Assembly (NCBI RefSeq): GCF_030317145.1 | Contig: NZ_JASZYE010000004.1 | Span: 62,001 to 126,000 of the forward strand | DNA from: Variovorax flavidus | GTDB taxonomy: Bacteria; Pseudomonadota; Gammaproteobacteria; Burkholderiales; Burkholderiaceae_C | DNA: 64,000 bases | Direction: 5' to 3' | Shown: one piece after another, positions 1 to 64,000 of the stretch | Numbering within the stretch: the stretch's first letter is position 1 | Layout: every line of letters begins with the position of its first letter | Notes under the pieces: model-generated | Database searches by the model: none | What the model was told of the DNA's origin: nothing | The model's input: the letters and a program-made list of their open reading frames with translations, nothing else | Translations under genes and position numbers: made by a program

Positions 1-2
1 CG

Positions 3-590
3 GCGGCGTTCATGCGCTACAACCGGCTGCAGGACATTGGCATCTCGGAGCAGCAGATCAAGGACAATCTGCTGTTCGCGACCGACAAGGTCGGCGAGAC
101 CATGAAGGCCAATATCGACCCCCGCCAGGCCAAGGAATGGTTCGGCACGGTGCCGCCCGACCTGACGCTGGTCGCACGTTCGCGTGCCGGCCACGGCGGC
201 ACCGGCGCGGACTACCTGTACACCTACATGCGCACGTTCTACCGTGACGACACGAAGGCAACGGGTTGGAACAACCTGGCGTTCCCGGCTGTCGCCATGC
301 CGCACGTCTTGTGGGAGTTGCAAGGCGAACGCCGCCCGATCTTCGACAAGGTCGAGTCGCACGGCCATGAAACCGAGGTATTCAAGGGCTGGGAGCAGCT
401 CAGTCCCGGTACCATGACGCCCATGCAATATGACCAGGCGATGGGTGACCTCGTGAGTTATTTGCAGTGGATGGCAGAGCCGGCGCAGAACACCCGCATC
501 CGTGTGGGCGTCTGGGTGCTGCTGTTCCTTGTCATGGCAGTGGTCTTTGTATGGCGCTTGAATGCCTCTTACTGGAAAGACGTCAAGTAA
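3..590 (+). CDS. petC: Cytochrome c1 of the bc1 complex, C-terminal part (cut by window start)
   Basis: The reading frame is already open at the window edge and ends at TAA 588-590. Cytochrome c1 passes electrons from the Rieske protein to soluble cytochrome c at the outer face of the inner membrane. The visible part starts with AAFMRYNRL, which in this family directly follows the heme-binding CxxCH, so the heme motif should lie just upstream of the window. The segment AMPHVLW holds the likely Met axial heme ligand. The last about 30 residues form one hydrophobic helix (VWVLLFLVMAVVFVW) ending in a short basic tail, the usual C-terminal membrane anchor. About 195 residues are visible of roughly 250 expected. 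A hairpin terminator follows at 629. Confidence 0.93.
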   Translation, partial: AAFMRYNRLQDIGISEQQIKDNLLFATDKVGETMKANIDPRQAKEWFGTVPPDLTLVARSRAGHGGTGADYLYTYMRTFYRDDTKATGWNNLAFPAVAMPHVLWELQGERRPIFDKVESHGHETEVFKGWEQLSPGTMTPMQYDQAMGDLVSYLQWMAEPAQNTRIRVGVWVLLFLVMAVVFVWRLNASYWKDVK

Positions 591-628
591 TTCGATGCCG
601 ATCGGGCGCCTCGGGCGTCCGGTCCCGC

Positions 629-667
629 AGAGTGGGTTGCTAGCGCGATCCACTCTTTTTGATTTTT
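629..667 (+). terminator. Rho-independent terminator between petC and sspA
   Basis: AGAGTGG (629-635) pairs with CCACTCT (650-656), and weaker pairs extend into the loop. A T-rich run follows (656-660, then 663-667). It lies 38 bases after the petC stop and ends only about 15 bases before the sspA start, so it also separates the sspA ribosome-binding site from the cytochrome operon. Confidence 0.8.
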
Positions 668-681
668 AGGAGCCTTTCGCC

Positions 682-1293
682 ATGATGGTCTTGTATTCGG
701 GAACGACCTGCCCTTTTTCACATCGCTGCCGATTCGTGCTGTTCGAGAAAGGCATGGATTTCGAGATTCGCGATGTCGATCTCTACAACAAGCCTGAAGA
801 CATCAGCGTGATGAACCCGTACGGCCAGGTGCCAATCCTGGTCGAACGCGACCTGATCCTGTACGAGTCGAACATCATCAACGAGTACATCGACGAGCGC
901 TTTCCGCATCCGCAACTGATGCCCGGCGACCCGGTCGACCGCGCGCGTGTGCGCCTGTTCCTGCTCAATTTCGAGAAGGAACTCTTCGTGCACGTGTCGA
1001 CGCTGGAAAACCGCACGTCCAAGGGCAACGAAAAGGCGCTCGAAAAGGCGCGCTCGCACATCCGCGATCGCCTGACGCAGCTCGCACCGGTGTTCCTGAA
1101 GAACAAGTACATGCTGGGCGACAACTTCTCGATGCTCGACGTCGCGATCGCTCCGCTGCTCTGGCGCCTGGACTACTACGGCATCGATCTGAGCAAGAAC
1201 GCTGCGCCGCTTCTGAAGTATGCCGAGCGCATCTTCTCGCGCCCCGCCTACATCGAAGCGCTGACGCCGTCCGAAAAGGTCATGCGCAAGTGA
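682..1293 (+). CDS. sspA: Stringent starvation protein A (GST-fold RNA polymerase-associated protein)
   Basis: This 203-residue protein has a glutathione-S-transferase fold: an N-terminal thioredoxin-like part (VLYSGTTCPFSHRCRFVLFEKG, then NPYGQVPILVERD and ESNIINEYID) and an all-helical C-terminal half. SspA proteins bind RNA polymerase and reprogram transcription in starvation and acid stress; they are not active GSTs. The start is one of two adjacent ATGs (682 or 685) after AGGAG at 668-672. sspB follows 16 bases downstream, the classic sspAB pair. A terminator sits just upstream, so transcription needs either read-through or a promoter buried in the short gap. Confidence 0.93.
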   Translation: MMVLYSGTTCPFSHRCRFVLFEKGMDFEIRDVDLYNKPEDISVMNPYGQVPILVERDLILYESNIINEYIDERFPHPQLMPGDPVDRARVRLFLLNFEKELFVHVSTLENRTSKGNEKALEKARSHIRDRLTQLAPVFLKNKYMLGDNFSMLDVAIAPLLWRLDYYGIDLSKNAAPLLKYAERIFSRPAYIEALTPSEKVMRK

Positions 1294-1309
1294 GTCTCTG
1301 CAGCCGGCC

Positions 1310-1876
1310 ATGATCAACGCGCTCGAGTCGTCTTCCACCCGCCCGTATCTCATCCGGGCGCTGTATGAATGGTGCACGGACAACGGCTTCACGCCCTATG
1401 TCGCGGTGCAGGTCGACGACACCGTTCAGGTGCCGCGCGAATACGTCAAGAACGGCGAGATCGTGTTGAACATCAGCTTCGATGCGACAAGTTCGCTCAA
1501 GCTGGGCAACGATTTCATCGAGTTCAAGGCGCGTTTTGCGGGCACGGCTCGGGAGATCAGCGTTCCCGTGGGCCGCGTGATCGCAATCTATGCGCGCGAG
1601 AACGGGCAGGGGATGGCCTTTCCCGCACCCGCTCCTGCGCAGGCTGATGGCGGCGCGGCACCTGCTGCGGCAACATCCTCGTCCTCTGCCACGCGCACGC
1701 CATTGCGCGATGCGTCCCGTGGCACCGAAGGCGACGCCAGCAAGATCGTTCATCTCGTGAGCGGCGAAGGCGCGGAAGAAGCCGTCGAGGCCAGCGGCAC
1801 GCCCGCCGATCCCGAGGATCCGCCGCGCCCGCCGGCCGGTGGCGGCTCGCGGCCCTCGCTCAAGCGGATCAAATGA
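1310..1876 (+). CDS. sspB: ClpXP protease specificity-enhancing factor SspB
   Basis: SspB is the adaptor that tethers ssrA-tagged and some other substrates to ClpXP. The first about 110 residues are the conserved substrate-binding domain (RPYLIRALYEWCTDNGFTPY near the start, then VPREYVKNGEIVLNIS and VPVGRVIAIYARENGQG). The remaining about 75 residues are low-complexity Ala/Pro/Ser/Glu and end in a basic SRPSLKRIK segment. This matches the family layout of a flexible linker with a C-terminal ClpX-binding peptide. Length is 188 residues, slightly longer than the E. coli protein (165). It is the second gene of the sspAB unit and is followed by a tRNA gene. Confidence 0.93.
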   Translation: MINALESSSTRPYLIRALYEWCTDNGFTPYVAVQVDDTVQVPREYVKNGEIVLNISFDATSSLKLGNDFIEFKARFAGTAREISVPVGRVIAIYARENGQGMAFPAPAPAQADGGAAPAAATSSSSATRTPLRDASRGTEGDASKIVHLVSGEGAEEAVEASGTPADPEDPPRPPAGGGSRPSLKRIK

Positions 1877-1900
1877 GCGATGCGGCAAATGCCGCGCCGC

Positions 1901-1906
1901 TAAAAT
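1901..1906 (+). promoter_or_regulatory. Probable -10 box for tRNA-Thr
   Basis: TAAAAT lies 9 bases before the mature tRNA 5' end, which would give a very short 5' leader. No good -35 box is visible at the usual distance. Confidence 0.45.
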
Positions 1907-1915
1907 CCTTTTTCC

Positions 1916-1991
1916 GCCGCTTTAGCTCAGTTGGTAGAGCAACCGCCTTGTAAGCGGTAGGTCGTCAGTTCGATTCCGACAAGCGGCACCA
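1916..1991 (+). tRNA. tRNA-Thr (anticodon TGT)
   Basis: A full cloverleaf is visible. The acceptor GCCGCTT (1916-1922) pairs with AAGCGGC (1981-1987). The D arm contains TTAGCTCAGTTGGTAGAGC. The anticodon stem ACCGC/GCGGT encloses loop CTTGTAA with anticodon TGT. The T arm contains GTTCGATTC. The discriminator base is A, and CCA (1989-1991) is encoded. It reads ACA and, by wobble, other threonine codons. Confidence 0.97.
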
Positions 1992-2054
1992 TCACTATCC
2001 GGGGATCGCTCCGCTCCCCAGTTCCCGACAACGGGACGGGCTCGGCCCTACGAT

Positions 2055-2822
2055 ATGGACAACGCCATCCAGCACCACCTTGATAGCGCCGTCGCAGACC
2101 CGGGCGTGACCGACATTGCCACGTCCATTTCCATCGAAGCTCGAAAGCGCTCGCAGCAGCGCCGCTCCACGGTGGTGCAATGGATTCGCAAGACTCACGG
2201 CTGGTTCGGCCTGTGGGGCGCGATCCTGGGGTTGATCTTCGGCACCGCTGGCATCTGGCTGAACCACCGCGCGGTACTCAAGTTGCCGATGGCGCAGCAG
2301 CGCATCAATGCCCAGTTGGCCTTGCCCGAACCGGCACCGGCAACCGCGGAGGAAATGGCCGCGTGGTTGCAGGAGGCACTGGGCCAGAGCGGTCCGCCGA
2401 ATTCCACACGCACCGAGCCCGCGAAGCCTGTGGCGTGGACCGAGAAGGGCAGGCGCACCCCGGCAGCTGACGCGTCCGACAATGCGGCGCCTGCGAAGCC
2501 GCTCCTGCAGCCGGAGCGCTGGATCTTCAATTTCGGCGGTCCCGATGCGGTCGTGCAGGCCGAATACTGGCGCGGCAATCGTTCCGTGGGCGTCACGACC
2601 ACGAGCAACGGTTTCGTTGCGACGCTGGCCAATCTGCACAAGGGCGTCGGCATGCCGGTCGCGTGGATCCTCCTGGTCGACACACTGGCGGGCAGCTTGA
2701 TCTTCCTTTCGATCTCGGGCGTGGCGCTCTGGATGCTGACCCATCGGCGCCGGCGTGTCGGCCTCGTCATCTTCGGTACATCGGTTGCGCTCACGCTTGG
2801 GTTGGTGATCGCGCAACTCTGA
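2055..2822 (+). CDS. PepSY-associated transmembrane protein
   Basis: This 255-residue inner-membrane protein resembles the PepSY-TM family. After a polar N-terminus of about 45 residues comes a helix at about 48-68 (HGWFGLWGAILGLIFGTAGIWL). It is followed by a periplasmic Ala/Pro-rich linker and a PepSY-like region (about 155-195, with WIFNFGGPDAVVQAEYWRG). Two C-terminal helices (WILLVDTLAGSLIFLSISGVALWML and a shorter last one) flank a basic HRRRRVG loop. PepSY-TM proteins often accompany iron uptake or reductases, but no such partner lies here, so the role is open. It stands alone between tRNA-Thr and a convergent DciA-like gene. No clear Shine-Dalgarno precedes the ATG. Confidence 0.75.
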   Translation: MDNAIQHHLDSAVADPGVTDIATSISIEARKRSQQRRSTVVQWIRKTHGWFGLWGAILGLIFGTAGIWLNHRAVLKLPMAQQRINAQLALPEPAPATAEEMAAWLQEALGQSGPPNSTRTEPAKPVAWTEKGRRTPAADASDNAAPAKPLLQPERWIFNFGGPDAVVQAEYWRGNRSVGVTTTSNGFVATLANLHKGVGMPVAWILLVDTLAGSLIFLSISGVALWMLTHRRRRVGLVIFGTSVALTLGLVIAQL

Positions 2823-2834
2823 GGCGTGCCGCGC

Positions 2835-3140
2835 TCAGTGGCGCGATTGCACCTTGATGCGGATCGTCGCCACGTCCCATCCGCGGGATTTCAGCCGCGC
2901 CTGAAGGATCGGCGCCAGCTGGCGAAGCTTGGCGGCAGCCGCGCTCCCGTAGACCAGCATGCACCAGACATCCCCTTCCGCGGGGCCGGCCTTGACGCCG
3001 GCACGCATCTCCGGGGGGATCAGGTCCTGCACCGCCGCCAGGCGCTCTCCCGCCTCGCGGGCACGCGCAGCCAGACTGGCGAGGGTGGGAGAGCCCTCTG
3101 TGGCCTCGAGCAAGGTGACGGCGTTGAAACGGCGGTTCAT
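2835..3140 (-). CDS. dciA: DciA-like (DUF721) putative replicative-helicase loader
   Basis: This protein of about 101 residues starts at the ATG at 3140 (MNRRFNAVTLLEA). Longer upstream reading has no family similarity that I recognise. The C-terminal half carries the DUF721 pattern, with GDVWCMLVYGSAAAAKLRQLAP followed by a basic beta-rich end (VATIRIKVQ). In bacteria lacking DnaC or DnaI, DUF721 proteins (DciA) load or activate the DnaB helicase. The neighbour secA, divergently transcribed, is typical for this family in proteobacteria. The protein is at the short end of the family. The assignment is by context and pattern; no function is proven here. Confidence 0.65.
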   Translation of the reverse strand: MNRRFNAVTLLEATEGSPTLASLAARAREAGERLAAVQDLIPPEMRAGVKAGPAEGDVWCMLVYGSAAAAKLRQLAPILQARLKSRGWDVATIRIKVQSRH

Positions 3141-3317
3141 GGGGAAAGGTCTGCAGTCAGTGGGTTCGAACAAGGCGGCTAAAATCAATGGTTTGCCAGC
3201 AATCCTGCGGGCCGGTCGGCTTGCTTTCTGGCAAAGCGCGCCCAAGTTCCTTCTCGTCTATCTTAGGGATTTCGGTCGAAGTAGTCGCATGCAGCGAGTT
3301 TGCTTCGATCTCCATTC

Positions 3318-6095
3318 ATGGCCACCAATTTCCTGACTCAAATTTTCGGCAGTCGCAATGACCGGCTCCTGAAGCAGTATCGCAAGACGGTCGAACGCAT
3401 CAATGCGCTGGAACCCTCCTTCGAGAAGCTCGACGACGATGCGCTGCGTGCCAAGACGCAGGAATTCAAGGAACGCATCGCCAAGGGCGAGACGCTCGAC
3501 GACCTGCTGCCTGAGGCCTTCGCCACAGTCCGCGAAGCGTCCAAGCGGGTCATGAAAATGCGCCACTTCGATGTCCAGCTGCTGGGCGGCATGGCGCTCC
3601 ACAACGGCAAGATTTCGGAAATGCGCACGGGTGAGGGCAAGACCCTGACCGCCACGCTGCCCGTGTACCTGAACGCGCTCACGGGCAAGGGCGTGCACGT
3701 GGTCACCGTGAATGACTATCTCGCCAGCCGCGATGCGACCTGGATGGGTCGGCTCTACAACTTCCTCGGCCTCTCCGTCGGCATCAACCTGCCGCAGATG
3801 CCGCGCGAGGAAAAGCAGCAGGCCTACGGCAGCGACATCACCTACGGCACGAACAACGAGTACGGCTTCGACTACCTGCGCGACAACATGGTCTACGAGC
3901 CGGGCGACCGGGTCCAGCGCGGGCTGAACTACGCCATCGTCGACGAAGTGGACTCCATCCTGATCGACGAGGCGCGCACGCCGCTCATCATCAGCGGCCA
4001 GGCCGAGGACCACACCGAGCTGTACCTGGCGATCAACAAGGTCGTGCCGTTGCTGGTTCGGCAGGAAGGCGAAGCTGATCCGCGCACCGGCGAAGGCGTC
4101 ACCAAGCCCGGCGACTTCACCGTCGATGAGAAGACGCACCAGGTGTTCATGACCGAAGACGGCCATGAGAAGGCGGAGCAGGTTCTTTCCGAGTTCAAGC
4201 TGCTGCCCGAGGGCGCCTCGCTCTACGACCCGGCCAACATCACGCTGATGCACCACCTGAATGCGGCGCTGCGTGCACGTCACCTCTACCACCGCGACCA
4301 GCACTACGTGGTGCAACAGGGCGAAGTGGTCATCGTCGACGAATTCACGGGTCGCCTGATGACAGGGCGCCGCTGGAGCGACGGCCTGCACCAGGCCGTC
4401 GAGGCCAAGGAAGGCGTCGAAATCCAGGCCGAGAACCAGACCCTCGCGTCGATCACTTTCCAGAACTATTTCCGTCTCTACGCCAAGCTCGCGGGCATGA
4501 CCGGCACGGCCGATACCGAGGCCTATGAATTCCAGGAGATCTACGGTCTGGAGACCATGATCATTCCGCCGAACCGGCCGAGCAAGCGCGAAGACCAGCT
4601 GGACCGGGTCTACAAGACCACCCGCGAAAAGTACGACGCGGCCATCCAGGACATTCGCGAGTGCTACGAACGCGGCCAGCCGGTGCTGGTCGGCACCTCG
4701 TCGATCGAGAACTCCGAAATCATCGCCGGACTGCTCGAGAAGGCCAATCTGCCGCATCAGGTGCTCAACGCCAAGCAGCATGCACGCGAAGCCGAGATCG
4801 TGGCGCAGGCGGGTCGCACCAAGATGATCACGATCGCCACCAACATGGCGGGTCGTGGTACCGACATCGTGCTCGGCGGCAACGTCGAGAAGGCGATCGA
4901 AGCCGTCGAGGCCAGCGAGGAACTCGATTCCGCAGCGAAGGCCGCGGAGATGGACCGGCTGCGTGCGCAATGGGACAAGGACCACGAGTTCGTGAAGTCG
5001 CTGGGCGGCCTGCGCATCATCGCGACCGAGCGTCACGAGTCGCGCCGCATCGACAACCAGCTGCGCGGCCGTTCGGGTCGCCAGGGCGACCCGGGCTCCT
5101 CTCGCTTCTACCTGAGCCTGGACGATCCGCTGATGCGCATTTTCGCGGGAGATCGCGTGAAGGCGATCATGGACCGCCTCAAGATGCCCGACGGCGAGGC
5201 GATCGAAGCCGGCATCGTCACGCGCAGCATCGAGAGTGCGCAGCGCAAGGTCGAGGCGCGCAACTTCGACGTGCGCAAGCAATTGCTCGAGTACGACGAC
5301 GTGTCGAACGACCAGCGCAAGGTCATCTACCAGCAGCGCAACGACATTCTCGATGCGGGCGACCTGACTGCGCAGATCGAAGGGTTGCGCGAAGGCTGCT
5401 TTGCGGACTTGGTTCGCCAGTACGTGCCCAACGAATCGGTCGAAGAGCAATGGGACCTCGCCGGTCTCGAGAAGGTGCTTGCCGACGAATGGCACATGGA
5501 CATGCCGCTTCGCAAGGAAGTGGAAGCTGCGACGGCCATCGGCGACGAAGACGTGGTCGAGAAGGTCGTCTCCGCGGCCAACGAGGCATTCAACGCCAAG
5601 GTCTCGCTGATCGGCCAGGAGAACTTCACGCAATTCGAGCGCATGGTCCTGCTGCAGAGCATCGACACGCATTGGCGCGAGCACCTGGCTTCGCTCGACT
5701 ACCTCCGCCAGGGCATCCACCTTCGCGGCTACGCGCAGAAGCAACCCAAGCAGGAATACAAGCGCGAAGCTTTCGAGCTCTTCGGCCAGTTGCTCGATTC
5801 GGTCAAGAACGAAGTCACGCGTCAGCTCATGACCGTGCGCGTGCAGTCCACCGAGCAACTCGAACAAGCCGCCGAGGCGATGGAAAGCCGCGGCGAAAAC
5901 GTGGCGAACATCACCTACACCGCGCCCACGGAGACCGGCGAAGTCGAAGTGCGTGTCGATGAAGAAAGCCTGCGCCGCCAGGCCGCGAGTGGCCTGAGCG
6001 CCGGCGCGGCCGCGTTTGCGCGCGTGGGCCGCAACGATCCTTGTCCTTGCGGCAGTGGCAAGAAGTTCAAGCAATGCCACGGCAAGCTCACCTGA
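3318..6095 (+). CDS. secA: Preprotein translocase ATPase SecA
   Basis: This 925-residue motor drives preproteins through SecYEG at the inner membrane. The start is the ATG at 3318 ([21 protein letters not shown]); an in-frame TTG at 3300 is less likely. Visible are Walker A MRTGEGKT (about residue 103), Walker [16 protein letters not shown], the NBD2 motifs [14 protein letters not shown] and [13 protein letters not shown], and the C-terminal zinc motif [14 protein letters not shown] for SecB and phospholipid contact. It lies 177 bases from the divergent DciA-like gene; argJ follows 28 bases after the stop. I see no SecM-like leader ORF upstream. Confidence 0.97.
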
Positions 6096-6123
6096 TATCC
6101 GTATCCGTCAGCAGGACTCATCC

Positions 6124-7353
6124 ATGCCCGTGAATCTTTCCGCTCCCGATCCCGCAGCGTTGCACGCGGTGCCCGGCGTCCGCATCGGCGTTGCCGAAGC
6201 CGGCGTTCGCAAGGCCAATCGCAAGGACCTGACGGTGGTGCTGATCGACGAAGGCGCCGCCGTGGGCGGCGTGTTCACGCAGAACCGCTTCTGTGCCGCG
6301 CCCGTCCAGCTTTGCCGTGACCACCTGGCCGCGAATTTCGGCGTTCGCGCCATGCTGATCAACACCGGCAATGCGAACGCCGGCACGGGCGAGGACGGAT
6401 TGGCGCGTGCGCGTGCCACGTGTATCGCGCTGGCCCGCAAGCTCAATCTCGCGCCGGAGCAGATCCTGCCTTTCTCTACCGGCGTGATCATGGAGCCGTT
6501 GCCGATCGACCGGATCGAGGCGGGGCTGCCCGCCGCGCTGGCCGATGCTTCGCCATCGAACTGGGCGCGCGCGGCCGAAGGCATCATGACGACCGACACG
6601 GTGCCGAAGGCCTTCAGCCAGCAGGTGCAGATCGGCGGCGCCACCGTCACGATCACCGGCATCAGCAAGGGCGCGGGCATGATCCGCCCCAACATGGCGA
6701 CGATGCTTGGCTTCATGGCCACCGACGCGAAGATCGATGCTTCGCTGATCCAGCCGCTCGCGAAGGCCCTGGCCGACGCATCGTTCAATCGGGTGACGAT
6801 CGATGGCGATACGTCGACCAACGATTCCTTCGTGGTCATCGCCACGCAGAAGGCCGATCACGGCACCATCACCTCGCTCGAATCCGCCGAGGGACGCGCC
6901 TTGCTGGAAGCCATGCAGGGCGTCGCGCGCCAATTGGCGCAGGCCATCGTGCGCGACGGCGAAGGCGCGACCAAGTTCATCACCATCCGTGTCGAAGGTG
7001 GACGCGACGCGGCGGAGTGCCGCCAGGTGGCCTATGCGGTCGCGCATTCGCCGCTGGTCAAGACGGCGTTCTACGCGAGCGACCCGAATCTCGGCCGCAT
7101 CCTGGCCGCTGTCGGCTACGCGGGCATTGCCGATCTGGACCAGACCGGCATCGATCTCTATCTCGATGACGTCCACGTGGCCGTCAAGGGGGGGCGCAAC
7201 CCCACCTACCGCGAGGAGGATGGCCAGCGCGTCATGAAGCAAAGCGAAATCACCGTGCGCATCGCGCTCGGCCGTGGCGATGCCGCCGATACGGTCTGGA
7301 CTTGCGACCTCAGCCACGACTACGTGTCGATCAACGCCGACTACCGGTCATGA
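6124..7353 (+). CDS. argJ: Bifunctional glutamate N-acetyltransferase / ornithine acetyltransferase ArgJ
   Basis: ArgJ moves the acetyl group from N-acetylornithine to glutamate, closing the acetyl cycle of arginine synthesis. Some family members also use acetyl-CoA. The 409-residue precursor self-cleaves before a Thr in the motif [16 protein letters not shown]. Here that Thr is residue 193 (codon 6700-6702), giving alpha and beta chains of normal sizes. Other conserved pieces are [21 protein letters not shown] and the C-terminal SDPNLGRIL. The start is the ATG at 6124 ([10 protein letters not shown]), after the secA stop. The stop overlaps the start of the next gene (ATGA), indicating translational coupling. 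Confidence 0.96.
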
Positions 7354-8225
7354 ACGAGAAATTCGAACGCCTGATCGAGCGCGCCGAACAACTGATCAGC
7401 CGCATCGAATCCATCCTTCCGCAGCCCCTGGCAGCACCCACCGACTGGAGTGCCTCCATCGCCTGGCGCTACCGTCGGCGCAGTTCGGGCCATGGCACGC
7501 TGGAGCCGGTGCGTCATGTGGCAACGATGCCGCTCGACGCGCTGAAGGAAATCGACGTCCAGAAAGAAAAGATCGAGCGCAACACGCGGCAGTTCGTCGA
7601 AGGCAAGCCAGCCAACAACGTGCTGCTGACCGGCGCCCGCGGCACCGGCAAATCGTCGCTGATCCGCGCCTGCCTGCAGGCCTACGCGTCGCAGGGCTTG
7701 CGCCTCATCGAAGTCGACAAGGCCGAACTCACGGACCTGCCGGACATCGTCGAGGTGGTTTCGAATCGGCCCGAGAAGTTCATCGTCTTCAGCGACGACC
7801 TGAGCTTCGACGAGGGTGAGCCGGGCTACAAGGCGCTCAAGTCGATCCTCGACGGCTCCATCGCCGCGGCCACGCCGAATGTGCTGATCTACGCGACCAG
7901 CAATCGGCGCCATCTGCTGCCCGAGTACATGAAGGAAAACCTCAGCTACACGCACACCGAGGACGGCGAAGTGCATCCCGGTGAGGTGATCGAGGAAAAG
8001 ATCTCGCTCTCCGAGCGCTTCGGTCTCTGGGTGAGTTTCTACCCGTTCAGCCAGAACGAATACCTGACGATCGTCGCGCAATGGCTGTCTTCCTTCGGGG
8101 TGGACGCGAAGGCCATCGAAGCCGCTCGGCCGGAGGCGCTCGTCTGGGCGCTCGAGCGGGGCTCGCGCAGCGGGCGCGTGGCCTACCAGTTCGCGCGCGA
8201 CTACGCAGGGCGCGCTGCCGCTTGA
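7350..8225 (+). CDS. DUF815-family AAA+ ATPase
   Basis: This 291-residue P-loop ATPase starts at ATG 7350, overlapping the argJ stop by four bases. The N-terminus is helical and charged ([20 protein letters not shown]). The Walker A is GARGTGKSS at about residue 94, and a Walker B-like [13 protein letters not shown] follows. A sensor-like [14 protein letters not shown] comes next, followed by an [18 protein letters not shown] segment. These fit DUF815, a widespread AAA+ family without a settled role. Its position between argJ and mutT is common in related bacteria and does not point to a pathway. No nuclease or protease domain is fused. Confidence 0.85.
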
Positions 8226-8233
8226 GGCCCGTG

Positions 8234-8668
8234 ATGACGCCGGATTCGCGCAAGCACACCGAAGTGGCCGTTGGCATCCTGATCCGTGAGGACGATGCCC
8301 TGTTGCTTTCGACCCGGCCGGAAGGCAAGCCCTACGCCGGCTACTGGGAGTTTCCCGGCGGCAAGATCGAGGCGGGTGAGTCGGTCGAGCAGGCCTTGCG
8401 GCGCGAATTGCACGAGGAGCTCGGGATCACCATCGCTGGTGCCGAAGTGTGGCGGGTCACCGAGCACGACTACCCGCATGCGCTGGTGCGCCTTCACTGG
8501 TGCAAGGTCAAGGCTTGGGACGGCGACTTCGAGATGCGCGAAGGCCAGTCGATGTGTTGGCAGCAATTGCCGCTCGAGGTGGAACCCGTACTTCCGGGCG
8601 CGCTGCCCGTCCTGGGATGGCTTGCCGACGAGCGCGGCCTGCCCGATCCTGATGCGGTAAGGCGCTGA
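8234..8668 (+). CDS. mutT: 8-oxo-dGTP diphosphatase MutT (Nudix)
   Basis: MutT hydrolyses 8-oxo-dGTP to the monophosphate, cleaning the nucleotide pool of a mutagenic base. The 144-residue protein has a complete Nudix box: GGKIEAGESVEQALRREL followed by HEELGI, with the REL..EE glutamates that bind metal. TEVAVGILIREDDALLLSTRPEGKPYAGYWEFPGG precedes it in the typical MutT way. The start is the ATG at 8234 or the in-frame GTG at 8231. It lies eight bases after the DUF815 gene and converges with yacG. Confidence 0.9.
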   Translation: MTPDSRKHTEVAVGILIREDDALLLSTRPEGKPYAGYWEFPGGKIEAGESVEQALRRELHEELGITIAGAEVWRVTEHDYPHALVRLHWCKVKAWDGDFEMREGQSMCWQQLPLEVEPVLPGALPVLGWLADERGLPDPDAVRR

Positions 8669-8695
8669 GCGCTATCCGCTGCTCGCGCTGGCGAG

Positions 8696-8908
8696 CTATT
8701 GCTGACGCTTGGGGTCGCCGAACGGATCTTCGTCCGGCGGCGCGTCTGCCGGCATCCTGAATTCCTCGCTGGCCCAGGCGCCCAGGTCGATTCCCTTGCA
8801 GCGGGCGCTGCAGAAAGGCCGGTAGGGGTTGCTCGGAGCGTAGATGCTGTCCTGGCCGCACGCCGGGCAGCGCACGATCCGCTCGCCGAAGGTGTTGGTG
8901 CCGCTCAT
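8696..8908 (-). CDS. yacG: Zinc-binding DNA gyrase inhibitor YacG
   Basis: A 70-residue zinc protein with the YacG motif CPACG at about 15-19 and CSARC about 15 residues further ([19 protein letters not shown]). The family binds GyrB and blocks gyrase in vitro. The tail is Asp/Pro rich. Its start overlaps the zapD stop by four bases (ATGA at 8905-8908). It closes the long minus-strand unit that begins at pilB, as zapD-yacG usually does. Confidence 0.9.
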
Positions 8909-9660
8909 GCGCAGAGAGTCAGTTCGAAAGGTGTGTCATCCGTGCTGTGGTGCAGGCGGTCGTCAGCTTCGTGGCGCATCAGCCGGACGGACACCATCAG
9001 CCGATTGCCGCTGATTTCCGGAATCAGGCCGAGCTTGGGGTCGATGCGCAGACGCAGGAGCTGGAAGCTCCGGCCCTGCGGCAGGGTCTGCTGGAACTGT
9101 CCGTTCGTTGCGATGACCTTGTAGGGAACGTCGGCATCTCGCAGGAGCTTCAGCAGCAGATAGATGGACTCCGCCAGCGGCGAGAGCGTGGAGGACCAGC
9201 GCTCGAGGTCGGCGCGCCGCTCCGGGGCGCGGCGGTTTTGCCACGCGTAATACGCCGGCAGATCGAATTCGCAGGTGCCACCCGGAATGCTGGCACGACT
9301 GCGGATGCTCATCAGCCACTCGTTCTCGGTCAATGCCTGGCCGGCCTTGCCGGGAACCGTGTTGAGCGTGTTGAAGTTGCTCTCCAGCTTGCCCACCACC
9401 TGATCCAGCACCGTTTCGGCGATCGCCGGATTCCCGCGGTAGCTGTTGAACACATTCTTGTGCTTGTCCAGGTCCCTCAGGACATCGGCCTTCAGGTCGG
9501 CGCGCGCAGCCACGTCCATGATCTCGAAGATCGTGACGAGTGCGTAGTGGTGCAAGAGGGCCGAGTCGGCAGGCACCAGCTCCCCAAGACGGCGAAACAG
9601 GTGCTCCAGCCGCAAGTAGGTCCGGATGCGCTCGTTGAATGGGTACTCGTAAAGGATCAC
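8905..9660 (-). CDS. zapD: Cell division protein ZapD
   Basis: ZapD cross-links FtsZ filaments and stabilises the Z ring. The 251-residue product (E. coli 247) opens with [21 protein letters not shown], the hallmark N-terminus, has a mainly helical core and ends in a beta-rich domain (SFQLLRLRI, then RLMVSVRLM). The usual order is coaE-zapD-yacG. Here two acyltransferase-type genes lie between coaE and zapD, with only 30 bases before zapD, so zapD may depend on the same transcript. Confidence 0.93.
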
Positions 9661-9690
9661 GCGTGAGGGCTTCCTGTCGGAATGATAGCT

Positions 9691-10704
9691 TCAAGACGCC
9701 TTGGCAGGCGGCTCGGGCAGGATCTTGCGTACCGCCTCCAGCATGCGCTGCCCGACGAGCAATTGCCCGCGCAGTGACAAGTGCGTGTCATTGGGAAAAT
9801 AGAAGTCACGGACCTTCTCTTTTTGTTCCAAGGCGAATCCGAAAAGGTCGGGACCCAGGCCGGTGCCCCTGAACGCATTCACAAAGTCTTTCGAATGGTC
9901 CGGGTTGACATAGATCGTCGTCTTGTTGGGAATCACCATCCAGATGATCGAGCGAGCGGTATGGGCAGCGCCGAAGGCGCGCATCTGCTCCACGTGTTCC
10001 GGGGTGAGTTCGCCGTTATCGTCATCGTCCCGGAAGAATAGTGCCTTGTTGCACAGTCGATTGCTGAACATTGAACAGCCGTCGACAACGGGCCGGGCCC
10101 AGGTCTGCTTGCCCGCGAGGGTCTCGCCAGCCGTTCCCTTTGCCCTGCGCGTGTTTCTGTAAGTGACATAGCCCGAGGTCAGCTTGCCCTTCCAGTTGAG
10201 CTCGAATCCTGGCACCTTTTCCGTAGGCGAGGTGAAGGGATCGAGCCGGGCTTCGAAAGGCCGTTGCATCTTGGTGCATTTTTGTGTTTTGGTCAGGCGC
10301 TCGCCGAGCAGGCGTTCGACGCTTTCGAGAATGACCAACTTCCCACGAAATCCTGCGCGGTCGAGCCAGGCGTCGAAATCGTCACAGAGGGCTTCGTTGA
10401 GTTGTCCCCAATAGATCGTCGTGACGCGGTAGCCTGCCTTGGTCAGGACAGACTGCCAACGGTAAATCATGGAGAAACTGTCTCCTATGACAAGGATGTC
10501 CGCTTCAGTGACCGGGGAGGCGCGGAGGTATTTCGGTTCGACGTGCGGCTGATCGAGTTGCCAGCCGAACTCGTAATCCGAAAGCTGGCCGATCCGGGAC
10601 AGGTCGCCATAGGGGGGCGTCGTGGCCAAGGTGGTGACCAGTAGCGCAACGATGACCGCGAAGCCGGCCAGGAATATCTGCAGCCAGAGTTTTGCAGGCG
10701 TCAT
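9691..10704 (-). CDS. SGNH/GDSL-type (AlgX/AlgJ-like) putative polysaccharide O-acetylation protein
   Basis: This 337-residue membrane-anchored protein has one N-terminal helix at about 8-28, then a periplasmic domain. It carries the SGNH nucleophile block ILVIGDSFS with Ser76, and near the C-terminus a FPNDTHLSLRG block giving Asp306 and His308, the D-x-H pair of AlgJ/AlgX/PatB-like enzymes. Such proteins take acetyl groups delivered by a partner MBOAT and place them on a glycan in the periplasm. That partner is the gene just upstream (gap 8 bases), so the two look like one transfer system. The substrate is unknown. Base use looks slightly less GC-rich than in the neighbours, which could mean later acquisition. 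Confidence 0.72.
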   Translation of the reverse strand: MTPAKLWLQIFLAGFAVIVALLVTTLATTPPYGDLSRIGQLSDYEFGWQLDQPHVEPKYLRASPVTEADILVIGDSFSMIYRWQSVLTKAGYRVTTIYWGQLNEALCDDFDAWLDRAGFRGKLVILESVERLLGERLTKTQKCTKMQRPFEARLDPFTSPTEKVPGFELNWKGKLTSGYVTYRNTRRAKGTAGETLAGKQTWARPVVDGCSMFSNRLCNKALFFRDDDDNGELTPEHVEQMRAFGAAHTARSIIWMVIPNKTTIYVNPDHSKDFVNAFRGTGLGPDLFGFALEQKEKVRDFYFPNDTHLSLRGQLLVGQRMLEAVRKILPEPPAKAS

Positions 10705-10712
10705 ATCGGAAC

Positions 10713-12206
10713 TCAGAACTGAAAATAGAGGAACGGGCTGTAGGAGCCCAGCTTCGACACGCAGAGGCCGAGCAGGATCACTGTCGCGAGCGCCATGAAG
10801 CCGGTGAAGATCCTCGCGACGCGTGGGCGACCGGCCAGCGCCTGGGCTTGAGGCACCCAGCGCTGCAGCGTGATGGTGGGCGGCAGTGCGAGGCAGATGA
10901 ACAGACCCACCAGCATGGTCTGGAAGAACTCCGGCTTCCGGATCGGGACCGGCCCGAATTCATGGAAGGCCACAAGCTCGGTACCGTGCATCCCCAGCAT
11001 GCCCTTGTAGATGTCCATCGCCGCATTCATGCTTTCGGCGCGGAAGACCACCCACGCGATCATCACGCAGATGAAGGTCACGAACCAGCCGAGCACGCGT
11101 GCCAGGCGCCCGGGTTTGGCGTTGCGTCGCACCTTCGCATTCCAGAGATGGTTGATCATCAGGAAGGTGCCGTGCAGGGCGCCCCAGATCACGAAAGTCC
11201 ACGCGGCGCCGTGCCAGAGACCACCCAGGAGCATGGTGAGGAAAAGATTCAGATATCGCCGTGCCGGACCTTTTCGGTTTCCGCCCAGGGGCACGTAGAG
11301 GTAGTCGCGCAGGAAGGTGGACAACGAAATGTGCCAGCGGCGCCAGAACTCGATGATGCTGGTCGACTTGTAGGGCGAATTGAAGTTGAGCGGCAACTGC
11401 ACACCCAGGCACAGCGACAGGCCCACGGCCATGTCCGAGTACCCCGAAAAGTCGAAATAGATTTGCAGCGTATAGGCCATCACCCCAAGCCACGCGGTGT
11501 AGAGCGTCGGAACGGTGCCGTTGTGGACGCCTGTGAACATCAGGTCCGCGTACTCCCCCATCCGATCGCCGATAAGCAGTTTCTTGGCCAGGCCGAAGAC
11601 GAAGATCGCGAGGCCCAGCGAGACCTTGTTCAGGTCCATTCGGTAGGTCGCCGGATTCGCGAACTGCGGCATCATCTGCGCGTGATGGAGCACCGGCCCG
11701 GCGATCAGGTGCGGGAAATAGGTCACGAAGAGCACGTAGTGCACGAAACTGCGCTCGTGGACCTTGTCCTGCCAGCAATCGACGAGAAAGGCGATCTGCG
11801 TGAACGTGTAGAAGGAAATGCCGATCGGCAGCGCCACGTGCAGAAGCGGCAACGGAGAGAGGCCGGCTGCCGCGAGTCCCTCATTCACATTGCTGACGAA
11901 GAAATTCGCGTACTTGAAGGTGGCCAGCACCCCGAGATTGACCACCAGCGCAAACACCAGCATGCGTTTTCGCCCGGCATCGGTTCGTCCCGGGCCTCGC
12001 GTCAGACGCAGTCCCGCCCAGTAGTTGAAGCAGATGGATCCGACCAGCAGCGGAAGCGCCTGAACGCTCCACCAGCCATAGAAGAACAGCGACGCCAGCG
12101 CGAGAAAGCCTGCTGCTGCACGCGCGTTCCGTTTACCGATCAGGAAAAACCCGAAAAAGACGATCGGGAAAAAGCAAAAGATGAACGCGTACGAATTGAA
12201 GAGCAT
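10713..12206 (-). CDS. MBOAT-family (AlgI-like) membrane O-acyltransferase
   Basis: This 497-residue polytopic inner-membrane enzyme resembles AlgI, DltB and PatA. It has about ten or more hydrophobic segments and the MBOAT signatures: YFDFSGYSDMAVGLS, then EFWRRWHISLSTFLRDYLYVPLGG with His292, and LGGLWHGAAWTF with the presumed catalytic His332. The family moves acyl groups from cytoplasmic donors across the membrane to a periplasmic acceptor protein or glycan. It is followed after 8 bases by an SGNH partner. No alginate or cellulose synthesis gene is in the window, so the acceptor glycan is unknown. No clear Shine-Dalgarno is seen before the ATG. Confidence 0.87.
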   Translation of the reverse strand: MLFNSYAFIFCFFPIVFFGFFLIGKRNARAAAGFLALASLFFYGWWSVQALPLLVGSICFNYWAGLRLTRGPGRTDAGRKRMLVFALVVNLGVLATFKYANFFVSNVNEGLAAAGLSPLPLLHVALPIGISFYTFTQIAFLVDCWQDKVHERSFVHYVLFVTYFPHLIAGPVLHHAQMMPQFANPATYRMDLNKVSLGLAIFVFGLAKKLLIGDRMGEYADLMFTGVHNGTVPTLYTAWLGVMAYTLQIYFDFSGYSDMAVGLSLCLGVQLPLNFNSPYKSTSIIEFWRRWHISLSTFLRDYLYVPLGGNRKGPARRYLNLFLTMLLGGLWHGAAWTFVIWGALHGTFLMINHLWNAKVRRNAKPGRLARVLGWFVTFICVMIAWVVFRAESMNAAMDIYKGMLGMHGTELVAFHEFGPVPIRKPEFFQTMLVGLFICLALPPTITLQRWVPQAQALAGRPRVARIFTGFMALATVILLGLCVSKLGSYSPFLYFQF

Positions 12207-12266
12207 CTTGTGGGAGGTGGCGCGCGGAGCCGTCTCGCGCTCCGCATTCTTGTTGTCTGGCGCAGG

Positions 12267-12285
12267 GGCCGGTTGGTGGCCGGCC
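12267..12285 (-). other. Hairpin just after coaE
   Basis: GGCCGG and CCGGCC form a 6-bp stem with a 7-base loop in the 81-base gap between the coaE stop and the MBOAT start. No T-run follows on the minus strand, so it is at best a weak or Rho-assisted stop. Confidence 0.3.
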
Positions 12286-12287
12286 GA

Positions 12288-12890
12288 TTATCGCGCGACG
12301 ATACCAGTCCACCGACTCCACAGATCCCGAACATCGCACGCGAGTTCCGGCATCGACAGGTTCTCGTTGAAGATCACCGCATCGGCCGCCGCCCGGCGTT
12401 GGGCGCGGTTGGCCTGTTGCGCGATGACGGAGCGAACGGCATCGGCCGCCCATCCCGAACGAGCCAGCACGCGACGCAACTGGGTTTCTTCTGTGGCGTC
12501 GATCACCAGCACCCTGTCGACGAGGGCGCGCCAGCGTCTTGATTCGACCAGTAGCGGCACGTCGAACACGATGGGTTGCCCGGTGGCTGCAGTTGCCGCC
12601 TGCCGCTCGCACTCCGCGCCGATCAGCGGATGCAGGATCGCCTCGAGCCGCTTCTTGGCTTGAGCATCGGCGAACACGAGGCTTCGCATGCGCGCCCTGT
12701 CCAGACCGCCATCCTCGGCGAGGATGGATCGACCGAATTCCGCTTCGAGCGCCGGCATGGCGGCCCCCTGCGGCTCGGCGACGGATCGCGCAATCGCATC
12801 GGTGTCGACCAGCTTCGCACCCAGCGAGACCAGCATCGTCGCGACAGTGCTCTTGCCGCTGCCGATGCCGCCGGTCAAGCCGATGCGCAT
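12288..12890 (-). CDS. coaE: Dephospho-CoA kinase
   Basis: CoaE phosphorylates the 3' hydroxyl of dephospho-CoA, the last step of coenzyme A synthesis. The 200-residue protein begins with MRIGLTGGIGSGKSTVA, with the P-loop GGIGSGKS at 8-15. It continues with the family segments VDTDAIAR, HPLI and IVFDVPLLVES. It lies 12 bases after pilD in the typical pilD-coaE arrangement. Confidence 0.95.
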   Translation of the reverse strand: MRIGLTGGIGSGKSTVATMLVSLGAKLVDTDAIARSVAEPQGAAMPALEAEFGRSILAEDGGLDRARMRSLVFADAQAKKRLEAILHPLIGAECERQAATAATGQPIVFDVPLLVESRRWRALVDRVLVIDATEETQLRRVLARSGWAADAVRSVIAQQANRAQRRAAADAVIFNENLSMPELACDVRDLWSRWTGIVAR

Positions 12891-12902
12891 GGCTTCAGGC
12901 CC

Positions 12903-13745
12903 TCAAAGGCCGGCCACGCGGAGGATCGCGTCCGGTCCGAAGATCATGGCCGTAAAGCCGGCACCAGCCAGGAACGGACCGAAGGGCACATAGCCACCTT
13001 CACGCAATCCGCTGCTGAACTTGAGCGCGAGACCGACAACCACGCCGATGACCGACGCCATCAGAATGATCGGCACCAGTGCCTGCCATCCGAACCATGC
13101 GCCGAAAGCTGCGAAGAGCTTGAAGTCGCCGTAGCCCATGCCTTCCTTGCCCGTGGTCAGCTTGAAAAGCCAGTAGACGGCCCATAGCGAGAGGTAGCCC
13201 GCCACCGCACCCCAGACAGCGCTTGCCAGCGGTACGCCGCTGAAGCCAGCGATGGAGGCCAGCAGGCCAGCCCACAGCAAAGGGAGAGTGATGTCATCCG
13301 GCAGCAGGGTGGTGTCCCAGTCGATGAGCGCCAACGCAAGCAGCGCCGCCGCGAAGCCGCACCATGCGAGGCTGCCGATTTGCCCAGGCATGCGCCAGAC
13401 GCACCAGGCGAAAAGCGCACCGGTCACCAGTTCGACCACGGGGTAGCGCATGCTGATCGGCGTCCTGCATGCGGAGCACTTTCCGCGGAGCATGAGATAG
13501 CTCAGGACGGGGACATTCTCATACCAGCGGATCGCGTGCCCGCATTGCTGGCAGCGCGAATGCGGCACCATCAGATTGAACCGCTCGGCAGGTGCGGCGT
13601 CGCCGCCTTCGGCACCCGCGCATTCTGCCGCCCATTGTGCTTCGAGCATCTTGGGCAGGCGATAGATCACGACATTGAGGAAACTGCCGATCAAGAGCCC
13701 CAGCACACCCGCCAGTGCGGCGTCCACCCCCTGCGAAACCAGCAT
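12903..13745 (-). CDS. pilD: Type IV prepilin peptidase / N-methyltransferase PilD
   Basis: PilD cleaves the leader peptide of type IV prepilins and methylates the new N-terminal residue. The start is the ATG at 13745, which shares one base with the pilC stop (TGATG). The 280-residue polytopic protein has an N-terminal GSFLNVVIYRLP, then a zinc domain with two Cys pairs (CQQCG and CSACR). The aspartic protease residues lie in LIDWDTTLLPDD and the GMGYGDFKLFAAFGAW block. All usual key residues are present. It may also process type II secretion pseudopilins. Confidence 0.95.
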   Translation of the reverse strand: MLVSQGVDAALAGVLGLLIGSFLNVVIYRLPKMLEAQWAAECAGAEGGDAAPAERFNLMVPHSRCQQCGHAIRWYENVPVLSYLMLRGKCSACRTPISMRYPVVELVTGALFAWCVWRMPGQIGSLAWCGFAAALLALALIDWDTTLLPDDITLPLLWAGLLASIAGFSGVPLASAVWGAVAGYLSLWAVYWLFKLTTGKEGMGYGDFKLFAAFGAWFGWQALVPIILMASVIGVVVGLALKFSSGLREGGYVPFGPFLAGAGFTAMIFGPDAILRVAGL

Positions 13746-14968
13746 CAGACGACCTGGCCGAGCTTGAAGATGGGCAGGTACATCGAGACCACGATCCCGC
13801 CGATGATCACCCCCAGGAACACGATGATGATGGGTTCCATCAGGCTGGAAAGGCCGGCAACCATGTCGTCGACTTCGGATTCGTAGAAGTCGGCGGCTTT
13901 GCCCAGCATGTGGTCGATCGAGCCCGATTCCTCGCCGATGGCGGTCATCTGCAGCACCATCGACGGGAACAGGTTGGCATTGGTCATCGCCGCCGTGAGG
14001 CTGGTTCCGGTCGAGACCTCCTGCTGGATCTTGCTGGTGGCTTCCGCGTACACCGAATTGCCGGATGCGCCACCCACGGAATCGAGCGCCTCGACCAGCG
14101 GCACGCCAGCGGCGAACATGGTCGCCAGCGTCCGGGTCCAGCGCGCGACACACGATTTGTCGATCAGGGCACCAAAGATCGGCAGGCGCAAAAGGAGGCG
14201 ATCCATGACCTGTTGAACGCGTTCGTTGCGCTTCCAGGCCTGAATGAAGAAATAGAGGCCGCCGCCGATCACGCCGAAGATCAACCACCAATAGGCCACG
14301 AAGAACTCGCTGAGCGCCATGACGAACAGCGTCGGAGCCGGCAGGTCCGCGCCGAAGGAGGTGAACACCTGCTTGAATGCCGGGATCACGAAAATCATGA
14401 TGATCGCCACGACGACGAACGCCACGACGACCACGGACGTCGGATACATCAGCGCCGACTTAATCTTCGACTTGATCGCCTCCGTCTTTTCCATGTAGGT
14501 GGCAAGGCGGTCGAGAAGGTCTTCCAGAATACCCGCGGCCTCGCCGGCTTCGACCAGGTTGCAGTAGAGGCTGTCGAAGTATTTCGGGAACTTGCGGAAC
14601 GCGGACGACAGCGATGTGCCTGTTTCCACGTCGCTGCGAATGTCGTTGAGCAGCTTCGCCACGCTGGGATTCGCATTGCCGCGGCCCACGATGTCGAACG
14701 CCTGCAGCAGGGGCACGCCAGCCTTCATCATGGTGGCCAACTGGCGGGTGAAGATCGCGATGTCCTTCGGCTTGATCGCCTTGCCGGAGCGCATGCGCCG
14801 CTTCTTGATCTTCGTCGTGAGCACGCCCTGGCGCCGCAGCGCCGCCTGCACCTGGTTTTCGCCGGCGGCACGCACTTCGCCGCGTACCGTCTTGCCGTTG
14901 CGGTCCTTGCCCTCCCACTCAAAGACATATTCCTTGAACGTTCGGTTGGATGCTGCTGCCGTTGCCAT
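13745..14968 (-). CDS. pilC: Type IV pilus inner-membrane platform protein PilC
   Basis: PilC is the membrane platform of the pilus assembly machine, touched by the PilB motor. The 407-residue protein contains two T2SF-type helical domains (about 70-195 and about 275-395) and three hydrophobic helices (VVVVAFVVVAIIMIFVIPAF, a second near AYWWLIFGVIGGGLYFFI, and the C-terminal IIIVFLGVIIGGIVVSMYLP). The start is the ATG at 14968 (MATAAASNRTFKEYVFEWEG), after a GGAG at suitable distance; the longer upstream reading overlaps pilB and is rejected. Confidence 0.95.
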   Translation of the reverse strand: MATAAASNRTFKEYVFEWEGKDRNGKTVRGEVRAAGENQVQAALRRQGVLTTKIKKRRMRSGKAIKPKDIAIFTRQLATMMKAGVPLLQAFDIVGRGNANPSVAKLLNDIRSDVETGTSLSSAFRKFPKYFDSLYCNLVEAGEAAGILEDLLDRLATYMEKTEAIKSKIKSALMYPTSVVVVAFVVVAIIMIFVIPAFKQVFTSFGADLPAPTLFVMALSEFFVAYWWLIFGVIGGGLYFFIQAWKRNERVQQVMDRLLLRLPIFGALIDKSCVARWTRTLATMFAAGVPLVEALDSVGGASGNSVYAEATSKIQQEVSTGTSLTAAMTNANLFPSMVLQMTAIGEESGSIDHMLGKAADFYESEVDDMVAGLSSLMEPIIIVFLGVIIGGIVVSMYLPIFKLGQVV

Positions 14969-14988
14969 TGAATCTCCGCTTCTCGATG

Positions 14989-16722
14989 CTATTCGTTGGT
15001 GACTGCAAGCACTTCTTCCAGTGAGGTCAGTCCCTGCATGACTTTTTTCAGGCCCGATTGACGCAGCGAGCGCACGCCCTCGGTCTCGGCCTGCCGCGCG
15101 ATGTCGAGCGCGCTTCCATCGCGAAGAATGATCTTCTGGATCTCTTCGCTGATCGGCATCACCTGGTAGATGCCGACACGACCCTTGTATCCGCCATTGC
15201 ACGCCGAGCAGCCGACCGGGTGATAGGGCTTCCAGGAGTTGTCCAGTTCGTGCGGCTTGAAGCCGGCATCGAGCAACGCCTGTTTCGGCAGGTCGGCAGG
15301 TGCGCGGCACACGGTGCACAGGCGCCGTGCAAGCCGCTGCGCGGTGATCAGGATGACGCTGGATGCGATGTTGAAGGGCGCGATGCCCATGTTGCGCATC
15401 CGTGTGAGGGTCGTGGGCGCATCGTTGGTGTGCAGCGTCGAGAGGACCAGGTGGCCCGTCTGCGCAGCCTTGATCGAGATGTCGGCGGTCTCGAGATCGC
15501 GGATTTCGCCGACCATGATGATGTCTGGATCCTGCCGCAGGAAGGCCCGCAGCGCAGTCGCGAAGGTCAGGCCCGCCCGCTCGTTCACATTGACCTGATT
15601 GACGCCCGGCAGGTTGATTTCCGACGGATCTTCCGCCGTGGCGATGTTCACGCCGGGCTTGTTGAGCAGGTTCAGGCAGGTGTAGAGCGACACGGTCTTG
15701 CCGGAGCCGGTCGGCCCGGTGACCAGCACCATCCCGTAGGGGCGCCCGATGGCGTTGAGCAGACGCTCTTTCTCATCCGCGTCGTAGCCGAGTGCATCGA
15801 TACCGAGGCGCGCGCTGCTCGGATCCAGGATACGGATCACGATCTTCTCGCCGAACAGCGTGGGCAAGGTGCTCACCCGAAAATCGATCACGCGTTCCGG
15901 ACCGATCTTGAGCTTCATCCGGCCGTCTTGCGGAACACGCTTCTCGGAAATGTCCAGCCGGGAAATGACCTTGATGCGCGAAGCCAGCTTGTCCTTGATG
16001 ACCGTTGGCGGGCTTGCGATCTCGCGCAACTCGCCGTCGATGCGGAAGCGAACGCGGTAGTTGTGCTCGTAGGGCTCGAAGTGAATGTCCGACGCACGCA
16101 TGCTGAATGCGTCGAGAAGCATCTTGTGCAGGAAACGGACGACGGGCGCGTCCTCGACCTCGGCGACTGCCGGGTCGTTGGCCTCGCTGGACGTATCCGC
16201 GGAGACATCGTCGAATTCGAACTCCGCGCCGATGATGCTGTCGATGGTTTCGGAGGCGGTGACCGCCGCCGCCTCGATCATGCGGGAGAGCTTGTCGTAC
16301 TCCGCGATGACCCAGTCCACGCCCATCTGGGACGCGAACTTGATTTTTTCGGCGGCCTGCTGATCGGAAGGGTCGGCTGTTGCAACAATGAGACGATTGT
16401 TGCGCTTGCTCAGGACGACGACTCGATACGCTTGGCACAGCTTCGCGTCGAGAAGGTCCTTCGGAAGCCGTTGCGGATCAATGGCATCGAGATCGAGGAG
16501 GGGGGCGCCAAACGCGCTCGACAGCGTGTGGGCCAGATCGGCCGCCGACACGGCGCCGGTGCCGGTCAGTTCCGCAATGAAGCTGGTGCGCCCGCTCAGG
16601 GACTTCTGGTAGATGTCTTCCGCGGCCTTCGCGGCAAGCTTTCCGGCCGAGACCAGCGCGCGTGCGAGCCCGGGGAGGGCGATCGACGAGCTTTCTTTGA
16701 CGAGGGGTTCGGCAGCGGCCAT
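14989..16722 (-). CDS. pilB: Type IV pilus assembly ATPase PilB
   Basis: PilB is the hexameric ATPase that powers pilus extension. The 577-residue protein has an N-terminal MshEN-like domain (about 25-150), a linker, then the motor domain. Walker A GPTGSGKT is at 336-343, the Asp box is around 363-368 (AEDPSEI), and Walker B with catalytic Glu is around 398-408 (PDIIMVGEIRD). The His box is QTGHLVLSTLHTND, and four zinc Cys are at 469, 472, 505 and 508. The Asp box reads EDPSE where EDPVE is usual, a small change. It opens the minus-strand unit pilB-pilC-pilD-coaE. Confidence 0.96.
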   Translation of the reverse strand: MAAAEPLVKESSSIALPGLARALVSAGKLAAKAAEDIYQKSLSGRTSFIAELTGTGAVSAADLAHTLSSAFGAPLLDLDAIDPQRLPKDLLDAKLCQAYRVVVLSKRNNRLIVATADPSDQQAAEKIKFASQMGVDWVIAEYDKLSRMIEAAAVTASETIDSIIGAEFEFDDVSADTSSEANDPAVAEVEDAPVVRFLHKMLLDAFSMRASDIHFEPYEHNYRVRFRIDGELREIASPPTVIKDKLASRIKVISRLDISEKRVPQDGRMKLKIGPERVIDFRVSTLPTLFGEKIVIRILDPSSARLGIDALGYDADEKERLLNAIGRPYGMVLVTGPTGSGKTVSLYTCLNLLNKPGVNIATAEDPSEINLPGVNQVNVNERAGLTFATALRAFLRQDPDIIMVGEIRDLETADISIKAAQTGHLVLSTLHTNDAPTTLTRMRNMGIAPFNIASSVILITAQRLARRLCTVCRAPADLPKQALLDAGFKPHELDNSWKPYHPVGCSACNGGYKGRVGIYQVMPISEEIQKIILRDGSALDIARQAETEGVRSLRQSGLKKVMQGLTSLEEVLAVTNE

Positions 16723-16789
16723 TCAACGAATGTAAGAGACGTGAAAAATTGCTTCACGATCATCGCTGATCGCCTAAGGACTGTAAACC

Positions 16790-16814
16790 GCTGCGCGCGC
16801 TTTGATCGCGCAGC
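16790..16814 (-). other. Hairpin between tRNA-Pro and pilB
   Basis: GCTGCGCG (16790-16797) pairs perfectly with CGCGCAGC (16807-16814), with a 9-base loop. It lies 26 bases after the tRNA-Pro CCA end on the minus strand and about 70 bases before the pilB start. It could end tRNA transcription or structure the pilB leader; no T-run follows. Confidence 0.35.
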
Positions 16815-16840
16815 ATTTGGCAATTACAGCCCGAAAAGGC

Positions 16841-16917
16841 TGGTCGGGGTGAGAGGATTCGAACCTCCGGCCTCTACGTCCCGAACGTAGCGCTCTACCA
16901 GGCTAAGCTACACCCCG
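16841..16917 (-). tRNA. tRNA-Pro (anticodon CGG)
   Basis: Read on the minus strand: acceptor CGGGGTG (16917-16911), D arm with AGCCTGGTAGAGC, anticodon stem CTACG/CGTAG around loop TTCGGGA with anticodon CGG. The T arm contains GTTCGAATC, the discriminator is A and CCA (16843-16841) is encoded. It sits 37 bases after ispB on the same strand. Confidence 0.97.
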
Positions 16918-16954
16918 ATGGTTGCAAGAAAAGAGAGTCGTCCTTCGTGGTGAC

Positions 16955-17947
16955 TTAGGCGCGTCGCTCAAGCAACTGAGCCGCTAATTGTAGCAAACCC
17001 GCGGAGTGCGGATTTGCAGGAAAACCACGAAGTGCGTCCATCGCGCGTTGGGCCTCTGCGGCGGCCGCTGCGCGCGTGGCTTCGAGAGCCCCCGTTTCGC
17101 GCACGATGGCCACGATCTGGGGCAGTTGCGTCGTGTCGCCTGCTTCGATGGCCGCGCGGATCAGGTCGCGCTGTTCCGGCGTGCCTCGTTGCATGGCAAG
17201 AATCAGCGGGAGCGTGGTCTTGCCTTCGCGGAGGTCGTCGCCCACGTTCTTGCCGGTCTCGTTGGCGTTTCCGGCGTAGTCGAGCACGTCGTCGATGACC
17301 TGGAAGGCGGTGCCGAGCGCCTGTCCGTAGGTCGCACAAGCTTGTTCGACTTCAGGCCCTGCGCCGGCCAGCACGGCGGCGAGCCGCGTGCTTGCTTCGA
17401 ACAGCTTGGCTGTCTTCGAGCGAATCACCCGAAGGTAGGCCTCCTCGTCGAGAGATGCGTCGTGCATGTTCATCAACTGAAGCACTTCGCCCTCGGCAAT
17501 GACGTTGGTCGCGTCTGCAAGGATTTCCATGACCCGGACGTCGTTGGCGTCCAGCATCATCTGGAAAGCGCGGGAATAGAGGAAGTCTCCGACGAGAACG
17601 CTGGCCGGGTTTCCGAACGACTCGTTGGCTGTCGGACGGCCGCGGCGAAGGGTGGATTCGTCCACGACGTCGTCGTGCAGCAGGGTCGCCGTGTGAATGA
17701 ATTCGACAACCGCAGCGAGGTTGAAGCGTTGCTCCTCGCGGTAGCCGAGCGCGCCGGCCATGAGAAGGAGCAAGGCGGGTCGCAAGCGCTTGCCGCCTGC
17801 GGAAATGATGTATCTGGATACTTGGCGGACCAGCGGCACGCCAGTGTCGAGGCGGCGGCTGATGACGCGGTCGACTCCCGCCATGTCTTCGGCGATGAGG
17901 TCGAGAACGGCAGCGGCGGGGGAGGTGTCGGCGGCGGGAACTGACAA
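16955..17947 (-). CDS. ispB: Octaprenyl/polyprenyl diphosphate synthase
   Basis: This trans-polyprenyl diphosphate synthase makes the long side chain of ubiquinone. Both Asp-rich motifs are present: LLHDDVVDESTLRRG and FQVIDDVLDYAG. GGKRLRPALLLL and the C-terminal GLLQLAAQLLERRA are also typical. The start is uncertain. ATG 17884 would cut into the conserved LIAEDMAGVD segment (compare LTAQDMAGVN in E. coli), so I prefer the TTG at 17947, giving 330 residues. No clear Shine-Dalgarno precedes either. It is divergent from rplU and may supply the quinone pathway whose ubi genes lie at 45.8-49.8 kb. Confidence 0.9.
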   Translation of the reverse strand: MSVPAADTSPAAAVLDLIAEDMAGVDRVISRRLDTGVPLVRQVSRYIISAGGKRLRPALLLLMAGALGYREEQRFNLAAVVEFIHTATLLHDDVVDESTLRRGRPTANESFGNPASVLVGDFLYSRAFQMMLDANDVRVMEILADATNVIAEGEVLQLMNMHDASLDEEAYLRVIRSKTAKLFEASTRLAAVLAGAGPEVEQACATYGQALGTAFQVIDDVLDYAGNANETGKNVGDDLREGKTTLPLILAMQRGTPEQRDLIRAAIEAGDTTQLPQIVAIVRETGALEATRAAAAAEAQRAMDALRGFPANPHSAGLLQLAAQLLERRA

Positions 17948-18072
17948 AGCAAGGGCGCTTGCGCGCTGCGTGAGATGCGACGATGGCGCAGGGCTGAAGT
18001 CACGGATTATAGGGAGACGAATCCGCCCGATTCGGCTCCGCTTCCGCCCCGTGGCCCAAGAAACGCCTCTCG

Positions 18073-18081
18073 TGCTAGAAT
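18073..18081 (+). promoter_or_regulatory. Extended -10 promoter candidate for rplU-rpmA
   Basis: TGCTAGAAT has the TGn extension plus a near-consensus -10 (TAGAAT). It lies 53 bases upstream of the rplU ATG and has no recognisable -35 box. Confidence 0.45.
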
Positions 18082-18085
18082 CTAG

Positions 18086-18111
18086 GGCTCTGCGGAATTC
18101 GCCGCGGAGCC
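18086..18111 (+). promoter_or_regulatory. Leader hairpin of the rplU mRNA
   Basis: GGCTCTGCGG (18086-18095) pairs with CCGCGGAGCC (18102-18111) with one G-T wobble and a 6-base loop. It starts right after the predicted transcription start and ends 22 bases before the rplU ATG. It could be a ribosomal-protein binding leader. Confidence 0.35.
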
Positions 18112-18133
18112 ATCTTATTCCCAAGAGGTCAAC

Positions 18134-18445
18134 ATGTACGCGGTCATAAAAACCGGCGGCAAGCAGTATCGCGTTGCTTCCGGCGAGAAAATTAAAGTAG
18201 AACAGATTGCTGCGGACGTAGGCCAGGAAATCGTGATCGACCAAGTGCTCGCAGTCGGCGACGGCAGCGCAATCAAGGTTGGTACGCCCCTGGTGTCCGG
18301 CGCAACGGTGACAGTCACGGTACTGTCGCACGGCAAGCACGACAAGGTTCGCATCTTCAAGATGCGCCGTCGCAAGCACTATCAGAAACGTCAAGGCCAT
18401 CGCCAGCAGTTCACCGAGCTGCAAATCGGCGCGATCGCCGGCTAA
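18134..18445 (+). CDS. rplU: Ribosomal protein bL21
   Basis: This 103-residue large-subunit protein has the expected start [20 protein letters not shown] and the RNA-binding basic segment [18 protein letters not shown]. The length equals E. coli L21. An AGAGG Shine-Dalgarno lies at 18124-18128. It is co-transcribed with rpmA 12 bases downstream. Confidence 0.98.
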
Positions 18446-18457
18446 GGAGCTGATTCC

Positions 18458-18715
18458 ATGGCACAGAAAAAAGGCGGCGGCTCTACGCGAAACGGGCGCG
18501 ATTCGAAGCCCAAGATGCTCGGCGTGAAGGCTTTTGGCGGTGAACTGATCAGCGCAGGCTCGATCATCGTGCGCCAGCGCGGTACCCAGTTCCACCCCGG
18601 CGTCAACGTCGGCGTGGGCAAGGACCACACGCTGTTCGCCCTGGTCGACGGCCACGTGTCGTTCGGTACCAAGGGTGCACTGAACAAGCACACGGTCAAT
18701 GTGACCCCGGCCTGA
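18458..18715 (+). CDS. rpmA: Ribosomal protein bL27
   Basis: This 85-residue protein has a flexible basic N-terminus ([27 protein letters not shown]) that reaches the peptidyl transferase centre. It lacks the N-terminal extension cleaved in Firmicutes. It follows rplU with a short spacer and is followed by a strong terminator at 18737. Confidence 0.98.
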
Positions 18716-18736
18716 GCCAGTCACTTCGATCTTTTC

Positions 18737-18767
18737 GAAGCCCCGCTTTGCCGGGGCTTCTTCATTT
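18737..18767 (+). terminator. Rho-independent terminator after rpmA
   Basis: GAAGCCCCG (18737-18745) and CGGGGCTTC (18752-18760) form a perfect 9-bp stem with a 6-base loop, followed by a T-rich stretch. It is only 17 bases before the obgE start, so obgE expression needs read-through or its own start signal. Confidence 0.85.
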
Positions 18768-18771
18768 GTAA

Positions 18772-19839
<1,068 letters not shown>

Positions 19840-19912
19840 GTTCCGGGTTCCGTTCGATGGCATTCCAGAGACAGTGATTCCGGCAAGCATTCCACGACCG
19901 CAACAGCTTTCA

Positions 19913-21058
19913 ATGACCTCTAGCACTGGTTCCACCGCCCTTCGTGATGCACGGCGCATCGTCGTCAAGGTCGGCTCCAGCCTCGTCACCAATGAAGGCC
20001 GTGGCCTCGACGAGAGCGCCATCGGCGAATGGTGCCGCCAGCTCGCCACGCTGGTGCGCGATGGGCGGGAGGTGGTGATGGTGTCGAGCGGCGCCATTGC
20101 CGAAGGCATGAAGCGACTGGGCTGGCGTGTGCGCCCGCACGAAATCCATGAGCTTCAGGCCGCCGCCGCTGTCGGCCAGATGGGACTGGCTCAGATCTAC
20201 GAGACCAAGCTGCGGGAGAACGGCATCGGCAGCGCCCAGGTGTTGCTGACCCACGCCGATCTTGCCGATCGCGAGCGGTACCTCAATGCACGCTCCACCC
20301 TCGTCACCTTGCTGGCGCTGGGCGTCGTGCCGGTCATCAACGAGAACGACACGGTCGTCAACGACGAGATCAAGTTCGGTGACAACGACACGCTGGGCGC
20401 GCTGGTCGCCAATCTGGTCGAAGCCGATGCGCTGGTGATCCTGACCGATCAAAAGGGCCTCTTCAGTGCGGACCCGCGCAAGGATCCCGACGCCCGCTTC
20501 GTGCATGAGGCGGCGGCCGGCGATCCCGCGCTCGAGGCGATGGCCGGCGGTGCGGGCAGCAGCATCGGCCGCGGCGGCATGATCACCAAGATCCTTGCCG
20601 CCAAGCGCGCTGCGGGTTCCGGCGCCTCCACCGTCATCGCCTGGGGCCGCGAGCCGGACGCGCTCTTGCGCCTGACGCGTGGCGAACCGATCGGCACGCT
20701 GTTGGTGGCACAGACCGCCAAGCACCAGGCGCGCAAGCGCTGGATGGCCGACCATCTGCAGTTGCGGGGTGCCGTTGTGGTGGATGCCGGCGCCGCCGCC
20801 AAGGTGCGCGGCGAGGGCAAGAGCCTGCTGCCGATCGGCATGACAGGCGTCGAGGGTGAGTTCTCGCGGGGCGACGTGATCGCCATCCGCGACGGGCAGG
20901 GCGCCGAACTCGGCCGCGGCCTGGCGAATTACTCGAGTGCCGAAGCGCGGATGCTTTGCCGCAAGCCTTCGTCAGAGTTCGAGCGTCTGCTGGGCTATGT
21001 TGCGGAGCCGGAAATGGTCCACCGCGACAACATGGTGCTGATGCCGGACGGCCGCTGA
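19913..21058 (+). CDS. proB: Glutamate 5-kinase
   Basis: ProB phosphorylates glutamate, the first step of proline synthesis. The 381-residue protein has an amino-acid-kinase domain ([52 protein letters not shown]) and a C-terminal PUA domain (about 285-375), as in the E. coli enzyme. The start is the ATG at 19913 ([18 protein letters not shown]); upstream codons overlap obgE and have no similarity. The stop is 4 bases before the convergent CNP1-like gene. Confidence 0.95.
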
Positions 21059-21062
21059 ACGC

Positions 21063-21656
21063 CTACTGGACCTCGCGGATCGGGTCCTTGATGTTCCTGA
21101 TCATCTCGCTGACGGATGCACGAGGGGCGTGACCGCGGCACAAGGCTTGCGCGGCCAGTTCCTTGGCGTATCGCGAGCTGAGGTTGTTGATGCGCTTCCA
21201 TTCCGGGTTGGCCACGTCGTGCCAGGTTCCCTGGTTGAAGCGGGCGTACTGCTTTACCTCTTCGGTCGAACAGCGCACGCCTTCGTAGAAGGCGTTGGAG
21301 GCACCGCCAGCCTTGTTGCTGGCCACGACGACATAGCGAACCACGCCGTCACCGGTCACGGAAATGGTGGCCGGGTCGACGCCGTAGTTGAGGCTCAGGT
21401 GCGGTGGCATCTCGATCGGGAGCAACCTCTTTTCCTCGAAGGCAGGGGGCGGCGGCAGTGCGCTTTCCTTCCATTCGTCGGGCTGTGCCGTCACAGTGGC
21501 CAGCGGCGGCATGCCGGCTTGCGCCCAGTCCCGGTTGTCGGTGTCCCTCGGGCCCGAGCTGCACGCGGAGAGCACGCATGCGACGGTGAGGACGAGAACA
21601 TGCTTAGCGCTGCACGTGAAGAGGGTCGCTGGGATCGGGCGCTGGATGAGAGGCAT
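21063..21656 (-). CDS. CNP1-like family lipoprotein
   Basis: This envelope protein of about 197 residues is of unknown role. Starting at ATG 21656, the N-terminus is a signal peptide with lipobox L-S-A-C (Cys32), so a lipoprotein is likely. The mature part contains [32 protein letters not shown] and a Cys ([15 protein letters not shown]), matching the CNP1-like domain. The chosen start overlaps the rppH coding end by 53 bases; no other in-frame start gives a complete signal peptide. It converges with proB. Confidence 0.7.
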
Positions 21657-22254
21657 TGGGATTCGGGTCGAAACTGGCCCCCGGGGGCAGTTCGAAATGG
21701 GATTCATGGCCTGCAGCAGGCGGATGGCGCTCGAATTCGCGAGCGCGCACGTTGCTGCGCAGGAAGCGGTTGCGGAAATCCTGCCGAGGCAGGTAGCGAG
21801 CGAGTTCGGTCAGCGCCATCTCATAGACGCCGCGCTTGAACTCGACCACGACGTCCAGCGGGACCCAATAGTCGTGCCAACGCCAGGCGTCGAACTCCGG
21901 ATGGTCGGTGGCACGCAGGTTCAGATCCCAGTCGTGGCCGATGAGTTGTAGCAAATACCAGATCTGCTTCTGGCCCTTGTAGTGGCCGCGCGCGTCACGG
22001 CGGATGAACCGATCCGGCACCTCGTAGCGCAACCAGTCACGGGTACGGGCCACGATGCGCACATGCTCCGGATGGAGGCCTACTTCCTCGTGCAGTTCCC
22101 GGAACATGGCCTGCTCGGGACTTTCGCCGCGATCGATGCCGCCTTGCGGAAACTGCCAGGAATGGGTGCGAATGCGTTTACCCCAGAAAACCTGGTTTCT
22201 CTGGTTGAGCAGGATGATGCCGACGTTGGGCCTGAAGCCGTCCCGGTCGAGCAT
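21604..22254 (-). CDS. rppH: RNA pyrophosphohydrolase RppH
   Basis: RppH removes pyrophosphate from 5'-triphosphate RNA and so triggers mRNA decay. The 216-residue protein starts [17 protein letters not shown] at ATG 22254 and carries the Nudix box [17 protein letters not shown] followed by HEEVGL. E. coli RppH has 176 residues. The extra about 40 are a Pro/His/Asn-rich, probably disordered tail ([18 protein letters not shown] and on), and this tail overlaps the start of the CNP1-like gene. It is divergent from proS. Confidence 0.93.
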
Positions 22255-22382
22255 AATCAAACCCCAATTTTTGAACTGAGTCGATTATGCATGCCGGGTT
22301 GCACTCGGCAAGCGACCCGTTCCAGGTCTTCTCCAGGCCTGCCCCCCAGTAATCCTACCTGTAGCCCTCAGCGCCGCGACCG

Positions 22383-24131
22383 ATGAAAGCTTCCCGATTC
22401 TTTGTCTCCACCCTCAAGGAAGCGCCGGCCGATGCCGAAGTCGCGAGCCATCGGCTCATGATGCGCGCCGGCATGATCAAGAAGCTCGGCACGGGCATCT
22501 ACACGTACATGCCGATGGGCCTGCGGGTCATCCGCAAGGTCGAGGCGATCGTCCGTGAGGAAATGAACCGGGCGGGCGCGGTCGAACTCACCATGCCCGT
22601 GGTGCAGCCAGCCGAATTCTGGGAAGAGAGCGGTCGCTTCCAGGGCTATGGCGCCGAACTGCTCCGCATCAAGGACCGGCACGAGCGCTCTTTCGTCATC
22701 CAGCCGACCAGCGAAGAGGTCGTGACCGAGATCGCGCGCCAGGAAATCCGCAGCTACAAGCAACTGCCGAAAAACTTCTATCAGATCCAGACCAAGTTCC
22801 GCGACGAGCGTCGTCCGCGCTTTGGCCTGATGCGCGGGCGCGAGTTCATCATGAAGGACGCCTACAGCTTCGACCGCGACCTGGATGCCGCCAAGGCCAG
22901 CTACCAGGTGATGGCGGATGCCTACCGCCGGATCTTCGACCGCTTCGGCCTTCGCTACCGGGCCGTGGCTGCGGACAGCGGCGCCATCGGCGGCGACGTC
23001 AGCCAGGAGTTCCAGGTCATTGCCGCGACGGGCGAGGACGCGATCGTCTACTGCCCCGACAGCGACTACGCCGCCAACATGGAAAAGGCCGAGGCGCTCG
23101 CACCGGCCGGTCCGCGGCCAGCAGCGGCCCAGCCCGCGACGAAGACACCCACCCCGGGCAAGAGCACCTGCGAGGACGTGGCTGCCCTGCTGGGCGTGCC
23201 GCTGTCGACCACCGTCAAGTCGCTCGTCCTGGCCACCGACATCGTGGATGCCGCCGGCAACATCAAGGGCTCCCAGGTCTGGCTGCTGCTCGTTCGCGGC
23301 GACCACGACATGAACGAGATCAAGGTGAGCAAGGTGCCGGGGCTGGACGACGGTTTCCGCTTCGCGACCGTCACCGAGATCAAGGACCACTTCGGCAGCG
23401 AGCCTGGCTACCTGGGCCCGCTCAACCTGAAGCAGGCCGTGAAGATCGTCGCCGACCGTGAAGTCGCCGTCATGGCCGACTGGATCTGCGGTGCGAACGA
23501 GGTCGATTTCCACATCACCGGCGTCAACTGGGTTCGTGACCTGCCCGAACCCGACGTGGTGGCAGACATCCGCAACGTGGTTGCCGGCGATGCCTCGCCC
23601 GACGGCAAGGGCCTGCTGGCGATCGAACGCGGCATCGAAGTCGGCCACGTGTTCGTGCTCGGCACCAAGTACAGCAAGCCGATGAATGCGACCTTCCTCG
23701 ACGAAGCGGGCAAGCCCCAGTTCCTCGAAATGGGTTGCTACGGCATCGGCATCACGCGGCTGCCCGCGGCGGCCATCGAGCAGAACAACGACGAACGCGG
23801 GATCATCTGGCCAGACGCGATCGCGCCTTTCACCGTGGTGGTCTGCCCCATCGGGATGGACCGCAGCCCCGAGGTCAAGGTCGCCGCCGAAGCGCTGTAC
23901 GAGCAACTGCTCACGGCAGGCGCCGACGTGCTGCTCGACGATCGCGGCGAGCGCCCCGGCGCGATGTTCGCCGACTGGGAACTGATCGGCGTGCCGCATC
24001 GCGTCGTGATCTCCGACCGTGGCCTCAAGGAAGGCCAGTTCGAGTACCAGCACCGTCGCGACACCGCCGCAACGAAGGTGCCTGTGGCCGGCATCGCAGA
24101 ATTCATCGCCGGCAAGCTGGCAGCGGCATGA
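22383..24131 (+). CDS. proS: Prolyl-tRNA synthetase (bacterial type with editing domain)
   Basis: ProRS charges tRNA-Pro. The 582-residue protein is the long bacterial form: class II catalytic core ([34 protein letters not shown] as motif 2; [12 protein letters not shown] near motif 3) split by an INS editing domain (about 240-390) that clears Ala-tRNA-Pro. A C-terminal anticodon-binding domain follows. Its stop overlaps the start of the next gene by four bases. The CGG tRNA-Pro at 16.8 kb is one substrate. Confidence 0.97.
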
Positions 24132-24790
24132 GCCTTGTGGCGCGGACGCCAGCGTCCAGCCTTTCCCGACGACTGTGTCTCGGCGGCGCCGCTGCCGGGG
24201 CGATGTCCCTGATGCTGCCCCGCAGCGCCATGGCGGGTGCACAGATCGAGGAACCGCTGATCGATTCGGTCCGTACCGCGCTCAGCTCGGCGATCCACAA
24301 CAAGGCGCCGCCGGTGCCGGAGTTCGGCAGCACCGAGGCGCGCCTCGCCTACCTGCGATGGCTCGGCGAGATGAGCGAGCGCCTCAAGAAGAAACTTCCC
24401 GACTGGCCGACGCGCAAGGAATTCCTGCAGACCGTCTGGTACGAGGCGCGTCGCTCGGGGCTCGACGTCAGCCTGGTGCTCGGCCTGATCCAGGTGGAGA
24501 GCAACTTCCGAAAATTTGCCGTATCGAGCGCCGGCGCTCGCGGCTACATGCAGGTGATGCCCTTCTGGACGCGCGTCATCGGCGACGGCGATCCGTCGAC
24601 GCTGTTCCACATGCAGACCAACCTGCGATTCGGCTGTGTGATCCTGCGGCACTACCTCAATCGCGAGCAAGGCGACCTCTTCATGACGCTCGGCCGCTAC
24701 AACGGCAGCCGTGGCCGCTCGCCTTACCCCGACGCCGTCTTCGCGAACCAGCGGTTGTGGGTCTTCAAGGACCGCCGGCTGGAGGATTGA
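24128..24790 (+). CDS. Lytic transglycosylase (SLT domain) with twin-arginine-like signal
   Basis: This 220-residue periplasmic peptidoglycan-cleaving enzyme has the SLT block [29 protein letters not shown], with catalytic Glu124, and a late [10 protein letters not shown]. The N-terminus reads [25 protein letters not shown], a hydrophobic signal preceded by two Arg. This resembles a Tat signal (S-R-R-x-F-L) with Cys in place of Phe. It starts inside the proS stop (ATGA), so translation is coupled. Cleavage is probably after AMA at about residue 36. Confidence 0.87.
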
Positions 24791-24793
24791 GCC

Positions 24794-26098
24794 TCAGCTC
24801 TTGCCCGCAGCGCTCGCGCGGGTGACCATCACCTGGTCGATGCGGAAGCTGTCCACGTCCATCACCTCGAAGGTGTAGCCGGCCCAGGTCACGCTGTCGG
24901 TCCGCTTGGGCACGCGGCGCAGCATCACCATCAGGAAGCCGGCGAGCGTTTCGTATTCGTCGTCATGGGGCAGCGAGTCGATGTCGAGTGCGCGCTGCAC
25001 GTCCTGGATCGGCGTCACGCCGTCGATCAGCCAGGAGTTCTCGTCTCGCTTGACGATCTGCTGCTCTTCATCCTGATCGCCGACCAGATCGCCCATCACC
25101 GTGCTCATCACGTCGTTGAGGGTGATCACGCCCACGACCAGGCTGTACTCGTTGACGATGATCGCAAAGTCTTCATGCGCCTGCTGGAACTGCTCCAGCA
25201 CTTCGGTCAGCGACAGCCGGTCGGGGATGACCAGCGCCTTGTGCAGTGGCAGTCCCTGGGAGAAGGACAGCGGCTGCCCGCTCAGCACGCGCTGGAACAT
25301 GTCCTTGGCGTCGACATAGCCCAGCACGTGGTCGATATCGCCCTCGCACACCGGGTAGGCGGAAAAAGGCTCGGCGACGATGCGCGCACGCAGCACGGAT
25401 TCCGGATCGTCCCGCAGGAACCACGCGATACGGTCGCGCGAAGTCATCACGCTGCTGACCAGCCGCGTGTCGAGTTCGAACACGTTGGCGATCACCTGCT
25501 GTTCCCGTTGGGCGAGGACCCCGGCGCGCGCGCCGGCTTCGGTCATGGCGAGGATGTCGGCCGAAGTGATCTTCTCGTCACGCTGGCTCGGCATGCCGAG
25601 CAGCTTGAACAGCAGGTCGGTGCTGACCGTGAAGAACCAGACGAGCGGCTTGAAGGTGGTGATCAGGACCTGCATCGGTCCGACCATGCGTACCGCGAGC
25701 TGCTCCGGGTTGCTCATGCCCAGACGCTTGGGAAACAGGTCCGCGAACACAAGGAACACCGCGATGATCGTGACGAAGGATGCGAGAAAGGCAGCGTTCT
25801 GCGACGCTTCCACGCTGAGCCACATTTCGAACAGGCGCGCGAAGTAAGGGCTGAGCGAGCCTTCGCCGACCACGCCGCCGAGGATGGCGACCGCGTTGAG
25901 GCCGATCTGGACGACGGTGAAATAGTGGCCGGGCTGCTCCTGGATGCGCATCACGCGCTCGGCGCGCACGTCGCCCTCGTCCGCCATCTGCCGCAGGCGC
26001 AGGCGACGGGAGGCCGCCAGTGAGATTTCGGCAAGAGAGAAAAAGGCGCTCGTTGCGATCAGCGCAACGAGGACCAGCAGGCTTTGAGTCAGGGTCAT
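24794..26098 (-). CDS. CorC/HlyC-type membrane protein (DUF21 + CBS pair)
   Basis: This 434-residue inner-membrane protein has three parts. An N-terminal DUF21 region (about 1-190) has four hydrophobic segments (LLVLVALIATSAFFSLAEISL first). A CBS pair (about 210-335; RDRIAWFLRDDPESVLRAR and EDFAIIVNEYSLVVGVITLNDVMS) follows. A C-terminal CorC_HlyC domain (about 350-430; WLIDGVTPIQDVQRALDI) ends it. The family is linked to Mg/Co efflux or resistance; hemolysin names are historical. The start is ATG 26098; ATG 26122 is also in frame. It converges with the transglycosylase gene. Confidence 0.87.
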   Translation of the reverse strand: MTLTQSLLVLVALIATSAFFSLAEISLAASRRLRLRQMADEGDVRAERVMRIQEQPGHYFTVVQIGLNAVAILGGVVGEGSLSPYFARLFEMWLSVEASQNAAFLASFVTIIAVFLVFADLFPKRLGMSNPEQLAVRMVGPMQVLITTFKPLVWFFTVSTDLLFKLLGMPSQRDEKITSADILAMTEAGARAGVLAQREQQVIANVFELDTRLVSSVMTSRDRIAWFLRDDPESVLRARIVAEPFSAYPVCEGDIDHVLGYVDAKDMFQRVLSGQPLSFSQGLPLHKALVIPDRLSLTEVLEQFQQAHEDFAIIVNEYSLVVGVITLNDVMSTVMGDLVGDQDEEQQIVKRDENSWLIDGVTPIQDVQRALDIDSLPHDDEYETLAGFLMVMLRRVPKRTDSVTWAGYTFEVMDVDSFRIDQVMVTRASAAGKS

Positions 26099-26147
26099 GG
26101 GTCGGTCAATGAAGACCGACATGGTGCCATGACCCGTCCGGCGCCTT

Positions 26148-27143
26148 CTATTGGACGAACCCGATGCGGCTCCGGGCGACGTTGGCACGCGGCAGATCGT
26201 CGACGCGAATCTCGTCGCGGCCGGCCAGCCGGGCGTTGCCGAAGCCGGTCATCAGCGCGCGGCGCATCTCGCGCGGGGCGAGCGTAGCCAGATGGTCGAG
26301 CACGTCGCCGGCGGGCTCCTCGGCCAGCAGCCGGCCCCAGTCGTGGTCGTTGCGGATCGAGATGTAGAGCTGACGCGCGATCTGGCGGGCGGCTTCGGGC
26401 GAAGGCGCCTCGATCTCGAATACGTTCATCCGGTTCAGGATGGGCTCGGGAATGCTGCGCTCATCGTTTGCCGTGGTGATCCAGATCACCTGGCTCGCGT
26501 CGATGGGCACTTCGGCGAATTCATCGACGAAAGCGTGCGCCGTGTCATGTTCGAGCAGGTTGTACAGCGCGCCGAGCGGGTCGTACTGGCTGTCGGCGCC
26601 GGCCTTGTCGATCTCGTCGATCACCATCACCGGGTTGGCGTACTGGCCGTCGACCAGCGCCTCGAACACCTTGCCCGGCTTGGCGCCCTTCCATTGCGAG
26701 GATGCACCCGAAAGCAGCCAGCCGGCGGTCATCGAATTCATCGGCACCAGGGACATGCCGGTGCCGAGCAATTCGGCCAGCTTCTTCGCGAAATGGGTCT
26801 TCCCGATGCCGGGCGGGCCGAGGAGCAGCATCGGCGTCACTTCCAGTCCATCGCGGCTGTCTTGCGCGAGCGCGACGTGGCGGCGCACGTCGTCGAGCAC
26901 CTCGGTGAAATTGGGCAATTGGGCATAGAGCGCGGCCATCTCGGGTACGCCGCTGGGCTTGACCTGGAAGCGGTCGGGACCGCGCTCGAGCATGCGCTCG
27001 TAGGTGGTCCGCAGGTGTTCGTGGTCGCGATCGGGGAGCTTGGCGAGCTTGCGTTCGACGTCGTGCGTCTGGAACACGCTGCGCAGATGGGCCACCGGCA
27101 ACTGGAACGCCGGCGTGGCGGGGACGAGACTGCGGGAATCCAT
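26148..27143 (-). CDS. Lon-like AAA ATPase without protease domain
   Basis: This 331-residue ATPase resembles the motor of Lon: a helical N-terminal part (about 1-90), Walker A LLGPPGIGKTHFAKKLAE, Walker B NPVMVIDEIDKAG, sensor VIWITTANDERSIPEPILNRM. A small C-terminal helical domain ends the protein. No Ser-Lys protease domain follows, so it cannot act alone as Lon. The start is ATG 27143, preceded by GGAGGTG at good distance. A TATGCT about 30 bases upstream could be its -10. Targets are unknown; the role may be unfolding or remodelling of proteins. Confidence 0.82.
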   Translation of the reverse strand: MDSRSLVPATPAFQLPVAHLRSVFQTHDVERKLAKLPDRDHEHLRTTYERMLERGPDRFQVKPSGVPEMAALYAQLPNFTEVLDDVRRHVALAQDSRDGLEVTPMLLLGPPGIGKTHFAKKLAELLGTGMSLVPMNSMTAGWLLSGASSQWKGAKPGKVFEALVDGQYANPVMVIDEIDKAGADSQYDPLGALYNLLEHDTAHAFVDEFAEVPIDASQVIWITTANDERSIPEPILNRMNVFEIEAPSPEAARQIARQLYISIRNDHDWGRLLAEEPAGDVLDHLATLAPREMRRALMTGFGNARLAGRDEIRVDDLPRANVARSRIGFVQ

Positions 27144-27252
27144 GGACACCTCCGGTTTCGAACACTCTTTGGACAGCATAAGCCGTGCCCGGGTTCGACG
27201 GGTGTCTACGTTTTCTCGCTTTTCAGGGTTTTGGGATTCTGTCGCGGCGCAG

Positions 27253-27753
27253 TCACACGCCGCCTTGCGGGTGGGTCGGATCGACCCACAGCACCGTATC
27301 GGGCTTTTCGACAGGCTCGATGTCCAAGTTGATCGCCACCGCCTGCCCGTCGCTGCGGCAGAGCACGCATTCGAGCGCTTCGGTCTCGCTGGCGTTGATT
27401 TCCTGGTGCGGCACGTAGGGCGGCACGTAGATGAAGTCGCCCGGACCGGCTTCGGCCGTGAATTCCAGCCGTTCGCCCCAACGCATGCGGGCGCGTCCCC
27501 GAACCACGTAGATCACCGATTCGAGATGGCCGTGATGGTGAGCGCCAGTCTTGGCATTGGCGTGGATGGTGACCGTGCCCGCCCAGAGCTTCTGTGCCCC
27601 GACCCGCGCGAAGTTGATGGCGGCGGCCCGGTTCATGCCCGGTGTCTGCGCGGTGTTGGTGTCGAGCTGGTTGCCCGGGATCACCCGCACACCATCGTGC
27701 TTCCAAGCGCCTTCGCCATGCGAATGCCCGTGATCGCCGTGATCGTGAGTCAT
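27253..27753 (-). CDS. Cupin-domain protein with His-rich N-terminus
   Basis: This 166-residue protein starts at ATG 27753. The first 14 residues, MTHDHGDHGHSHGE, hold five His and three Asp and look like a metal-binding tail. A single cupin barrel follows. Motif 1 GAHHHGHLESVIYVVRGRARMRWGE has the usual His/His/Glu metal ligands, and motif 2 GDFIYVPPYVPHQEIN has the last His. Near the end ALECVLCRSDG offers two Cys. Enzymatic activity cannot be told from the sequence; cupins range from dioxygenases to isomerases. Its upstream region is a structured repeat. Confidence 0.8.
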   Translation of the reverse strand: MTHDHGDHGHSHGEGAWKHDGVRVIPGNQLDTNTAQTPGMNRAAAINFARVGAQKLWAGTVTIHANAKTGAHHHGHLESVIYVVRGRARMRWGERLEFTAEAGPGDFIYVPPYVPHQEINASETEALECVLCRSDGQAVAINLDIEPVEKPDTVLWVDPTHPQGGV

Positions 27754-27781
27754 GCCCGCACCAGCAGCTTGAATTCCCGCG

Positions 27782-27876
27782 AAACACCGCGGAACCGGCT
27801 CCGCCGGTCCGCCGGTGTTGCCCCCGGCAGGGGGTAGGCGAAGCGACACGAAGTGCGCGCAGCCTGGGGGCGAGCC
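27782..27876. repeat. Structured intergenic repeat, full copy
   Basis: This segment of about 95 bases between grxD and the cupin gene folds into several stems. AACACCG (27783-27789) pairs with CGGTGTT about 23 bases on, enclosing ACCGG/CCGGT. CCCCC (27821-27825) pairs with GGGGG (27830-27834). A third part has GGCGAAGCGACACGAAGTGC and ends AGCCTGGGGGCGAGCC. Its two ends reappear at 36268-36309. I recall near-identical elements as common intergenic repeats in Comamonadaceae. Confidence 0.65.
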
Positions 27877-27880
27877 ATGA

Positions 27881-28207
27881 TCACGCAGGGCTGTTGTTCA
27901 GCATCTGCTGCAGCTCGCCGGATTCGTACATCTCCATCAGGATGTCCGAACCGCCGACGAACTCGCCCTTCACGTAGAGCTGGGGGATGGTCGGCCAGTT
28001 GCTGTATTCCTTGATGCCCTGGCGGATGGCGTCGTCTTCCAGCACATTGACGGTCTTGAGCGTTCGCGTGTCGACACCCACGGCCTTGAGGATCTGGATC
28101 GCGCGGCCGGAAAAACCGCACATCGGGAAGCTGGCGTTGCCCTTCATGAAGAGCACGAGGTCGTTGGTCTTGACGAGGTCGTCAATGCGTTGCTGGGCTT
28201 CGGACAT
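27881..28207 (-). CDS. grxD: Monothiol glutaredoxin Grx4 type
   Basis: This 108-residue monothiol glutaredoxin has the CGFS active site (Cys30-Ser33), the WPTIPQLYVKGEFVGGSDI block for glutathione binding, and the C-terminal GELQQML. The family carries 2Fe-2S clusters, often with BolA. CAGGAGAT precedes the ATG. It is the last gene of hemA-prfA-prmC-grxD. Confidence 0.95.
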   Translation of the reverse strand: MSEAQQRIDDLVKTNDLVLFMKGNASFPMCGFSGRAIQILKAVGVDTRTLKTVNVLEDDAIRQGIKEYSNWPTIPQLYVKGEFVGGSDILMEMYESGELQQMLNNSPA

Positions 28208-28237
28208 GGGGATCTCCTGGAAATTGGGCTGGGCGGA

Positions 28238-29092
28238 TTATTTCACCGTGCGCCAGATCCCGCCGGAACATCGTGCGATGCCGGCGAGGTCGTTGCGGCT
28301 TTGGACCTCGGCAAATCCGCGGCGCGCGAGCAATTGACGCACCGTCTCTGCCTGGTCATAGCCGTGTTCGAGCATCAGCCAGCCGCCGTCCGCCAGATGG
28401 TCCGGTGCTGACTCGACGATGCGGCGGATATCGTCAAGGCCGTCGGCGCCGGAAACGAGCGCCTGGACCGGTTCGTGGCGCAGGGCGGGCAAGTGGGAGT
28501 CGCCAGCGGCGATGTAGGGCGGGTTCGAGACGATCAGGTCATGACCCGTGCCCGCGCCGGCCAGCCAGTTGGCCTCCTTGAAGCGCACCGGCAGCCCGAG
28601 CCGAGCCGCGTTGGCGCTCGCGACGGCGAGGGCGTCGGCGCTGGCATCGACGGCCGTGACCGTTGCATCAGGGCGAGCGTGCTGGATCGCCAGTGCGATC
28701 GCGCCGCTGCCGGTGCCGAGGTCCAGAACGGAGGGCACCGTCCGGCCATCCAGGCACTGCAGCGCCCATTCGACCAGCGTTTCAGTGTCGGGTCGGGGCA
28801 CCAGCACCCGCCGATCGACCTGCAAGCCGAGTCCGTGAAATTCCTTCTCGCCGACCAGATAGGCCACCGGCTCGCCCTCGACCCGTCGCGCGCACAACTG
28901 GGCAAATGCAGGCCAAACCTCAGCGGTGAGCACATCGGTGTCGTGCGCCATCAGCCAGGCTCGCTCGCTCCCGCTTCGACCCAGCACGTGCAGCAAAAGC
29001 AGCTGGGCGTCGAGCCGCTCGACGCCCAATCCCGCGGCGGCGGCCAGCATCTGGACCGCGGTGGACGGCAATGGCGTGTCTGAAGTCGTCAC
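28238..29092 (-). CDS. prmC: Release-factor glutamine methyltransferase
   Basis: PrmC methylates the GGQ glutamine of RF1 and RF2. The 284-residue protein has an N-terminal helical domain (about 1-90) that recognises release factors. A Rossmann methyltransferase domain follows with SAM motif [15 protein letters not shown] and catalytic NPPY ([12 protein letters not shown]). The start is the GTG at 29092, overlapping the prfA stop by four bases (GTGA). Its substrate RF1 is encoded directly upstream. Confidence 0.95.
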
Positions 29093-30177
29093 GCCGGCAA
29101 GCTGGCTTCGAGTTCGGCCAACTGCTCCGCTTCGCGTGCCGACTGCAGCGCCGCCAGCACGTCACCCAGGTCGCCTTCCATGATGGCCAGCAACTTGTAG
29201 AGCGTGAGATTGATGCGGTGGTCCGTGAGCCGGCCTTGCGGAAAGTTGTAGGTGCGGATGCGGTCGCTGCGGTCGCCGCTGCCGATCAGCCCCTTGCGCA
29301 GCGCCGCATCCTTGGCCGCGCGCTCGCTGCGGTCCTTCTCCTGGATGCGTGCCGACAGCACCTGCAGCGCCTTGGCCTTGTTGCGGTGCTGGCTGCGGTC
29401 GTCCTGGCATTCAGCGACGATGCCGGTCGGGATGTGCGTGATGCGCACCGCCGAGTCCGTCTTGTTGATGTGCTGCCCGCCCGCGCCGCTGGCGCGATAG
29501 GTGTCGATGCGCAGGTCGGCCGGATTGATCTGCACGGCCTGCGTCTCGTCGGGCTCGGCCAGCACCGCGACCGTGCAGGCGCTGGTGTGGATGCGGCCCT
29601 GCGTCTCGGTCGCCGGCACGCGCTGCACGCGGTGGCCGCCGGACTCGAAGCGCAGCTTGCCGAACACGTCGTCGCCCACGATGCGCACCACCACCTCCTT
29701 GTAGCCGCCGAGTTCGCTCTCGCTTTCGCTCACGAGCTCGCAACGCCAGCCTGCGCGCTCGGAGTAGCGCGTGTACATCCGCAGGAGGTCGCCGGCGAAG
29801 AGGGCCGACTCGTCACCGCCGGTGCCTGCGCGGATTTCGAGGAAGGCGTTGCGCGCGTCGTCCGGGTCCTTGGGCAGCAGCAGGCGCTGGAGTTCGTCTT
29901 CGAGCTGGACGAGTTCAGCCTCGGCGCTCGCGATTTCCTCGCGAGCCATCTCGGCCATGTCGGGATCGTCGAGCATCTCGCGGGCGCCGGCCAGATCGGC
30001 CTCGCGCTGGACGTAGCGGCCATAGCGGCCGGCGATCTGCGTGACTTCCGCATGCTCGCGCGAGATGGTGCGGTACTGCGCCATGTCGGACATGATGTCC
30101 TCCCGCGACAGCAGGAAGTCCAGTTCGCCGAGGCGTTGCGCGTAGCGCTCGAGTTGGTGACGCAGGAATGGTTTCAC
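29089..30177 (-). CDS. prfA: Peptide chain release factor 1
   Basis: RF1 ends translation at UAA and UAG. The 362-residue protein has the PAT codon-recognition motif ([16 protein letters not shown]) and the GGQ loop ([16 protein letters not shown]) with Gln235, the same number as in E. coli. The start is a GTG at 30177 reading [16 protein letters not shown]; the more upstream ATG reading has no similarity. It lies 87 bases after hemA in the usual hemA-prfA-prmC order. Confidence 0.96.
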
Positions 30178-30264
30178 GGCAGCAGGGGAATTGCGAAAGA
30201 TACGGGGCCGCGCGGTCGCGGCAACGGCTGGTGGCGGCAAGCGCCGCCGGTGCGACGAGCGTCG

Positions 30265-31560
30265 CTAGGGCTCTTTGCGCGGATCGCCGCGAAGATCGTT
30301 GCGCAGGAACAGGCGCGAGATCGCCAGCGCCGTGTGCTCGCGCGCGGCGGCGTCGCCAGCGTGCAGCTCGGCCATGGCGCCGTGCAGCATCTTCTGCGTG
30401 AGCCCGCGCGAGAGCGCTTCCAGCACGGCGTCGACGCTTTCGCCCTTGGCAAGCAGCTTGCGAGCGCGCGCCAGTTCGGTGGCGCGCCACTCATCGGTCT
30501 GCGCGTTGAGCTGCCGGATCAGCGGCACGGTGCCGCGCTGGTCCAGCCAGTGCATGAAGCTCTGCACACCGGCATCGATGATGACTTCGGCCTGGGCCAC
30601 GGCGGCCTGCCGATTGGCGTGGCCCTGCTGCACGACTTGAGCGAGGTCGTCGACCGTGTACAGGTAGACGTCTTCCAGCGCCTTGACCTCGGGCTCGATG
30701 TCGCGCGGCACGGCGAGGTCCACCATGAACATCGGGCGGTGCTTGCGCAACTTGAGCGCACGTTCCACGGCGCCGAGGCCGATCAGCGGCAGCGTGCTCG
30801 CGGTGCAGCTCACGACGATGTCGAATTCGGCAAGACGCGATGGCAGATCCGCGAGCCGCATGGCTTCACCACCGAAGCGGGACGCCAGCTTCTCGCCGCG
30901 CTCCAGCGTACGGTTGGCGATGACGATGGATTTGGGCTGCTTGGCGGCGAAGTGCGTGACCGCCAGGTCGATCATTTCCCCGGCGCCGACGAAGAGCACG
31001 CGCGTGCGCTGCAGGTCTTCGAAGAGCTGGCCTGCCAGCCGGACCGCGGCAGCTGCCATGCTGATGGAGTGCGCGCCGATCTCGGTCGCCGTGCGCACTT
31101 CCTTGGCCACCGCGAAGGATCGCTGGAAGAGTTGGTTCAAGGTGCTGCCAAGGGCGCCGGCGGTCTCGGCGGCGCGAATGGCGTCTTTCATCTGGCCGAG
31201 GATCTGGGCCTCGCCGAGCACCATCGAATCGAGTCCGCTGGCCACACGGAAGGCGTGGCGCGCCGCCTGGTCGTCATGCAGCGTGTAGGCGTGCGATCGG
31301 AGCAGGGCCGGCGCGACGCCGCCGCTCTGCGCCAGCCAGTCGACCGTGTGGTCGAGCGCTTGGTGGTCGGCGGCGCAGTAGATCTCGGTGCGGTTGCAGG
31401 TCGAGATGATCGCGGCCTCCACGCTGGGGTGCCGTTGGGAGCCGAAAGAGTGCCGCAAGCTGTGCAGAGTTGGGGCGATCTGGTCGATGGCGAACGCAAA
31501 ACGACCGCGCAGGTCGAGCGGCGCGGTCGTGTGGTTCAAGCCGAGGGCCCAGACTGACAT
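30265..31560 (-). CDS. hemA: Glutamyl-tRNA reductase
   Basis: HemA reduces Glu-tRNA to glutamate-1-semialdehyde, the committed step of tetrapyrrole synthesis. The 431-residue protein starts [20 protein letters not shown], the family start, so ATG 31560 is firm. Catalytic Cys55 is in [10 protein letters not shown]. The NADPH domain has LFVGAGEM, and a helical dimerisation domain forms the C-terminus. There is no Shine-Dalgarno; a perfect inverted repeat holding a consensus -10 box ends one base before the ATG. The downstream genes prfA and prmC are likely co-transcribed. Confidence 0.96.
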
Positions 31561-31561
31561 A

Positions 31562-31585
31562 GCTGCTGATTATAAAATCAGCAGC
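31562..31585. promoter_or_regulatory. Palindrome with opposed -10 boxes at the hemA start
   Basis: GCTGCTGATT (31562-31571) and AATCAGCAGC (31576-31585) are perfect inverted arms with a 4-base centre. On the minus strand it contains TATAAT (31574-31569), whose last base is 8 bases before the hemA ATG. Transcription would therefore start at or within about 3 bases of the start codon. On the plus strand it contains TAAAAT (31573-31578), suited to the gene at 31663. No -35 box is clear for either. Confidence 0.55.
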
Positions 31586-31662
31586 CCGCACACGGCATGC
31601 AGCCCGAAAAAGGCCGTGGCCATCGCGGCGATACCCGTGGTCGCCCTTGCACCACCCCTCCC

Positions 31663-31941
31663 ATGGCCCCGCTGGATTTCCTCAACCACCTGCTCAATTT
31701 CGTTGCCCCCGCGTTTGCGGTCGGCTTCCTGTGCGCCATCCTGGGCCGGGTCTCGATGCGGCGGGCGGCCAAGGCCCCCGCCTGGTGGGCTCAGGGTGCT
31801 ATCAATTTCGTAGTGGGCGTCGCGGTGCTGGCGGCCGGGCTGGTCATTTTCGGGCGCGACGGAAAGATGACCACCTACGCGGCCCTGGTGGTCGCGTGCG
31901 GCACCAGCCAGTGGCTGGTCGCCGGAGGCTGGCGCCGCTAA
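31663..31941 (+). CDS. Small hypothetical membrane protein
   Basis: I do not recognise this 92-residue product. It has three hydrophobic stretches (FLNHLLNFVAPAFAVGFLCAIL, WAQGAINFVVGVAVLAAGLVIFG and YAALVVACGTSQWLVAG) separated by basic loops (RVSMRRAAK, GRDGK), so it should span the inner membrane three times. The start is ATG 31663. Its last four bases overlap the end of the convergent channel gene. It is divergent from hemA and probably uses the plus-strand -10 at 31573. Confidence 0.65.
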   Translation: MAPLDFLNHLLNFVAPAFAVGFLCAILGRVSMRRAAKAPAWWAQGAINFVVGVAVLAAGLVIFGRDGKMTTYAALVVACGTSQWLVAGGWRR

Positions 31942-34394
31942 GGCGCGATCAGCGGCCCCACGGGGGCGGCCGCCGCGGGCGCCGGCACGGGTGGGGCGCC
32001 CGGTGTTCCGGGCGGGGCCGGCACGCCCGGATAGGCTGCCAGCGGCAAATCGGCTGCCTGCAAGCCATCGAGGATCGCGAAGAGGATGTCGCTGCGCACG
32101 CCACCGGCCAGGCGCGGGCTCGGCACATAGGCGATCGCCTGGAAGATCAGGAAGCCCACCTCGATGCCTTCGAGCGTGACGGTCGGCGCTGGCGTTGTCA
32201 GCACGCCAGGGTGGTTGGCGAACGCCGCCAGCATCACTTCGCGCGCGCGGCTCGCGTGGGTGGTCAGTGGCATCGGCAGACGGATGAGCACGCGGCCCTC
32301 GGCGTTCGTGAGGGTCATGTTGCGCACGGTCTTCGTGATGAACTCCGAATTCGGCACGATCATCGTCGAGCGGTCGCCCAGCTGGATCTCCGTCGCGCGC
32401 ACGTTGATGCGCCGCACGTCCCCCTCGGCATTGCCCAGGACCACCCAGTCGCCGACCTTGACAGGCCGCTCCGCCAGCAGGATCAGGCCCGAGATGAAGT
32501 TCTGCACGATCGCCTGCAAGCCGAAGCCGATACCGACCGACAGCGCGCTCGCCACCCACGCAATCCGCTCGATGCCGATGCCCAGCGCCGAGAGCGCGAA
32601 AGCAACCACCATGATCCCGCCCACGTAGCCGAGCAGGGTGGTGATCGAACTCTGCATGCCGGGCTCGAGCGCAGTGTTCGGCAGGTAGCGACTCTCCAGC
32701 CAGCGCTTGACGACACGCAAGGCGACAAAGCCGCCCACCAGCACGGCGACCGCGCTGAAGATCGCGCCGGGAACGAGCTGGATCTCGCCCACCTTCACGC
32801 CGCCGACGAACTTGCCGCTGCGCAGGAAGACCTCGCCCGGGCTGGTGCCCAGCGGGGTCGCCAGCGCGATCAACATATAGAAGAAGAGCGCGACGCGGCT
32901 GAGGCCCGACAGCGCGACCGCGGCCTGGTCCAGCGTCCGCGACTCCAGCCCGAAGCTCGCCTGCAACCGATGTCCGAAATTGCTGCGCGACGACACCACG
33001 GCCATGAACAGGTCGTCGGCAAACTTGAACAGCACATAGAACGCCGCCGCGACGATGCAGGTCCAGTTGAGCTGGCTGGCCAGGAAGCTCGCCATCGCCA
33101 CATAGCCGGTGGCGACCAGGATCCAGATGACCACCAGCGCCAGGGCGACAACGGCCAGAAGGATGCCCACCCAGAGCGGGCGCTCCGCCGCCTCGGGGGG
33201 CTGCGTGGCGGCATCCGTCGCCGGTGCGTCCGGAACGGCAGGAGCCGCTCCTTCGGCAGGCGAGGGATGCACCGGCTCGCGCAGCCGCAGCAGCATCGCG
33301 CCGATCATGGCGGTGAGGGCCAGGGCCGTCACCACGTGCGAGCCGACCACGGCGGCGAAACTGGCTTCCACCACCGCGTTGACTTGCGTCGGCGCCCACA
33401 CCAGCGCCGCGACCACGGCCATCAGCCAAGGGAAGGGCGCGAGGCGCCGGGCCATGTCGTCGGGTATCGGCGGCAGGCGCCACGACGGCCGGCTGTTGGA
33501 CAGCAGCGCGCGTCCGAGCCCGACCACGAAGGCGATGAAGATGCTCGACTGCACCACGGCCTGCCCGAGCTTGCGGCTTTGCGGTCCCCAGATGCCGTGG
33601 AAGTCGAAGGTCGCGTAGACGGCCTGCGCCGCAATGCCGACGATCAGGACATTGGCGGTGACGATGGCGATCACCAGCAGCGAACGCCGCAAGCGGCCCC
33701 CTGGCAGGAAGCGCGCCGCGAGCTGGGTCAAGACGCGCTCGGCGATCCAGTTGCCCAGCAGCGCGACCACCAGGGCAACGACGATGCTGAGCAATGCGGG
33801 CGCCCTATGGGCCGGCTCCCTCGCCACGTCGAAGCCGTTCTGCAGTTCGGCACCGAGCGCGCTCAGGCGATCGACGTCGGAGGGCCACGCATCGGCGATG
33901 TCGCGCCAGAACTCCCTGCCCAGGGGCGAAGGCGAGCGTTCGGTCAGCTGGGCCTCGAACAGCGCGCGTCGCTTGGCGAGCAGGTCGCTGGCGCGCTGCT
34001 GGGCGTCCACCGTGACGAGACGTGCAAGCCGGATGTCGGCGTCGAGCGCGTTGCGCTCCTTGGTCAGCGTGGCGCGCCGGCGGGTGATGTCGGGGTTTTC
34101 GGCTGGCGCCCCGGCCGCGGGCGGGTTGCCCAGTTCGCCGAGGCGTGCGTTGAGGTCGTTGAGCTCTCCCGTGCGCGCCGCGGTGAACTTGTCGGTGGCC
34201 GCGCTGATGCCGTGCAGTTCTGCAATCAGGCCGGCGACGTCATCACCGGCATCGACGGACTTCGGAATGCGATCCAGCTGAGCCCGCAATGCGGCGACGG
34301 TAGGGGCGACTTCGCTCGAATCACCCTGGGCGAACACGGGGCCGCAAAGCACGGCGGCGAGCAGCAGTGCCGCGAGACGTTGGAGCCAACTCAT
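31938..34394 (-). CDS. Large MscS-family mechanosensitive channel (DUF3772 type)
   Basis: This 818-residue channel-like protein has a signal peptide (MSWLQRLAALLLAAVLCGPVFAQ). A periplasmic coiled-coil DUF3772-like domain (about 25-190) and about ten membrane helices follow, then an MscS core (about 600-790) with ASALSVGIGFGLQAIVQNFISGLILLAERPVKVGDWV. Gly/Ala spacing in that pore helix and the beta domain (IQLGDRSTMIVPNSEFITKTVRN) match MscS. The tail is Pro/Ala rich. The family releases solutes in osmotic down-shock; large forms may have other duties. It follows ugpQ after 62 bases on the same strand, so it may share the ugp transcript. Confidence 0.87.
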   Translation of the reverse strand: MSWLQRLAALLLAAVLCGPVFAQGDSSEVAPTVAALRAQLDRIPKSVDAGDDVAGLIAELHGISAATDKFTAARTGELNDLNARLGELGNPPAAGAPAENPDITRRRATLTKERNALDADIRLARLVTVDAQQRASDLLAKRRALFEAQLTERSPSPLGREFWRDIADAWPSDVDRLSALGAELQNGFDVAREPAHRAPALLSIVVALVVALLGNWIAERVLTQLAARFLPGGRLRRSLLVIAIVTANVLIVGIAAQAVYATFDFHGIWGPQSRKLGQAVVQSSIFIAFVVGLGRALLSNSRPSWRLPPIPDDMARRLAPFPWLMAVVAALVWAPTQVNAVVEASFAAVVGSHVVTALALTAMIGAMLLRLREPVHPSPAEGAAPAVPDAPATDAATQPPEAAERPLWVGILLAVVALALVVIWILVATGYVAMASFLASQLNWTCIVAAAFYVLFKFADDLFMAVVSSRSNFGHRLQASFGLESRTLDQAAVALSGLSRVALFFYMLIALATPLGTSPGEVFLRSGKFVGGVKVGEIQLVPGAIFSAVAVLVGGFVALRVVKRWLESRYLPNTALEPGMQSSITTLLGYVGGIMVVAFALSALGIGIERIAWVASALSVGIGFGLQAIVQNFISGLILLAERPVKVGDWVVLGNAEGDVRRINVRATEIQLGDRSTMIVPNSEFITKTVRNMTLTNAEGRVLIRLPMPLTTHASRAREVMLAAFANHPGVLTTPAPTVTLEGIEVGFLIFQAIAYVPSPRLAGGVRSDILFAILDGLQAADLPLAAYPGVPAPPGTPGAPPVPAPAAAAPVGPLIAP

Positions 34395-34456
34395 GACTTC
34401 ATCATAGAAGGCGTCCGTTCTGTCGGCGAAATGCGCGCCGCCGCCAGCCTCGATGC

Positions 34457-35215
34457 TCAGCTTGCCGGGCTGAACCTGTCGACGCGATCCGTGATGATCC
34501 CGTCGGTGCCGAGCGCGATCAGATGCCGGGCCGCCCAGTCGTCATTGACGGTGTAGCTCAGTGCGCGCAGGCCAGCGGCGTGTACCCGGGCGACCGTGGC
34601 GGCGTCCCACAAGGCGTAGTTGCAGACAACCGCTACGCAGCCGAGTTGCGTGGCCGTGTCGAGCCAGCCGTCCCACAGCGTGTCCAGCAGCAGGCCGCGC
34701 GGCAGTTCGGGCTGTGCGGCCTGGGCGCCTCGCAGGGCGTCGGGCGCAAATGAAGTGAGGAACGGAGGCGGCAGGGGCGCGCCGGCCCACAGCGCCGCGG
34801 CATCTCGCGCCACGGTTTCGCCGGTCACCCGCTCGAGCCCTGGCGTCGGCTTGATCTCGATGTTGAGCGCGTGGCTGTTGGCGATGCAGAACCGGATGAG
34901 GCCTTCGAGACTCGCCAACGGCTCGCCGGCATAGCGCCGGGAGTGCCAGCTGCCCGCATCGAGCCTGGAGAGTGCGGCCCAGGGCTGGTCACCTGCAATG
35001 CCACGGCCGTTGCTCGTGCGATCGAGCGTGGCGTCGTGCAGGAGAAAGGGCACGCCATCGGCGCTGAGCTTGGCGTCGCATTCGAACATGCGATAGCCGT
35101 GTTCGGCGCCGAGCCGGAATGCCGCCAGCGTGTTCTCGGGTGCGAGCTTGCCGGCGCCGCGATGCGCGATCCAGCGCGGGTAGGGCCAATCGGAGGCCGC
35201 CATCGTGGCACTCAT
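34457..35215 (-). CDS. ugpQ: Cytoplasmic glycerophosphodiester phosphodiesterase
   Basis: UgpQ splits glycerophosphodiesters into sn-glycerol-3-phosphate and an alcohol. The 252-residue protein has the GDPD signature [12 protein letters not shown] near residue 19, [18 protein letters not shown], and IEIKP. No signal peptide is seen, which fits cytoplasmic action on substrates brought in by the Ugp transporter. Its start overlaps the ugpC stop by four bases. The usual operon order B-A-E-C-Q is kept. Confidence 0.93.
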
Positions 35216-36219
35216 GCGGTGCGCTTGCCGGAGCCGGCGTCGAACCAGTGCAGCTTGTCCTGGCGCGCGGCGATCTTGACGGTGTCGCCGGCGGCCGGCG
35301 GTGTCTGGCCTTCGTCCACGCGCATGATCAACTGCTCTTCGCCGATGCGGCCGTAGATCAGCCGTTCCGCGCCCAGCAACTCCACGTGCTCCACCTGCAC
35401 CGACCAGCCGTTCGCGTCGAGCGTCATGTGCTCCGGGCGGATGCCCAGGATCGTGCCCGGCCGCACACCGGGTGCGTGCTTCAGCAGGTTCATCGGGGGC
35501 GAGCCGATGAAGCTGGCGACGAAGGTGGTCGCGGGGCGCGAATACACGTCCTCGGGCGTGCCGAACTGGTCCATGACGCCCGCGTTCATCACGATGATGC
35601 GCTGCGCCAGCGTCATCGCTTCGACCTGGTCGTGCGTCACGAAGAGCGAGGTGATGCCGAGCTCGCGGTGCAGCTTCTGGATTTCCAGGCGGGTCTGTGC
35701 GCGCAGCTTGGCGTCGAGATTCGACAGCGGTTCGTCGAACAGGAACACCCGCGGCTGACGCACGATGGCGCGCCCCATGGCCACGCGCTGGCGCTGCCCG
35801 CCGGAGAGCTCGCGCGGCTTGCGCGCCAGCAGGTGGCCGAGTTCCAGGATCTTGGCTGCCTTGTCGACACGCGTCTTGATCTCCGGCACCGGCACCTTGG
35901 CGATCTTCAGGCCGTAGGCCATGTTGTCGAACACCGTCATGTGCGGGTAGAGCGCGTAGTTCTGGAACACCATCGCGATGTCGCGCTCGGCAGGTTCGAG
36001 GTTGTTCACCACGCGGTCGCCGATACGAATCTCGCCGGCGCTGATTTCCTCCAGGCCCGCGACCATGCGCAGCAGCGTGGACTTGCCGCAGCCCGAAGGT
36101 CCGACGATGACGATGAATTCGCGGTCTGCGATCTCGGCGCTGACGCCATGGATGACCTGGTTGGCCTTCGGCCCGTGGCCGTAGCGCTTGATGACGTTGC
36201 GAAGCGAAAGAGCTGCCAT
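35212..36219 (-). CDS. ugpC: Glycerol-3-phosphate ABC transporter ATPase
   Basis: This 335-residue ATPase is of the MalK/UgpC type. Walker A is GPSGCGKST (about 40-48), signature [14 protein letters not shown], Walker [14 protein letters not shown] and switch His in VTHDQ. A C-terminal TOBE/MOI-like regulatory domain of about 100 residues follows. It powers UgpA/E. A 91-base gap to ugpE holds a remnant of the intergenic repeat. Confidence 0.93.
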
Positions 36220-36267
36220 GTTGTTGCTTATCTAATTAGTGAGGCTCGATGCGTGCCCCGTTCCAGA

Positions 36268-36309
36268 AATACCGCGGAACCGGTTTTGCCGGGCAAGCCT
36301 GGGGGTGTG
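36268..36309. repeat. Structured intergenic repeat, truncated copy
   Basis: It shares ACCGCGGAACCGG (36271-36283) plus a GCCGG stretch and then AGCCTGGGGG (36296-36305) with the repeat at 27782-27876. The central hairpins are missing, as if the middle had been deleted. It lies between ugpE and ugpC. Confidence 0.6.
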
Positions 36310-36310
36310 T

Positions 36311-37162
36311 TCACTTTTCGGTGTCGACGAGGCCCTTGACGAACCACTTTTGCATGAGGATCACGACGATGGCGGGCGGCAGCATGGCGAGAAGTGCCGT
36401 GGCCATCACGATGTTCCATTCGTTCTGCCCGTCGCCCCCGGCGATCATGCGTTTGATGCCGATCACCACCGGGTACATGTCCTCGCTGGTGGTCGCGAGC
36501 AGCGGCCACAGGTACTGGTTCCAGCCGTAGATGAACTGGATCACGAAGAGCGCGGCGATCGAGGTCTTCGACAGCGGCACCAGCACGTCCCAGAAGAAGC
36601 GCATCGGCCCGGCGCCGTCCATGCGGGCGGCCTCGATGAGTTCGTCGGGCACCGTCAGGAAGAACTGCCGGAACAGGAAGGTCGCCGTTGCCGAGGCGAT
36701 CAGCGGGATCGTCAGGCCCGCATAGCTGTTCAGCATGCCGAGATCCGACACCACCTGGTAGGTCGGCCCGATACGCACTTCGACCGGCAGCATCAGCGTG
36801 ATGAAGATCGCCCAGAAGCACAGGCTCTTGAACGGGAAGCGGAAGTACACCACTGCAAATGCCGACAGCAGCGAGATCGCGATCTTGCCGAAGGTGATGA
36901 CCAGCGCCGTCACCAGGCTCACCCACATCATCCGGGCGACCGGCGCGGTGGAGCCGGCGCCGGCGGTGCGGCCGAACAGTGCGGATTTGTAGGTTTCCCA
37001 GAAGTGCCCGCCGGGAAGAAGCGGCATCGGCGCCTGCACGATCTCCTGGGCCGTATGGGTCGATGCCACGAACGCCAGGTAGAGCGGAAAGGCGACGAGC
37101 AGCACGCCGAAGATCATCACGGCGTGCGCCAGGATGCCGAGAGAGGGACTGCGTTCGACCAT
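36311..37162 (-). CDS. ugpE: Glycerol-3-phosphate ABC transporter permease UgpE
   Basis: This 283-residue permease of the MalG type has six predicted helices. The EAA loop, EAARMDGAGPMRFFWDVLVPLSK, contacts the ATPase. The start ATG is one base after the ugpA stop, so the two permeases are made together. It forms the pore with UgpA. Confidence 0.93.
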   Translation of the reverse strand: MVERSPSLGILAHAVMIFGVLLVAFPLYLAFVASTHTAQEIVQAPMPLLPGGHFWETYKSALFGRTAGAGSTAPVARMMWVSLVTALVITFGKIAISLLSAFAVVYFRFPFKSLCFWAIFITLMLPVEVRIGPTYQVVSDLGMLNSYAGLTIPLIASATATFLFRQFFLTVPDELIEAARMDGAGPMRFFWDVLVPLSKTSIAALFVIQFIYGWNQYLWPLLATTSEDMYPVVIGIKRMIAGGDGQNEWNIVMATALLAMLPPAIVVILMQKWFVKGLVDTEK

Positions 37163-37163
37163 G

Positions 37164-38045
37164 TCAGTAATTCACTTTCTTCTCGACGTAGCGGAACTGG
37201 ATCACGGTCAGGACGACCACGATCGCCATCAGCACCACCGACTGCGCGGCCGAGCCGCCGAGGTCCATTGCCTTGAAGCCGTCGTGGTAGACCTTGTAGA
37301 CGAGGATCCGGGTGGCCGTGCCCGGTCCGCCCTGGGTCGCCGCGTCGACGATCGCGAAGGTGTCGAAGAAGGCGTAGACCACGTTGATCACCAGCAGGAA
37401 GAAGGTGGTCGGCGAGAGCAGGGGGAACTGCACCGTCCAGAAACGCCGCCAGGGCCGCGCCCCGTCGATGGCAGCGGCCTCGATCAGCGACTTGGGAATC
37501 GACTGCAGGCCCGCGAGGAAGAAGAGGAAGTTGTACGAGATCTGCTTCCAGACCGCGGCCATCACGATCAGCGTCATGGCGTGCGTCGAATTGAGCAGGT
37601 GGTTCCAGTCGATGCCGATCTTGCCGAGTGCATAGGCCACGACGCCGAGCGAGGGCGAGAACATGAAGACCCACAGCACTGCGGCCACCGCCGGCGCCAC
37701 GGCATAAGGCAGGATCAGGAGCGTCTTGTAGACCATTGCGCCGCGCACGATGCGGTCCGCGAACACGGCCAGCACCAGAGAGAGCGCAAGGCCGAAGCCG
37801 GCGACCAGGATCGAGAAGAGGGCCGTGGTCTCGAAGGACTCGATGTAGGCCGGGTCGTTGAACAGGTCCCTGAAGTTCTGCAGGCCGACCCATTCGGTCG
37901 AGGTGCCGAAGGCATCCTGCATCTGCATCGATTGCATCAACGCCTGGCTCGCGGGCCAGAAGAAGAACACGATGATGACGATGAGCTGCGGCGTGAGCAG
38001 CGCCCAGGGCAGCCAGCCCGAGCGAAAGACGACGCGTTTTTCCAT
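37164..38045 (-). CDS. ugpA: Glycerol-3-phosphate ABC transporter permease UgpA
   Basis: This 293-residue permease of the MalF type has six helices and the EAA loop EAAAIDGARPWRRFWTVQFPLLS. The first helix is LTPQLIVIIVFFFWPASQALM. It is separated from ugpB by 116 bases that hold a strong hairpin (38089-38117), probably lowering expression relative to the binding protein. Confidence 0.93.
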   Translation of the reverse strand: MEKRVVFRSGWLPWALLTPQLIVIIVFFFWPASQALMQSMQMQDAFGTSTEWVGLQNFRDLFNDPAYIESFETTALFSILVAGFGLALSLVLAVFADRIVRGAMVYKTLLILPYAVAPAVAAVLWVFMFSPSLGVVAYALGKIGIDWNHLLNSTHAMTLIVMAAVWKQISYNFLFFLAGLQSIPKSLIEAAAIDGARPWRRFWTVQFPLLSPTTFFLLVINVVYAFFDTFAIVDAATQGGPGTATRILVYKVYHDGFKAMDLGGSAAQSVVLMAIVVVLTVIQFRYVEKKVNY

Positions 38046-38088
38046 GAGCGATATCGATTAAAAGTTATTCGCCCCCCTGATAACAATT

Positions 38089-38117
38089 CCGCCCCGACTG
38101 CTGGGCAGGCGGGGCGG
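38089..38117 (-). other. Hairpin between ugpB and ugpA
   Basis: CCGCCCCG (38089-38096) and CGGGGCGG (38110-38117) form an 8-bp all-G/C stem with a 13-base loop. It stands 45 bases after the ugpB stop and has no T-run, so it is better seen as an mRNA 3'-end stabiliser or weak attenuator than a full terminator. Confidence 0.6.
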
Positions 38118-38161
38118 TGGATGTTAGCCGGTCGGGCGCGGTCTGAACCGCGATGAGAGCG

Positions 38162-39472
38162 TCAGCTCTTGTTGGCTTTCTGGAAGCGTTCGAGCAGTTC
38201 GTCGCCGCGCTTCACGATCGAATCCAGGGCTTCCTTGGACGACTTCTTGCCGGACCAGACCTGTTCGAGTTCCTCGTCCTCGATCGCGCGGATCTGCACA
38301 TAGTTGCCCAGGCGGATGCCGCGGCTCTTGTCGGTCACCTTGCGGATCATCTGCGTGACAGCCACGTCCGTGCCCGGGTTCTCCTTGTAGAAGCCCGATT
38401 TCTCGGTGAGCTGGTAGGCCGCGGTGGTCACGGGCAGGTAGCCCGTGCGCTTGTGGCTGGCGGATTGCACTTCAGGCGTCGAGATGAACTTGAAGAACTC
38501 GGCCACGCCCTTGTATTCGGCTGGCTTCTTGCCCGACATCACCCAGAGGCTGGCGCCGCCGATGACGGTGTTCTGCGGAGCGCCCTGCACATCCTGGTAG
38601 TAGGGCAGAGGTGCCAGACCGTAGGCGAACTTGGCGTTCTTGGCCACGTTGCCGTAGAAGCCCGACGAGGTGTTGATCATGGCGCACTCGCCCGACACGA
38701 AGCTGGCTTCCGGCACGTTGCCGCGGCCCTTGTAGACGAAGAGACCCTGCTTGGCCATGTTCGCCAGGTTGTCGATGTGGCGCACGTGCAGCGGCGAGTT
38801 GATCTTCATGCGCGCGTCGAGGCCGGAGAGGCCGTTGTTCTTGGTAGCGAACTCGACGTTGTGCCAGGCCGAGAAGCTTTCGAGCTGGGTCCAGCCTTGC
38901 CAGGCGGTGGTGAACGGGCACTTGTGGCCGGCGGCCTTGAGCTTGGCTGCGGCGGCGACCACTTCGGGCCAGGTCGCCGGGGCCTTGGTCGTGTCCAGGC
39001 CAGCGGCCTTGAAGGCGTCCTTGTTGAAATAGAAGATCGTCGTCGAGCTGTTGAACGGGAAGCTCAGCATCTGGCCGTTCGGCGCCGTGTAGTAGCCGGC
39101 GACCGCGGAGATATAGGCGTTCGGGTCGAACTTCGCGCCGGCGTCCTTCATGACCTGGGCCACCGGGATGACCGCGCCCTTGCTGGCCATCATGGTGGCC
39201 GTGCCCACTTCGAACACCTGCAGGATGTGCGGCGCATTGCCGGCGCGGAAGGCGGCGATCGATGCGGTCATCGATTCATCGTAGGTCCCCTTGTATGTCG
39301 GGATGACCTTGTATTCCTTCTGGCTCTCGTTGAACTGCTTGGCCAGATCGTTGACCCATTCGCCGTTGACGGCAGTCATGGAATGCCACCATTGGATTTC
39401 GGTTTGCGCGAACGCGGGGGTGAACAGCGTCGCGGCAAGCGCCGATGCCATGGCGAGCGTTTTGAATCGCAT
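38162..39472 (-). CDS. ugpB: Periplasmic glycerol-3-phosphate-binding protein
   Basis: This 436-residue solute-binding protein has a signal peptide (MRFKTLAMASALAATLFTPAFA) and mature start QTEIQWWHSMTAVNGEWVNDLAKQFN, the UgpB N-terminus. It captures G3P or glycerophosphodiesters (such as glycerophosphocholine) in the periplasm. CAGGAG precedes the ATG. It is the first gene of the ugp operon and divergent from serA. A candidate -10 TAGCAT lies about 34 bases upstream, with an inverted-repeat site beyond it. Confidence 0.93.
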   Translation of the reverse strand: MRFKTLAMASALAATLFTPAFAQTEIQWWHSMTAVNGEWVNDLAKQFNESQKEYKVIPTYKGTYDESMTASIAAFRAGNAPHILQVFEVGTATMMASKGAVIPVAQVMKDAGAKFDPNAYISAVAGYYTAPNGQMLSFPFNSSTTIFYFNKDAFKAAGLDTTKAPATWPEVVAAAAKLKAAGHKCPFTTAWQGWTQLESFSAWHNVEFATKNNGLSGLDARMKINSPLHVRHIDNLANMAKQGLFVYKGRGNVPEASFVSGECAMINTSSGFYGNVAKNAKFAYGLAPLPYYQDVQGAPQNTVIGGASLWVMSGKKPAEYKGVAEFFKFISTPEVQSASHKRTGYLPVTTAAYQLTEKSGFYKENPGTDVAVTQMIRKVTDKSRGIRLGNYVQIRAIEDEELEQVWSGKKSSKEALDSIVKRGDELLERFQKANKS

Positions 39473-39520
39473 GAAGACTCCTGAGGGGGGAAATAAAAAG
39501 CGCGAATGCTAGGTCGCTTG

Positions 39521-39542
39521 TATGACACGACAGCGTCACATA
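39521..39542. promoter_or_regulatory. Inverted-repeat operator candidate upstream of ugpB
   Basis: Read toward ugpB the 22 bases follow TATG-N2-ACG-N4-CGT-N2-CATA, a symmetric dyad with 14 of 22 bases matching. It overlaps the place of a -35 box for a TAGCAT -10 at 39511-39506, fitting a regulator site. It does not match a Pho box. Confidence 0.35.
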
Positions 39543-39625
39543 TTTTTCGCGCCGGGCGCATTGTTCACCAGCCGGGGAAACCCTTTTTGGTGCAACGCCC
39601 CACCGCCTGCATGTTGCGGCGCACC

Positions 39626-39635
39626 ATGCTAGCAT
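39626..39635 (+). promoter_or_regulatory. Candidate -10 of serA within a short palindrome
   Basis: ATGCTAGCAT is a perfect 10-base palindrome containing TAGCAT preceded by TGC (extended -10 form). It lies 65 bases before the serA ATG. No -35 is clear. Confidence 0.3.
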
Positions 39636-39699
39636 CGCGCTCCCTTTTTTCGGCTCTGCCGGCTCTGGCTTTGGGGTTCGGGCGGGCCTCCGCACTCGC

Positions 39700-40929
39700 A
39701 TGAGCAAGACCTCCCTCGACAAAAGCAAGATCAAGTTCCTCCTGCTGGAAGGCATCCATCCTTCGGCGGTCGAGGTGTTGCATGCGGCCGGCTATACGAA
39801 CGTCGAATCGCTCTCCGGCGCCTTGCCGGATGCCGAGCTGAAGGCGCGCATTGCCGACGTTCACTTCCTGGGCATCCGGTCGCGCACGCAGCTGACGGCC
39901 GAGGTGTTCGCCGAGGCGCAGAAGCTCGTGGCCGTCGGTTGCTTCTGCATCGGCACCAACCAGGTCGACCTGGATGCGGCGCGCGAGCACGGCGTCGTCG
40001 TCTTCAATGCTCCCTATTCCAATACACGCTCGGTGGCCGAGCTGGTGTTGGCCGAGGCCATCCTGTTGCTGCGCGGCGTGCCCGAGAAGAGCGCCGTCGC
40101 ACACCGCGGCGGCTGGCTCAAGACGGCCGACAACGCTTTCGAGATCCGCGGCAAGACGCTGGGCATCGTGGGCTACGGCTCCATCGGCGCGCAGCTGTCG
40201 GTGCTGGCCGAGGCGCTCGGCATGCAGGTGGCATTCTTTGACGTCGTCACCAAGCTGCCCTTGGGCAATGCACGCCAGGTGCGGCTCCTGCCTGACCTGC
40301 TGGCGCAGAGCGACATCGTGAGCCTGCACGTCCCGGAGACACAGGCCACGCAGTGGATGATCGGCGCGACGGAGATCGCGGCCATGAAGCCCGGCGCCAT
40401 CCTGATCAATGCCTCCCGTGGCACGGTGGTCGAGATCGAGGCCCTGGCTGGCGCCCTCAAGGAGAAAAAGCTGCTGGGCGCCGCCATCGACGTGTTCCCG
40501 GTCGAGCCGCGCAGCAACAAGGACGAGTTCCAGTCGCCGCTGCGCGGGCTGGACAACGTGATCCTCACGCCGCACATCGGCGGATCGACCATGGAGGCGC
40601 AGGCCAACATCGGCCTCGAAGTGGCCGAGAAACTCGTGAAGTACAGCGACAACGGCACTTCGACCTCGTCCGTCAACTTCCCCGAGGTGGCGCTGCCGGC
40701 CCATCCGGGCAAGCACCGGCTGCTGCACATCCACCGCAACGTGCCGGGCGTGCTGTCGGAGATCAACCGGATCTTCTCGGACAACAACATCAACATCTCC
40801 TCGCAATACCTGCAGACCAACGAGAAGGTGGGCTACGTGGTGACCGACATCGATGCGGAGTCGTCCGACCTGGCCCTGGAAAAGCTCGCCAAGGTGCCTG
40901 GAACCATCCGCAGCCGCGTCCTGTTCTGA
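39700..40929 (+). CDS. serA: D-3-phosphoglycerate dehydrogenase
   Basis: SerA oxidises 3-phosphoglycerate, the first step of serine synthesis. The 409-residue protein is the E. coli-like type (410 residues): catalytic/Rossmann parts (GCFCIGTNQVDLDAA; GKTLGIVGYGSIGAQLS; INASRGTVVEIEAL; LTPHIGGSTMEAQ) and a C-terminal ACT domain (about 335-409; VPGVLSEINRIFSDNNINISSQYLQ), likely giving serine feedback control. E. coli SerA also reduces 2-oxoglutarate to D-2-hydroxyglutarate. A terminator follows, then a large flavoprotein gene that may recycle that product. Confidence 0.95.
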   Translation: MSKTSLDKSKIKFLLLEGIHPSAVEVLHAAGYTNVESLSGALPDAELKARIADVHFLGIRSRTQLTAEVFAEAQKLVAVGCFCIGTNQVDLDAAREHGVVVFNAPYSNTRSVAELVLAEAILLLRGVPEKSAVAHRGGWLKTADNAFEIRGKTLGIVGYGSIGAQLSVLAEALGMQVAFFDVVTKLPLGNARQVRLLPDLLAQSDIVSLHVPETQATQWMIGATEIAAMKPGAILINASRGTVVEIEALAGALKEKKLLGAAIDVFPVEPRSNKDEFQSPLRGLDNVILTPHIGGSTMEAQANIGLEVAEKLVKYSDNGTSTSSVNFPEVALPAHPGKHRLLHIHRNVPGVLSEINRIFSDNNINISSQYLQTNEKVGYVVTDIDAESSDLALEKLAKVPGTIRSRVLF

Positions 40930-40935
40930 CTCTCC

Positions 40936-40958
40936 GGCAGGCCCCGCGGGCCTGCCTT
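40936..40958 (+). terminator. Terminator after serA, abutting a -10 box
   Basis: GGCAGGCCC (40936-40944) and GGGCCTGCC (40948-40956) form a perfect 9-bp stem with a CGC loop, followed only by TT. TAAAAT at 40958-40963 directly abuts it and could be the -10 of the next gene (start 41014). A compact end-and-restart arrangement. Confidence 0.6.
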
Positions 40959-41013
40959 AAAATGCACGCCCCTGGTTGATGGGCGCGCAGCGCCCGACCG
41001 AGGCCACTCCCCG

Positions 41014-44000
41014 ATGAATGCTCCGACCGCTTTGACGGCGTTGTTGTCGCAGGCCGCAGAGCCTGTGCGATTGCGTGAGATCCCCTACAACTACACCAGC
41101 TTCTCCGATCGCGAGATCGTGATTCGCCTGCTGGGCGAGCGAGGCTGGGAACTCCTGCAGATCCTGCGCTCCGAGCGCCGAACCGGCCGATCCGCCCGCA
41201 TGCTCTACGAGGTGCTGGGCGACATCTGGGTCGTGCAGCGGAATCCCTATCTCGTCGACGACCTGCTCGACAATCCGCGCCGGCGTGGCCAGCTGGTGGA
41301 CGCGCTCAACCACCGCCTGACCGAAGTGCAGAAGCGCCGCACGCCCGACAGCGATGCCCAGCGCGACCTGCTCGTCGGCGAACTGACCGGCCTGGTGGCC
41401 CAGGCGATCTCGGCCTTCGACACCATGTTCCGCGACGTCGCAGCCCTGCGGCGCAAGGCCACGCGCACGCTGCGCCGGCTCACCGCCAAGGACAACATCA
41501 AGTTCGACGGGCTCTCGCGTGTGTCGCACGTGACCGACGCGACCGACTGGCGCGTCGAATACCCCTTCGTCGTGCTGACGCCCGACACGGAGGCCGAGAT
41601 GGCCGGGCTGGTCAAGGGCTGCATCGAACTGGGCCTGACCATCATTCCGCGCGGAGGCGGCACCGGCTACACGGGCGGCGCGATCCCGTTGACCTGGAAC
41701 AGCGTCGTCATCAACACCGAGAAGCTCGAGGCGATGACCGAGGTCGAGACGATCTCGCTGCCGGGGCTGGACAACCCGGTGCCGACGATCTGGACCGAAG
41801 CGGGCGTCGTCACCCAGCGCGTGGCCGACGCGGCCGAACGCGCGGGCTTCGTGTTCGCGGTCGATCCGACCTCGGCCGAGGCTTCGTGCGTGGGCGGCAA
41901 CGTCGCGATGAATGCCGGCGGCAAGAAGGCGGTGCTCTGGGGCACTGCGCTGGACAACCTCGCGTCCTGGCGCATGGTCACGCCGCAGGCCGAGTGGCTG
42001 GAGGTCACGCGTGTCGGCCACAACCTCGGCAAGATCCATGACGCCGAAAGCGCCGTGTTCGAACTGCAGTACTTCGCCGCCGACGGCAAGACCGCACTAC
42101 GCGCCGAGCGACTGGAGATCCCCGGCAAGACCTTCCGCAAGGAAGGCCTCGGCAAGGACGTGACCGACAAGTTCCTCTCGGGCCTGCCCGGCATCCAGAA
42201 GGAAGGCTGCGACGGCCTGATCACCAGTGCGCGCTGGATCGTGCACCGCATGGCGGCGCACACGCGCACGGTCTGCCTCGAGTTCTTCGGCAACGCGAAG
42301 GATGCGGTGCCGAGCATCGTCGAGATCAAGGACTTCATGTTCGCCGAGCAGAAGCGCTCCGGCGTCCTGCTGGCCGGCCTGGAGCATCTGGACGACCGCT
42401 ATCTCAAGGCGGTCGGCTATGCGACCAAGTCGAAGAAGCACGGCGGCCTGCCGAAGATGGTGCTGTTCGGCGACATCGCCGGCGACGACGCCGACGCCGT
42501 GGCGCGCGTGACCTCCGAGGTGGTGCGCATCGCGAATTCGCGCAGCGGCGAGGGCTTCATCGCCATCAGCCCCGAGGCGCGCAAGAAATTCTGGCTCGAC
42601 CGCAAGCGCACGGCCGCCATCAGCAAGCACACCAACGCCTTCAAGATCAATGAAGACGTGGTGATCCCGCTGCCGCGCATGGCCGAGTACACGGACGGCA
42701 TCGAGCGCATCAACATCGAGCTGTCGCTGCAGAACAAGATCGCGCTGGCCGACGAGCTCGAAGCCTTCCTGGCGCGCGGCAACCTGCCGCTGGGCAAGAG
42801 CGACGACGCCAACGACATCCCGTCGGCCGAGTTGCTGGAAGACCGCGTGGCGCAGGCTGTGGCGCTGGTGCGCGAGGTGCGCGCGTTGTGGCAAGGGTGG
42901 CTCGACAACGTCGAGGCGCTGTTCCCGCAGCTGCAGGACCATTCGCTGCGCGCGAGCTGGAAGACCCAGGTCCGCGCGCCGCTGGCAACCATCTTCTCGG
43001 GTGCCGAGTTCGCGCCGATCCTGGCCGAGTGCAACGAGATCCACAAGCGTGTGCTCAAGGGCCGCGTGTGGGTCGCGCTCCACATGCACGCGGGCGACGG
43101 CAACGTGCACACCAACATCCCCGTCAACAGCGACAACTACGAGATGCTGCAGACTGCCCATGCGGCCGTCGCACGCATCATGGTGCTGGCGCGCAGTCTC
43201 GACGGGGTCATCTCGGGCGAGCACGGCATCGGCATCACCAAGCTCGAATTCCTGAGCGACGACGAGTTGCAGCCCTTCACCGACTACAAGCGCCGAGTCG
43301 ACCCCGAAGGCCGGTTCAACAAGGGCAAGCTGCTGCGCAGCAACGAACACCAGGCGCAGGACGGGCGCGCCCTGCAGGCGGACCTGACCAATGCCTACAC
43401 GCCGAGCTTCGGCCTGATGGGCCACGAGTCGATCATCATGCAGCAGAGCGACATCGGCGCCATTGCCGACAGCGTCAAGGACTGCCTGCGCTGCGGCAAG
43501 TGCAAGCCGGTCTGCGCGACGCACGTGCCGCGCGCCAACCTGCTCTATTCGCCGCGCAACAAGATCCTCGCGACCTCGCTGCTGGTCGAGGCCTTCCTCT
43601 ACGAGGAGCAGACCCGGCGCGGCGTGAGCATCAAGCACTGGGAAGAGTTCGAGGACGTGGCCGATCACTGCACGGTCTGCCACAAGTGCCTCTCGCCGTG
43701 CCCGGTCAAGATCGACTTCGGCGACGTGTCGATGAACATGCGCAACCTGCTGCGCAAGATGGGCCAGAAGTCCTTCCGGCCCGGCAATGCGGCGGCGATG
43801 TTCTTCCTCAACGCGACCAATCCGCAGACCATCAAGATGATGCGAACGGGCATGGTCGACATCGGGTTCAAGGCACAGCGCCTGGCCAACGACCTGCTGC
43901 GCGGCCTCGCGAAGAAGCAGACGGCCGCACCGCCCGCCACGCTCGGGCCGGCGCCGGTCAAGGAGCAGGTGATCCACTTCATCAACAAGAAGATGCCCGG

Positions 44001-44901
44001 CGGATTGCCCAAGAAGACGGCGCGCGCGCTGCTCGACATCGAGGATGCGGACTACGTGCCGATCATTCGCGACCCGAAGACGACCACGCCCGAGACCGAG
44101 GCGGTGTTCTATTTCCCGGGTTGCGGCTCGGAGCGGCTTTTCTCGCAGGTGGGCCTCGCCACGCAGGCCATGCTGTGGCATGCGGGCGTGCAGACCGTGC
44201 TGCCGCCTGGCTACCTGTGCTGCGGCTATCCGCAGCGCGGCAGCGGGCAGTTCGACAAGGCCGAGAAGATGATCACCGACAACCGGGTGCTCTTCCACCG
44301 CGTCGCCAATACGCTGAACTACCTCGACATCAAGACCGTGGTGGTGAGTTGCGGCACCTGCTACGACCAGCTGCAGGGCTACCAGTTCGACAAGATCTTC
44401 CCGGGCTGCCGGATCATCGACATCCACGAGTACCTGCTGGAGAAGGGCATCACGCTCGCCGATGCTGGCGGCGGAGGCTACCTCTATCACGACCCCTGCC
44501 ACACGCCGATGAAGCTGCAGGATCCGATGAAGACCGTCAAGGCGCTCGTCGGTGACAACGTGCTCAAGAACGACCGCTGCTGCGGCGAGTCGGGCACGCT
44601 GGGCGTGACGCGCCCGGACATCTCGACGCAGATCCGCTTCCGCAAGGAAGAGGAGCTCCGCAAGGGCGAGGCCGCGCTGCGCGATGCTGGCAAGGTGGCG
44701 CCCACGGACAACGTCAAGATTCTCACGAGCTGCCCAAGCTGCCTGCAAGGCCTGAGCCGCTACGGCAATGACTTGAACAACGGCCTGCTCGAAGCCGACT
44801 ACATCGTGGTCGAGATGGCCAACAAGATCCTGGGCGAGAGCTGGATGCCAGAGTACGTGGCCGCTGCCAACCAGGGCGGCATCGAACGCGTGCTGGTGTG
44901 A
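41014..44901 (+). CDS. DUF3683 / FAD-linked oxidoreductase / Fe-S fusion, putative D-2-hydroxyacid dehydrogenase
   Basis: This 1295-residue protein has four parts. DUF3683 (about 20-150; [24 protein letters not shown]) comes first. An FAD-binding PCMH domain follows (about 170-330; [31 protein letters not shown]). Then comes an FAD-oxidase C-terminal domain (about 400-780) with metal/substrate block [13 protein letters not shown] and [12 protein letters not shown]. Last are two 4Fe-4S motifs ([11 protein letters not shown] and [14 protein letters not shown]) and two CCG modules ([30 protein letters not shown]). The build resembles the GlcD+GlcF/YdiJ class, which oxidises D-lactate, glycolate or D-2-hydroxyglutarate into the quinone pool. 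Its place after serA favours D-2-hydroxyglutarate, by inference only. Confidence 0.85.
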
Positions 44902-45344
44902 CGGACATGCGCGTCACGGGCTGCCCCCTGTGCGATGACCTCGGCGGCCGGTTGGTCTTCGACGCGGCGAAGCTGCGCGTGATCCATGCAGCAGAGGCGA
45001 ACTTTCCTGCCTTCTATCGCGTCGTGTGGAAGGACCACGTGGCCGAATGGTCCGACCTGTCGCCCGAGGACCGCGCCCTTTGCATGGAGGCGGTGGCCGT
45101 GGTGGAGCAGGGCCTGCGCGAGGCATTGGCGCCCGCCAAGATCAATCTCGCCGCACTTGGCAACATGGTGCCGCATCTGCACTGGCATGTGATTGCTCGC
45201 TTCGACTGGGACACGCGCTTTCCGTCTCCCGTGTGGGCGTCGGCACAGCGCCAGCCCGACGCCGGGCGGGAAGCCTCGGTCGAGGCAAAGCTGCCGGCAA
45301 TGGAGCGCGACATGATCCAGCGTCTGGCGACAAGGAGTTTCTGA
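44898..45344 (+). CDS. HIT-family hydrolase
   Basis: A protein of 145-148 residues with the histidine triad [14 protein letters not shown] (H-x-H-x-H), so a nucleotide hydrolase or transferase of the HIT superfamily. An N-terminal CPLC motif may bind zinc with other residues. GTG 44898 overlaps the preceding stop (GTGA); ATG 44907 is an alternative. It is followed, sharing one base, by a DUF971 gene. Confidence 0.88.
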
Positions 45345-45757
45345 TGGCAGGTTTGAAATCGGGCGCACCGACGCCCCAGTCGATCACCTTGCACAGCCAA
45401 TCGCGTGTGCTGGAGGTGGGCTTTTCCGATGGTGCGACCTTCCGCATTCCCTTCGAGCTGATGCGCATCTATTCGCCCTCGGCGGAAGTGCAGGGCCACG
45501 GACCGGGCCAGGAAGTGCTGCAGACCGGCAAGCGCAACGTCGGCCTGATCGACCTGCAACCGGTGGGCAACTACGCCGTGCAGCCGACTTTCAGCGATGG
45601 CCATGACAGCGGGATCTTCTCGTGGGACCTGCTGTACGAACTCGGCACTCGCCAGGAGGAACTCTGGGCCGAGTACGAGCAGCGCCTCGCTGCAGCGGGC
45701 GTGGACCGGGATGCCCCGATGCCCGAAAAGGGCGGGCACGCCTGCGGTAGCCATTGA
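45344..45757 (+). CDS. DUF971 (gamma-butyrobetaine hydroxylase-like N-terminal domain) protein
   Basis: This 137-residue protein is mostly one DUF971 domain (ITLHSQSRVLEVGFSDGATFRIPFELMRIYSPSAEVQGHG and GNYAVQPTFSDGHDSGIFSWDLLYEL). The C-terminus has GGHACGSH. In other proteins this domain is fused to Fe-S assembly ATPases or dioxygenases; the free form has no proven role. The start ATG shares a base with the HIT stop, and AAGGAG sits at 45332-45337. ubiE follows after 69 bases. Confidence 0.87.
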   Translation: MAGLKSGAPTPQSITLHSQSRVLEVGFSDGATFRIPFELMRIYSPSAEVQGHGPGQEVLQTGKRNVGLIDLQPVGNYAVQPTFSDGHDSGIFSWDLLYELGTRQEELWAEYEQRLAAAGVDRDAPMPEKGGHACGSH

Positions 45758-45826
45758 TCACGAAAGTCCGGTGTCCCTGCGGGGTCGTCGGCTTGATGCG
45801 AACGCTTCCGGCCTAACATCGGGAGC

Positions 45827-46558
45827 ATGAGTACCACCCATTTCGGCTTTGAATCGGTCGACGAAAGCGACAAGGCCCGCCGCGTACGCGGTGTCTTCGA
45901 CTCGGTAGCAACGCGCTACGACCTCATGAACGACCTCATGTCCATGGGGCTTCATCGCGCTTGGAAGGCCTACACGGTGATGGTCGCGAACGTGGGCGAG
46001 GGCTCGAAGGTGCTCGACATCGCCGGTGGCACGGGCGACCTGGCGCTCGCTTTCGCCAAGAAGGTCGGCAGCACCGGCGAGGTGGTCCACACCGACATCA
46101 ACGAGGCCATGCTGCGCACAGGTCGTGACCGGCTGCTGGATGCCGGCGTTGCCTTGCCCACGCTGGTCTGCGACGCGGAAAAACTGCCCTTTCCGGACAA
46201 CCATTTCGACGTGGTGACAGTCGCCTTCGGCCTGCGCAACATGACCCACAAGGACGCCGCGCTGAAGGAGATGAACCGCGTGCTGAAGCCACGCGGCAAG
46301 TTGCTCGTGCTTGAATTTTCCAAGGTCGCCAAGCCGCTGCAGAAGGCCTACGACTGGTATTCGTTCAGTGTGCTGCCACGCCTGGGCAAGGTGGTCGCTG
46401 GCGACGATGCCAGCTACCGCTATCTCGCCGAATCGATTCGCATGCATCCCACCCAGGAAGAACTCAAGACCCTGATGAAGGAGGGCGGTTTCGGGCATGT
46501 GGACTATCACAACATGACTGGCGGTGTTGTCGCCCTGCATGTTGGAATCAAGTGTTGA
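45827..46558 (+). CDS. ubiE: Ubiquinone C-methyltransferase UbiE
   Basis: UbiE adds the C2 methyl group in ubiquinone (and menaquinone) synthesis. The 243-residue protein has the SAM motif [39 protein letters not shown], and the C-terminal [17 protein letters not shown] typical of the family. It starts the cluster ubiE-Tim44-ubiJ-ubiB. A weak TTGATG/TAACAT pair lies 29-34 bases upstream. Confidence 0.96.
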
Positions 46559-46587
46559 ACAATTTTGTTTGCCGAAGAGGAGACGTC

Positions 46588-47622
46588 ATGAAGAATTTCT
46601 GGTCCGTGATGCTGGTGTGTGCGCTGGCCATCGTGAGCATCGATGCCGACGCTGCCCGCATGGGCGGCGGAAAGTCGTTCGGCAAGCAGTCCGGTAACGT
46701 CACCCAGCGCCAGGCGACCCCGCCTGCCACAACGCCTGCCACGCCGGGCGCTCCCGCACAGAACGTCAACAACGCCGCGGCCAAGCCCGCGCCGGCCGCT
46801 GCCCCTGCAGCAGCCCCCAAGCGTCCGTGGGCCGGCATGCTGGGCGGTCTGGCCGCAGGCCTGGGCCTGGCATGGCTCGCACACTCGCTGGGTCTCGGCG
46901 CTGCCTTCGGCAACATCCTGCTGATCGGCTTGCTGGTGCTGGCAGCCGTGGTCGTTTGGCGCATCTTTGCGGCGCGTTCGCGCAACAGCGCTGCGCCACG
47001 GGCCGGCGGCTTCGCCTTCCAGGGCGCGGGCAACCCCGCAGACGCCACTGCGCCTGCGCAGTACAGCCCCAACAACGTGGGCAATGACGCGTCGGCCCGT
47101 CCTTGGGAACGCAATGCCGCCGCTTTCGACACGACGCCGGCGCACCCGCATCAGTCGGGCTCGTCGATGGCAGGCGCAGCCGCCGCGGGTGGCAGCATCA
47201 TCGGCTCGGCGCTGGCCGGATCGCAAAGCTGGGGCATCCCCGCCGGCTTCGATACGGATGGCTTCCTGACGGCAGCCAAGCGCAATTTCGTGACGCTGCA
47301 GGACGCCTGGGACCGTGCCGACATCGGCATGCTGCGCTCGATGATGACCGACGGCATGGTCGGCGAGATCCGCCAGCAACTGGCCGAGCGCGAGAACCAC
47401 ACCGGCGGCCAGCCGAACAAGACCGAGGTCGTGATGCTCGACGCCAAGCTGCTGGGCATCGAGGAGCTTCCGGACGCCTACCTGGCCAGCGTGGAATTCT
47501 CCGGAATGATCCGCGAGGACGTCTCATCCGGCCCGAGCCCGTTCCGTGAAGTGTGGAACATGACCAAGCCGACCAGCGGTTCCAGTGGCTGGCTGGTCGC
47601 CGGAGTGCAGGCACTTCAGTAA
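46588..47622 (+). CDS. Tim44-like domain membrane protein
   Basis: This 344-residue protein has a signal peptide (MKNFWSVMLVCALAIVSIDADA) and a long low-complexity Ala/Pro/Gln/Asn segment (about 30-78). A glycine-rich double helix at about 82-128 (WAGMLGGLAAGLGLAWLAHSLGLGAAFGNILLIGLLVLAAVVVW) and a second disordered stretch follow. The C-terminal Tim44-like domain (about 220-344) contains FLTAAKRNFVTLQDAWDRADIGMLRSMMTDGM. Tim44 of mitochondria links the import channel to Hsp70; the bacterial role is unknown. AGAGGAG precedes ATG 46588. It sits between two ubiquinone genes. Confidence 0.83.
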   Translation: MKNFWSVMLVCALAIVSIDADAARMGGGKSFGKQSGNVTQRQATPPATTPATPGAPAQNVNNAAAKPAPAAAPAAAPKRPWAGMLGGLAAGLGLAWLAHSLGLGAAFGNILLIGLLVLAAVVVWRIFAARSRNSAAPRAGGFAFQGAGNPADATAPAQYSPNNVGNDASARPWERNAAAFDTTPAHPHQSGSSMAGAAAAGGSIIGSALAGSQSWGIPAGFDTDGFLTAAKRNFVTLQDAWDRADIGMLRSMMTDGMVGEIRQQLAERENHTGGQPNKTEVVMLDAKLLGIEELPDAYLASVEFSGMIREDVSSGPSPFREVWNMTKPTSGSSGWLVAGVQALQ

Positions 47623-47666
47623 GCGCTCGGCGATTCGATCGGGTCGCAAGCCCGGATAATGGGGAC

Positions 47667-48221
47667 ATGGTTACACCATCGTCCCCATTTTCATTTCTCG
47701 ACGACCTGTTCAATCGCGTCGGCAGCCGCCTCCAGCCGCCGGCCTGGGCGGTTCACGAGATCCAGCACCGCACGGTGCTCTTCCTGAACCATGTGCTCCA
47801 ACAGGAGCCCGAGGCACAGCAGCGCCTCATGCGCCAGCAAGGCCGCGTGGTGCAGTTCGAGTGGCGCTTCGTGACGATGAAGTTCGTCGCCACGCCGGCC
47901 GGCCTGCTCGACCTGGCGCCCGAAGGCGCCACGGCAGAACTCACGCTGACCGTGACCGAGGAGTCTCCCTTCGGCCTCGCACGCGCGGCATTCCGGGGCG
48001 AGAAGCCCGCCGTGCGCATCGAGGGTGACGTTCAGCTTGCGGCAGAGGTCAACTGGCTGGTCGACCATGTGCGCTGGGATGTGGAGGACGACCTTGCGCG
48101 CGCCATCGGCGATGTGCCCGCGCACACGATCGCGACGGGCGCCCGCCGCGTGGTGGAAGCGCTGCGGCACTTTGTCGGCGAGCGCTCCGGCAAGGCCGGC
48201 GGGCCTGCGGGCACCGAATGA
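47667..48221 (+). CDS. ubiJ: Ubiquinone biosynthesis accessory factor UbiJ
   Basis: This 184-residue SCP2-like lipid-binding protein scaffolds the soluble ubiquinone-making complex with UbiK. The N-terminal part resembles an SCP2 domain, with [22 protein letters not shown]. The later part is helical and acidic ([25 protein letters not shown]). The start is ATG 47667. Its stop overlaps the ubiB start by four bases, the usual ubiJ-ubiB coupling. Confidence 0.9.
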
Positions 48222-49783
48222 GCCGCGTCTATCGCGGCATCTTCATCGTCTGGGTCGCGCTTCGCTACGGCCTCGACGAACTCGTCCTCACCAGCTTCCA
48301 GAAGCCGTGGCTGCGCGTGGTGGCCCGCATCGTCTCGGTGGGCCGCAAGCTCGACGCGCCGCGCGGCCAGCGCCTGCGCGAGGCGCTGGAGCGGCTGGGG
48401 CCGATCTTCGTCAAGTTCGGACAGGTGCTGTCGACCCGGCGCGACCTGCTGCCGGCCGACATCGCCGACGAGTTGGCGTGGCTGCAGGATCGCGTTCCTC
48501 CGTTTCCGTCGAAGGTGGCGATTGCCACCATCGAGCGCGCATTCCGCCGGCCGGTCAGCGACATCTTCGTGCAGTTCGACGAGACGCCGGTGGCGAGCGC
48601 GTCGATCGCGCAGGTGCATTTCGCGACCGTGCGCGTGAGCAACGGAACGGTGCGCGAGGCAGCGGTCAAGGTGCTGCGGCCGGGCATGCGTGACGTGATC
48701 GAGAAGGACCTTGCGCTCATGGCCATGATGGCCGGCTGGGTCGAGAACCTCTCGGCCGACGGCAAGCGCCTGAAGCCGCGCGAGGTGGTCGCCGAGTTCG
48801 ACAAGTACCTCCACGACGAGCTCGATCTGGTGCGTGAGGCGGCCAATGCGGCGCAGCTGCGTCGCAACATGGAGCCGCTCAAGCTGGTGATGATCCCCGA
48901 GATGTTCTGGGACTTCTGCCATCCGGAGGTGATCGTGATGGAGCGCATGAAGGGTGTGCCGATCGCGCAGCTCGATCGCCTGCGCGCCGCCGGCGTCGAC
49001 ATCCCGAAGCTGGCGCGCGACGGCGTCACCATCTTCTTCACGCAGGTGTTCCGCGACGGCTTCTTCCACGCCGACATGCATCCGGGCAATATCCAGGTGA
49101 GCCTGGCGCCGGAGACCTTCGGGCGCTATGTATCGCTCGATTTCGGCATCATCGGCACGCTGACCGAGTCCGACAAGGAATACCTCGCGCAGAACTTCGT
49201 GGCCTTCTTCCGGCGTGACTACAAGCGCGTCGCCGAGCTGCACCTCGAAAGCGGTTGGGTGCCGATCGGCACCCGCATCGACGAACTCGAGGCCGCGATC
49301 CGGACGGTGTGCGAGCCGTACTTCGACCGGCCGCTCAAGGAGATCTCGCTGGGCATGGTGCTCATGCGCCTGTTCCAGACCTCCCGCCGCTTCCACGTCG
49401 AGATCCAGCCGCAGCTCGTGCTGCTTCAGAAGACCCTGCTCAACATCGAGGGCCTGGGGCGCCAGCTTGACCCCGAACTCGACCTCTGGAACACCGCCAA
49501 GCCCTTCCTTGAAAAGTGGATGAGCGAGCAGATCGGCCCTCGCAAGCTCTTCGAGCAACTGCGCGCCGAGGCGCCGCGCTACGCCAAATTGCTGCCGCAG
49601 CTGCCGCGGCTCATGCACGATTTCCTGGAAAATCGGCCCGCGGACCACCGCCGCGAACTGATGGAGCTTCTGGCTGCTCAGAAGCGTACGAACCGTCTCC
49701 TGCAGGCGATCATCTACGGTGGCATAGGTTTTGTATTGGGGTTGATCGCGATGCAGGTGCTGGTGCGCGTGCGTCTTTTCTGA
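48218..49783 (+). CDS. ubiB: Ubiquinone biosynthesis kinase-like protein UbiB
   Basis: This 521-residue ABC1/ADCK-family ATPase is required for ubiquinone synthesis and thought to extract lipid precursors from the membrane. The KxGQ motif is in [16 protein letters not shown]. The Ala-rich nucleotide loop (ASASIAQVH), [15 protein letters not shown] and the metal-binding DFGIIG are present. Two C-terminal membrane helices end the protein ([23 protein letters not shown] is the second). Length matches E. coli (546) with slight shortening. Confidence 0.96.
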
Positions 49784-49798
49784 TTTGGAGAATTTGCC

Positions 49799-51247
49799 GT
49801 GCTGTTGACCCTGGTCATCATCTACCTGCTCGTCACCATCGCGATCGGCCTGTATGCGGCCAAGCGCGTCAAGAACACCACCGACTTCGCGATCGCAGGG
49901 CGCCACCTGCCCCTGTACATGATCGTGACCACCACCTTCGCGACGTGGTTCGGCTCCGAGACCGTGCTCGGCATCCCGGCCAAGTTCATCGAAGGCGGCC
50001 TGAACGGCGTGATCGAGGATCCCTTCGGCGCCGGCACCTGCCTGATCCTGGTCGGCCTGTTCTTCGCGGGCAAGCTGTACCGCATGACGCTGCTGACCAT
50101 CAGCGACTACTACCGCGAGCGTTTCGGCCGCACCATCGAGATCGCCTGCTCGCTGATCATCATGCTCAGCTACCTCGGCTGGGTATCGGCCCAGGTCACG
50201 GCGCTGGGGCTGGTGTTCAACGTGCTGTCGGGCGGCGCGATCAGCGTTTCGCTGGGCATGGTGATCGGGGTCGTCTCGATCCTGGCCTACACGCTCTTCG
50301 GCGGCATGTGGTCGGTTGCGGTGACGGACTTCATCCAGATGATCATCCTGGTGCTCGGCCTCGCGGTGATCGCCGTCTTCGCCGGCAACATGGCCGGCGG
50401 CGCCGACAAGGTGGTGGCCTTCGCGGTCAGCAAGGATCTGTTCAAGTTCTGGCCGGAGCCGAACCTGAAGGACATGGTCTTCTTCTTCGCCGCGGCCATC
50501 ACCATGATGCTGGGCTCGATCCCGCAGCAGGACGTGTTCCAGCGCGTGATGTCTGCCAACAGCGTCAAGTCCGCGACGCGCGGGCCGGTCATCGGCGGCG
50601 TCGCCTACATCCTGTTCGCCTTCGTGCCGATGTTCCTGGTGGCGAGCGCGCTGCTCATCATGCCGGAGGAAACCGCCACCCTGCTCAAGGACGACCCGCA
50701 GAAGGTCCTGCCGACGTTGGTGCTGGAGAAGATGCCCTTCGTGATGCAGGTGCTGTTCTTCGGCGCGCTGCTGTCGGCCATCAAGTCCACGGCTTCCGCG
50801 ACGCTGCTCGCGCCAAGCGTGACCTTCACCGAGAACATCTGGCGGCAGTTCCGGCCGGCGGGCAGCGACAAGGCCAACCTGATGACCATGCGCATCACGG
50901 TGCTGCTGTTCAGCGCGGCGGTGCTGACCTACGCGATCCGGATGCAGGGCACCCCGATCTATGAACTGGTCTCCGGCGCCTACCAGGTGCCGCTGGTGGG
51001 CGCTTTCGTGCCGCTGGTGTGCGGCCTGTACTGGCAGCGCGCCACCACGCAGGGCGCGGTGGCGGCGGTGGTGCTCGGCATCGGCGTCTGGCTGCTGTTC
51101 CTCGGCATGCCGTGGGGCAAGGAGTTCCCGGCCCAGCTCGCAGGCCTGCTGGCGTCGTTCGGCGGGATGGTGGCCGGGTCGCTGGCGCCGCAGTGGGTGT
51201 CGAACACGCGCACGCCGCACCGCCCGCTGGCCGTCGATCCGGCCTGA
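49799..51247 (+). CDS. Sodium:solute symporter (SSS family)
   Basis: This 482-residue polytopic transporter has about 13 helices, starting LLTLVIIYLLVTIAIGLYAAKRVKN. Family blocks are FAIAGRHLPLYMIVTTTFATWFGSETVLG and the mid-protein MMLGSIPQQDVFQRVMSA. The substrate (amino acid, organic acid or nucleobase class) cannot be told. The start is GTG 49799 after TTTGGAG. It lies 15 bases after ubiB, so it may be part of the ubi transcript. Confidence 0.88.
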   Translation: MLLTLVIIYLLVTIAIGLYAAKRVKNTTDFAIAGRHLPLYMIVTTTFATWFGSETVLGIPAKFIEGGLNGVIEDPFGAGTCLILVGLFFAGKLYRMTLLTISDYYRERFGRTIEIACSLIIMLSYLGWVSAQVTALGLVFNVLSGGAISVSLGMVIGVVSILAYTLFGGMWSVAVTDFIQMIILVLGLAVIAVFAGNMAGGADKVVAFAVSKDLFKFWPEPNLKDMVFFFAAAITMMLGSIPQQDVFQRVMSANSVKSATRGPVIGGVAYILFAFVPMFLVASALLIMPEETATLLKDDPQKVLPTLVLEKMPFVMQVLFFGALLSAIKSTASATLLAPSVTFTENIWRQFRPAGSDKANLMTMRITVLLFSAAVLTYAIRMQGTPIYELVSGAYQVPLVGAFVPLVCGLYWQRATTQGAVAAVVLGIGVWLLFLGMPWGKEFPAQLAGLLASFGGMVAGSLAPQWVSNTRTPHRPLAVDPA

Positions 51248-51278
51248 TCCGCGCGGGAGGGCGGCCAGAGGGCGCCCT

Positions 51279-51284
51279 TATAAT
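51279..51284 (+). promoter_or_regulatory. Consensus -10 box ahead of the fmdB-like gene
   Basis: TATAAT lies 48 bases upstream of the ATG at 51333, with no matching -35. A G/C-rich inverted repeat (GCGGCCG and CGGCCGC) follows in the leader. It probably drives the fmdB-DUF502-aspS group. Confidence 0.45.
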
Positions 51285-51332
51285 CGAGGGCTTTGCGAGC
51301 GGCCGCCGGCCGCCCATTTCGCCCCCCAATCC

Positions 51333-51671
51333 ATGCCTATCTACGCCTACAAGTGCAGCGCCTGCGGCTTTGCCAAGGACGTGCTGCAGAAAATGTCCGA
51401 CGCTCCTCTTTCGGAGTGCCCGGCTTGCGGCGCGAGTGCGTTCAGCAAGCAACTCACCGCCGCCGGCTTCCAGCTCAAGGGGTCCGGCTGGTACGTGACC
51501 GATTTCCGCGACGGCGGAGGCAAGAAGGGCGGCGACAGCGCCGGGGCGAGCGCCAGCCCAGCCGCGCCAGCGGAAGGTGCTGCCACCAAGGCCGCCGATG
51601 CGCCAGCGAGCGCGCCCTCGCCGGCGCCTGCGCCGGCGCCCGCTGCGGCCCCCACATCCAGCAGCGACTGA
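51333..51671 (+). CDS. FmdB-type zinc-ribbon protein
   Basis: This 112-residue protein starts MPIYAYKCSACGFAKDVLQKM, with a second pair in SECPACGA. The two CxxC pairs form a small zinc ribbon of the FmdB regulator family. The last about 45 residues are an Ala/Pro/Ser low-complexity tail. No DNA-binding role has been shown in general. It begins a set with DUF502 (gap 9 bases) and aspS. Confidence 0.85.
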   Translation: MPIYAYKCSACGFAKDVLQKMSDAPLSECPACGASAFSKQLTAAGFQLKGSGWYVTDFRDGGGKKGGDSAGASASPAAPAEGAATKAADAPASAPSPAPAPAPAAAPTSSSD

Positions 51672-51680
51672 GATCCCGCC

Positions 51681-52301
51681 ATGCTCGCGCTGCGCAAATG
51701 GCTGCTGTCCGGCTTGCTGGTCATCGTTCCGCTGGTCATCACGCTGGGCGTGCTGAACTGGATCATCGGCACGCTGGACCAGACGCTGTGGCTGCTGCCC
51801 GAGGACTGGCAGCAGTACCTCACCGAACACAAGGTGCGCGGGCTCGGCGTTCTGCTGACGCTGGCCATCCTGCTGTCGGTCGGCGCCATCGCCAGCAACT
51901 TTGTCGGCAAGCGCCTGCTCGGCTGGGGTGATGCGGTGGTCCGCCGGATTCCGGTGGTTCGCTCGATCTACTCCAGCGTCAAGCAGGTCTCCGACACGCT
52001 TTTCTCCGAGAACGGCAACGCGTTCCGCACCGCGGTGCTGGTCCAGTGGCCGCGTGAAGACGTCTGGACCATTGCCTTCGTGACCGGCACGCCTGGTCAT
52101 GAAGTCCTGGCCCACCTCGGCGGCGGCGACTATCTCGGCGTCTACGTGCCGACCACGCCCAATCCCACGGGCGGCTATTTCGTGATGCTCAAGCGCAGCG
52201 ACTGCATCGAACTCAAGATGAGCGTGGACGACGCGCTCAAGTACATCGTCTCGATGGGGGTTGTCGTTCCTGGCGGCCCCGCAACGATCGCGATCAAATA
52301 A
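51681..52301 (+). CDS. DUF502-family membrane protein
   Basis: This 206-residue inner-membrane protein has two helices near the N-terminus ([24 protein letters not shown] and [22 protein letters not shown]). It then carries the DUF502 soluble domain: [37 protein letters not shown] and the end [10 protein letters not shown]. The function is unknown. The place between fmdB and aspS is conserved in betaproteobacteria. Confidence 0.88.
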
Positions 52302-52332
52302 TCACGCGCCACCCCGGCGCCGGAATTCACCT

Positions 52333-54138
52333 ATGCCCATGCGTTCAATCTATTGCGGTCTCGTGACCGAAGCCCTCCTGGGCCAAACCGTCACCCTTTG
52401 CGGCTGGGTCAATCGCCGGCGCGACCATGGGGGCGTGATCTTCATCGACCTGCGCGATCGCGAGGGCTACGTCCAGGTCGTGTGCGACCCGGATCGTGCC
52501 GCGACGTTCGCGGCGGCCGAAGGCCTGCGCAACGAGTTCTGCGTGCAGATCACCGGTCTGGTGCGCGCGCGGCCGGAAGGCACCGTCAATGGCAACCTCA
52601 AGAGCGGCAAGATCGAAGTGCTCTGCCACGAGATGAAGGTGCTGAACCCTTCCGTGACGCCGCCGTTCCTTCTGGACGACGACAACCTGTCGGAAACCAC
52701 CCGCCTCACGCACCGCGTGCTGGACCTGCGCCGCCCCGTGATGCAGCGCAACATGATGCTGCGCTACAAGGTCACGATGGAGGCCCGCAAGTTCCTCGAT
52801 GCCAACGGCTTCATCGACATCGAGACGCCCATGCTGGGCAAGTCCACGCCTGAAGGCGCGCGCGACTACCTGGTGCCGAGCCGCGTGCACGACGGCAGCT
52901 TCTTCGCGCTCCCGCAATCGCCGCAGCTTTTCAAGCAGTTGCTGATGGTGGCCGGCTACGACCGCTACTACCAGATCGTCAAGTGCTTCCGCGACGAAGA
53001 CCTGCGCGCCGACCGCCAGCCGGAGTTCACGCAGATCGACATCGAGACCTCGTTCATGGCCGAGGAAGAGATCCGCGAGATGTTCGAGGGAATGATCCGC
53101 AAGGTCTTCCGCGCGGCTGCCGAGGTCGAACTACCGCCGTTCCCCGTGATGAGCTACGGCGACGCGATGTTCAAGTACGGCTCGGACAAGCCCGACCTGC
53201 GCGTCAAGCTGGAGTTCACCGAACTCACCGATGTGATGCGCAATGTCGAGTTCAAGGTGTTCGCCCAGGCGGCCAGCACGCCCGGCGGCCGTGTCGTGGC
53301 GCTGCGCGTGCCTGGTGGCGGCGGTGAAGGCGGCATGTCGCGCGGCGACATCGACGCCTACACCGAGTTCGTCAAGATCTACGGCGCCAAGGGCCTGGCC
53401 TACATCAAGGTCAACGACGCGGAGCAAGGTCGCGAAGGCCTGCAGAGCCCGATCGTCAAGAACCTCAACGACGCATCCTTGGCCGAGATCATCGCGCGCA
53501 CCGGCGCGCGCAATGGCGACATCGTGTTCTTCGGTGCCGACAAGGAAAAGGTCGTCAACGACGCCATCGGCGCGCTGCGCGTGAAGATCGGCCACAGCGC
53601 CTTCGGCAAGAAGAACGGCCTGTTCGAAGACCGCTGGGCGCCGCTGTGGGTGGTCGACTTCCCAATGTTCGAGTTCGACGAGGAAGGCCAGCGCTGGTCC
53701 GCGGTGCACCACCCGTTCACCGCACCGAAGGACGGCCATGAAGACCTCATGGACACGGCCCCCGAGAAGTGCATCGCCAAGGCCTACGACATGGTGCTCA
53801 ACGGCATCGAGATGGGCGGCGGCTCGGTGCGTATCCACCGCGAGGAAGTGCAGAGCAAGGTGTTCCGCGCGCTGAAGATCAGTGCCGAGGATGCACAGAA
53901 CAAGTTCGGCTTCCTGCTGGATGCGCTGCAGTACGGCGCGCCCCCGCATGGCGGCATCGCGATCGGCCTCGACCGCCTGGTGATGCTGCTGAGCGGCGCG
54001 GAATCGATTCGCGACGTGATCGCCTTCCCCAAGACCCAGCGCGCGCAGGACTTGCTGACGCAGGCACCGAGCCCGGTCGACGAGAAGCAACTGCGCGAGC
54101 TGCACATCAAGCTGCGCAACACGCAACCGGCGGCGTGA
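52333..54138 (+). CDS. aspS: Aspartyl-tRNA synthetase
   Basis: This 601-residue bacterial-type AspRS has an OB-fold anticodon-binding N-terminus ([23 protein letters not shown]) and a class II core ([41 protein letters not shown] as motif 2; [14 protein letters not shown] as motif 3). The inserted GAD domain lies around 290-420. The start is ATG 52333 (or 52339). Whether it also charges tRNA-Asn depends on a GatCAB system outside this window. Confidence 0.96.
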
Positions 54139-54157
54139 TCGGGCAGGGGCCGCCAGC

Positions 54158-54625
54158 ATGAGCGAGCGCCCCTGGAAAATTCCCGAGTCGGTGCTGGTCG
54201 TGATCCACACGCCGGCGCTCGACGTGCTGCTGATCCAACGCGCCGACGCCGACGACTTCTGGCAATCGGTCACCGGCAGCAAGGACGCGGCGGACGAGCC
54301 GCTGAGCCTTACCGCCGCGCGCGAGGTCCAGGAGGAAACAGGGATCCTCTGCGGCGAGGGCAGCGAGCTCGGCCCACGGCTGGTCGACTGGCAGCTGCAG
54401 AACATCTACGAGATCTACCCTCGCTGGCGCGCCCGCTATGCGCCCGGCGTCACCCACAACACGGAGCATTTGTTCGGCCTGTGCGTGCCGGAGCGAGTGA
54501 CGCCGCGGCTGGACCCACGCGAACACACCGCGTGGCAATGGCTGCCGTACCGGGCCGCGGCGGACGCCTGTTTTTCGCCGTCGAACGCCGAAGCGATCCT
54601 GCTCCTGCCACAATTTGTGCAATGA
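54158..54625 (+). CDS. nudB: Dihydroneopterin triphosphate diphosphatase NudB
   Basis: NudB removes pyrophosphate from dihydroneopterin triphosphate in folate synthesis. The 155-residue protein has a Nudix box (GSKDAADEPLSLTAAREVQ followed by EETGI). YAPGVTHNTEHLFGLCVP is also characteristic of NudB. FolE, which makes its substrate, is encoded two genes downstream. Its stop overlaps the next start by four bases. Confidence 0.92.
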   Translation: MSERPWKIPESVLVVIHTPALDVLLIQRADADDFWQSVTGSKDAADEPLSLTAAREVQEETGILCGEGSELGPRLVDWQLQNIYEIYPRWRARYAPGVTHNTEHLFGLCVPERVTPRLDPREHTAWQWLPYRAAADACFSPSNAEAILLLPQFVQ

Positions 54626-55380
54626 ATTCGCCGGCGAACAGCTTTCGGGTGGCCACCTACAACATCCACAAGGGTGTGCAAGGCATCGGGCCGGCGCGGC
54701 GCCTCGAGATACACAACCTCGGCCACGCCATCGAGCAGCTCGATGCGGACATCGTGTGCCTGCAGGAGGTGCGCAAGATGAACCGCCAGGCGGCGGCCCG
54801 CTTCCGGCACTGGCCCGAGTTGCCGCAGGCGGATTTCCTCGCGCCCGAGGGCTACACCGCGGTCTACGAGACGAACGCCATCACCAAGCACGGTGAGCAT
54901 GGCAATGCGCTGCTCACCCGCTGGCCGGTGCTGCGCAAGACCCACCAGGACATCTCGGACCACCGCTTCGAACAGCGCGGACTCCTGCACGTGGCGATCG
55001 ACCTCGACGGCACGCCCGTCCACGCCATCGTGGTGCACCTGGGCTTGATCAAGGGCAGTCGCGTCCGCCAGGTCGCCCAACTGCGCGAATTCATCGAGCG
55101 CGAGATTCCGCCCGGGGAGGCGCTGATCGTCGCCGGGGACTTCAACGACTGGGGCGCGCGGATGCGCTACGCGATGAACGCCATGGGCATGCGCGATTCC
55201 AGCGACCTGCGCGGGCCGCGTACCCTGACCTATCCCTCGCGCTTACCGGTCGCGCAGCTCGACTTCATCTACGGCCGGCAGCTGGAGCTGCTCGCATGCT
55301 CCGTGCCGCGCGGGCCGATCTGGGCCCGCATGTCCGATCACCTGCCGCTGGTGACCGACTTTTCGCTATCAAAACAATAG
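54622..55380 (+). CDS. YbhP-like endonuclease/exonuclease/phosphatase-family protein
   Basis: This 252-residue EEP-superfamily enzyme has ATYNIHKGVQG at the start and the metal Glu in ADIVCLQEVRKMN. VAGDFNDWGARM, LDFIYGR and the final SDHLPLVTDF complete the catalytic set. Length and motifs fit E. coli YbhP (253). That gene is normally followed by a cardiolipin synthase (clsB), but here folE follows. No signal peptide is seen. The substrate is unknown. Confidence 0.85.
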   Translation: MNSPANSFRVATYNIHKGVQGIGPARRLEIHNLGHAIEQLDADIVCLQEVRKMNRQAAARFRHWPELPQADFLAPEGYTAVYETNAITKHGEHGNALLTRWPVLRKTHQDISDHRFEQRGLLHVAIDLDGTPVHAIVVHLGLIKGSRVRQVAQLREFIEREIPPGEALIVAGDFNDWGARMRYAMNAMGMRDSSDLRGPRTLTYPSRLPVAQLDFIYGRQLELLACSVPRGPIWARMSDHLPLVTDFSLSKQ

Positions 55381-55450
55381 CAATACGACGAGGCGGGTAG
55401 GGCGCTGTAGGGGCAATCGCCTTCCATCCATTCGCTGTTAGGATGCGCTA

Positions 55451-56182
55451 ATGCTTAGGACTATCGACGCCGCGAGGCGCCCCGCGGAAGGGGCTGAAGA
55501 CGAGGGCACACCCGTGTCCGTGAAGATTCGGGAGCGCCTGCTCGCCGCCCGCAAGCGCTTCAACGCCAACGACAACATCGCCGAGTTCATCGAGCCCGGC
55601 GAACTCGAGCATCTGCTCGACGAAGTCGAAGGCAAGATGAAGCACGTGCTCGAAAGCCTGGTGATCGATCTCGACAACGACCACAACACGGGCAACACGG
55701 CGCGCCGGGTTGCCAAGATGTACCTCAACGAGGTGTTCAAGGGCCGCTATGTGGCGCAGCCTTCCCTCACCGAATTCCCGAACGCAGAGCATCTCAACGA
55801 GCTGATGATCGTCGGCCCGATCACCGTGCGCAGCGCCTGCTCGCACCACTTCTGCCCGATCATCGGCAAGCTCTGGATCGGCGTGATGCCCAATGAGAAG
55901 ACCAACGTCATCGGCCTGTCGAAGTACGCGCGGCTGGCCGAGTGGGTCATGGGCCGCCCACAGATCCAGGAAGAAGCCGTTGTTCAGCTGGCCGACCTGA
56001 TCCAGGAAAAGACGCAACCCGACGGTTTGGCCCTGGTGGTCGAGGCGGAGCACTTCTGCATGCAGTGGCGCGGCGTCAAGGAGATGGACAGCAAGATGAT
56101 CAATTCGGTGATGCGTGGCGTCTTCCTGAAGGACCCCAACCTTCGCCGCGAATTCCTTTCCCTTCTTCCACGCAAGCGCTGA
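55451..56182 (+). CDS. folE: GTP cyclohydrolase I
   Basis: FolE turns GTP into dihydroneopterin triphosphate, entry to folate and pterins. The 243-residue protein has the zinc Cys/His block SACSHHFCPIIGKLWIGVMP, the segment VIGLSKYARLAEWVMGRPQIQE and the second zinc Cys in HFCMQWRGVKE. Length is a bit above the E. coli enzyme (222), by an N-terminal extension. AGGA lies 9 bases before the ATG. A BLUF sensor gene follows after only 6 bases. Confidence 0.94.
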   Translation: MLRTIDAARRPAEGAEDEGTPVSVKIRERLLAARKRFNANDNIAEFIEPGELEHLLDEVEGKMKHVLESLVIDLDNDHNTGNTARRVAKMYLNEVFKGRYVAQPSLTEFPNAEHLNELMIVGPITVRSACSHHFCPIIGKLWIGVMPNEKTNVIGLSKYARLAEWVMGRPQIQEEAVVQLADLIQEKTQPDGLALVVEAEHFCMQWRGVKEMDSKMINSVMRGVFLKDPNLRREFLSLLPRKR

Positions 56183-56188
56183 ATCATC

Positions 56189-56611
56189 ATGCTCGTACGC
56201 CTTCTCTACGCCAGCCGCGCCGTGGACACGAGCCCAGGCGCCATCGAGGCCATCCTCGCGCAATCGCGCTCGCACAATACCGCTTGCGGCATCACCGGCA
56301 TTCTTTGCTATGGGGCGGGCGTGTTCCTGCAGGCCATCGAAGGCGGCCGGATGGCGATCAGCGAGCTGTACGGCCACATCCAGAAAGACCCCCGGCACAA
56401 GGACGTGGTGCTGCTGCACTACGAGGAAATCTCGGAGCGCCGCTTCGGCGGTTGGACGATGGGGCAGGTCAACCTGTCGAAGCTCAATGCGTCGACCTTG
56501 CTCAAGTACTCGGAGCGGCCGGAACTCGATCCGTACTCGGTGTCGGGCGCGGTCTCGCTCGCGCTGCTGGAAGAGTTGATGGCGACTGCCGCCATCGTCG
56601 GTCGACACTGA
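56189..56611 (+). CDS. Short BLUF blue-light sensor protein
   Basis: This 140-residue stand-alone BLUF protein binds FAD. All key positions are present: Tyr7 (LLYASRA), Asn30 (SHNTACGITG), Gln48 (FLQAIEG), Trp89 and Met91 (RRFGGWTMG). About 40 residues follow the BLUF core as helices. No output domain is fused, so it must act through a partner protein. It is 6 bases after folE and 15 bases before a DUF429 gene, so the three probably share a transcript. Confidence 0.92.
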   Translation: MLVRLLYASRAVDTSPGAIEAILAQSRSHNTACGITGILCYGAGVFLQAIEGGRMAISELYGHIQKDPRHKDVVLLHYEEISERRFGGWTMGQVNLSKLNASTLLKYSERPELDPYSVSGAVSLALLEELMATAAIVGRH

Positions 56612-56626
56612 TCCACCATCCTCCGG

Positions 56627-57451
56627 GTGTTGCTGCTCGGCTGTGATTTTTCGAGCGCGCCGACAGCGCGCAAGCCGATCGTGATGGCGCTCGGTACCGC
56701 AGAGGCGGAGCGGGTCACCCTGTCAGGCTTCGAGTGCTTCGATTCGCTTGACGACTGGGGTCGATGGCTTGGCGCTTCACCGGAATGGGTCGGCGCATTC
56801 GACTTCCCCTTCGGATTGCCGCGCGAACTGGTCGAACACCTGTGCTGGCCGCTGCAATGGCACGCACTCATCGCGCACTACGCCGGCCTCGGCCGCGCCG
56901 AGATTCGTCAAACCTTTGCTGCCTTCTGCGCCGCGCGGCCCGTCGGCGGCAAGTTCGCGCACCGGGCCACGGACGGTCCTGCGGGCTCCAGCCCGTCGAT
57001 GAAGTGGGTCAATCCACCCGTCGCCTTCATGCTGCACGCCGGCGTGCCACGGCTGCTGGAAGCGGGCGCGGTGCTGCCGGGATTGCACAGGCCTGCGCAC
57101 GGCGGTGCGCGCATCGCGCTGGAGGGCTATCCGGGCCTCCTCGCGCGTGAGTTGATCGCGCGGCGCAGCTACAAGAGCGACGATCCCGGCGCGCAGACCG
57201 AGGCGCGCCGGCAGGCAAGGGTCGATCTCGTCGAGGCAATGGAAAAAGGCTCCGCCCGCCTGGGCGTTCGACTCGTCCTGAACAAGTCCATGCGGGAGCG
57301 CCTGCTCACCGATGCCAAGGGCGATTGCATCGATGCGGCGCTCTGCCTGCTCCAGGCCGCCTGGGCGGCGGCGCGCAGCGCGAGTGTCGGCACCGGCTAC
57401 GGTCTTCCAGCGGAAATCGACCCGCTCGAGGGCTGGATCGTGACAGCCTGA
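56627..57451 (+). CDS. DUF429-family protein
   Basis: This 274-residue protein opens LLLGCDFSSAPTARKPIVMALG, a nuclease-like beta start with an Asp, and continues AFDFPFGLPRELVEHLCWP. A later EGYPGLLAREL and the GDCIDAALCLLQAAWAA block end the fold. These fit DUF429, an RNase H-like fold family of unknown function with conserved acidic residues (Asp in GCDFSS, Asp in DFPFG, Asp in GDCIDA). The start is GTG 56627. It is the third gene after folE and BLUF. Confidence 0.75.
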   Translation: MLLLGCDFSSAPTARKPIVMALGTAEAERVTLSGFECFDSLDDWGRWLGASPEWVGAFDFPFGLPRELVEHLCWPLQWHALIAHYAGLGRAEIRQTFAAFCAARPVGGKFAHRATDGPAGSSPSMKWVNPPVAFMLHAGVPRLLEAGAVLPGLHRPAHGGARIALEGYPGLLARELIARRSYKSDDPGAQTEARRQARVDLVEAMEKGSARLGVRLVLNKSMRERLLTDAKGDCIDAALCLLQAAWAAARSASVGTGYGLPAEIDPLEGWIVTA

Positions 57452-57525
57452 CTTCCCCGAGTCCTACAGCAGGTTGAGCCCATGCCGGAGGCCACCGGCA
57501 GGATGCCCTCGCTAGATTGAATCCA

Positions 57526-57543
57526 GTGGTTCGGGCGAACCAC
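57526..57543. promoter_or_regulatory. Perfect palindrome upstream of csbD
   Basis: GTGGTTCGGGCGAACCAC has 8-base perfect arms and a 2-base centre, starting 46 bases before the CsbD ATG. It could be an operator or an mRNA stem. AAGGAA serves as Shine-Dalgarno further down. Confidence 0.4.
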
Positions 57544-57571
57544 CACTCACCAACTTTGCGAAGGAATTGTT

Positions 57572-57769
57572 ATGAACAAGGATCAAGTGGCAGGCCGTGT
57601 CGAAGAGGCCAAGGGCAAGGTGAAGGAAGTCGCCGGGAAGGTCACCGGAAGCGAAAAGCTCCAGACCGAAGGCGTGGTCGACCAGGCCGCGGGCAAGGTC
57701 CAGAAGACCTATGGCGACGTCAAGGAACAGGCCAAGGACGCCATCAAGCGCGACGCCGACAAGCTGTGA
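57572..57769 (+). CDS. CsbD-family stress protein
   Basis: This 65-residue soluble, highly charged protein reads MNKDQVAGRVEEAKGKVKEV and ends AKDAIKRDADKL, rich in Lys, Glu and Ala. CsbD proteins accumulate under general stress and are thought to be helical or disordered protectants. It is the first of the stress and envelope group. A BON lipoprotein gene follows 61 bases later on the same strand. Confidence 0.9.
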   Translation: MNKDQVAGRVEEAKGKVKEVAGKVTGSEKLQTEGVVDQAAGKVQKTYGDVKEQAKDAIKRDADKL

Positions 57770-57830
57770 CACACCGGCCTTGCGCATGGATGGCGCAAGG
57801 CCCTTTCATCGAACGACCGGAGGTTCCCTC

Positions 57831-58286
57831 ATGACTCATCTCAACCCCATTTCCAGACACTCGCGCCATTGGCTGGCACTGATGCTTGCGAGCGGCGTGC
57901 TCGCGTTGACCGCCTGCGGCGACAAGGCCAGCAACCAGACGGCGGGCCAGAAGGTGGATTCGGCGATTGCCAAGACTGAACAGGCGGGCGCGGATGCCAA
58001 GGCCAAGTCGGAATCCGCTGCGGCATCGACCAAGGAGTCGGTGAAGGATGCGGGCGCCAGCGTCGCTGCCGCCGTGGACGACGCGACCATCACGGCTGCC
58101 GTGTCGACCGGACTTGCCAAGGATCCGGACTTGAGCGCCATCAAGATCGACGTCGACACCAAGGGCGGTACGGTGAGCCTGAGCGGTCCGGCGCCCAATG
58201 CGGCTGCCAAGGCACGTGCGGAAGAGATTGCCAAGTCCGTGAAGGGCGTAAGCGCAGTCAATAACAATCTGGAAGTCAAGATGTAA
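57831..58286 (+). CDS. BON-domain lipoprotein
   Basis: This 151-residue envelope protein has a lipoprotein signal with lipobox LTAC (Cys about 29), then a Lys/Ala/Ser-rich helical linker. The BON domain (about 83-151) contains DATITAAVSTGLAKDPDLSAIKIDVDTKGGTVSLSG and ends AVNNNLEVKM. BON domains bind phospholipid surfaces and recur in OsmY-type stress proteins. CGGAGG lies 10 bases before the ATG. A strong two-way terminator follows. Confidence 0.9.
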   Translation: MTHLNPISRHSRHWLALMLASGVLALTACGDKASNQTAGQKVDSAIAKTEQAGADAKAKSESAAASTKESVKDAGASVAAAVDDATITAAVSTGLAKDPDLSAIKIDVDTKGGTVSLSGPAPNAAAKARAEEIAKSVKGVSAVNNNLEVKM

Positions 58287-58305
58287 GTCCGCTGCCGGAC
58301 CTCAC

Positions 58306-58342
58306 GCATGAAAAAGCCCGGGACTCCCGGGCTTTTTCATGC
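58306..58342. terminator. Bidirectional terminator with 17-bp perfect stem
   Basis: GCATGAAAAAGCCCGGG (58306-58322) and its exact complement (58326-58342) enclose a 3-base loop. Its own A/T tracts provide a T-run on either strand. It separates the BON gene from the convergent ferritin-like gene. Confidence 0.9.
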
Positions 58343-58358
58343 GTCCTTCGACGCGTCG

Positions 58359-58901
58359 TCAATCGAGCCAATCCTTCAGTTCGTCGGCGTGCTCTTCCTC
58401 GTCGGCGAGGATTTCTTCCAGCATTCGTCGGGTAGTCGGATCCTTGTCGCCGATGAGCGAAATCATCTGGCGATAGGACTCGATGGCGATTCGTTCGGCG
58501 ACGAGGTTGGCGCGAACCATGGCTTGCAAGTCCAGCGATGCGTCATAGTCGGCATGGCTGCGATCCAACAGGGTCTTGGGATTGAAATCCGGCTCACCGC
58601 CGAGTTGGACGATGCGTTCGGCGATCTTGTCCCCGTGCGCCGACTCCTCATTGGCGTGAACGAGAAATTCCTCGGCGATCTTCGGCGAAGCCTCTCCGCT
58701 GGCGGTGAAGTAGTGGCGCTTGTAGCGCAAGACGCAGACCAGCTCGGTTGCGAGTGCGTCGTTGAGCAGCTTGACGATGTCGTCCCGCCACGGGCCGTAG
58801 CTCGGTGTGACGGCGCCTTCGTCCAGGCTCTTCGATGCCGCATCGATGGCGGCCTGGTCGAGAACCAGATGTTCGGGGCGTTCTTTGACGGCGGAGTTCA
58901 T
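58359..58901 (-). CDS. Ferritin-like diiron protein (bacterioferritin/Dps relative)
   Basis: This 180-residue four-helix protein has a full diiron ligand set: Glu53, Glu86-x-x-His89, Glu136 and Glu168-x-x-His171 (ending DEEEHADEL). It may oxidise and store iron, protecting against peroxide. It lacks the Met heme-ligand certainty of a true bacterioferritin. The start overlaps the stop of the upstream gene (ATGA). Confidence 0.82.
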   Translation of the reverse strand: MNSAVKERPEHLVLDQAAIDAASKSLDEGAVTPSYGPWRDDIVKLLNDALATELVCVLRYKRHYFTASGEASPKIAEEFLVHANEESAHGDKIAERIVQLGGEPDFNPKTLLDRSHADYDASLDLQAMVRANLVAERIAIESYRQMISLIGDKDPTTRRMLEEILADEEEHADELKDWLD

Positions 58902-59344
58902 GGAGGATCCTTTCGTGGGGTTGCGTTTTTCTGCATCAGCGTGTTCACCAGGTCAGCCATGTCCGATGTCTTGAGGACGGCGGCCAGCACTGCAGTGATG
59001 GACAGCAGGCGCCATGGCTTGACCAGCACCAGCAGCGCGCCAGTGGCTGCCGCCGCTGCCACGAGCTTTGCGGGCTCTTCGCGCGCGTAGCGCTCGAGCA
59101 ACGGCCGCGCGACCTGGGTGACGGCATTGGCCGGATGCCTTCGCCACCAGCGCCGCACCACGTTCTGCGCCAGCGCACCCCAGGCAAACCGACTGGATGG
59201 CGCAACACGGTGTGGGCGAGGGAGGTCCAGGGAGGGGGGCTCATCCGGTGCGCGGCGACGGTCGCCTTGCAACTGCGACACCAGGGCCCTGCGGGAAATT
59301 GCCAAGCGCTCTTGCGGCGAAAGCGAATCGAGTTCAGCCGCCAT
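58898..59344 (-). CDS. YqjK-like hypothetical protein
   Basis: This protein of 148 residues has a basic N-terminal half (RLAISRRALVSQLQGDRRR; WRRHPANAVTQVARPLLERYAREEP) and a hydrophobic helix at about 108-133 (LVAAAAATGALLVLVKPWRLLSITAVLAAVL). The ATG at 59344 overlaps the preceding gene by 11 bases; ATG 59359 is possible. The genes around suggest it is the YqjK-type third member of a YqjD-YqjE group. Function unknown. Confidence 0.68.
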   Translation of the reverse strand: MAAELDSLSPQERLAISRRALVSQLQGDRRRAPDEPPSLDLPRPHRVAPSSRFAWGALAQNVVRRWWRRHPANAVTQVARPLLERYAREEPAKLVAAAAATGALLVLVKPWRLLSITAVLAAVLKTSDMADLVNTLMQKNATPRKDPP

Positions 59345-59714
59345 GGTTTTCTCCGGCAACGTGGAGTGCGCGAACGTCAGCGTCTATCTGCGCCCGAAGA
59401 TCCGCGAAGGCATGGAACTCCTGTGGCCGTGATGCCACGTAGGCCGACACCAATGCGATCAGGACCGCAACGCCGGGCACCACGGCGAGAACCCAGTGAA
59501 AGCTGCCGTGCAGTACGCCAAGCATCACGGCGACGCCGATCAGGCCCAGCGCCAGCATCGCACTGACCGCTGCCAGCACGCCGGCGATCAGTCGCGCGAT
59601 CAGGCTGCGGCTCGCTTCGTGCGTCTCCTGCCGCACGAGCGCGCCGTAGTTGGCCATGTGATCGGCGATCAGCTCGGGATGCCCGAGCACCGTGGAGTAA
59701 ATGGGATGAAGCAT
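59334..59714 (-). CDS. YqjE / phage-holin-3 family membrane protein
   Basis: A 126-residue protein with two close helices (LIARLIAGVLAAVSAMLALGLIGVAVMLGVL and WVLAVVPGVAVLIALVSAYVAS) between amphipathic ends. It matches the YqjE/holin_3_6 group. The name comes from resemblance to holins; no lysis cassette is nearby. It follows the DUF883 gene by 62 bases. Confidence 0.82.
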   Translation of the reverse strand: MLHPIYSTVLGHPELIADHMANYGALVRQETHEASRSLIARLIAGVLAAVSAMLALGLIGVAVMLGVLHGSFHWVLAVVPGVAVLIALVSAYVASRPQEFHAFADLRAQIDADVRALHVAGENHGG

Positions 59715-59776
59715 GCTGCTACAAGGTGCTGTGGGCTGGGCTCGCCAGAGCCGACGGGGACGATCAGGCCATCAGA

Positions 59777-60151
59777 TCAATAGTCATCCCGACGACGGCT
59801 GGCCAAGACGATCAGCGCCGTGATGGCGGCGCCAGCCGCGGCGGCCACGAGCACCGAGCGGACAGGTTGGTCGGCGATGTACTTGCCCGTGACGTCCGCA
59901 GCGGCCTCCAGCCGGCGCTGGGCACGAGCGCTGGTGGTCGAGGCGGCATCAATGCCGCGCTGGACGGCCTGCTGGACGCGAGCAGCGAGTTGCTCTACCG
60001 CAGGCTCTGCTTCGCGGCGGAGGTCGCGCACTTTTTCGCCCGCGGCGTTCACTGCGTTCTGCGCATAGGCGCGCGTCGTATCGATCGCGTCGTTCGCCGT
60101 CTGGCGTGCATCTTCAGCCAGCTGCGAGGGAGTCTTGGTGGTCGTGTTCAT
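59777..60151 (-). CDS. YqjD/ElaB-type DUF883 protein
   Basis: A 124-residue protein: a long Ala/Glu/Arg-rich helix (ARQTANDAIDTTRAYAQNAVNAAGEKVRDL on) and a C-terminal membrane helix (VRSVLVAAAAGAAITALIVLASRR) with an arginine end. E. coli YqjD/ElaB proteins anchor ribosomes to the membrane in stationary phase. The GxxxG-like SVLVAAAAGAA segment fits that family. Confidence 0.87.
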   Translation of the reverse strand: MNTTTKTPSQLAEDARQTANDAIDTTRAYAQNAVNAAGEKVRDLRREAEPAVEQLAARVQQAVQRGIDAASTTSARAQRRLEAAADVTGKYIADQPVRSVLVAAAAGAAITALIVLASRRRDDY

Positions 60152-60211
60152 GAAATGGATCCTTCCAGGAGGTTTGGATTTGTTTGCGAGTGCCTGCTCA
60201 TCGTAACGACG

Positions 60212-60376
60212 CTACCTGCGTCGCATCAAGCCCGCGATGAAACTGGCGAGGGCCAGGATCAGGAAGATCACGAACAGGATCTTCGCGATACCCACGGCGC
60301 TGGCGGCGATCCCGCCAAAGCCGAACAGCGCGGCGATCAAGGCAATGACCAGGAACACGACTGCGTAGTGCAACAT
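60212..60376 (-). CDS. DUF1328 small membrane protein (YtjA-like)
   Basis: This 54-residue protein starts at ATG 60376 after a strong GAAGGAG. It has two helices ([29 protein letters not shown] and [18 protein letters not shown]) and ends MRRR. It is the DUF1328/YtjA type. It leads the minus-strand group DUF1328-DUF883-YqjE-YqjK-ferritin. The 178 bases upstream hold its promoter region; no clear sigma-70 boxes are seen there. Confidence 0.9.
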
Positions 60377-60554
60377 GCTGAACTCCTTCAAAGGACGGCC
60401 TCGTTGAGATGAATACCAGCGCGTTCGGTTGGAGAACGGCCTGGGTTCCACGTTAAGAGGGCCGTCTCTCCCACCCTGTCAGCAGCAGCGGCCTGGGGGC
60501 GTAGGAGAGGGCCGAATCACCGCCGCCGTGGCGGGGAGGAAGGCGCAGAAGGGC

Positions 60555-61895
60555 TCAAGCGGGGCTGGACGGCAGGATGGCGCTCAGTTTCGTGCCCTGG
60601 CCCGCCGCCGACGAAACGGTCAGCTTGCCCTTGGCCGCTTCGACCCGATGCCGCATGCCCGCCAGGCCGTGCGTCGACGGGCGTGCGTGCTGCGTGTCGA
60701 AACCCTTGCCGTTGTCGGCCACTTCCACGACGACGTGGTTGCCGTAGTTCTTCATCACGATGCTGGCCTCGGAGGCCTGCGCATACTTGCTGATGTTGGT
60801 GAGGCTTTCCTGCACCATGCGATAGACGGTGAGCTGGTTCGATTCGTCCAGGACCACGGGTTCGAGCACCATCTCGATCTCCATGTTCGAGCGCTCGGCA
60901 AATTCGCGCCCGAGGATTTCGAGGGAAGCAACGAGTCCCAGGTTGGAGAGCGAAGACGGCCGCAGGTCTTCGATGATCCGGCGCTTGAGTGCGATGCCGC
61001 TGTTGAGAAGCTCGTTCAGATGCTGGAGCCGTTGCGTCGCATCGGGGGACTCGGACAGACGGGACTTCAGGCGTGCGACGTCGAGCTTGGCTGCGGTGAG
61101 CAAGGAGCCCAGCTCGTCGTGCAGCTCGCGGGCCAGGTAGCCACGCTCGGTTTCGCGCACCTGCTGGAGGTGGGTGGCGAGCTCGGCCAGCGTCGTGGTG
61201 CGCTCGCGCACCTCGTCTTCCAGTGCGTTGCGTTCACGCTCCAATGCCTTCTGCTGGCGCTCGCCGACGGAGCGCAGCGCATGGGTCTGCCTCAGGTAGA
61301 GGAAGAAGGCGGCCAGACCTGCCAGCGCCACGAGGCCGATGCCGATGCGCGCGAAGCGCAGGGATTTCGCGATCTGCAACTGTCCGCGCGTCAGTTCTTC
61401 GTTCCGGATCGCGATCAGATCGTTGATCTCATTGCGAATGGCTTCCATTTCTTCGCGACCCACGTCGGTCGTGATCACGAATTTCCATGCGTCTTCGTTG
61501 CCGTTCTGCCGCAAGCGGACGCTCATTTCCATCTCGGCGAGCTTGCGTGCCACGTGCTTCGCAAGCTGGCTCAGTTGCGCGAGTTCGTTCGGTCGGCCGG
61601 CATAGAGGATCTGGAGTGCAGCGAGGTGACCGTCCACCTGCTTGACTGCGTTGTCATAGGGCTCCCGATAGCGGGGTTCCCCTGTCAGCAGAAAGCCGCG
61701 CTGGCCCGTTTCTGCATCCAGGACGTTCTGGAGCATCAGATTGAGAACCATGCGCGCCCGTTGCGCGTCGCCGACTTCGGTGAGCGCCTGGGACGACTGT
61801 CGGTAGCCGGCTTCGTTGATGCCCACCAGCACCAGCGCTGCCAGCACGGCGAGCGTCAGGCCCAGGGCCATCTTCGGGAAAGCTAACCAGCGCAT
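60555..61895 (-). CDS. CHASE3 membrane histidine kinase (NarX/DegS-like, HisKA_3)
   Basis: This 446-residue sensor has a first helix at about 8-26 (KMALGLTLAVLAALVLVGI) and a CHASE3 periplasmic domain (about 35-178; LNLMLQNVLDAETGQRGFLLTGEPRYREPYD). A second helix follows at about 182-202, then a coiled coil. HisKA_3 with phospho-acceptor His259 (GYLARELHDELGSLL) precedes an HATPase domain (MVQESLTNISKYAQA, VADNGKGFDT, GLAGMRHRVEAAKGKL). It is divergent from a NarL-type regulator, its likely partner. The signal is unknown. Confidence 0.92.
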   Translation of the reverse strand: MRWLAFPKMALGLTLAVLAALVLVGINEAGYRQSSQALTEVGDAQRARMVLNLMLQNVLDAETGQRGFLLTGEPRYREPYDNAVKQVDGHLAALQILYAGRPNELAQLSQLAKHVARKLAEMEMSVRLRQNGNEDAWKFVITTDVGREEMEAIRNEINDLIAIRNEELTRGQLQIAKSLRFARIGIGLVALAGLAAFFLYLRQTHALRSVGERQQKALERERNALEDEVRERTTTLAELATHLQQVRETERGYLARELHDELGSLLTAAKLDVARLKSRLSESPDATQRLQHLNELLNSGIALKRRIIEDLRPSSLSNLGLVASLEILGREFAERSNMEIEMVLEPVVLDESNQLTVYRMVQESLTNISKYAQASEASIVMKNYGNHVVVEVADNGKGFDTQHARPSTHGLAGMRHRVEAAKGKLTVSSAAGQGTKLSAILPSSPA

Positions 61896-62001
61896 GAGGT
61901 TTCCGAGTAATGCCTAGGGTTCAAATTCGGGAATAATCGAAGCCGACCAGGGACCGGCATGGTGCGACGCAAAAGGCCGCGCGATACAACGAAGGTAACA
62001 G

Positions 62002-62634
62002 ATGATCAAGATCGGAATTGTGGACGACCACGCCATCGTGCGCTCCGGCTTGCGCCAGTTTTTCTCTGAGCACGTCGACCTGCGCGTTGTAGGGGAAGCT
62101 GCCAGCGGCCGCGAAGCGATCGAACTCGTTCGCACGACTGAACTCGACGTCCTCGTGATGGACCTTTCCATGCCCGGGCAAAGCGGCATCGATGCACTCG
62201 CGATGATTCGCGCCAAGGCGCCGGATGTCGGCATCCTCATCCTGAGTGGCTATCCGGAAGAGCACTACGCGATGAACCTCATCCGTCAGGGCGCGAGCGG
62301 CTACCTCAACAAGGAATGCGATCCGATCGAAATCGTGAATGCGATTCGCACGATCTCGCTGGGCCGCCGCTACATCACGCCAGCGGTGGCGGAACTGCTG
62401 GCGCGCCAGCTCGACCGCAAGGACGATGCCGCGCCGCACGAACAGCTGTCCGAACGCGAGTTCCAGGTGTTCCTCAAGCTGGCGAAGGGCGAGACCGCGG
62501 GCGACATCGCCAAGACCCTGTCGTTGTCGGTCAAGACCGTGAGCACCTACCGCACGCGCCTCATGGAGAAGATGAACCTCTCCTCCAACAGCGACCTGAC
62601 GTACTACGCGCTCAAGAACAAGCTGATTGATTGA
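62002..62634 (+). CDS. NarL/LuxR-type response regulator
   Basis: This 210-residue regulator has a receiver domain (IKIGIVDDHAIVRSGL, phospho-acceptor Asp54 in VMDLSMPG, Lys in LNKECDP). A C-terminal LuxR helix-turn-helix follows (LSEREFQVFLKLAKGETAGDIAKTLSLSVKTVSTYRTRLMEKMNLSSN). AAGGTAACAG precedes the ATG. It faces the histidine kinase across 106 bases and converges with a receiver-only gene. Confidence 0.93.
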   Translation: MIKIGIVDDHAIVRSGLRQFFSEHVDLRVVGEAASGREAIELVRTTELDVLVMDLSMPGQSGIDALAMIRAKAPDVGILILSGYPEEHYAMNLIRQGASGYLNKECDPIEIVNAIRTISLGRRYITPAVAELLARQLDRKDDAAPHEQLSEREFQVFLKLAKGETAGDIAKTLSLSVKTVSTYRTRLMEKMNLSSNSDLTYYALKNKLID

Positions 62635-62685
62635 TGCTCGCCCCCAGACCGCGATCCGCAGTGTTCCGCGGGTGAGGGCGGATGG

Positions 62686-63087
62686 TCAGGTTCGGGTTGG
62701 GGACTGACGCAGGGCCGCCTGCTCGATGCAGTAATCGATGAGGCCGTCGATCTCGTTCGACTTGTCGAAGACGGCGTCCACGCCGAACTGGGCGCAGCGC
62801 TTCCGGATGTCGGGGGTCGCGTAATTGCTGAGCACCACGACTTTCTGGCTCGGGCGGCGGGACATGCAGGCCTGCAGGACACCGAGTCCACTGCCCTGCT
62901 TGAGGAAGAGGTCGACGATTGCCAATTCCCATTCGTCGCTGTTGTCGCTGAGCCACTGGCTGGCCTCGGCTTCCGTCTCGGCAAAGCCAATGGCCGAAAT
63001 ACACGTGAGCTCTTCCAGAGTGCCAACGAGATTCTCTCGGATCGTGACGTTGTCTTCGACGATATAGGTTTTCAATCGTGGGTCCAT
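62686..63087 (-). CDS. Receiver-only response regulator
   Basis: A 133-residue CheY-like protein with no output domain: acidic pair in YIVEDNVTIRENL, acceptor Asp59 (LAIVDLFLKQGSGL), switch Ser in VVLSNYATP and Lys in VFDKSNE. It may feed or drain phosphate from a shared kinase. It is convergent with the NarL-type gene, with 51 bases between the stops. Confidence 0.9.
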   Translation of the reverse strand: MDPRLKTYIVEDNVTIRENLVGTLEELTCISAIGFAETEAEASQWLSDNSDEWELAIVDLFLKQGSGLGVLQACMSRRPSQKVVVLSNYATPDIRKRCAQFGVDAVFDKSNEIDGLIDYCIEQAALRQSPTRT

Positions 63088-63218
63088 GAGAACCGCTTGC
63101 CCCCTTGGCGAGCATCTCGGCCACCTGGATTGCGCCAGGAAAGCTGTCGTTGCGAATGCTACTGATTATTGGCCGACATCATGCAGGGTTCCTGGAGCAG
63201 CGGCTGTAGGCTTGTTCT

Positions 63219-63245
63219 TACGTCCGAATGCGAACTTCGGACGTA
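63219..63245. promoter_or_regulatory. Perfect 10-base inverted repeat in the gap before the small gene
   Basis: TACGTCCGAA (63219-63228) and TTCGGACGTA (63236-63245) enclose the 7 bases TGCGAAC. It lies mid-way in the 262-base gap between the receiver gene and the gene at 63350. It could be a regulator site or a stem. The rest of the gap shows nothing else I can name. Confidence 0.4.
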
Positions 63246-63349
63246 GGCGCGCCCCCACAGTAACTGCGGCCTGCTACCGACCTGGCGGGCGGGACCGTGC
63301 CACTACGCTCGTCCACACGTTCACCGAACACCCGCCAGAAGGTACTGAA

Positions 63350-63553
63350 ATGAATATCGTGTGGAGCTATGTCGCCACGGGCCTGCTGACCGTTTCCGCT
63401 GCTGCGGCGGTCGCGGGAGGAGAGCCTGCTACTGCCGAGTTGAGGCTCGTCGAAGCGGCCACCATGGCTGCGGCCGCCGGCATCTCGGCCGTCTGTTTTC
63501 TCGCTGCGCCCCAGGCCGTCACATCGGTCGGCAAGACGCCAGCGATCGACTGA
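63350..63553 (+). CDS. Small hypothetical protein
   Basis: I do not recognise this 67-residue product. It opens MNIVWSYVATGLLTVSAAAAVAGGEPATAEL, hydrophobic and possibly a signal or membrane segment. A second hydrophobic stretch (TMAAAAGISAVCFLAAP) follows. It is rich in Ala. GAAGGT lies about 9 bases before the ATG, and the AsmA-like gene begins 15 bases after its stop, so they may be one unit. Confidence 0.5.
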   Translation: MNIVWSYVATGLLTVSAAAAVAGGEPATAELRLVEAATMAAAAGISAVCFLAAPQAVTSVGKTPAID

Positions 63554-63568
63554 AACGGGTCCGTCACC

Positions 63569-64000
63569 GTGGACGCGACTGCTGCACCCTCGCCGCGTCG
63601 CCCCGTCTGGTTCAGGGTCGCCGCGGTATTGCTCGGGCTGCTGGTTGCGCTCCTTCTGGTGATTGCATTCTTTCCGTGGGACCTCCTTCGTGAGCCGGTC
63701 AATCGCTATGTAAGCGAGCGAACCGGGCGCAAGTTCGAGATCACGCGCCACCTCGACGCAAGCCTCGGGTGGCGTCTTGCCACGGTCAAGCTCGACGGTG
63801 TCGAGTTCGCCAACCCCGCCTGGGCTCGGGACCCCTATCTGGTGCGCGCGGAGCGTGCCGAGTTCGACATCAGCTTCTGGAGGTTGCTCTCGGGCAAGGT
63901 CGTCCTTCCCAGATTGGCGCTGGATTCACCTTCGCTGGGCCTCCAGATGGAAGAGGATGGACGGCGCACCTGGGCTCTGGGCAAGGACACGTCCGATGAA
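63569..64000 (+). CDS. AsmA-like protein, N-terminal part (cut by window end)
   Basis: From GTG 63569 an open frame runs 144 codons to the window edge. It begins with a short basic region and one helix (FRVAAVLLGLLVALLLVIAFFPWDLL), then a domain typical of AsmA family N-termini: REPVNRYVSERTGRKFEIT, LGWRLATVKLDGVEFANPAW, VRAERAEFDISFWRLLSGKVVLPRLALDSP. AsmA-type proteins span the periplasm and bear on outer-membrane lipid transport. The start is the first GTG after an in-frame stop at 63551. Confidence 0.78.
   Translation, partial: MDATAAPSPRRPVWFRVAAVLLGLLVALLLVIAFFPWDLLREPVNRYVSERTGRKFEITRHLDASLGWRLATVKLDGVEFANPAWARDPYLVRAERAEFDISFWRLLSGKVVLPRLALDSPSLGLQMEEDGRRTWALGKDTSDE

Follow-up and report, generated by a model that had tools for sequence, protein, structure and literature searches.

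A conserved folE-BLUF gene pair in Variovorax and related bacteria, and BLUF as a possible blue-light partner of a divergent GTP cyclohydrolase I

Why is a blue-light photoreceptor without an output domain encoded immediately behind the gene of a GTP cyclohydrolase I? The question is raised by a locus in the window analyzed here, a stretch of 64,000 nucleotides from Variovorax flavidus, in which nudB, a gene of the endonuclease/exonuclease/phosphatase (EEP) family, folE, a BLUF gene and a DUF429-type gene follow one another on the plus strand between positions 54158 and 57451 (Table 1). FolE is the first enzyme of folate synthesis, and NudB carries out the step following it. A first-pass annotation, made from the sequence alone, had described the last three genes as one tight unit, with 6 bases between folE and BLUF and 15 bases between BLUF and the DUF429-type gene, and had placed nudB two genes 5' of folE; the coordinates agree on both points. 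BLUF is read in the same frame as folE. No clear Shine-Dalgarno sequence precedes it in the window, and a Shine-Dalgarno-like word is found at most 18 nt before BLUF in 77 of 172 paired loci. An Rfam search of the whole window at gathering scores returned two tRNAs only and no RNA switch 5' of folE, and a scan of positions 55300-57600 found no sigma-70-like promoter and two terminator-like sites, where 1.5 are expected.

Table 1. Genes and spacing at the folE-BLUF locus (positions in the window).
Feature	Position	Strand	Description
nudB	54158-54625	+	dihydroneopterin triphosphate diphosphatase; NF006961 208.8 bits (cut-off 103)
EEP-family gene	54622-55380	+	endonuclease/exonuclease/phosphatase family, between nudB and folE; PF03372 74.3 bits
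folE	55451-56182	+	GTP cyclohydrolase I, divergent subfamily, N-terminal extension (ANDNI motif)
folE-BLUF gap	56183-56188	+	6 bases
BLUF	56189-56611	+	short photoreceptor, PixD-like, without output domain, 140 aa
DUF429-type ORF	56627-57451	+	GTG start; loose neighbor

The FolE protein matches the Pfam family PF01227 with 149.1 bits (cut-off 27). Its score against the TIGR00063 equivalog, 151.7 bits, is under the cut-off of 181.6, and we therefore assign it to a divergent subfamily and do not claim the equivalog name. Cys130, His132, His133, His201 and Cys203 are conserved at 0.99-1.00 among 138 sequences; by motif they match Cys110, His112, His113, His179 and Cys181 of E. coli FolE, which we take to be its zinc and catalytic residues. 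This FolE is the one PF01227 match in the window's genome, and no FolE2 match was found there, so folE is the genome's only recognizable gene for a type I GTP cyclohydrolase. The same genome has two BLUF-domain genes and one photolyase-domain gene. The second BLUF (G000:C23:296339-296614, L170) is unrelated to the one studied here (32% identity), and no FolE is present in the surrounding 14 kb.

The BLUF protein, which is 96% identical to its nearest named relatives, all Variovorax, matches PF04940 with 102.5 bits (cut-off 25). No second Pfam domain is present across its 140 aa, in keeping with its earlier description as a lone BLUF, and Tyr7, Asn30, Gln48, Trp89 and Met91 stand at the positions given for them by the first-pass annotation, from which we also take the assumption that these five residues have photocycle roles. 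The 172 paired loci yield 127 distinct BLUFs, one of 152 aa and the others of 138-143 aa; the first four residues are invariant among them and Met91 is present in 126, so that the complete set is kept in 126 of 127. An AlphaFold model of the single chain (34-row alignment) has a mean pLDDT of 89.7. Its top structural match is PixD (Foldseek, 1x0p, E 1.1e-15), and VIA-align gives Z 22.8 and rmsd 1.3 over 135 residues for 2hfo and Z 22.0 for 1x0p. According to this model the protein resembles the PixD-type short BLUFs, which have about 140-150 aa and consist of the core and C-terminal helices. The single sequence in which Met91 is replaced, by Leu, comes from G605 (L209:4324-4740); it still adjoins folE, has the lowest identity (48%) among the adjacent BLUFs of the family sample described below, and is possibly a decaying copy. 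The FolE of this genome clusters on the FolE tree with FolEs that have no BLUF.

Conservation of the pair was first examined in loci selected for their similarity to BLUF (L001-L112, excluding L002 with its distant BLUF and keeping duplicates). The folE gene is immediately 5' of BLUF in all 111 loci, and in 105 of them 1-12 nt separate the two genes. Because a locus set chosen in this way is biased, FolE and BLUF were searched separately in the same genomes, using samples of the window's family (150 genomes), order (150) and class (274). Among the matches listed, the family sample contains 150 FolE-subfamily matches in 143 genomes, two further genomes having weaker FolE matches only, and BLUF is directly 3' of folE in 126 of these 143 genomes. 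There are 135 BLUF matches in the same sample, 127 of which, from 126 genomes, immediately follow folE. The remaining eight comprise one in G593, where the contig breaks and the end of FolE is seen beside BLUF in L189, two partial pieces at contig ends in G635, in which FolE was not found, and five distant BLUFs at 40-48% identity.

In the order sample, with thresholds of at least 60% identity for the FolE subfamily and at least 47% for BLUF orthologs, the former is present in 28 genomes and the latter in 18 genomes, which span nine family codes. Varied contexts of BLUF without a folE neighbor had been named beforehand as a finding that would speak against a link between the two; the contexts do vary, but the folE neighbor stays, being adjacent in 17 of the 18. 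In the class sample, the FolE subfamily (E 1e-40) is present in five genomes and the pair in four of them, two of which have a different family code while the others are the window's genome and a second member of its family; four other BLUFs of this sample (38-49% identity) have no FolE nearby. The pair is also carried on the megaplasmids of Cupriavidus campinensis and C. metallidurans CH34, two of four Cupriavidus records having been examined. As a control we inspected 16 loci of other BLUFs (L131-L142, L145-L148), none of which has FolE within about 1.5 kb. In one pair locus (L175:3613-4566) a folE2 gene (PF02649) is located 5' of folE-BLUF, so that genes for both kinds of type I GTP cyclohydrolase are neighbors there.

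The third gene behaves differently. The DUF429-type protein of the window has no Pfam match at E up to 1, and PF04250 is matched by 7 of 11 aligned members (the window protein and 10 homologs; best E 3.2e-7), so the DUF429 label given to it earlier is reasonable by way of its homologs. Of 97 loci with both genes, 41 have it less than 100 nt behind BLUF, 4 have it 100-400 nt away and 52 farther off. A laxer search, measured from match to match, gave 45 near and 53 wide-gap loci, and in all 53 of the latter an EamA transporter gene (a relative of one in L049) intervenes. This variable spacing, together with the EamA-type gene in between, speaks against the trio as one unit, a reading that we reject. 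What survives of the proposed trio is its folE-BLUF part, which is widespread in the listed family genomes; judged by gene order, folE-BLUF is a conserved unit and the DUF429-type gene probably lies outside it.

FolE is also encoded without BLUF. Among the matches listed, 23 of 150 FolE matches in the family sample have no adjacent BLUF, and 17 listed genomes with FolE lack adjacency by coordinates. The contig break accounts for G593, contig ends cut near FolE in G602, G620 and G621, and G612 has a diverged FolE only (54%). Twelve family-sample genomes appear to keep the FolE subfamily without BLUF, as do 10 of the 28 order-sample genomes, and four genomes (G571, G589, G617 and G658) have the pair plus a second subfamily FolE without BLUF. 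The fact that FolE is kept without BLUF in some genomes indicates that it does not need BLUF. From the side of BLUF, G120 (66-67% identity) is the one clear exception among the 18 order-sample orthologs, its BLUF not being beside folE. In this genome both genes lie close to contig ends, with about 145 nt left behind FolE and 352 nt between the start of BLUF and a contig end; these two ends share no 12-base word, and the 28-residue start of an ORF behind FolE has no Pfam match. An insertion between FolE and BLUF is possible in this case. A phage-borne BLUF was considered and rejected; in the two "phage" records with a BLUF, the match reaches 35% and covers 67% of the query. The record L231 (CAKLQH020000004.1, "Acinetobacter phage MD-2021a") has phbC, an RsmC-like gene and eamB beside BLUF and looks like bacterial chromosome; no annotated folE was seen within 8.3 kb there.

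Loci L171-L187, 17 stretches of 8-10.5 kb that belong to other families or orders, were searched for 10 window genes. FolE and BLUF were the only two recovered, and none of the other eight turned up in any of the 17. The position of nudB had been taken to strengthen a link to pterins; this neighborhood is local, nudB being near folE in the window's family but in none of the stretches from other families and orders (0 of 17). Among 14 neighbor proteins of pair loci, 12 had Pfam matches, of differing kinds. In other families these are asparagine synthase, DsbB, DUF456, CMAS, an AsnC-type regulator, an RnfD-type protein, dienelactone hydrolase, an FAD-binding monooxygenase-like protein, DUF480 and MerR; in the window's family they are flavocytochrome c sulfide dehydrogenase and DUF748. 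The contexts are partly repeated: one branch of the window's family shares a conserved arrangement across 15 loci, and elsewhere a small number of ORFs recur in 3-4 loci.

The tight pair in nine family codes, the intact residues, the PixD-like model, the changing flanks and one CarH/LitR-type cluster (see below) suggest that BLUF is a dedicated blue-light partner that regulates this FolE subfamily, mostly by direct binding, a reading to which we give a probability of roughly 0.5. Under this proposal, folE and BLUF would be co-transcribed and BLUF would be made in part, probably, through translational coupling to folE. BLUF would sense blue light by its flavin, the lit protein would alter FolE output in either direction, and the supply of pterins and folate would then track illumination. 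The most likely mechanism would be binding of a PixD-like BLUF assembly to the FolE decamer, in a contact that light may loosen or tighten.

The proposal can be compared with several known systems. PixD (Slr1694/Tll0078), a cyanobacterial short BLUF that acts through PixE, resembles the window BLUF in its whole-length fold, its C-terminal helices and the lack of an output domain; the two are 31-40% identical, and the gene constantly found with BLUF here is folE rather than that of a response regulator. In Synechocystis, the gene of the PixE response regulator lies beside that of PixD. The window has no such arrangement, the immediate neighbors of BLUF being folE and the DUF429-type gene. For a PixD-like BLUF tied to FolE, relatives of both proteins have matching symmetry: human GTP cyclohydrolase I is described as a D5 decamer with pentamers of GFRP, the regulator of the mammalian enzyme, bound on its five-fold axes (PMC7750480), and PixD crystals as two stacked pentamer rings, light dismantling the PixD-PixE complex (PMC5899715). 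By analogy, BLUF might be a light-sensing counterpart of GFRP, a pentamer ring that would cap the FolE decamer at its five-fold faces and let blue light switch FolE directly, up or down, in many Burkholderiales lineages; we regard this specific version as doubtful. GFRP would act alike if BLUF rings cap the decamer, but a GFRP complex takes its signal from phenylalanine and BH4 and not from light, and BLUF matches no Pfam family except BLUF itself (PF04940 alone at E up to 0.001, with no match to the GFRP family).

An independent link between light and folE is described for the short-LOV/class II LitR system of Pseudomonas mendocina, which acts on folM-folE-folX. In that study, light raises folM transcripts about 2.5-fold and folE transcripts 1.6-3.3-fold, and the light-inducible LitR-dependent genes of Pseudomonas include photolyase, UfaM and folE (PMC9758184). 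That system differs in using LOV instead of BLUF and in acting at the level of transcription through LitR. At one pair locus (L240:9409-18181, G104), folE and BLUF close a co-directional cluster that is headed by a regulator of CarH/LitR-type architecture; known clusters of that type are B12-dependent and respond to light. The order is MerR plus B12-binding regulator, CMAS-type methyltransferase, DUF1295, fatty-acid desaturase, FAD amine-oxidase-like oxidoreductase, CMAS, folE and BLUF. The regulator scores 63.4 bits against PF13411 (cut-off 21.6) and 35.9 against PF02607 (cut-off 23); for PF02310 it is just short of the cut-off (31.2 versus 32.1 bits). Neither the window nor the remaining order and class pair loci examined have such a cluster, save for a MerR gene in L237 (13907-17803, G230), where the order is MerR, folE, BLUF, DCC1-like and SDR and no B12 domain was found in the regulator. 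When all loci were searched by tblastn with the L240 and L237 genes, no additional pair locus showed a cluster of this kind. With L240 and L237 alone, a light-type context is present in at most 2 of 17 loci, the window not being among them. A relative of the L237 SDR gene adjoins a BLUF-less folE in L160. The photolyase of the window's genome matched only itself when searched against all loci, a search that diverged photolyases could escape.

We also compared the identity of FolE to the window protein with the value predicted from a neighbor gene of the same locus. FolE without BLUF averages 4-5 points below prediction. Based on AspS, with 7 BLUF-less loci versus 61 others, the difference has p 0.0009 (p 0.002 within the same range of neighbor identity); based on the EEP-family gene, 8 versus 88 loci, p 0.0015 (0.001); and based on NudB, 4 versus 64 loci, p 0.004 (0.014). 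Two loci, L212 and L213, run against the trend or fit poorly. The indication that FolE has diverged more than its neighbors predict where BLUF is missing is suggestive only, because the BLUF-less loci (4-8) overlap between the tests and include sisters. A single FolE position, K227, seemed to track the presence of BLUF: Lys is present in 96% of 133 BLUF-linked FolEs versus 8 of 26 aligned BLUF-less ones, and it is lost throughout 9 of 16 BLUF-less clades versus at most 4 for the other conserved columns (121). The residue was at first read as a contact site because it aligned next to human R235, an allosteric-pocket residue of GTP cyclohydrolase I (PMC7750480; human numbering deduced). That reading was abandoned: there are 13 changes on BLUF-less branches versus 5 elsewhere, with p 0.02 uncorrected over 118 columns, and K227 is unremarkable among conserved columns once the branch lengths of the tree are counted. 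Two results favor a link from light to pterins, namely the L240 cluster and the extra divergence of FolE where BLUF is missing.

The pair could also be explained without contact between its products. BLUF may signal to another protein, for instance a transcription factor as in BluF-BluR or AppA-PpsR, and be encoded behind folE since both are needed in light or since BLUF controls expression of the operon. The partners of known BLUF proteins are varied in the account of PMC5899715, L237 has a MerR regulator just 5' of folE and BLUF, and the L240 cluster is headed by one of CarH/LitR type. Across the pair loci, however, no regulator gene is constant, the neighbors examined differing between families, and signaling to another protein does not predict that FolE should diverge further where BLUF is absent; we hold this explanation to be possible but on the unlikely side. 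The two genes may instead have come together long ago and have no functional connection, their order persisting through inertia or travelling as a cassette. On a weakly resolved BLUF tree two label changes account for the paired sequences, the G120 copy being responsible for one, and a second pair in G546 (family sample) together with the Cupriavidus megaplasmid pairs suggests joint transfer. A history of this kind is nevertheless improbable, given that the pair is kept in the 17 loci of other families and orders from which the eight other window genes are missing, and that the photocycle residues are nearly invariant.

The near invariance of these residues also bears on the idea that BLUF responds not to light but to the flavin or redox state and balances the use of GTP between folate (FolE) and riboflavin (GTP cyclohydrolase II). 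BLUF domains bind FAD, and GTP is common to FolE and riboflavin synthesis. However, BLUF photochemistry requires Tyr7 and Gln48, both of which are invariant in the 127 distinct sequences, and we consider such a role very improbable.

A blue-light partnership between BLUF and FolE would add to the BLUFs already known to act on separate partners, as described in PMC5899715; the open-access literature searched yielded neither a folE partner nor any description of BLUF and folE as a pair. Since the near-constant gene partner is a central metabolic enzyme, the partner hypothesis is directly testable. If it is true, blue-light control in non-photosynthetic bacteria would extend to vitamin synthesis, and if binding is direct, nature would here provide a compact switch by which light controls an enzyme that has been studied in depth. 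The conserved pair suggests that light may tune vitamin production in Variovorax and many related bacteria.
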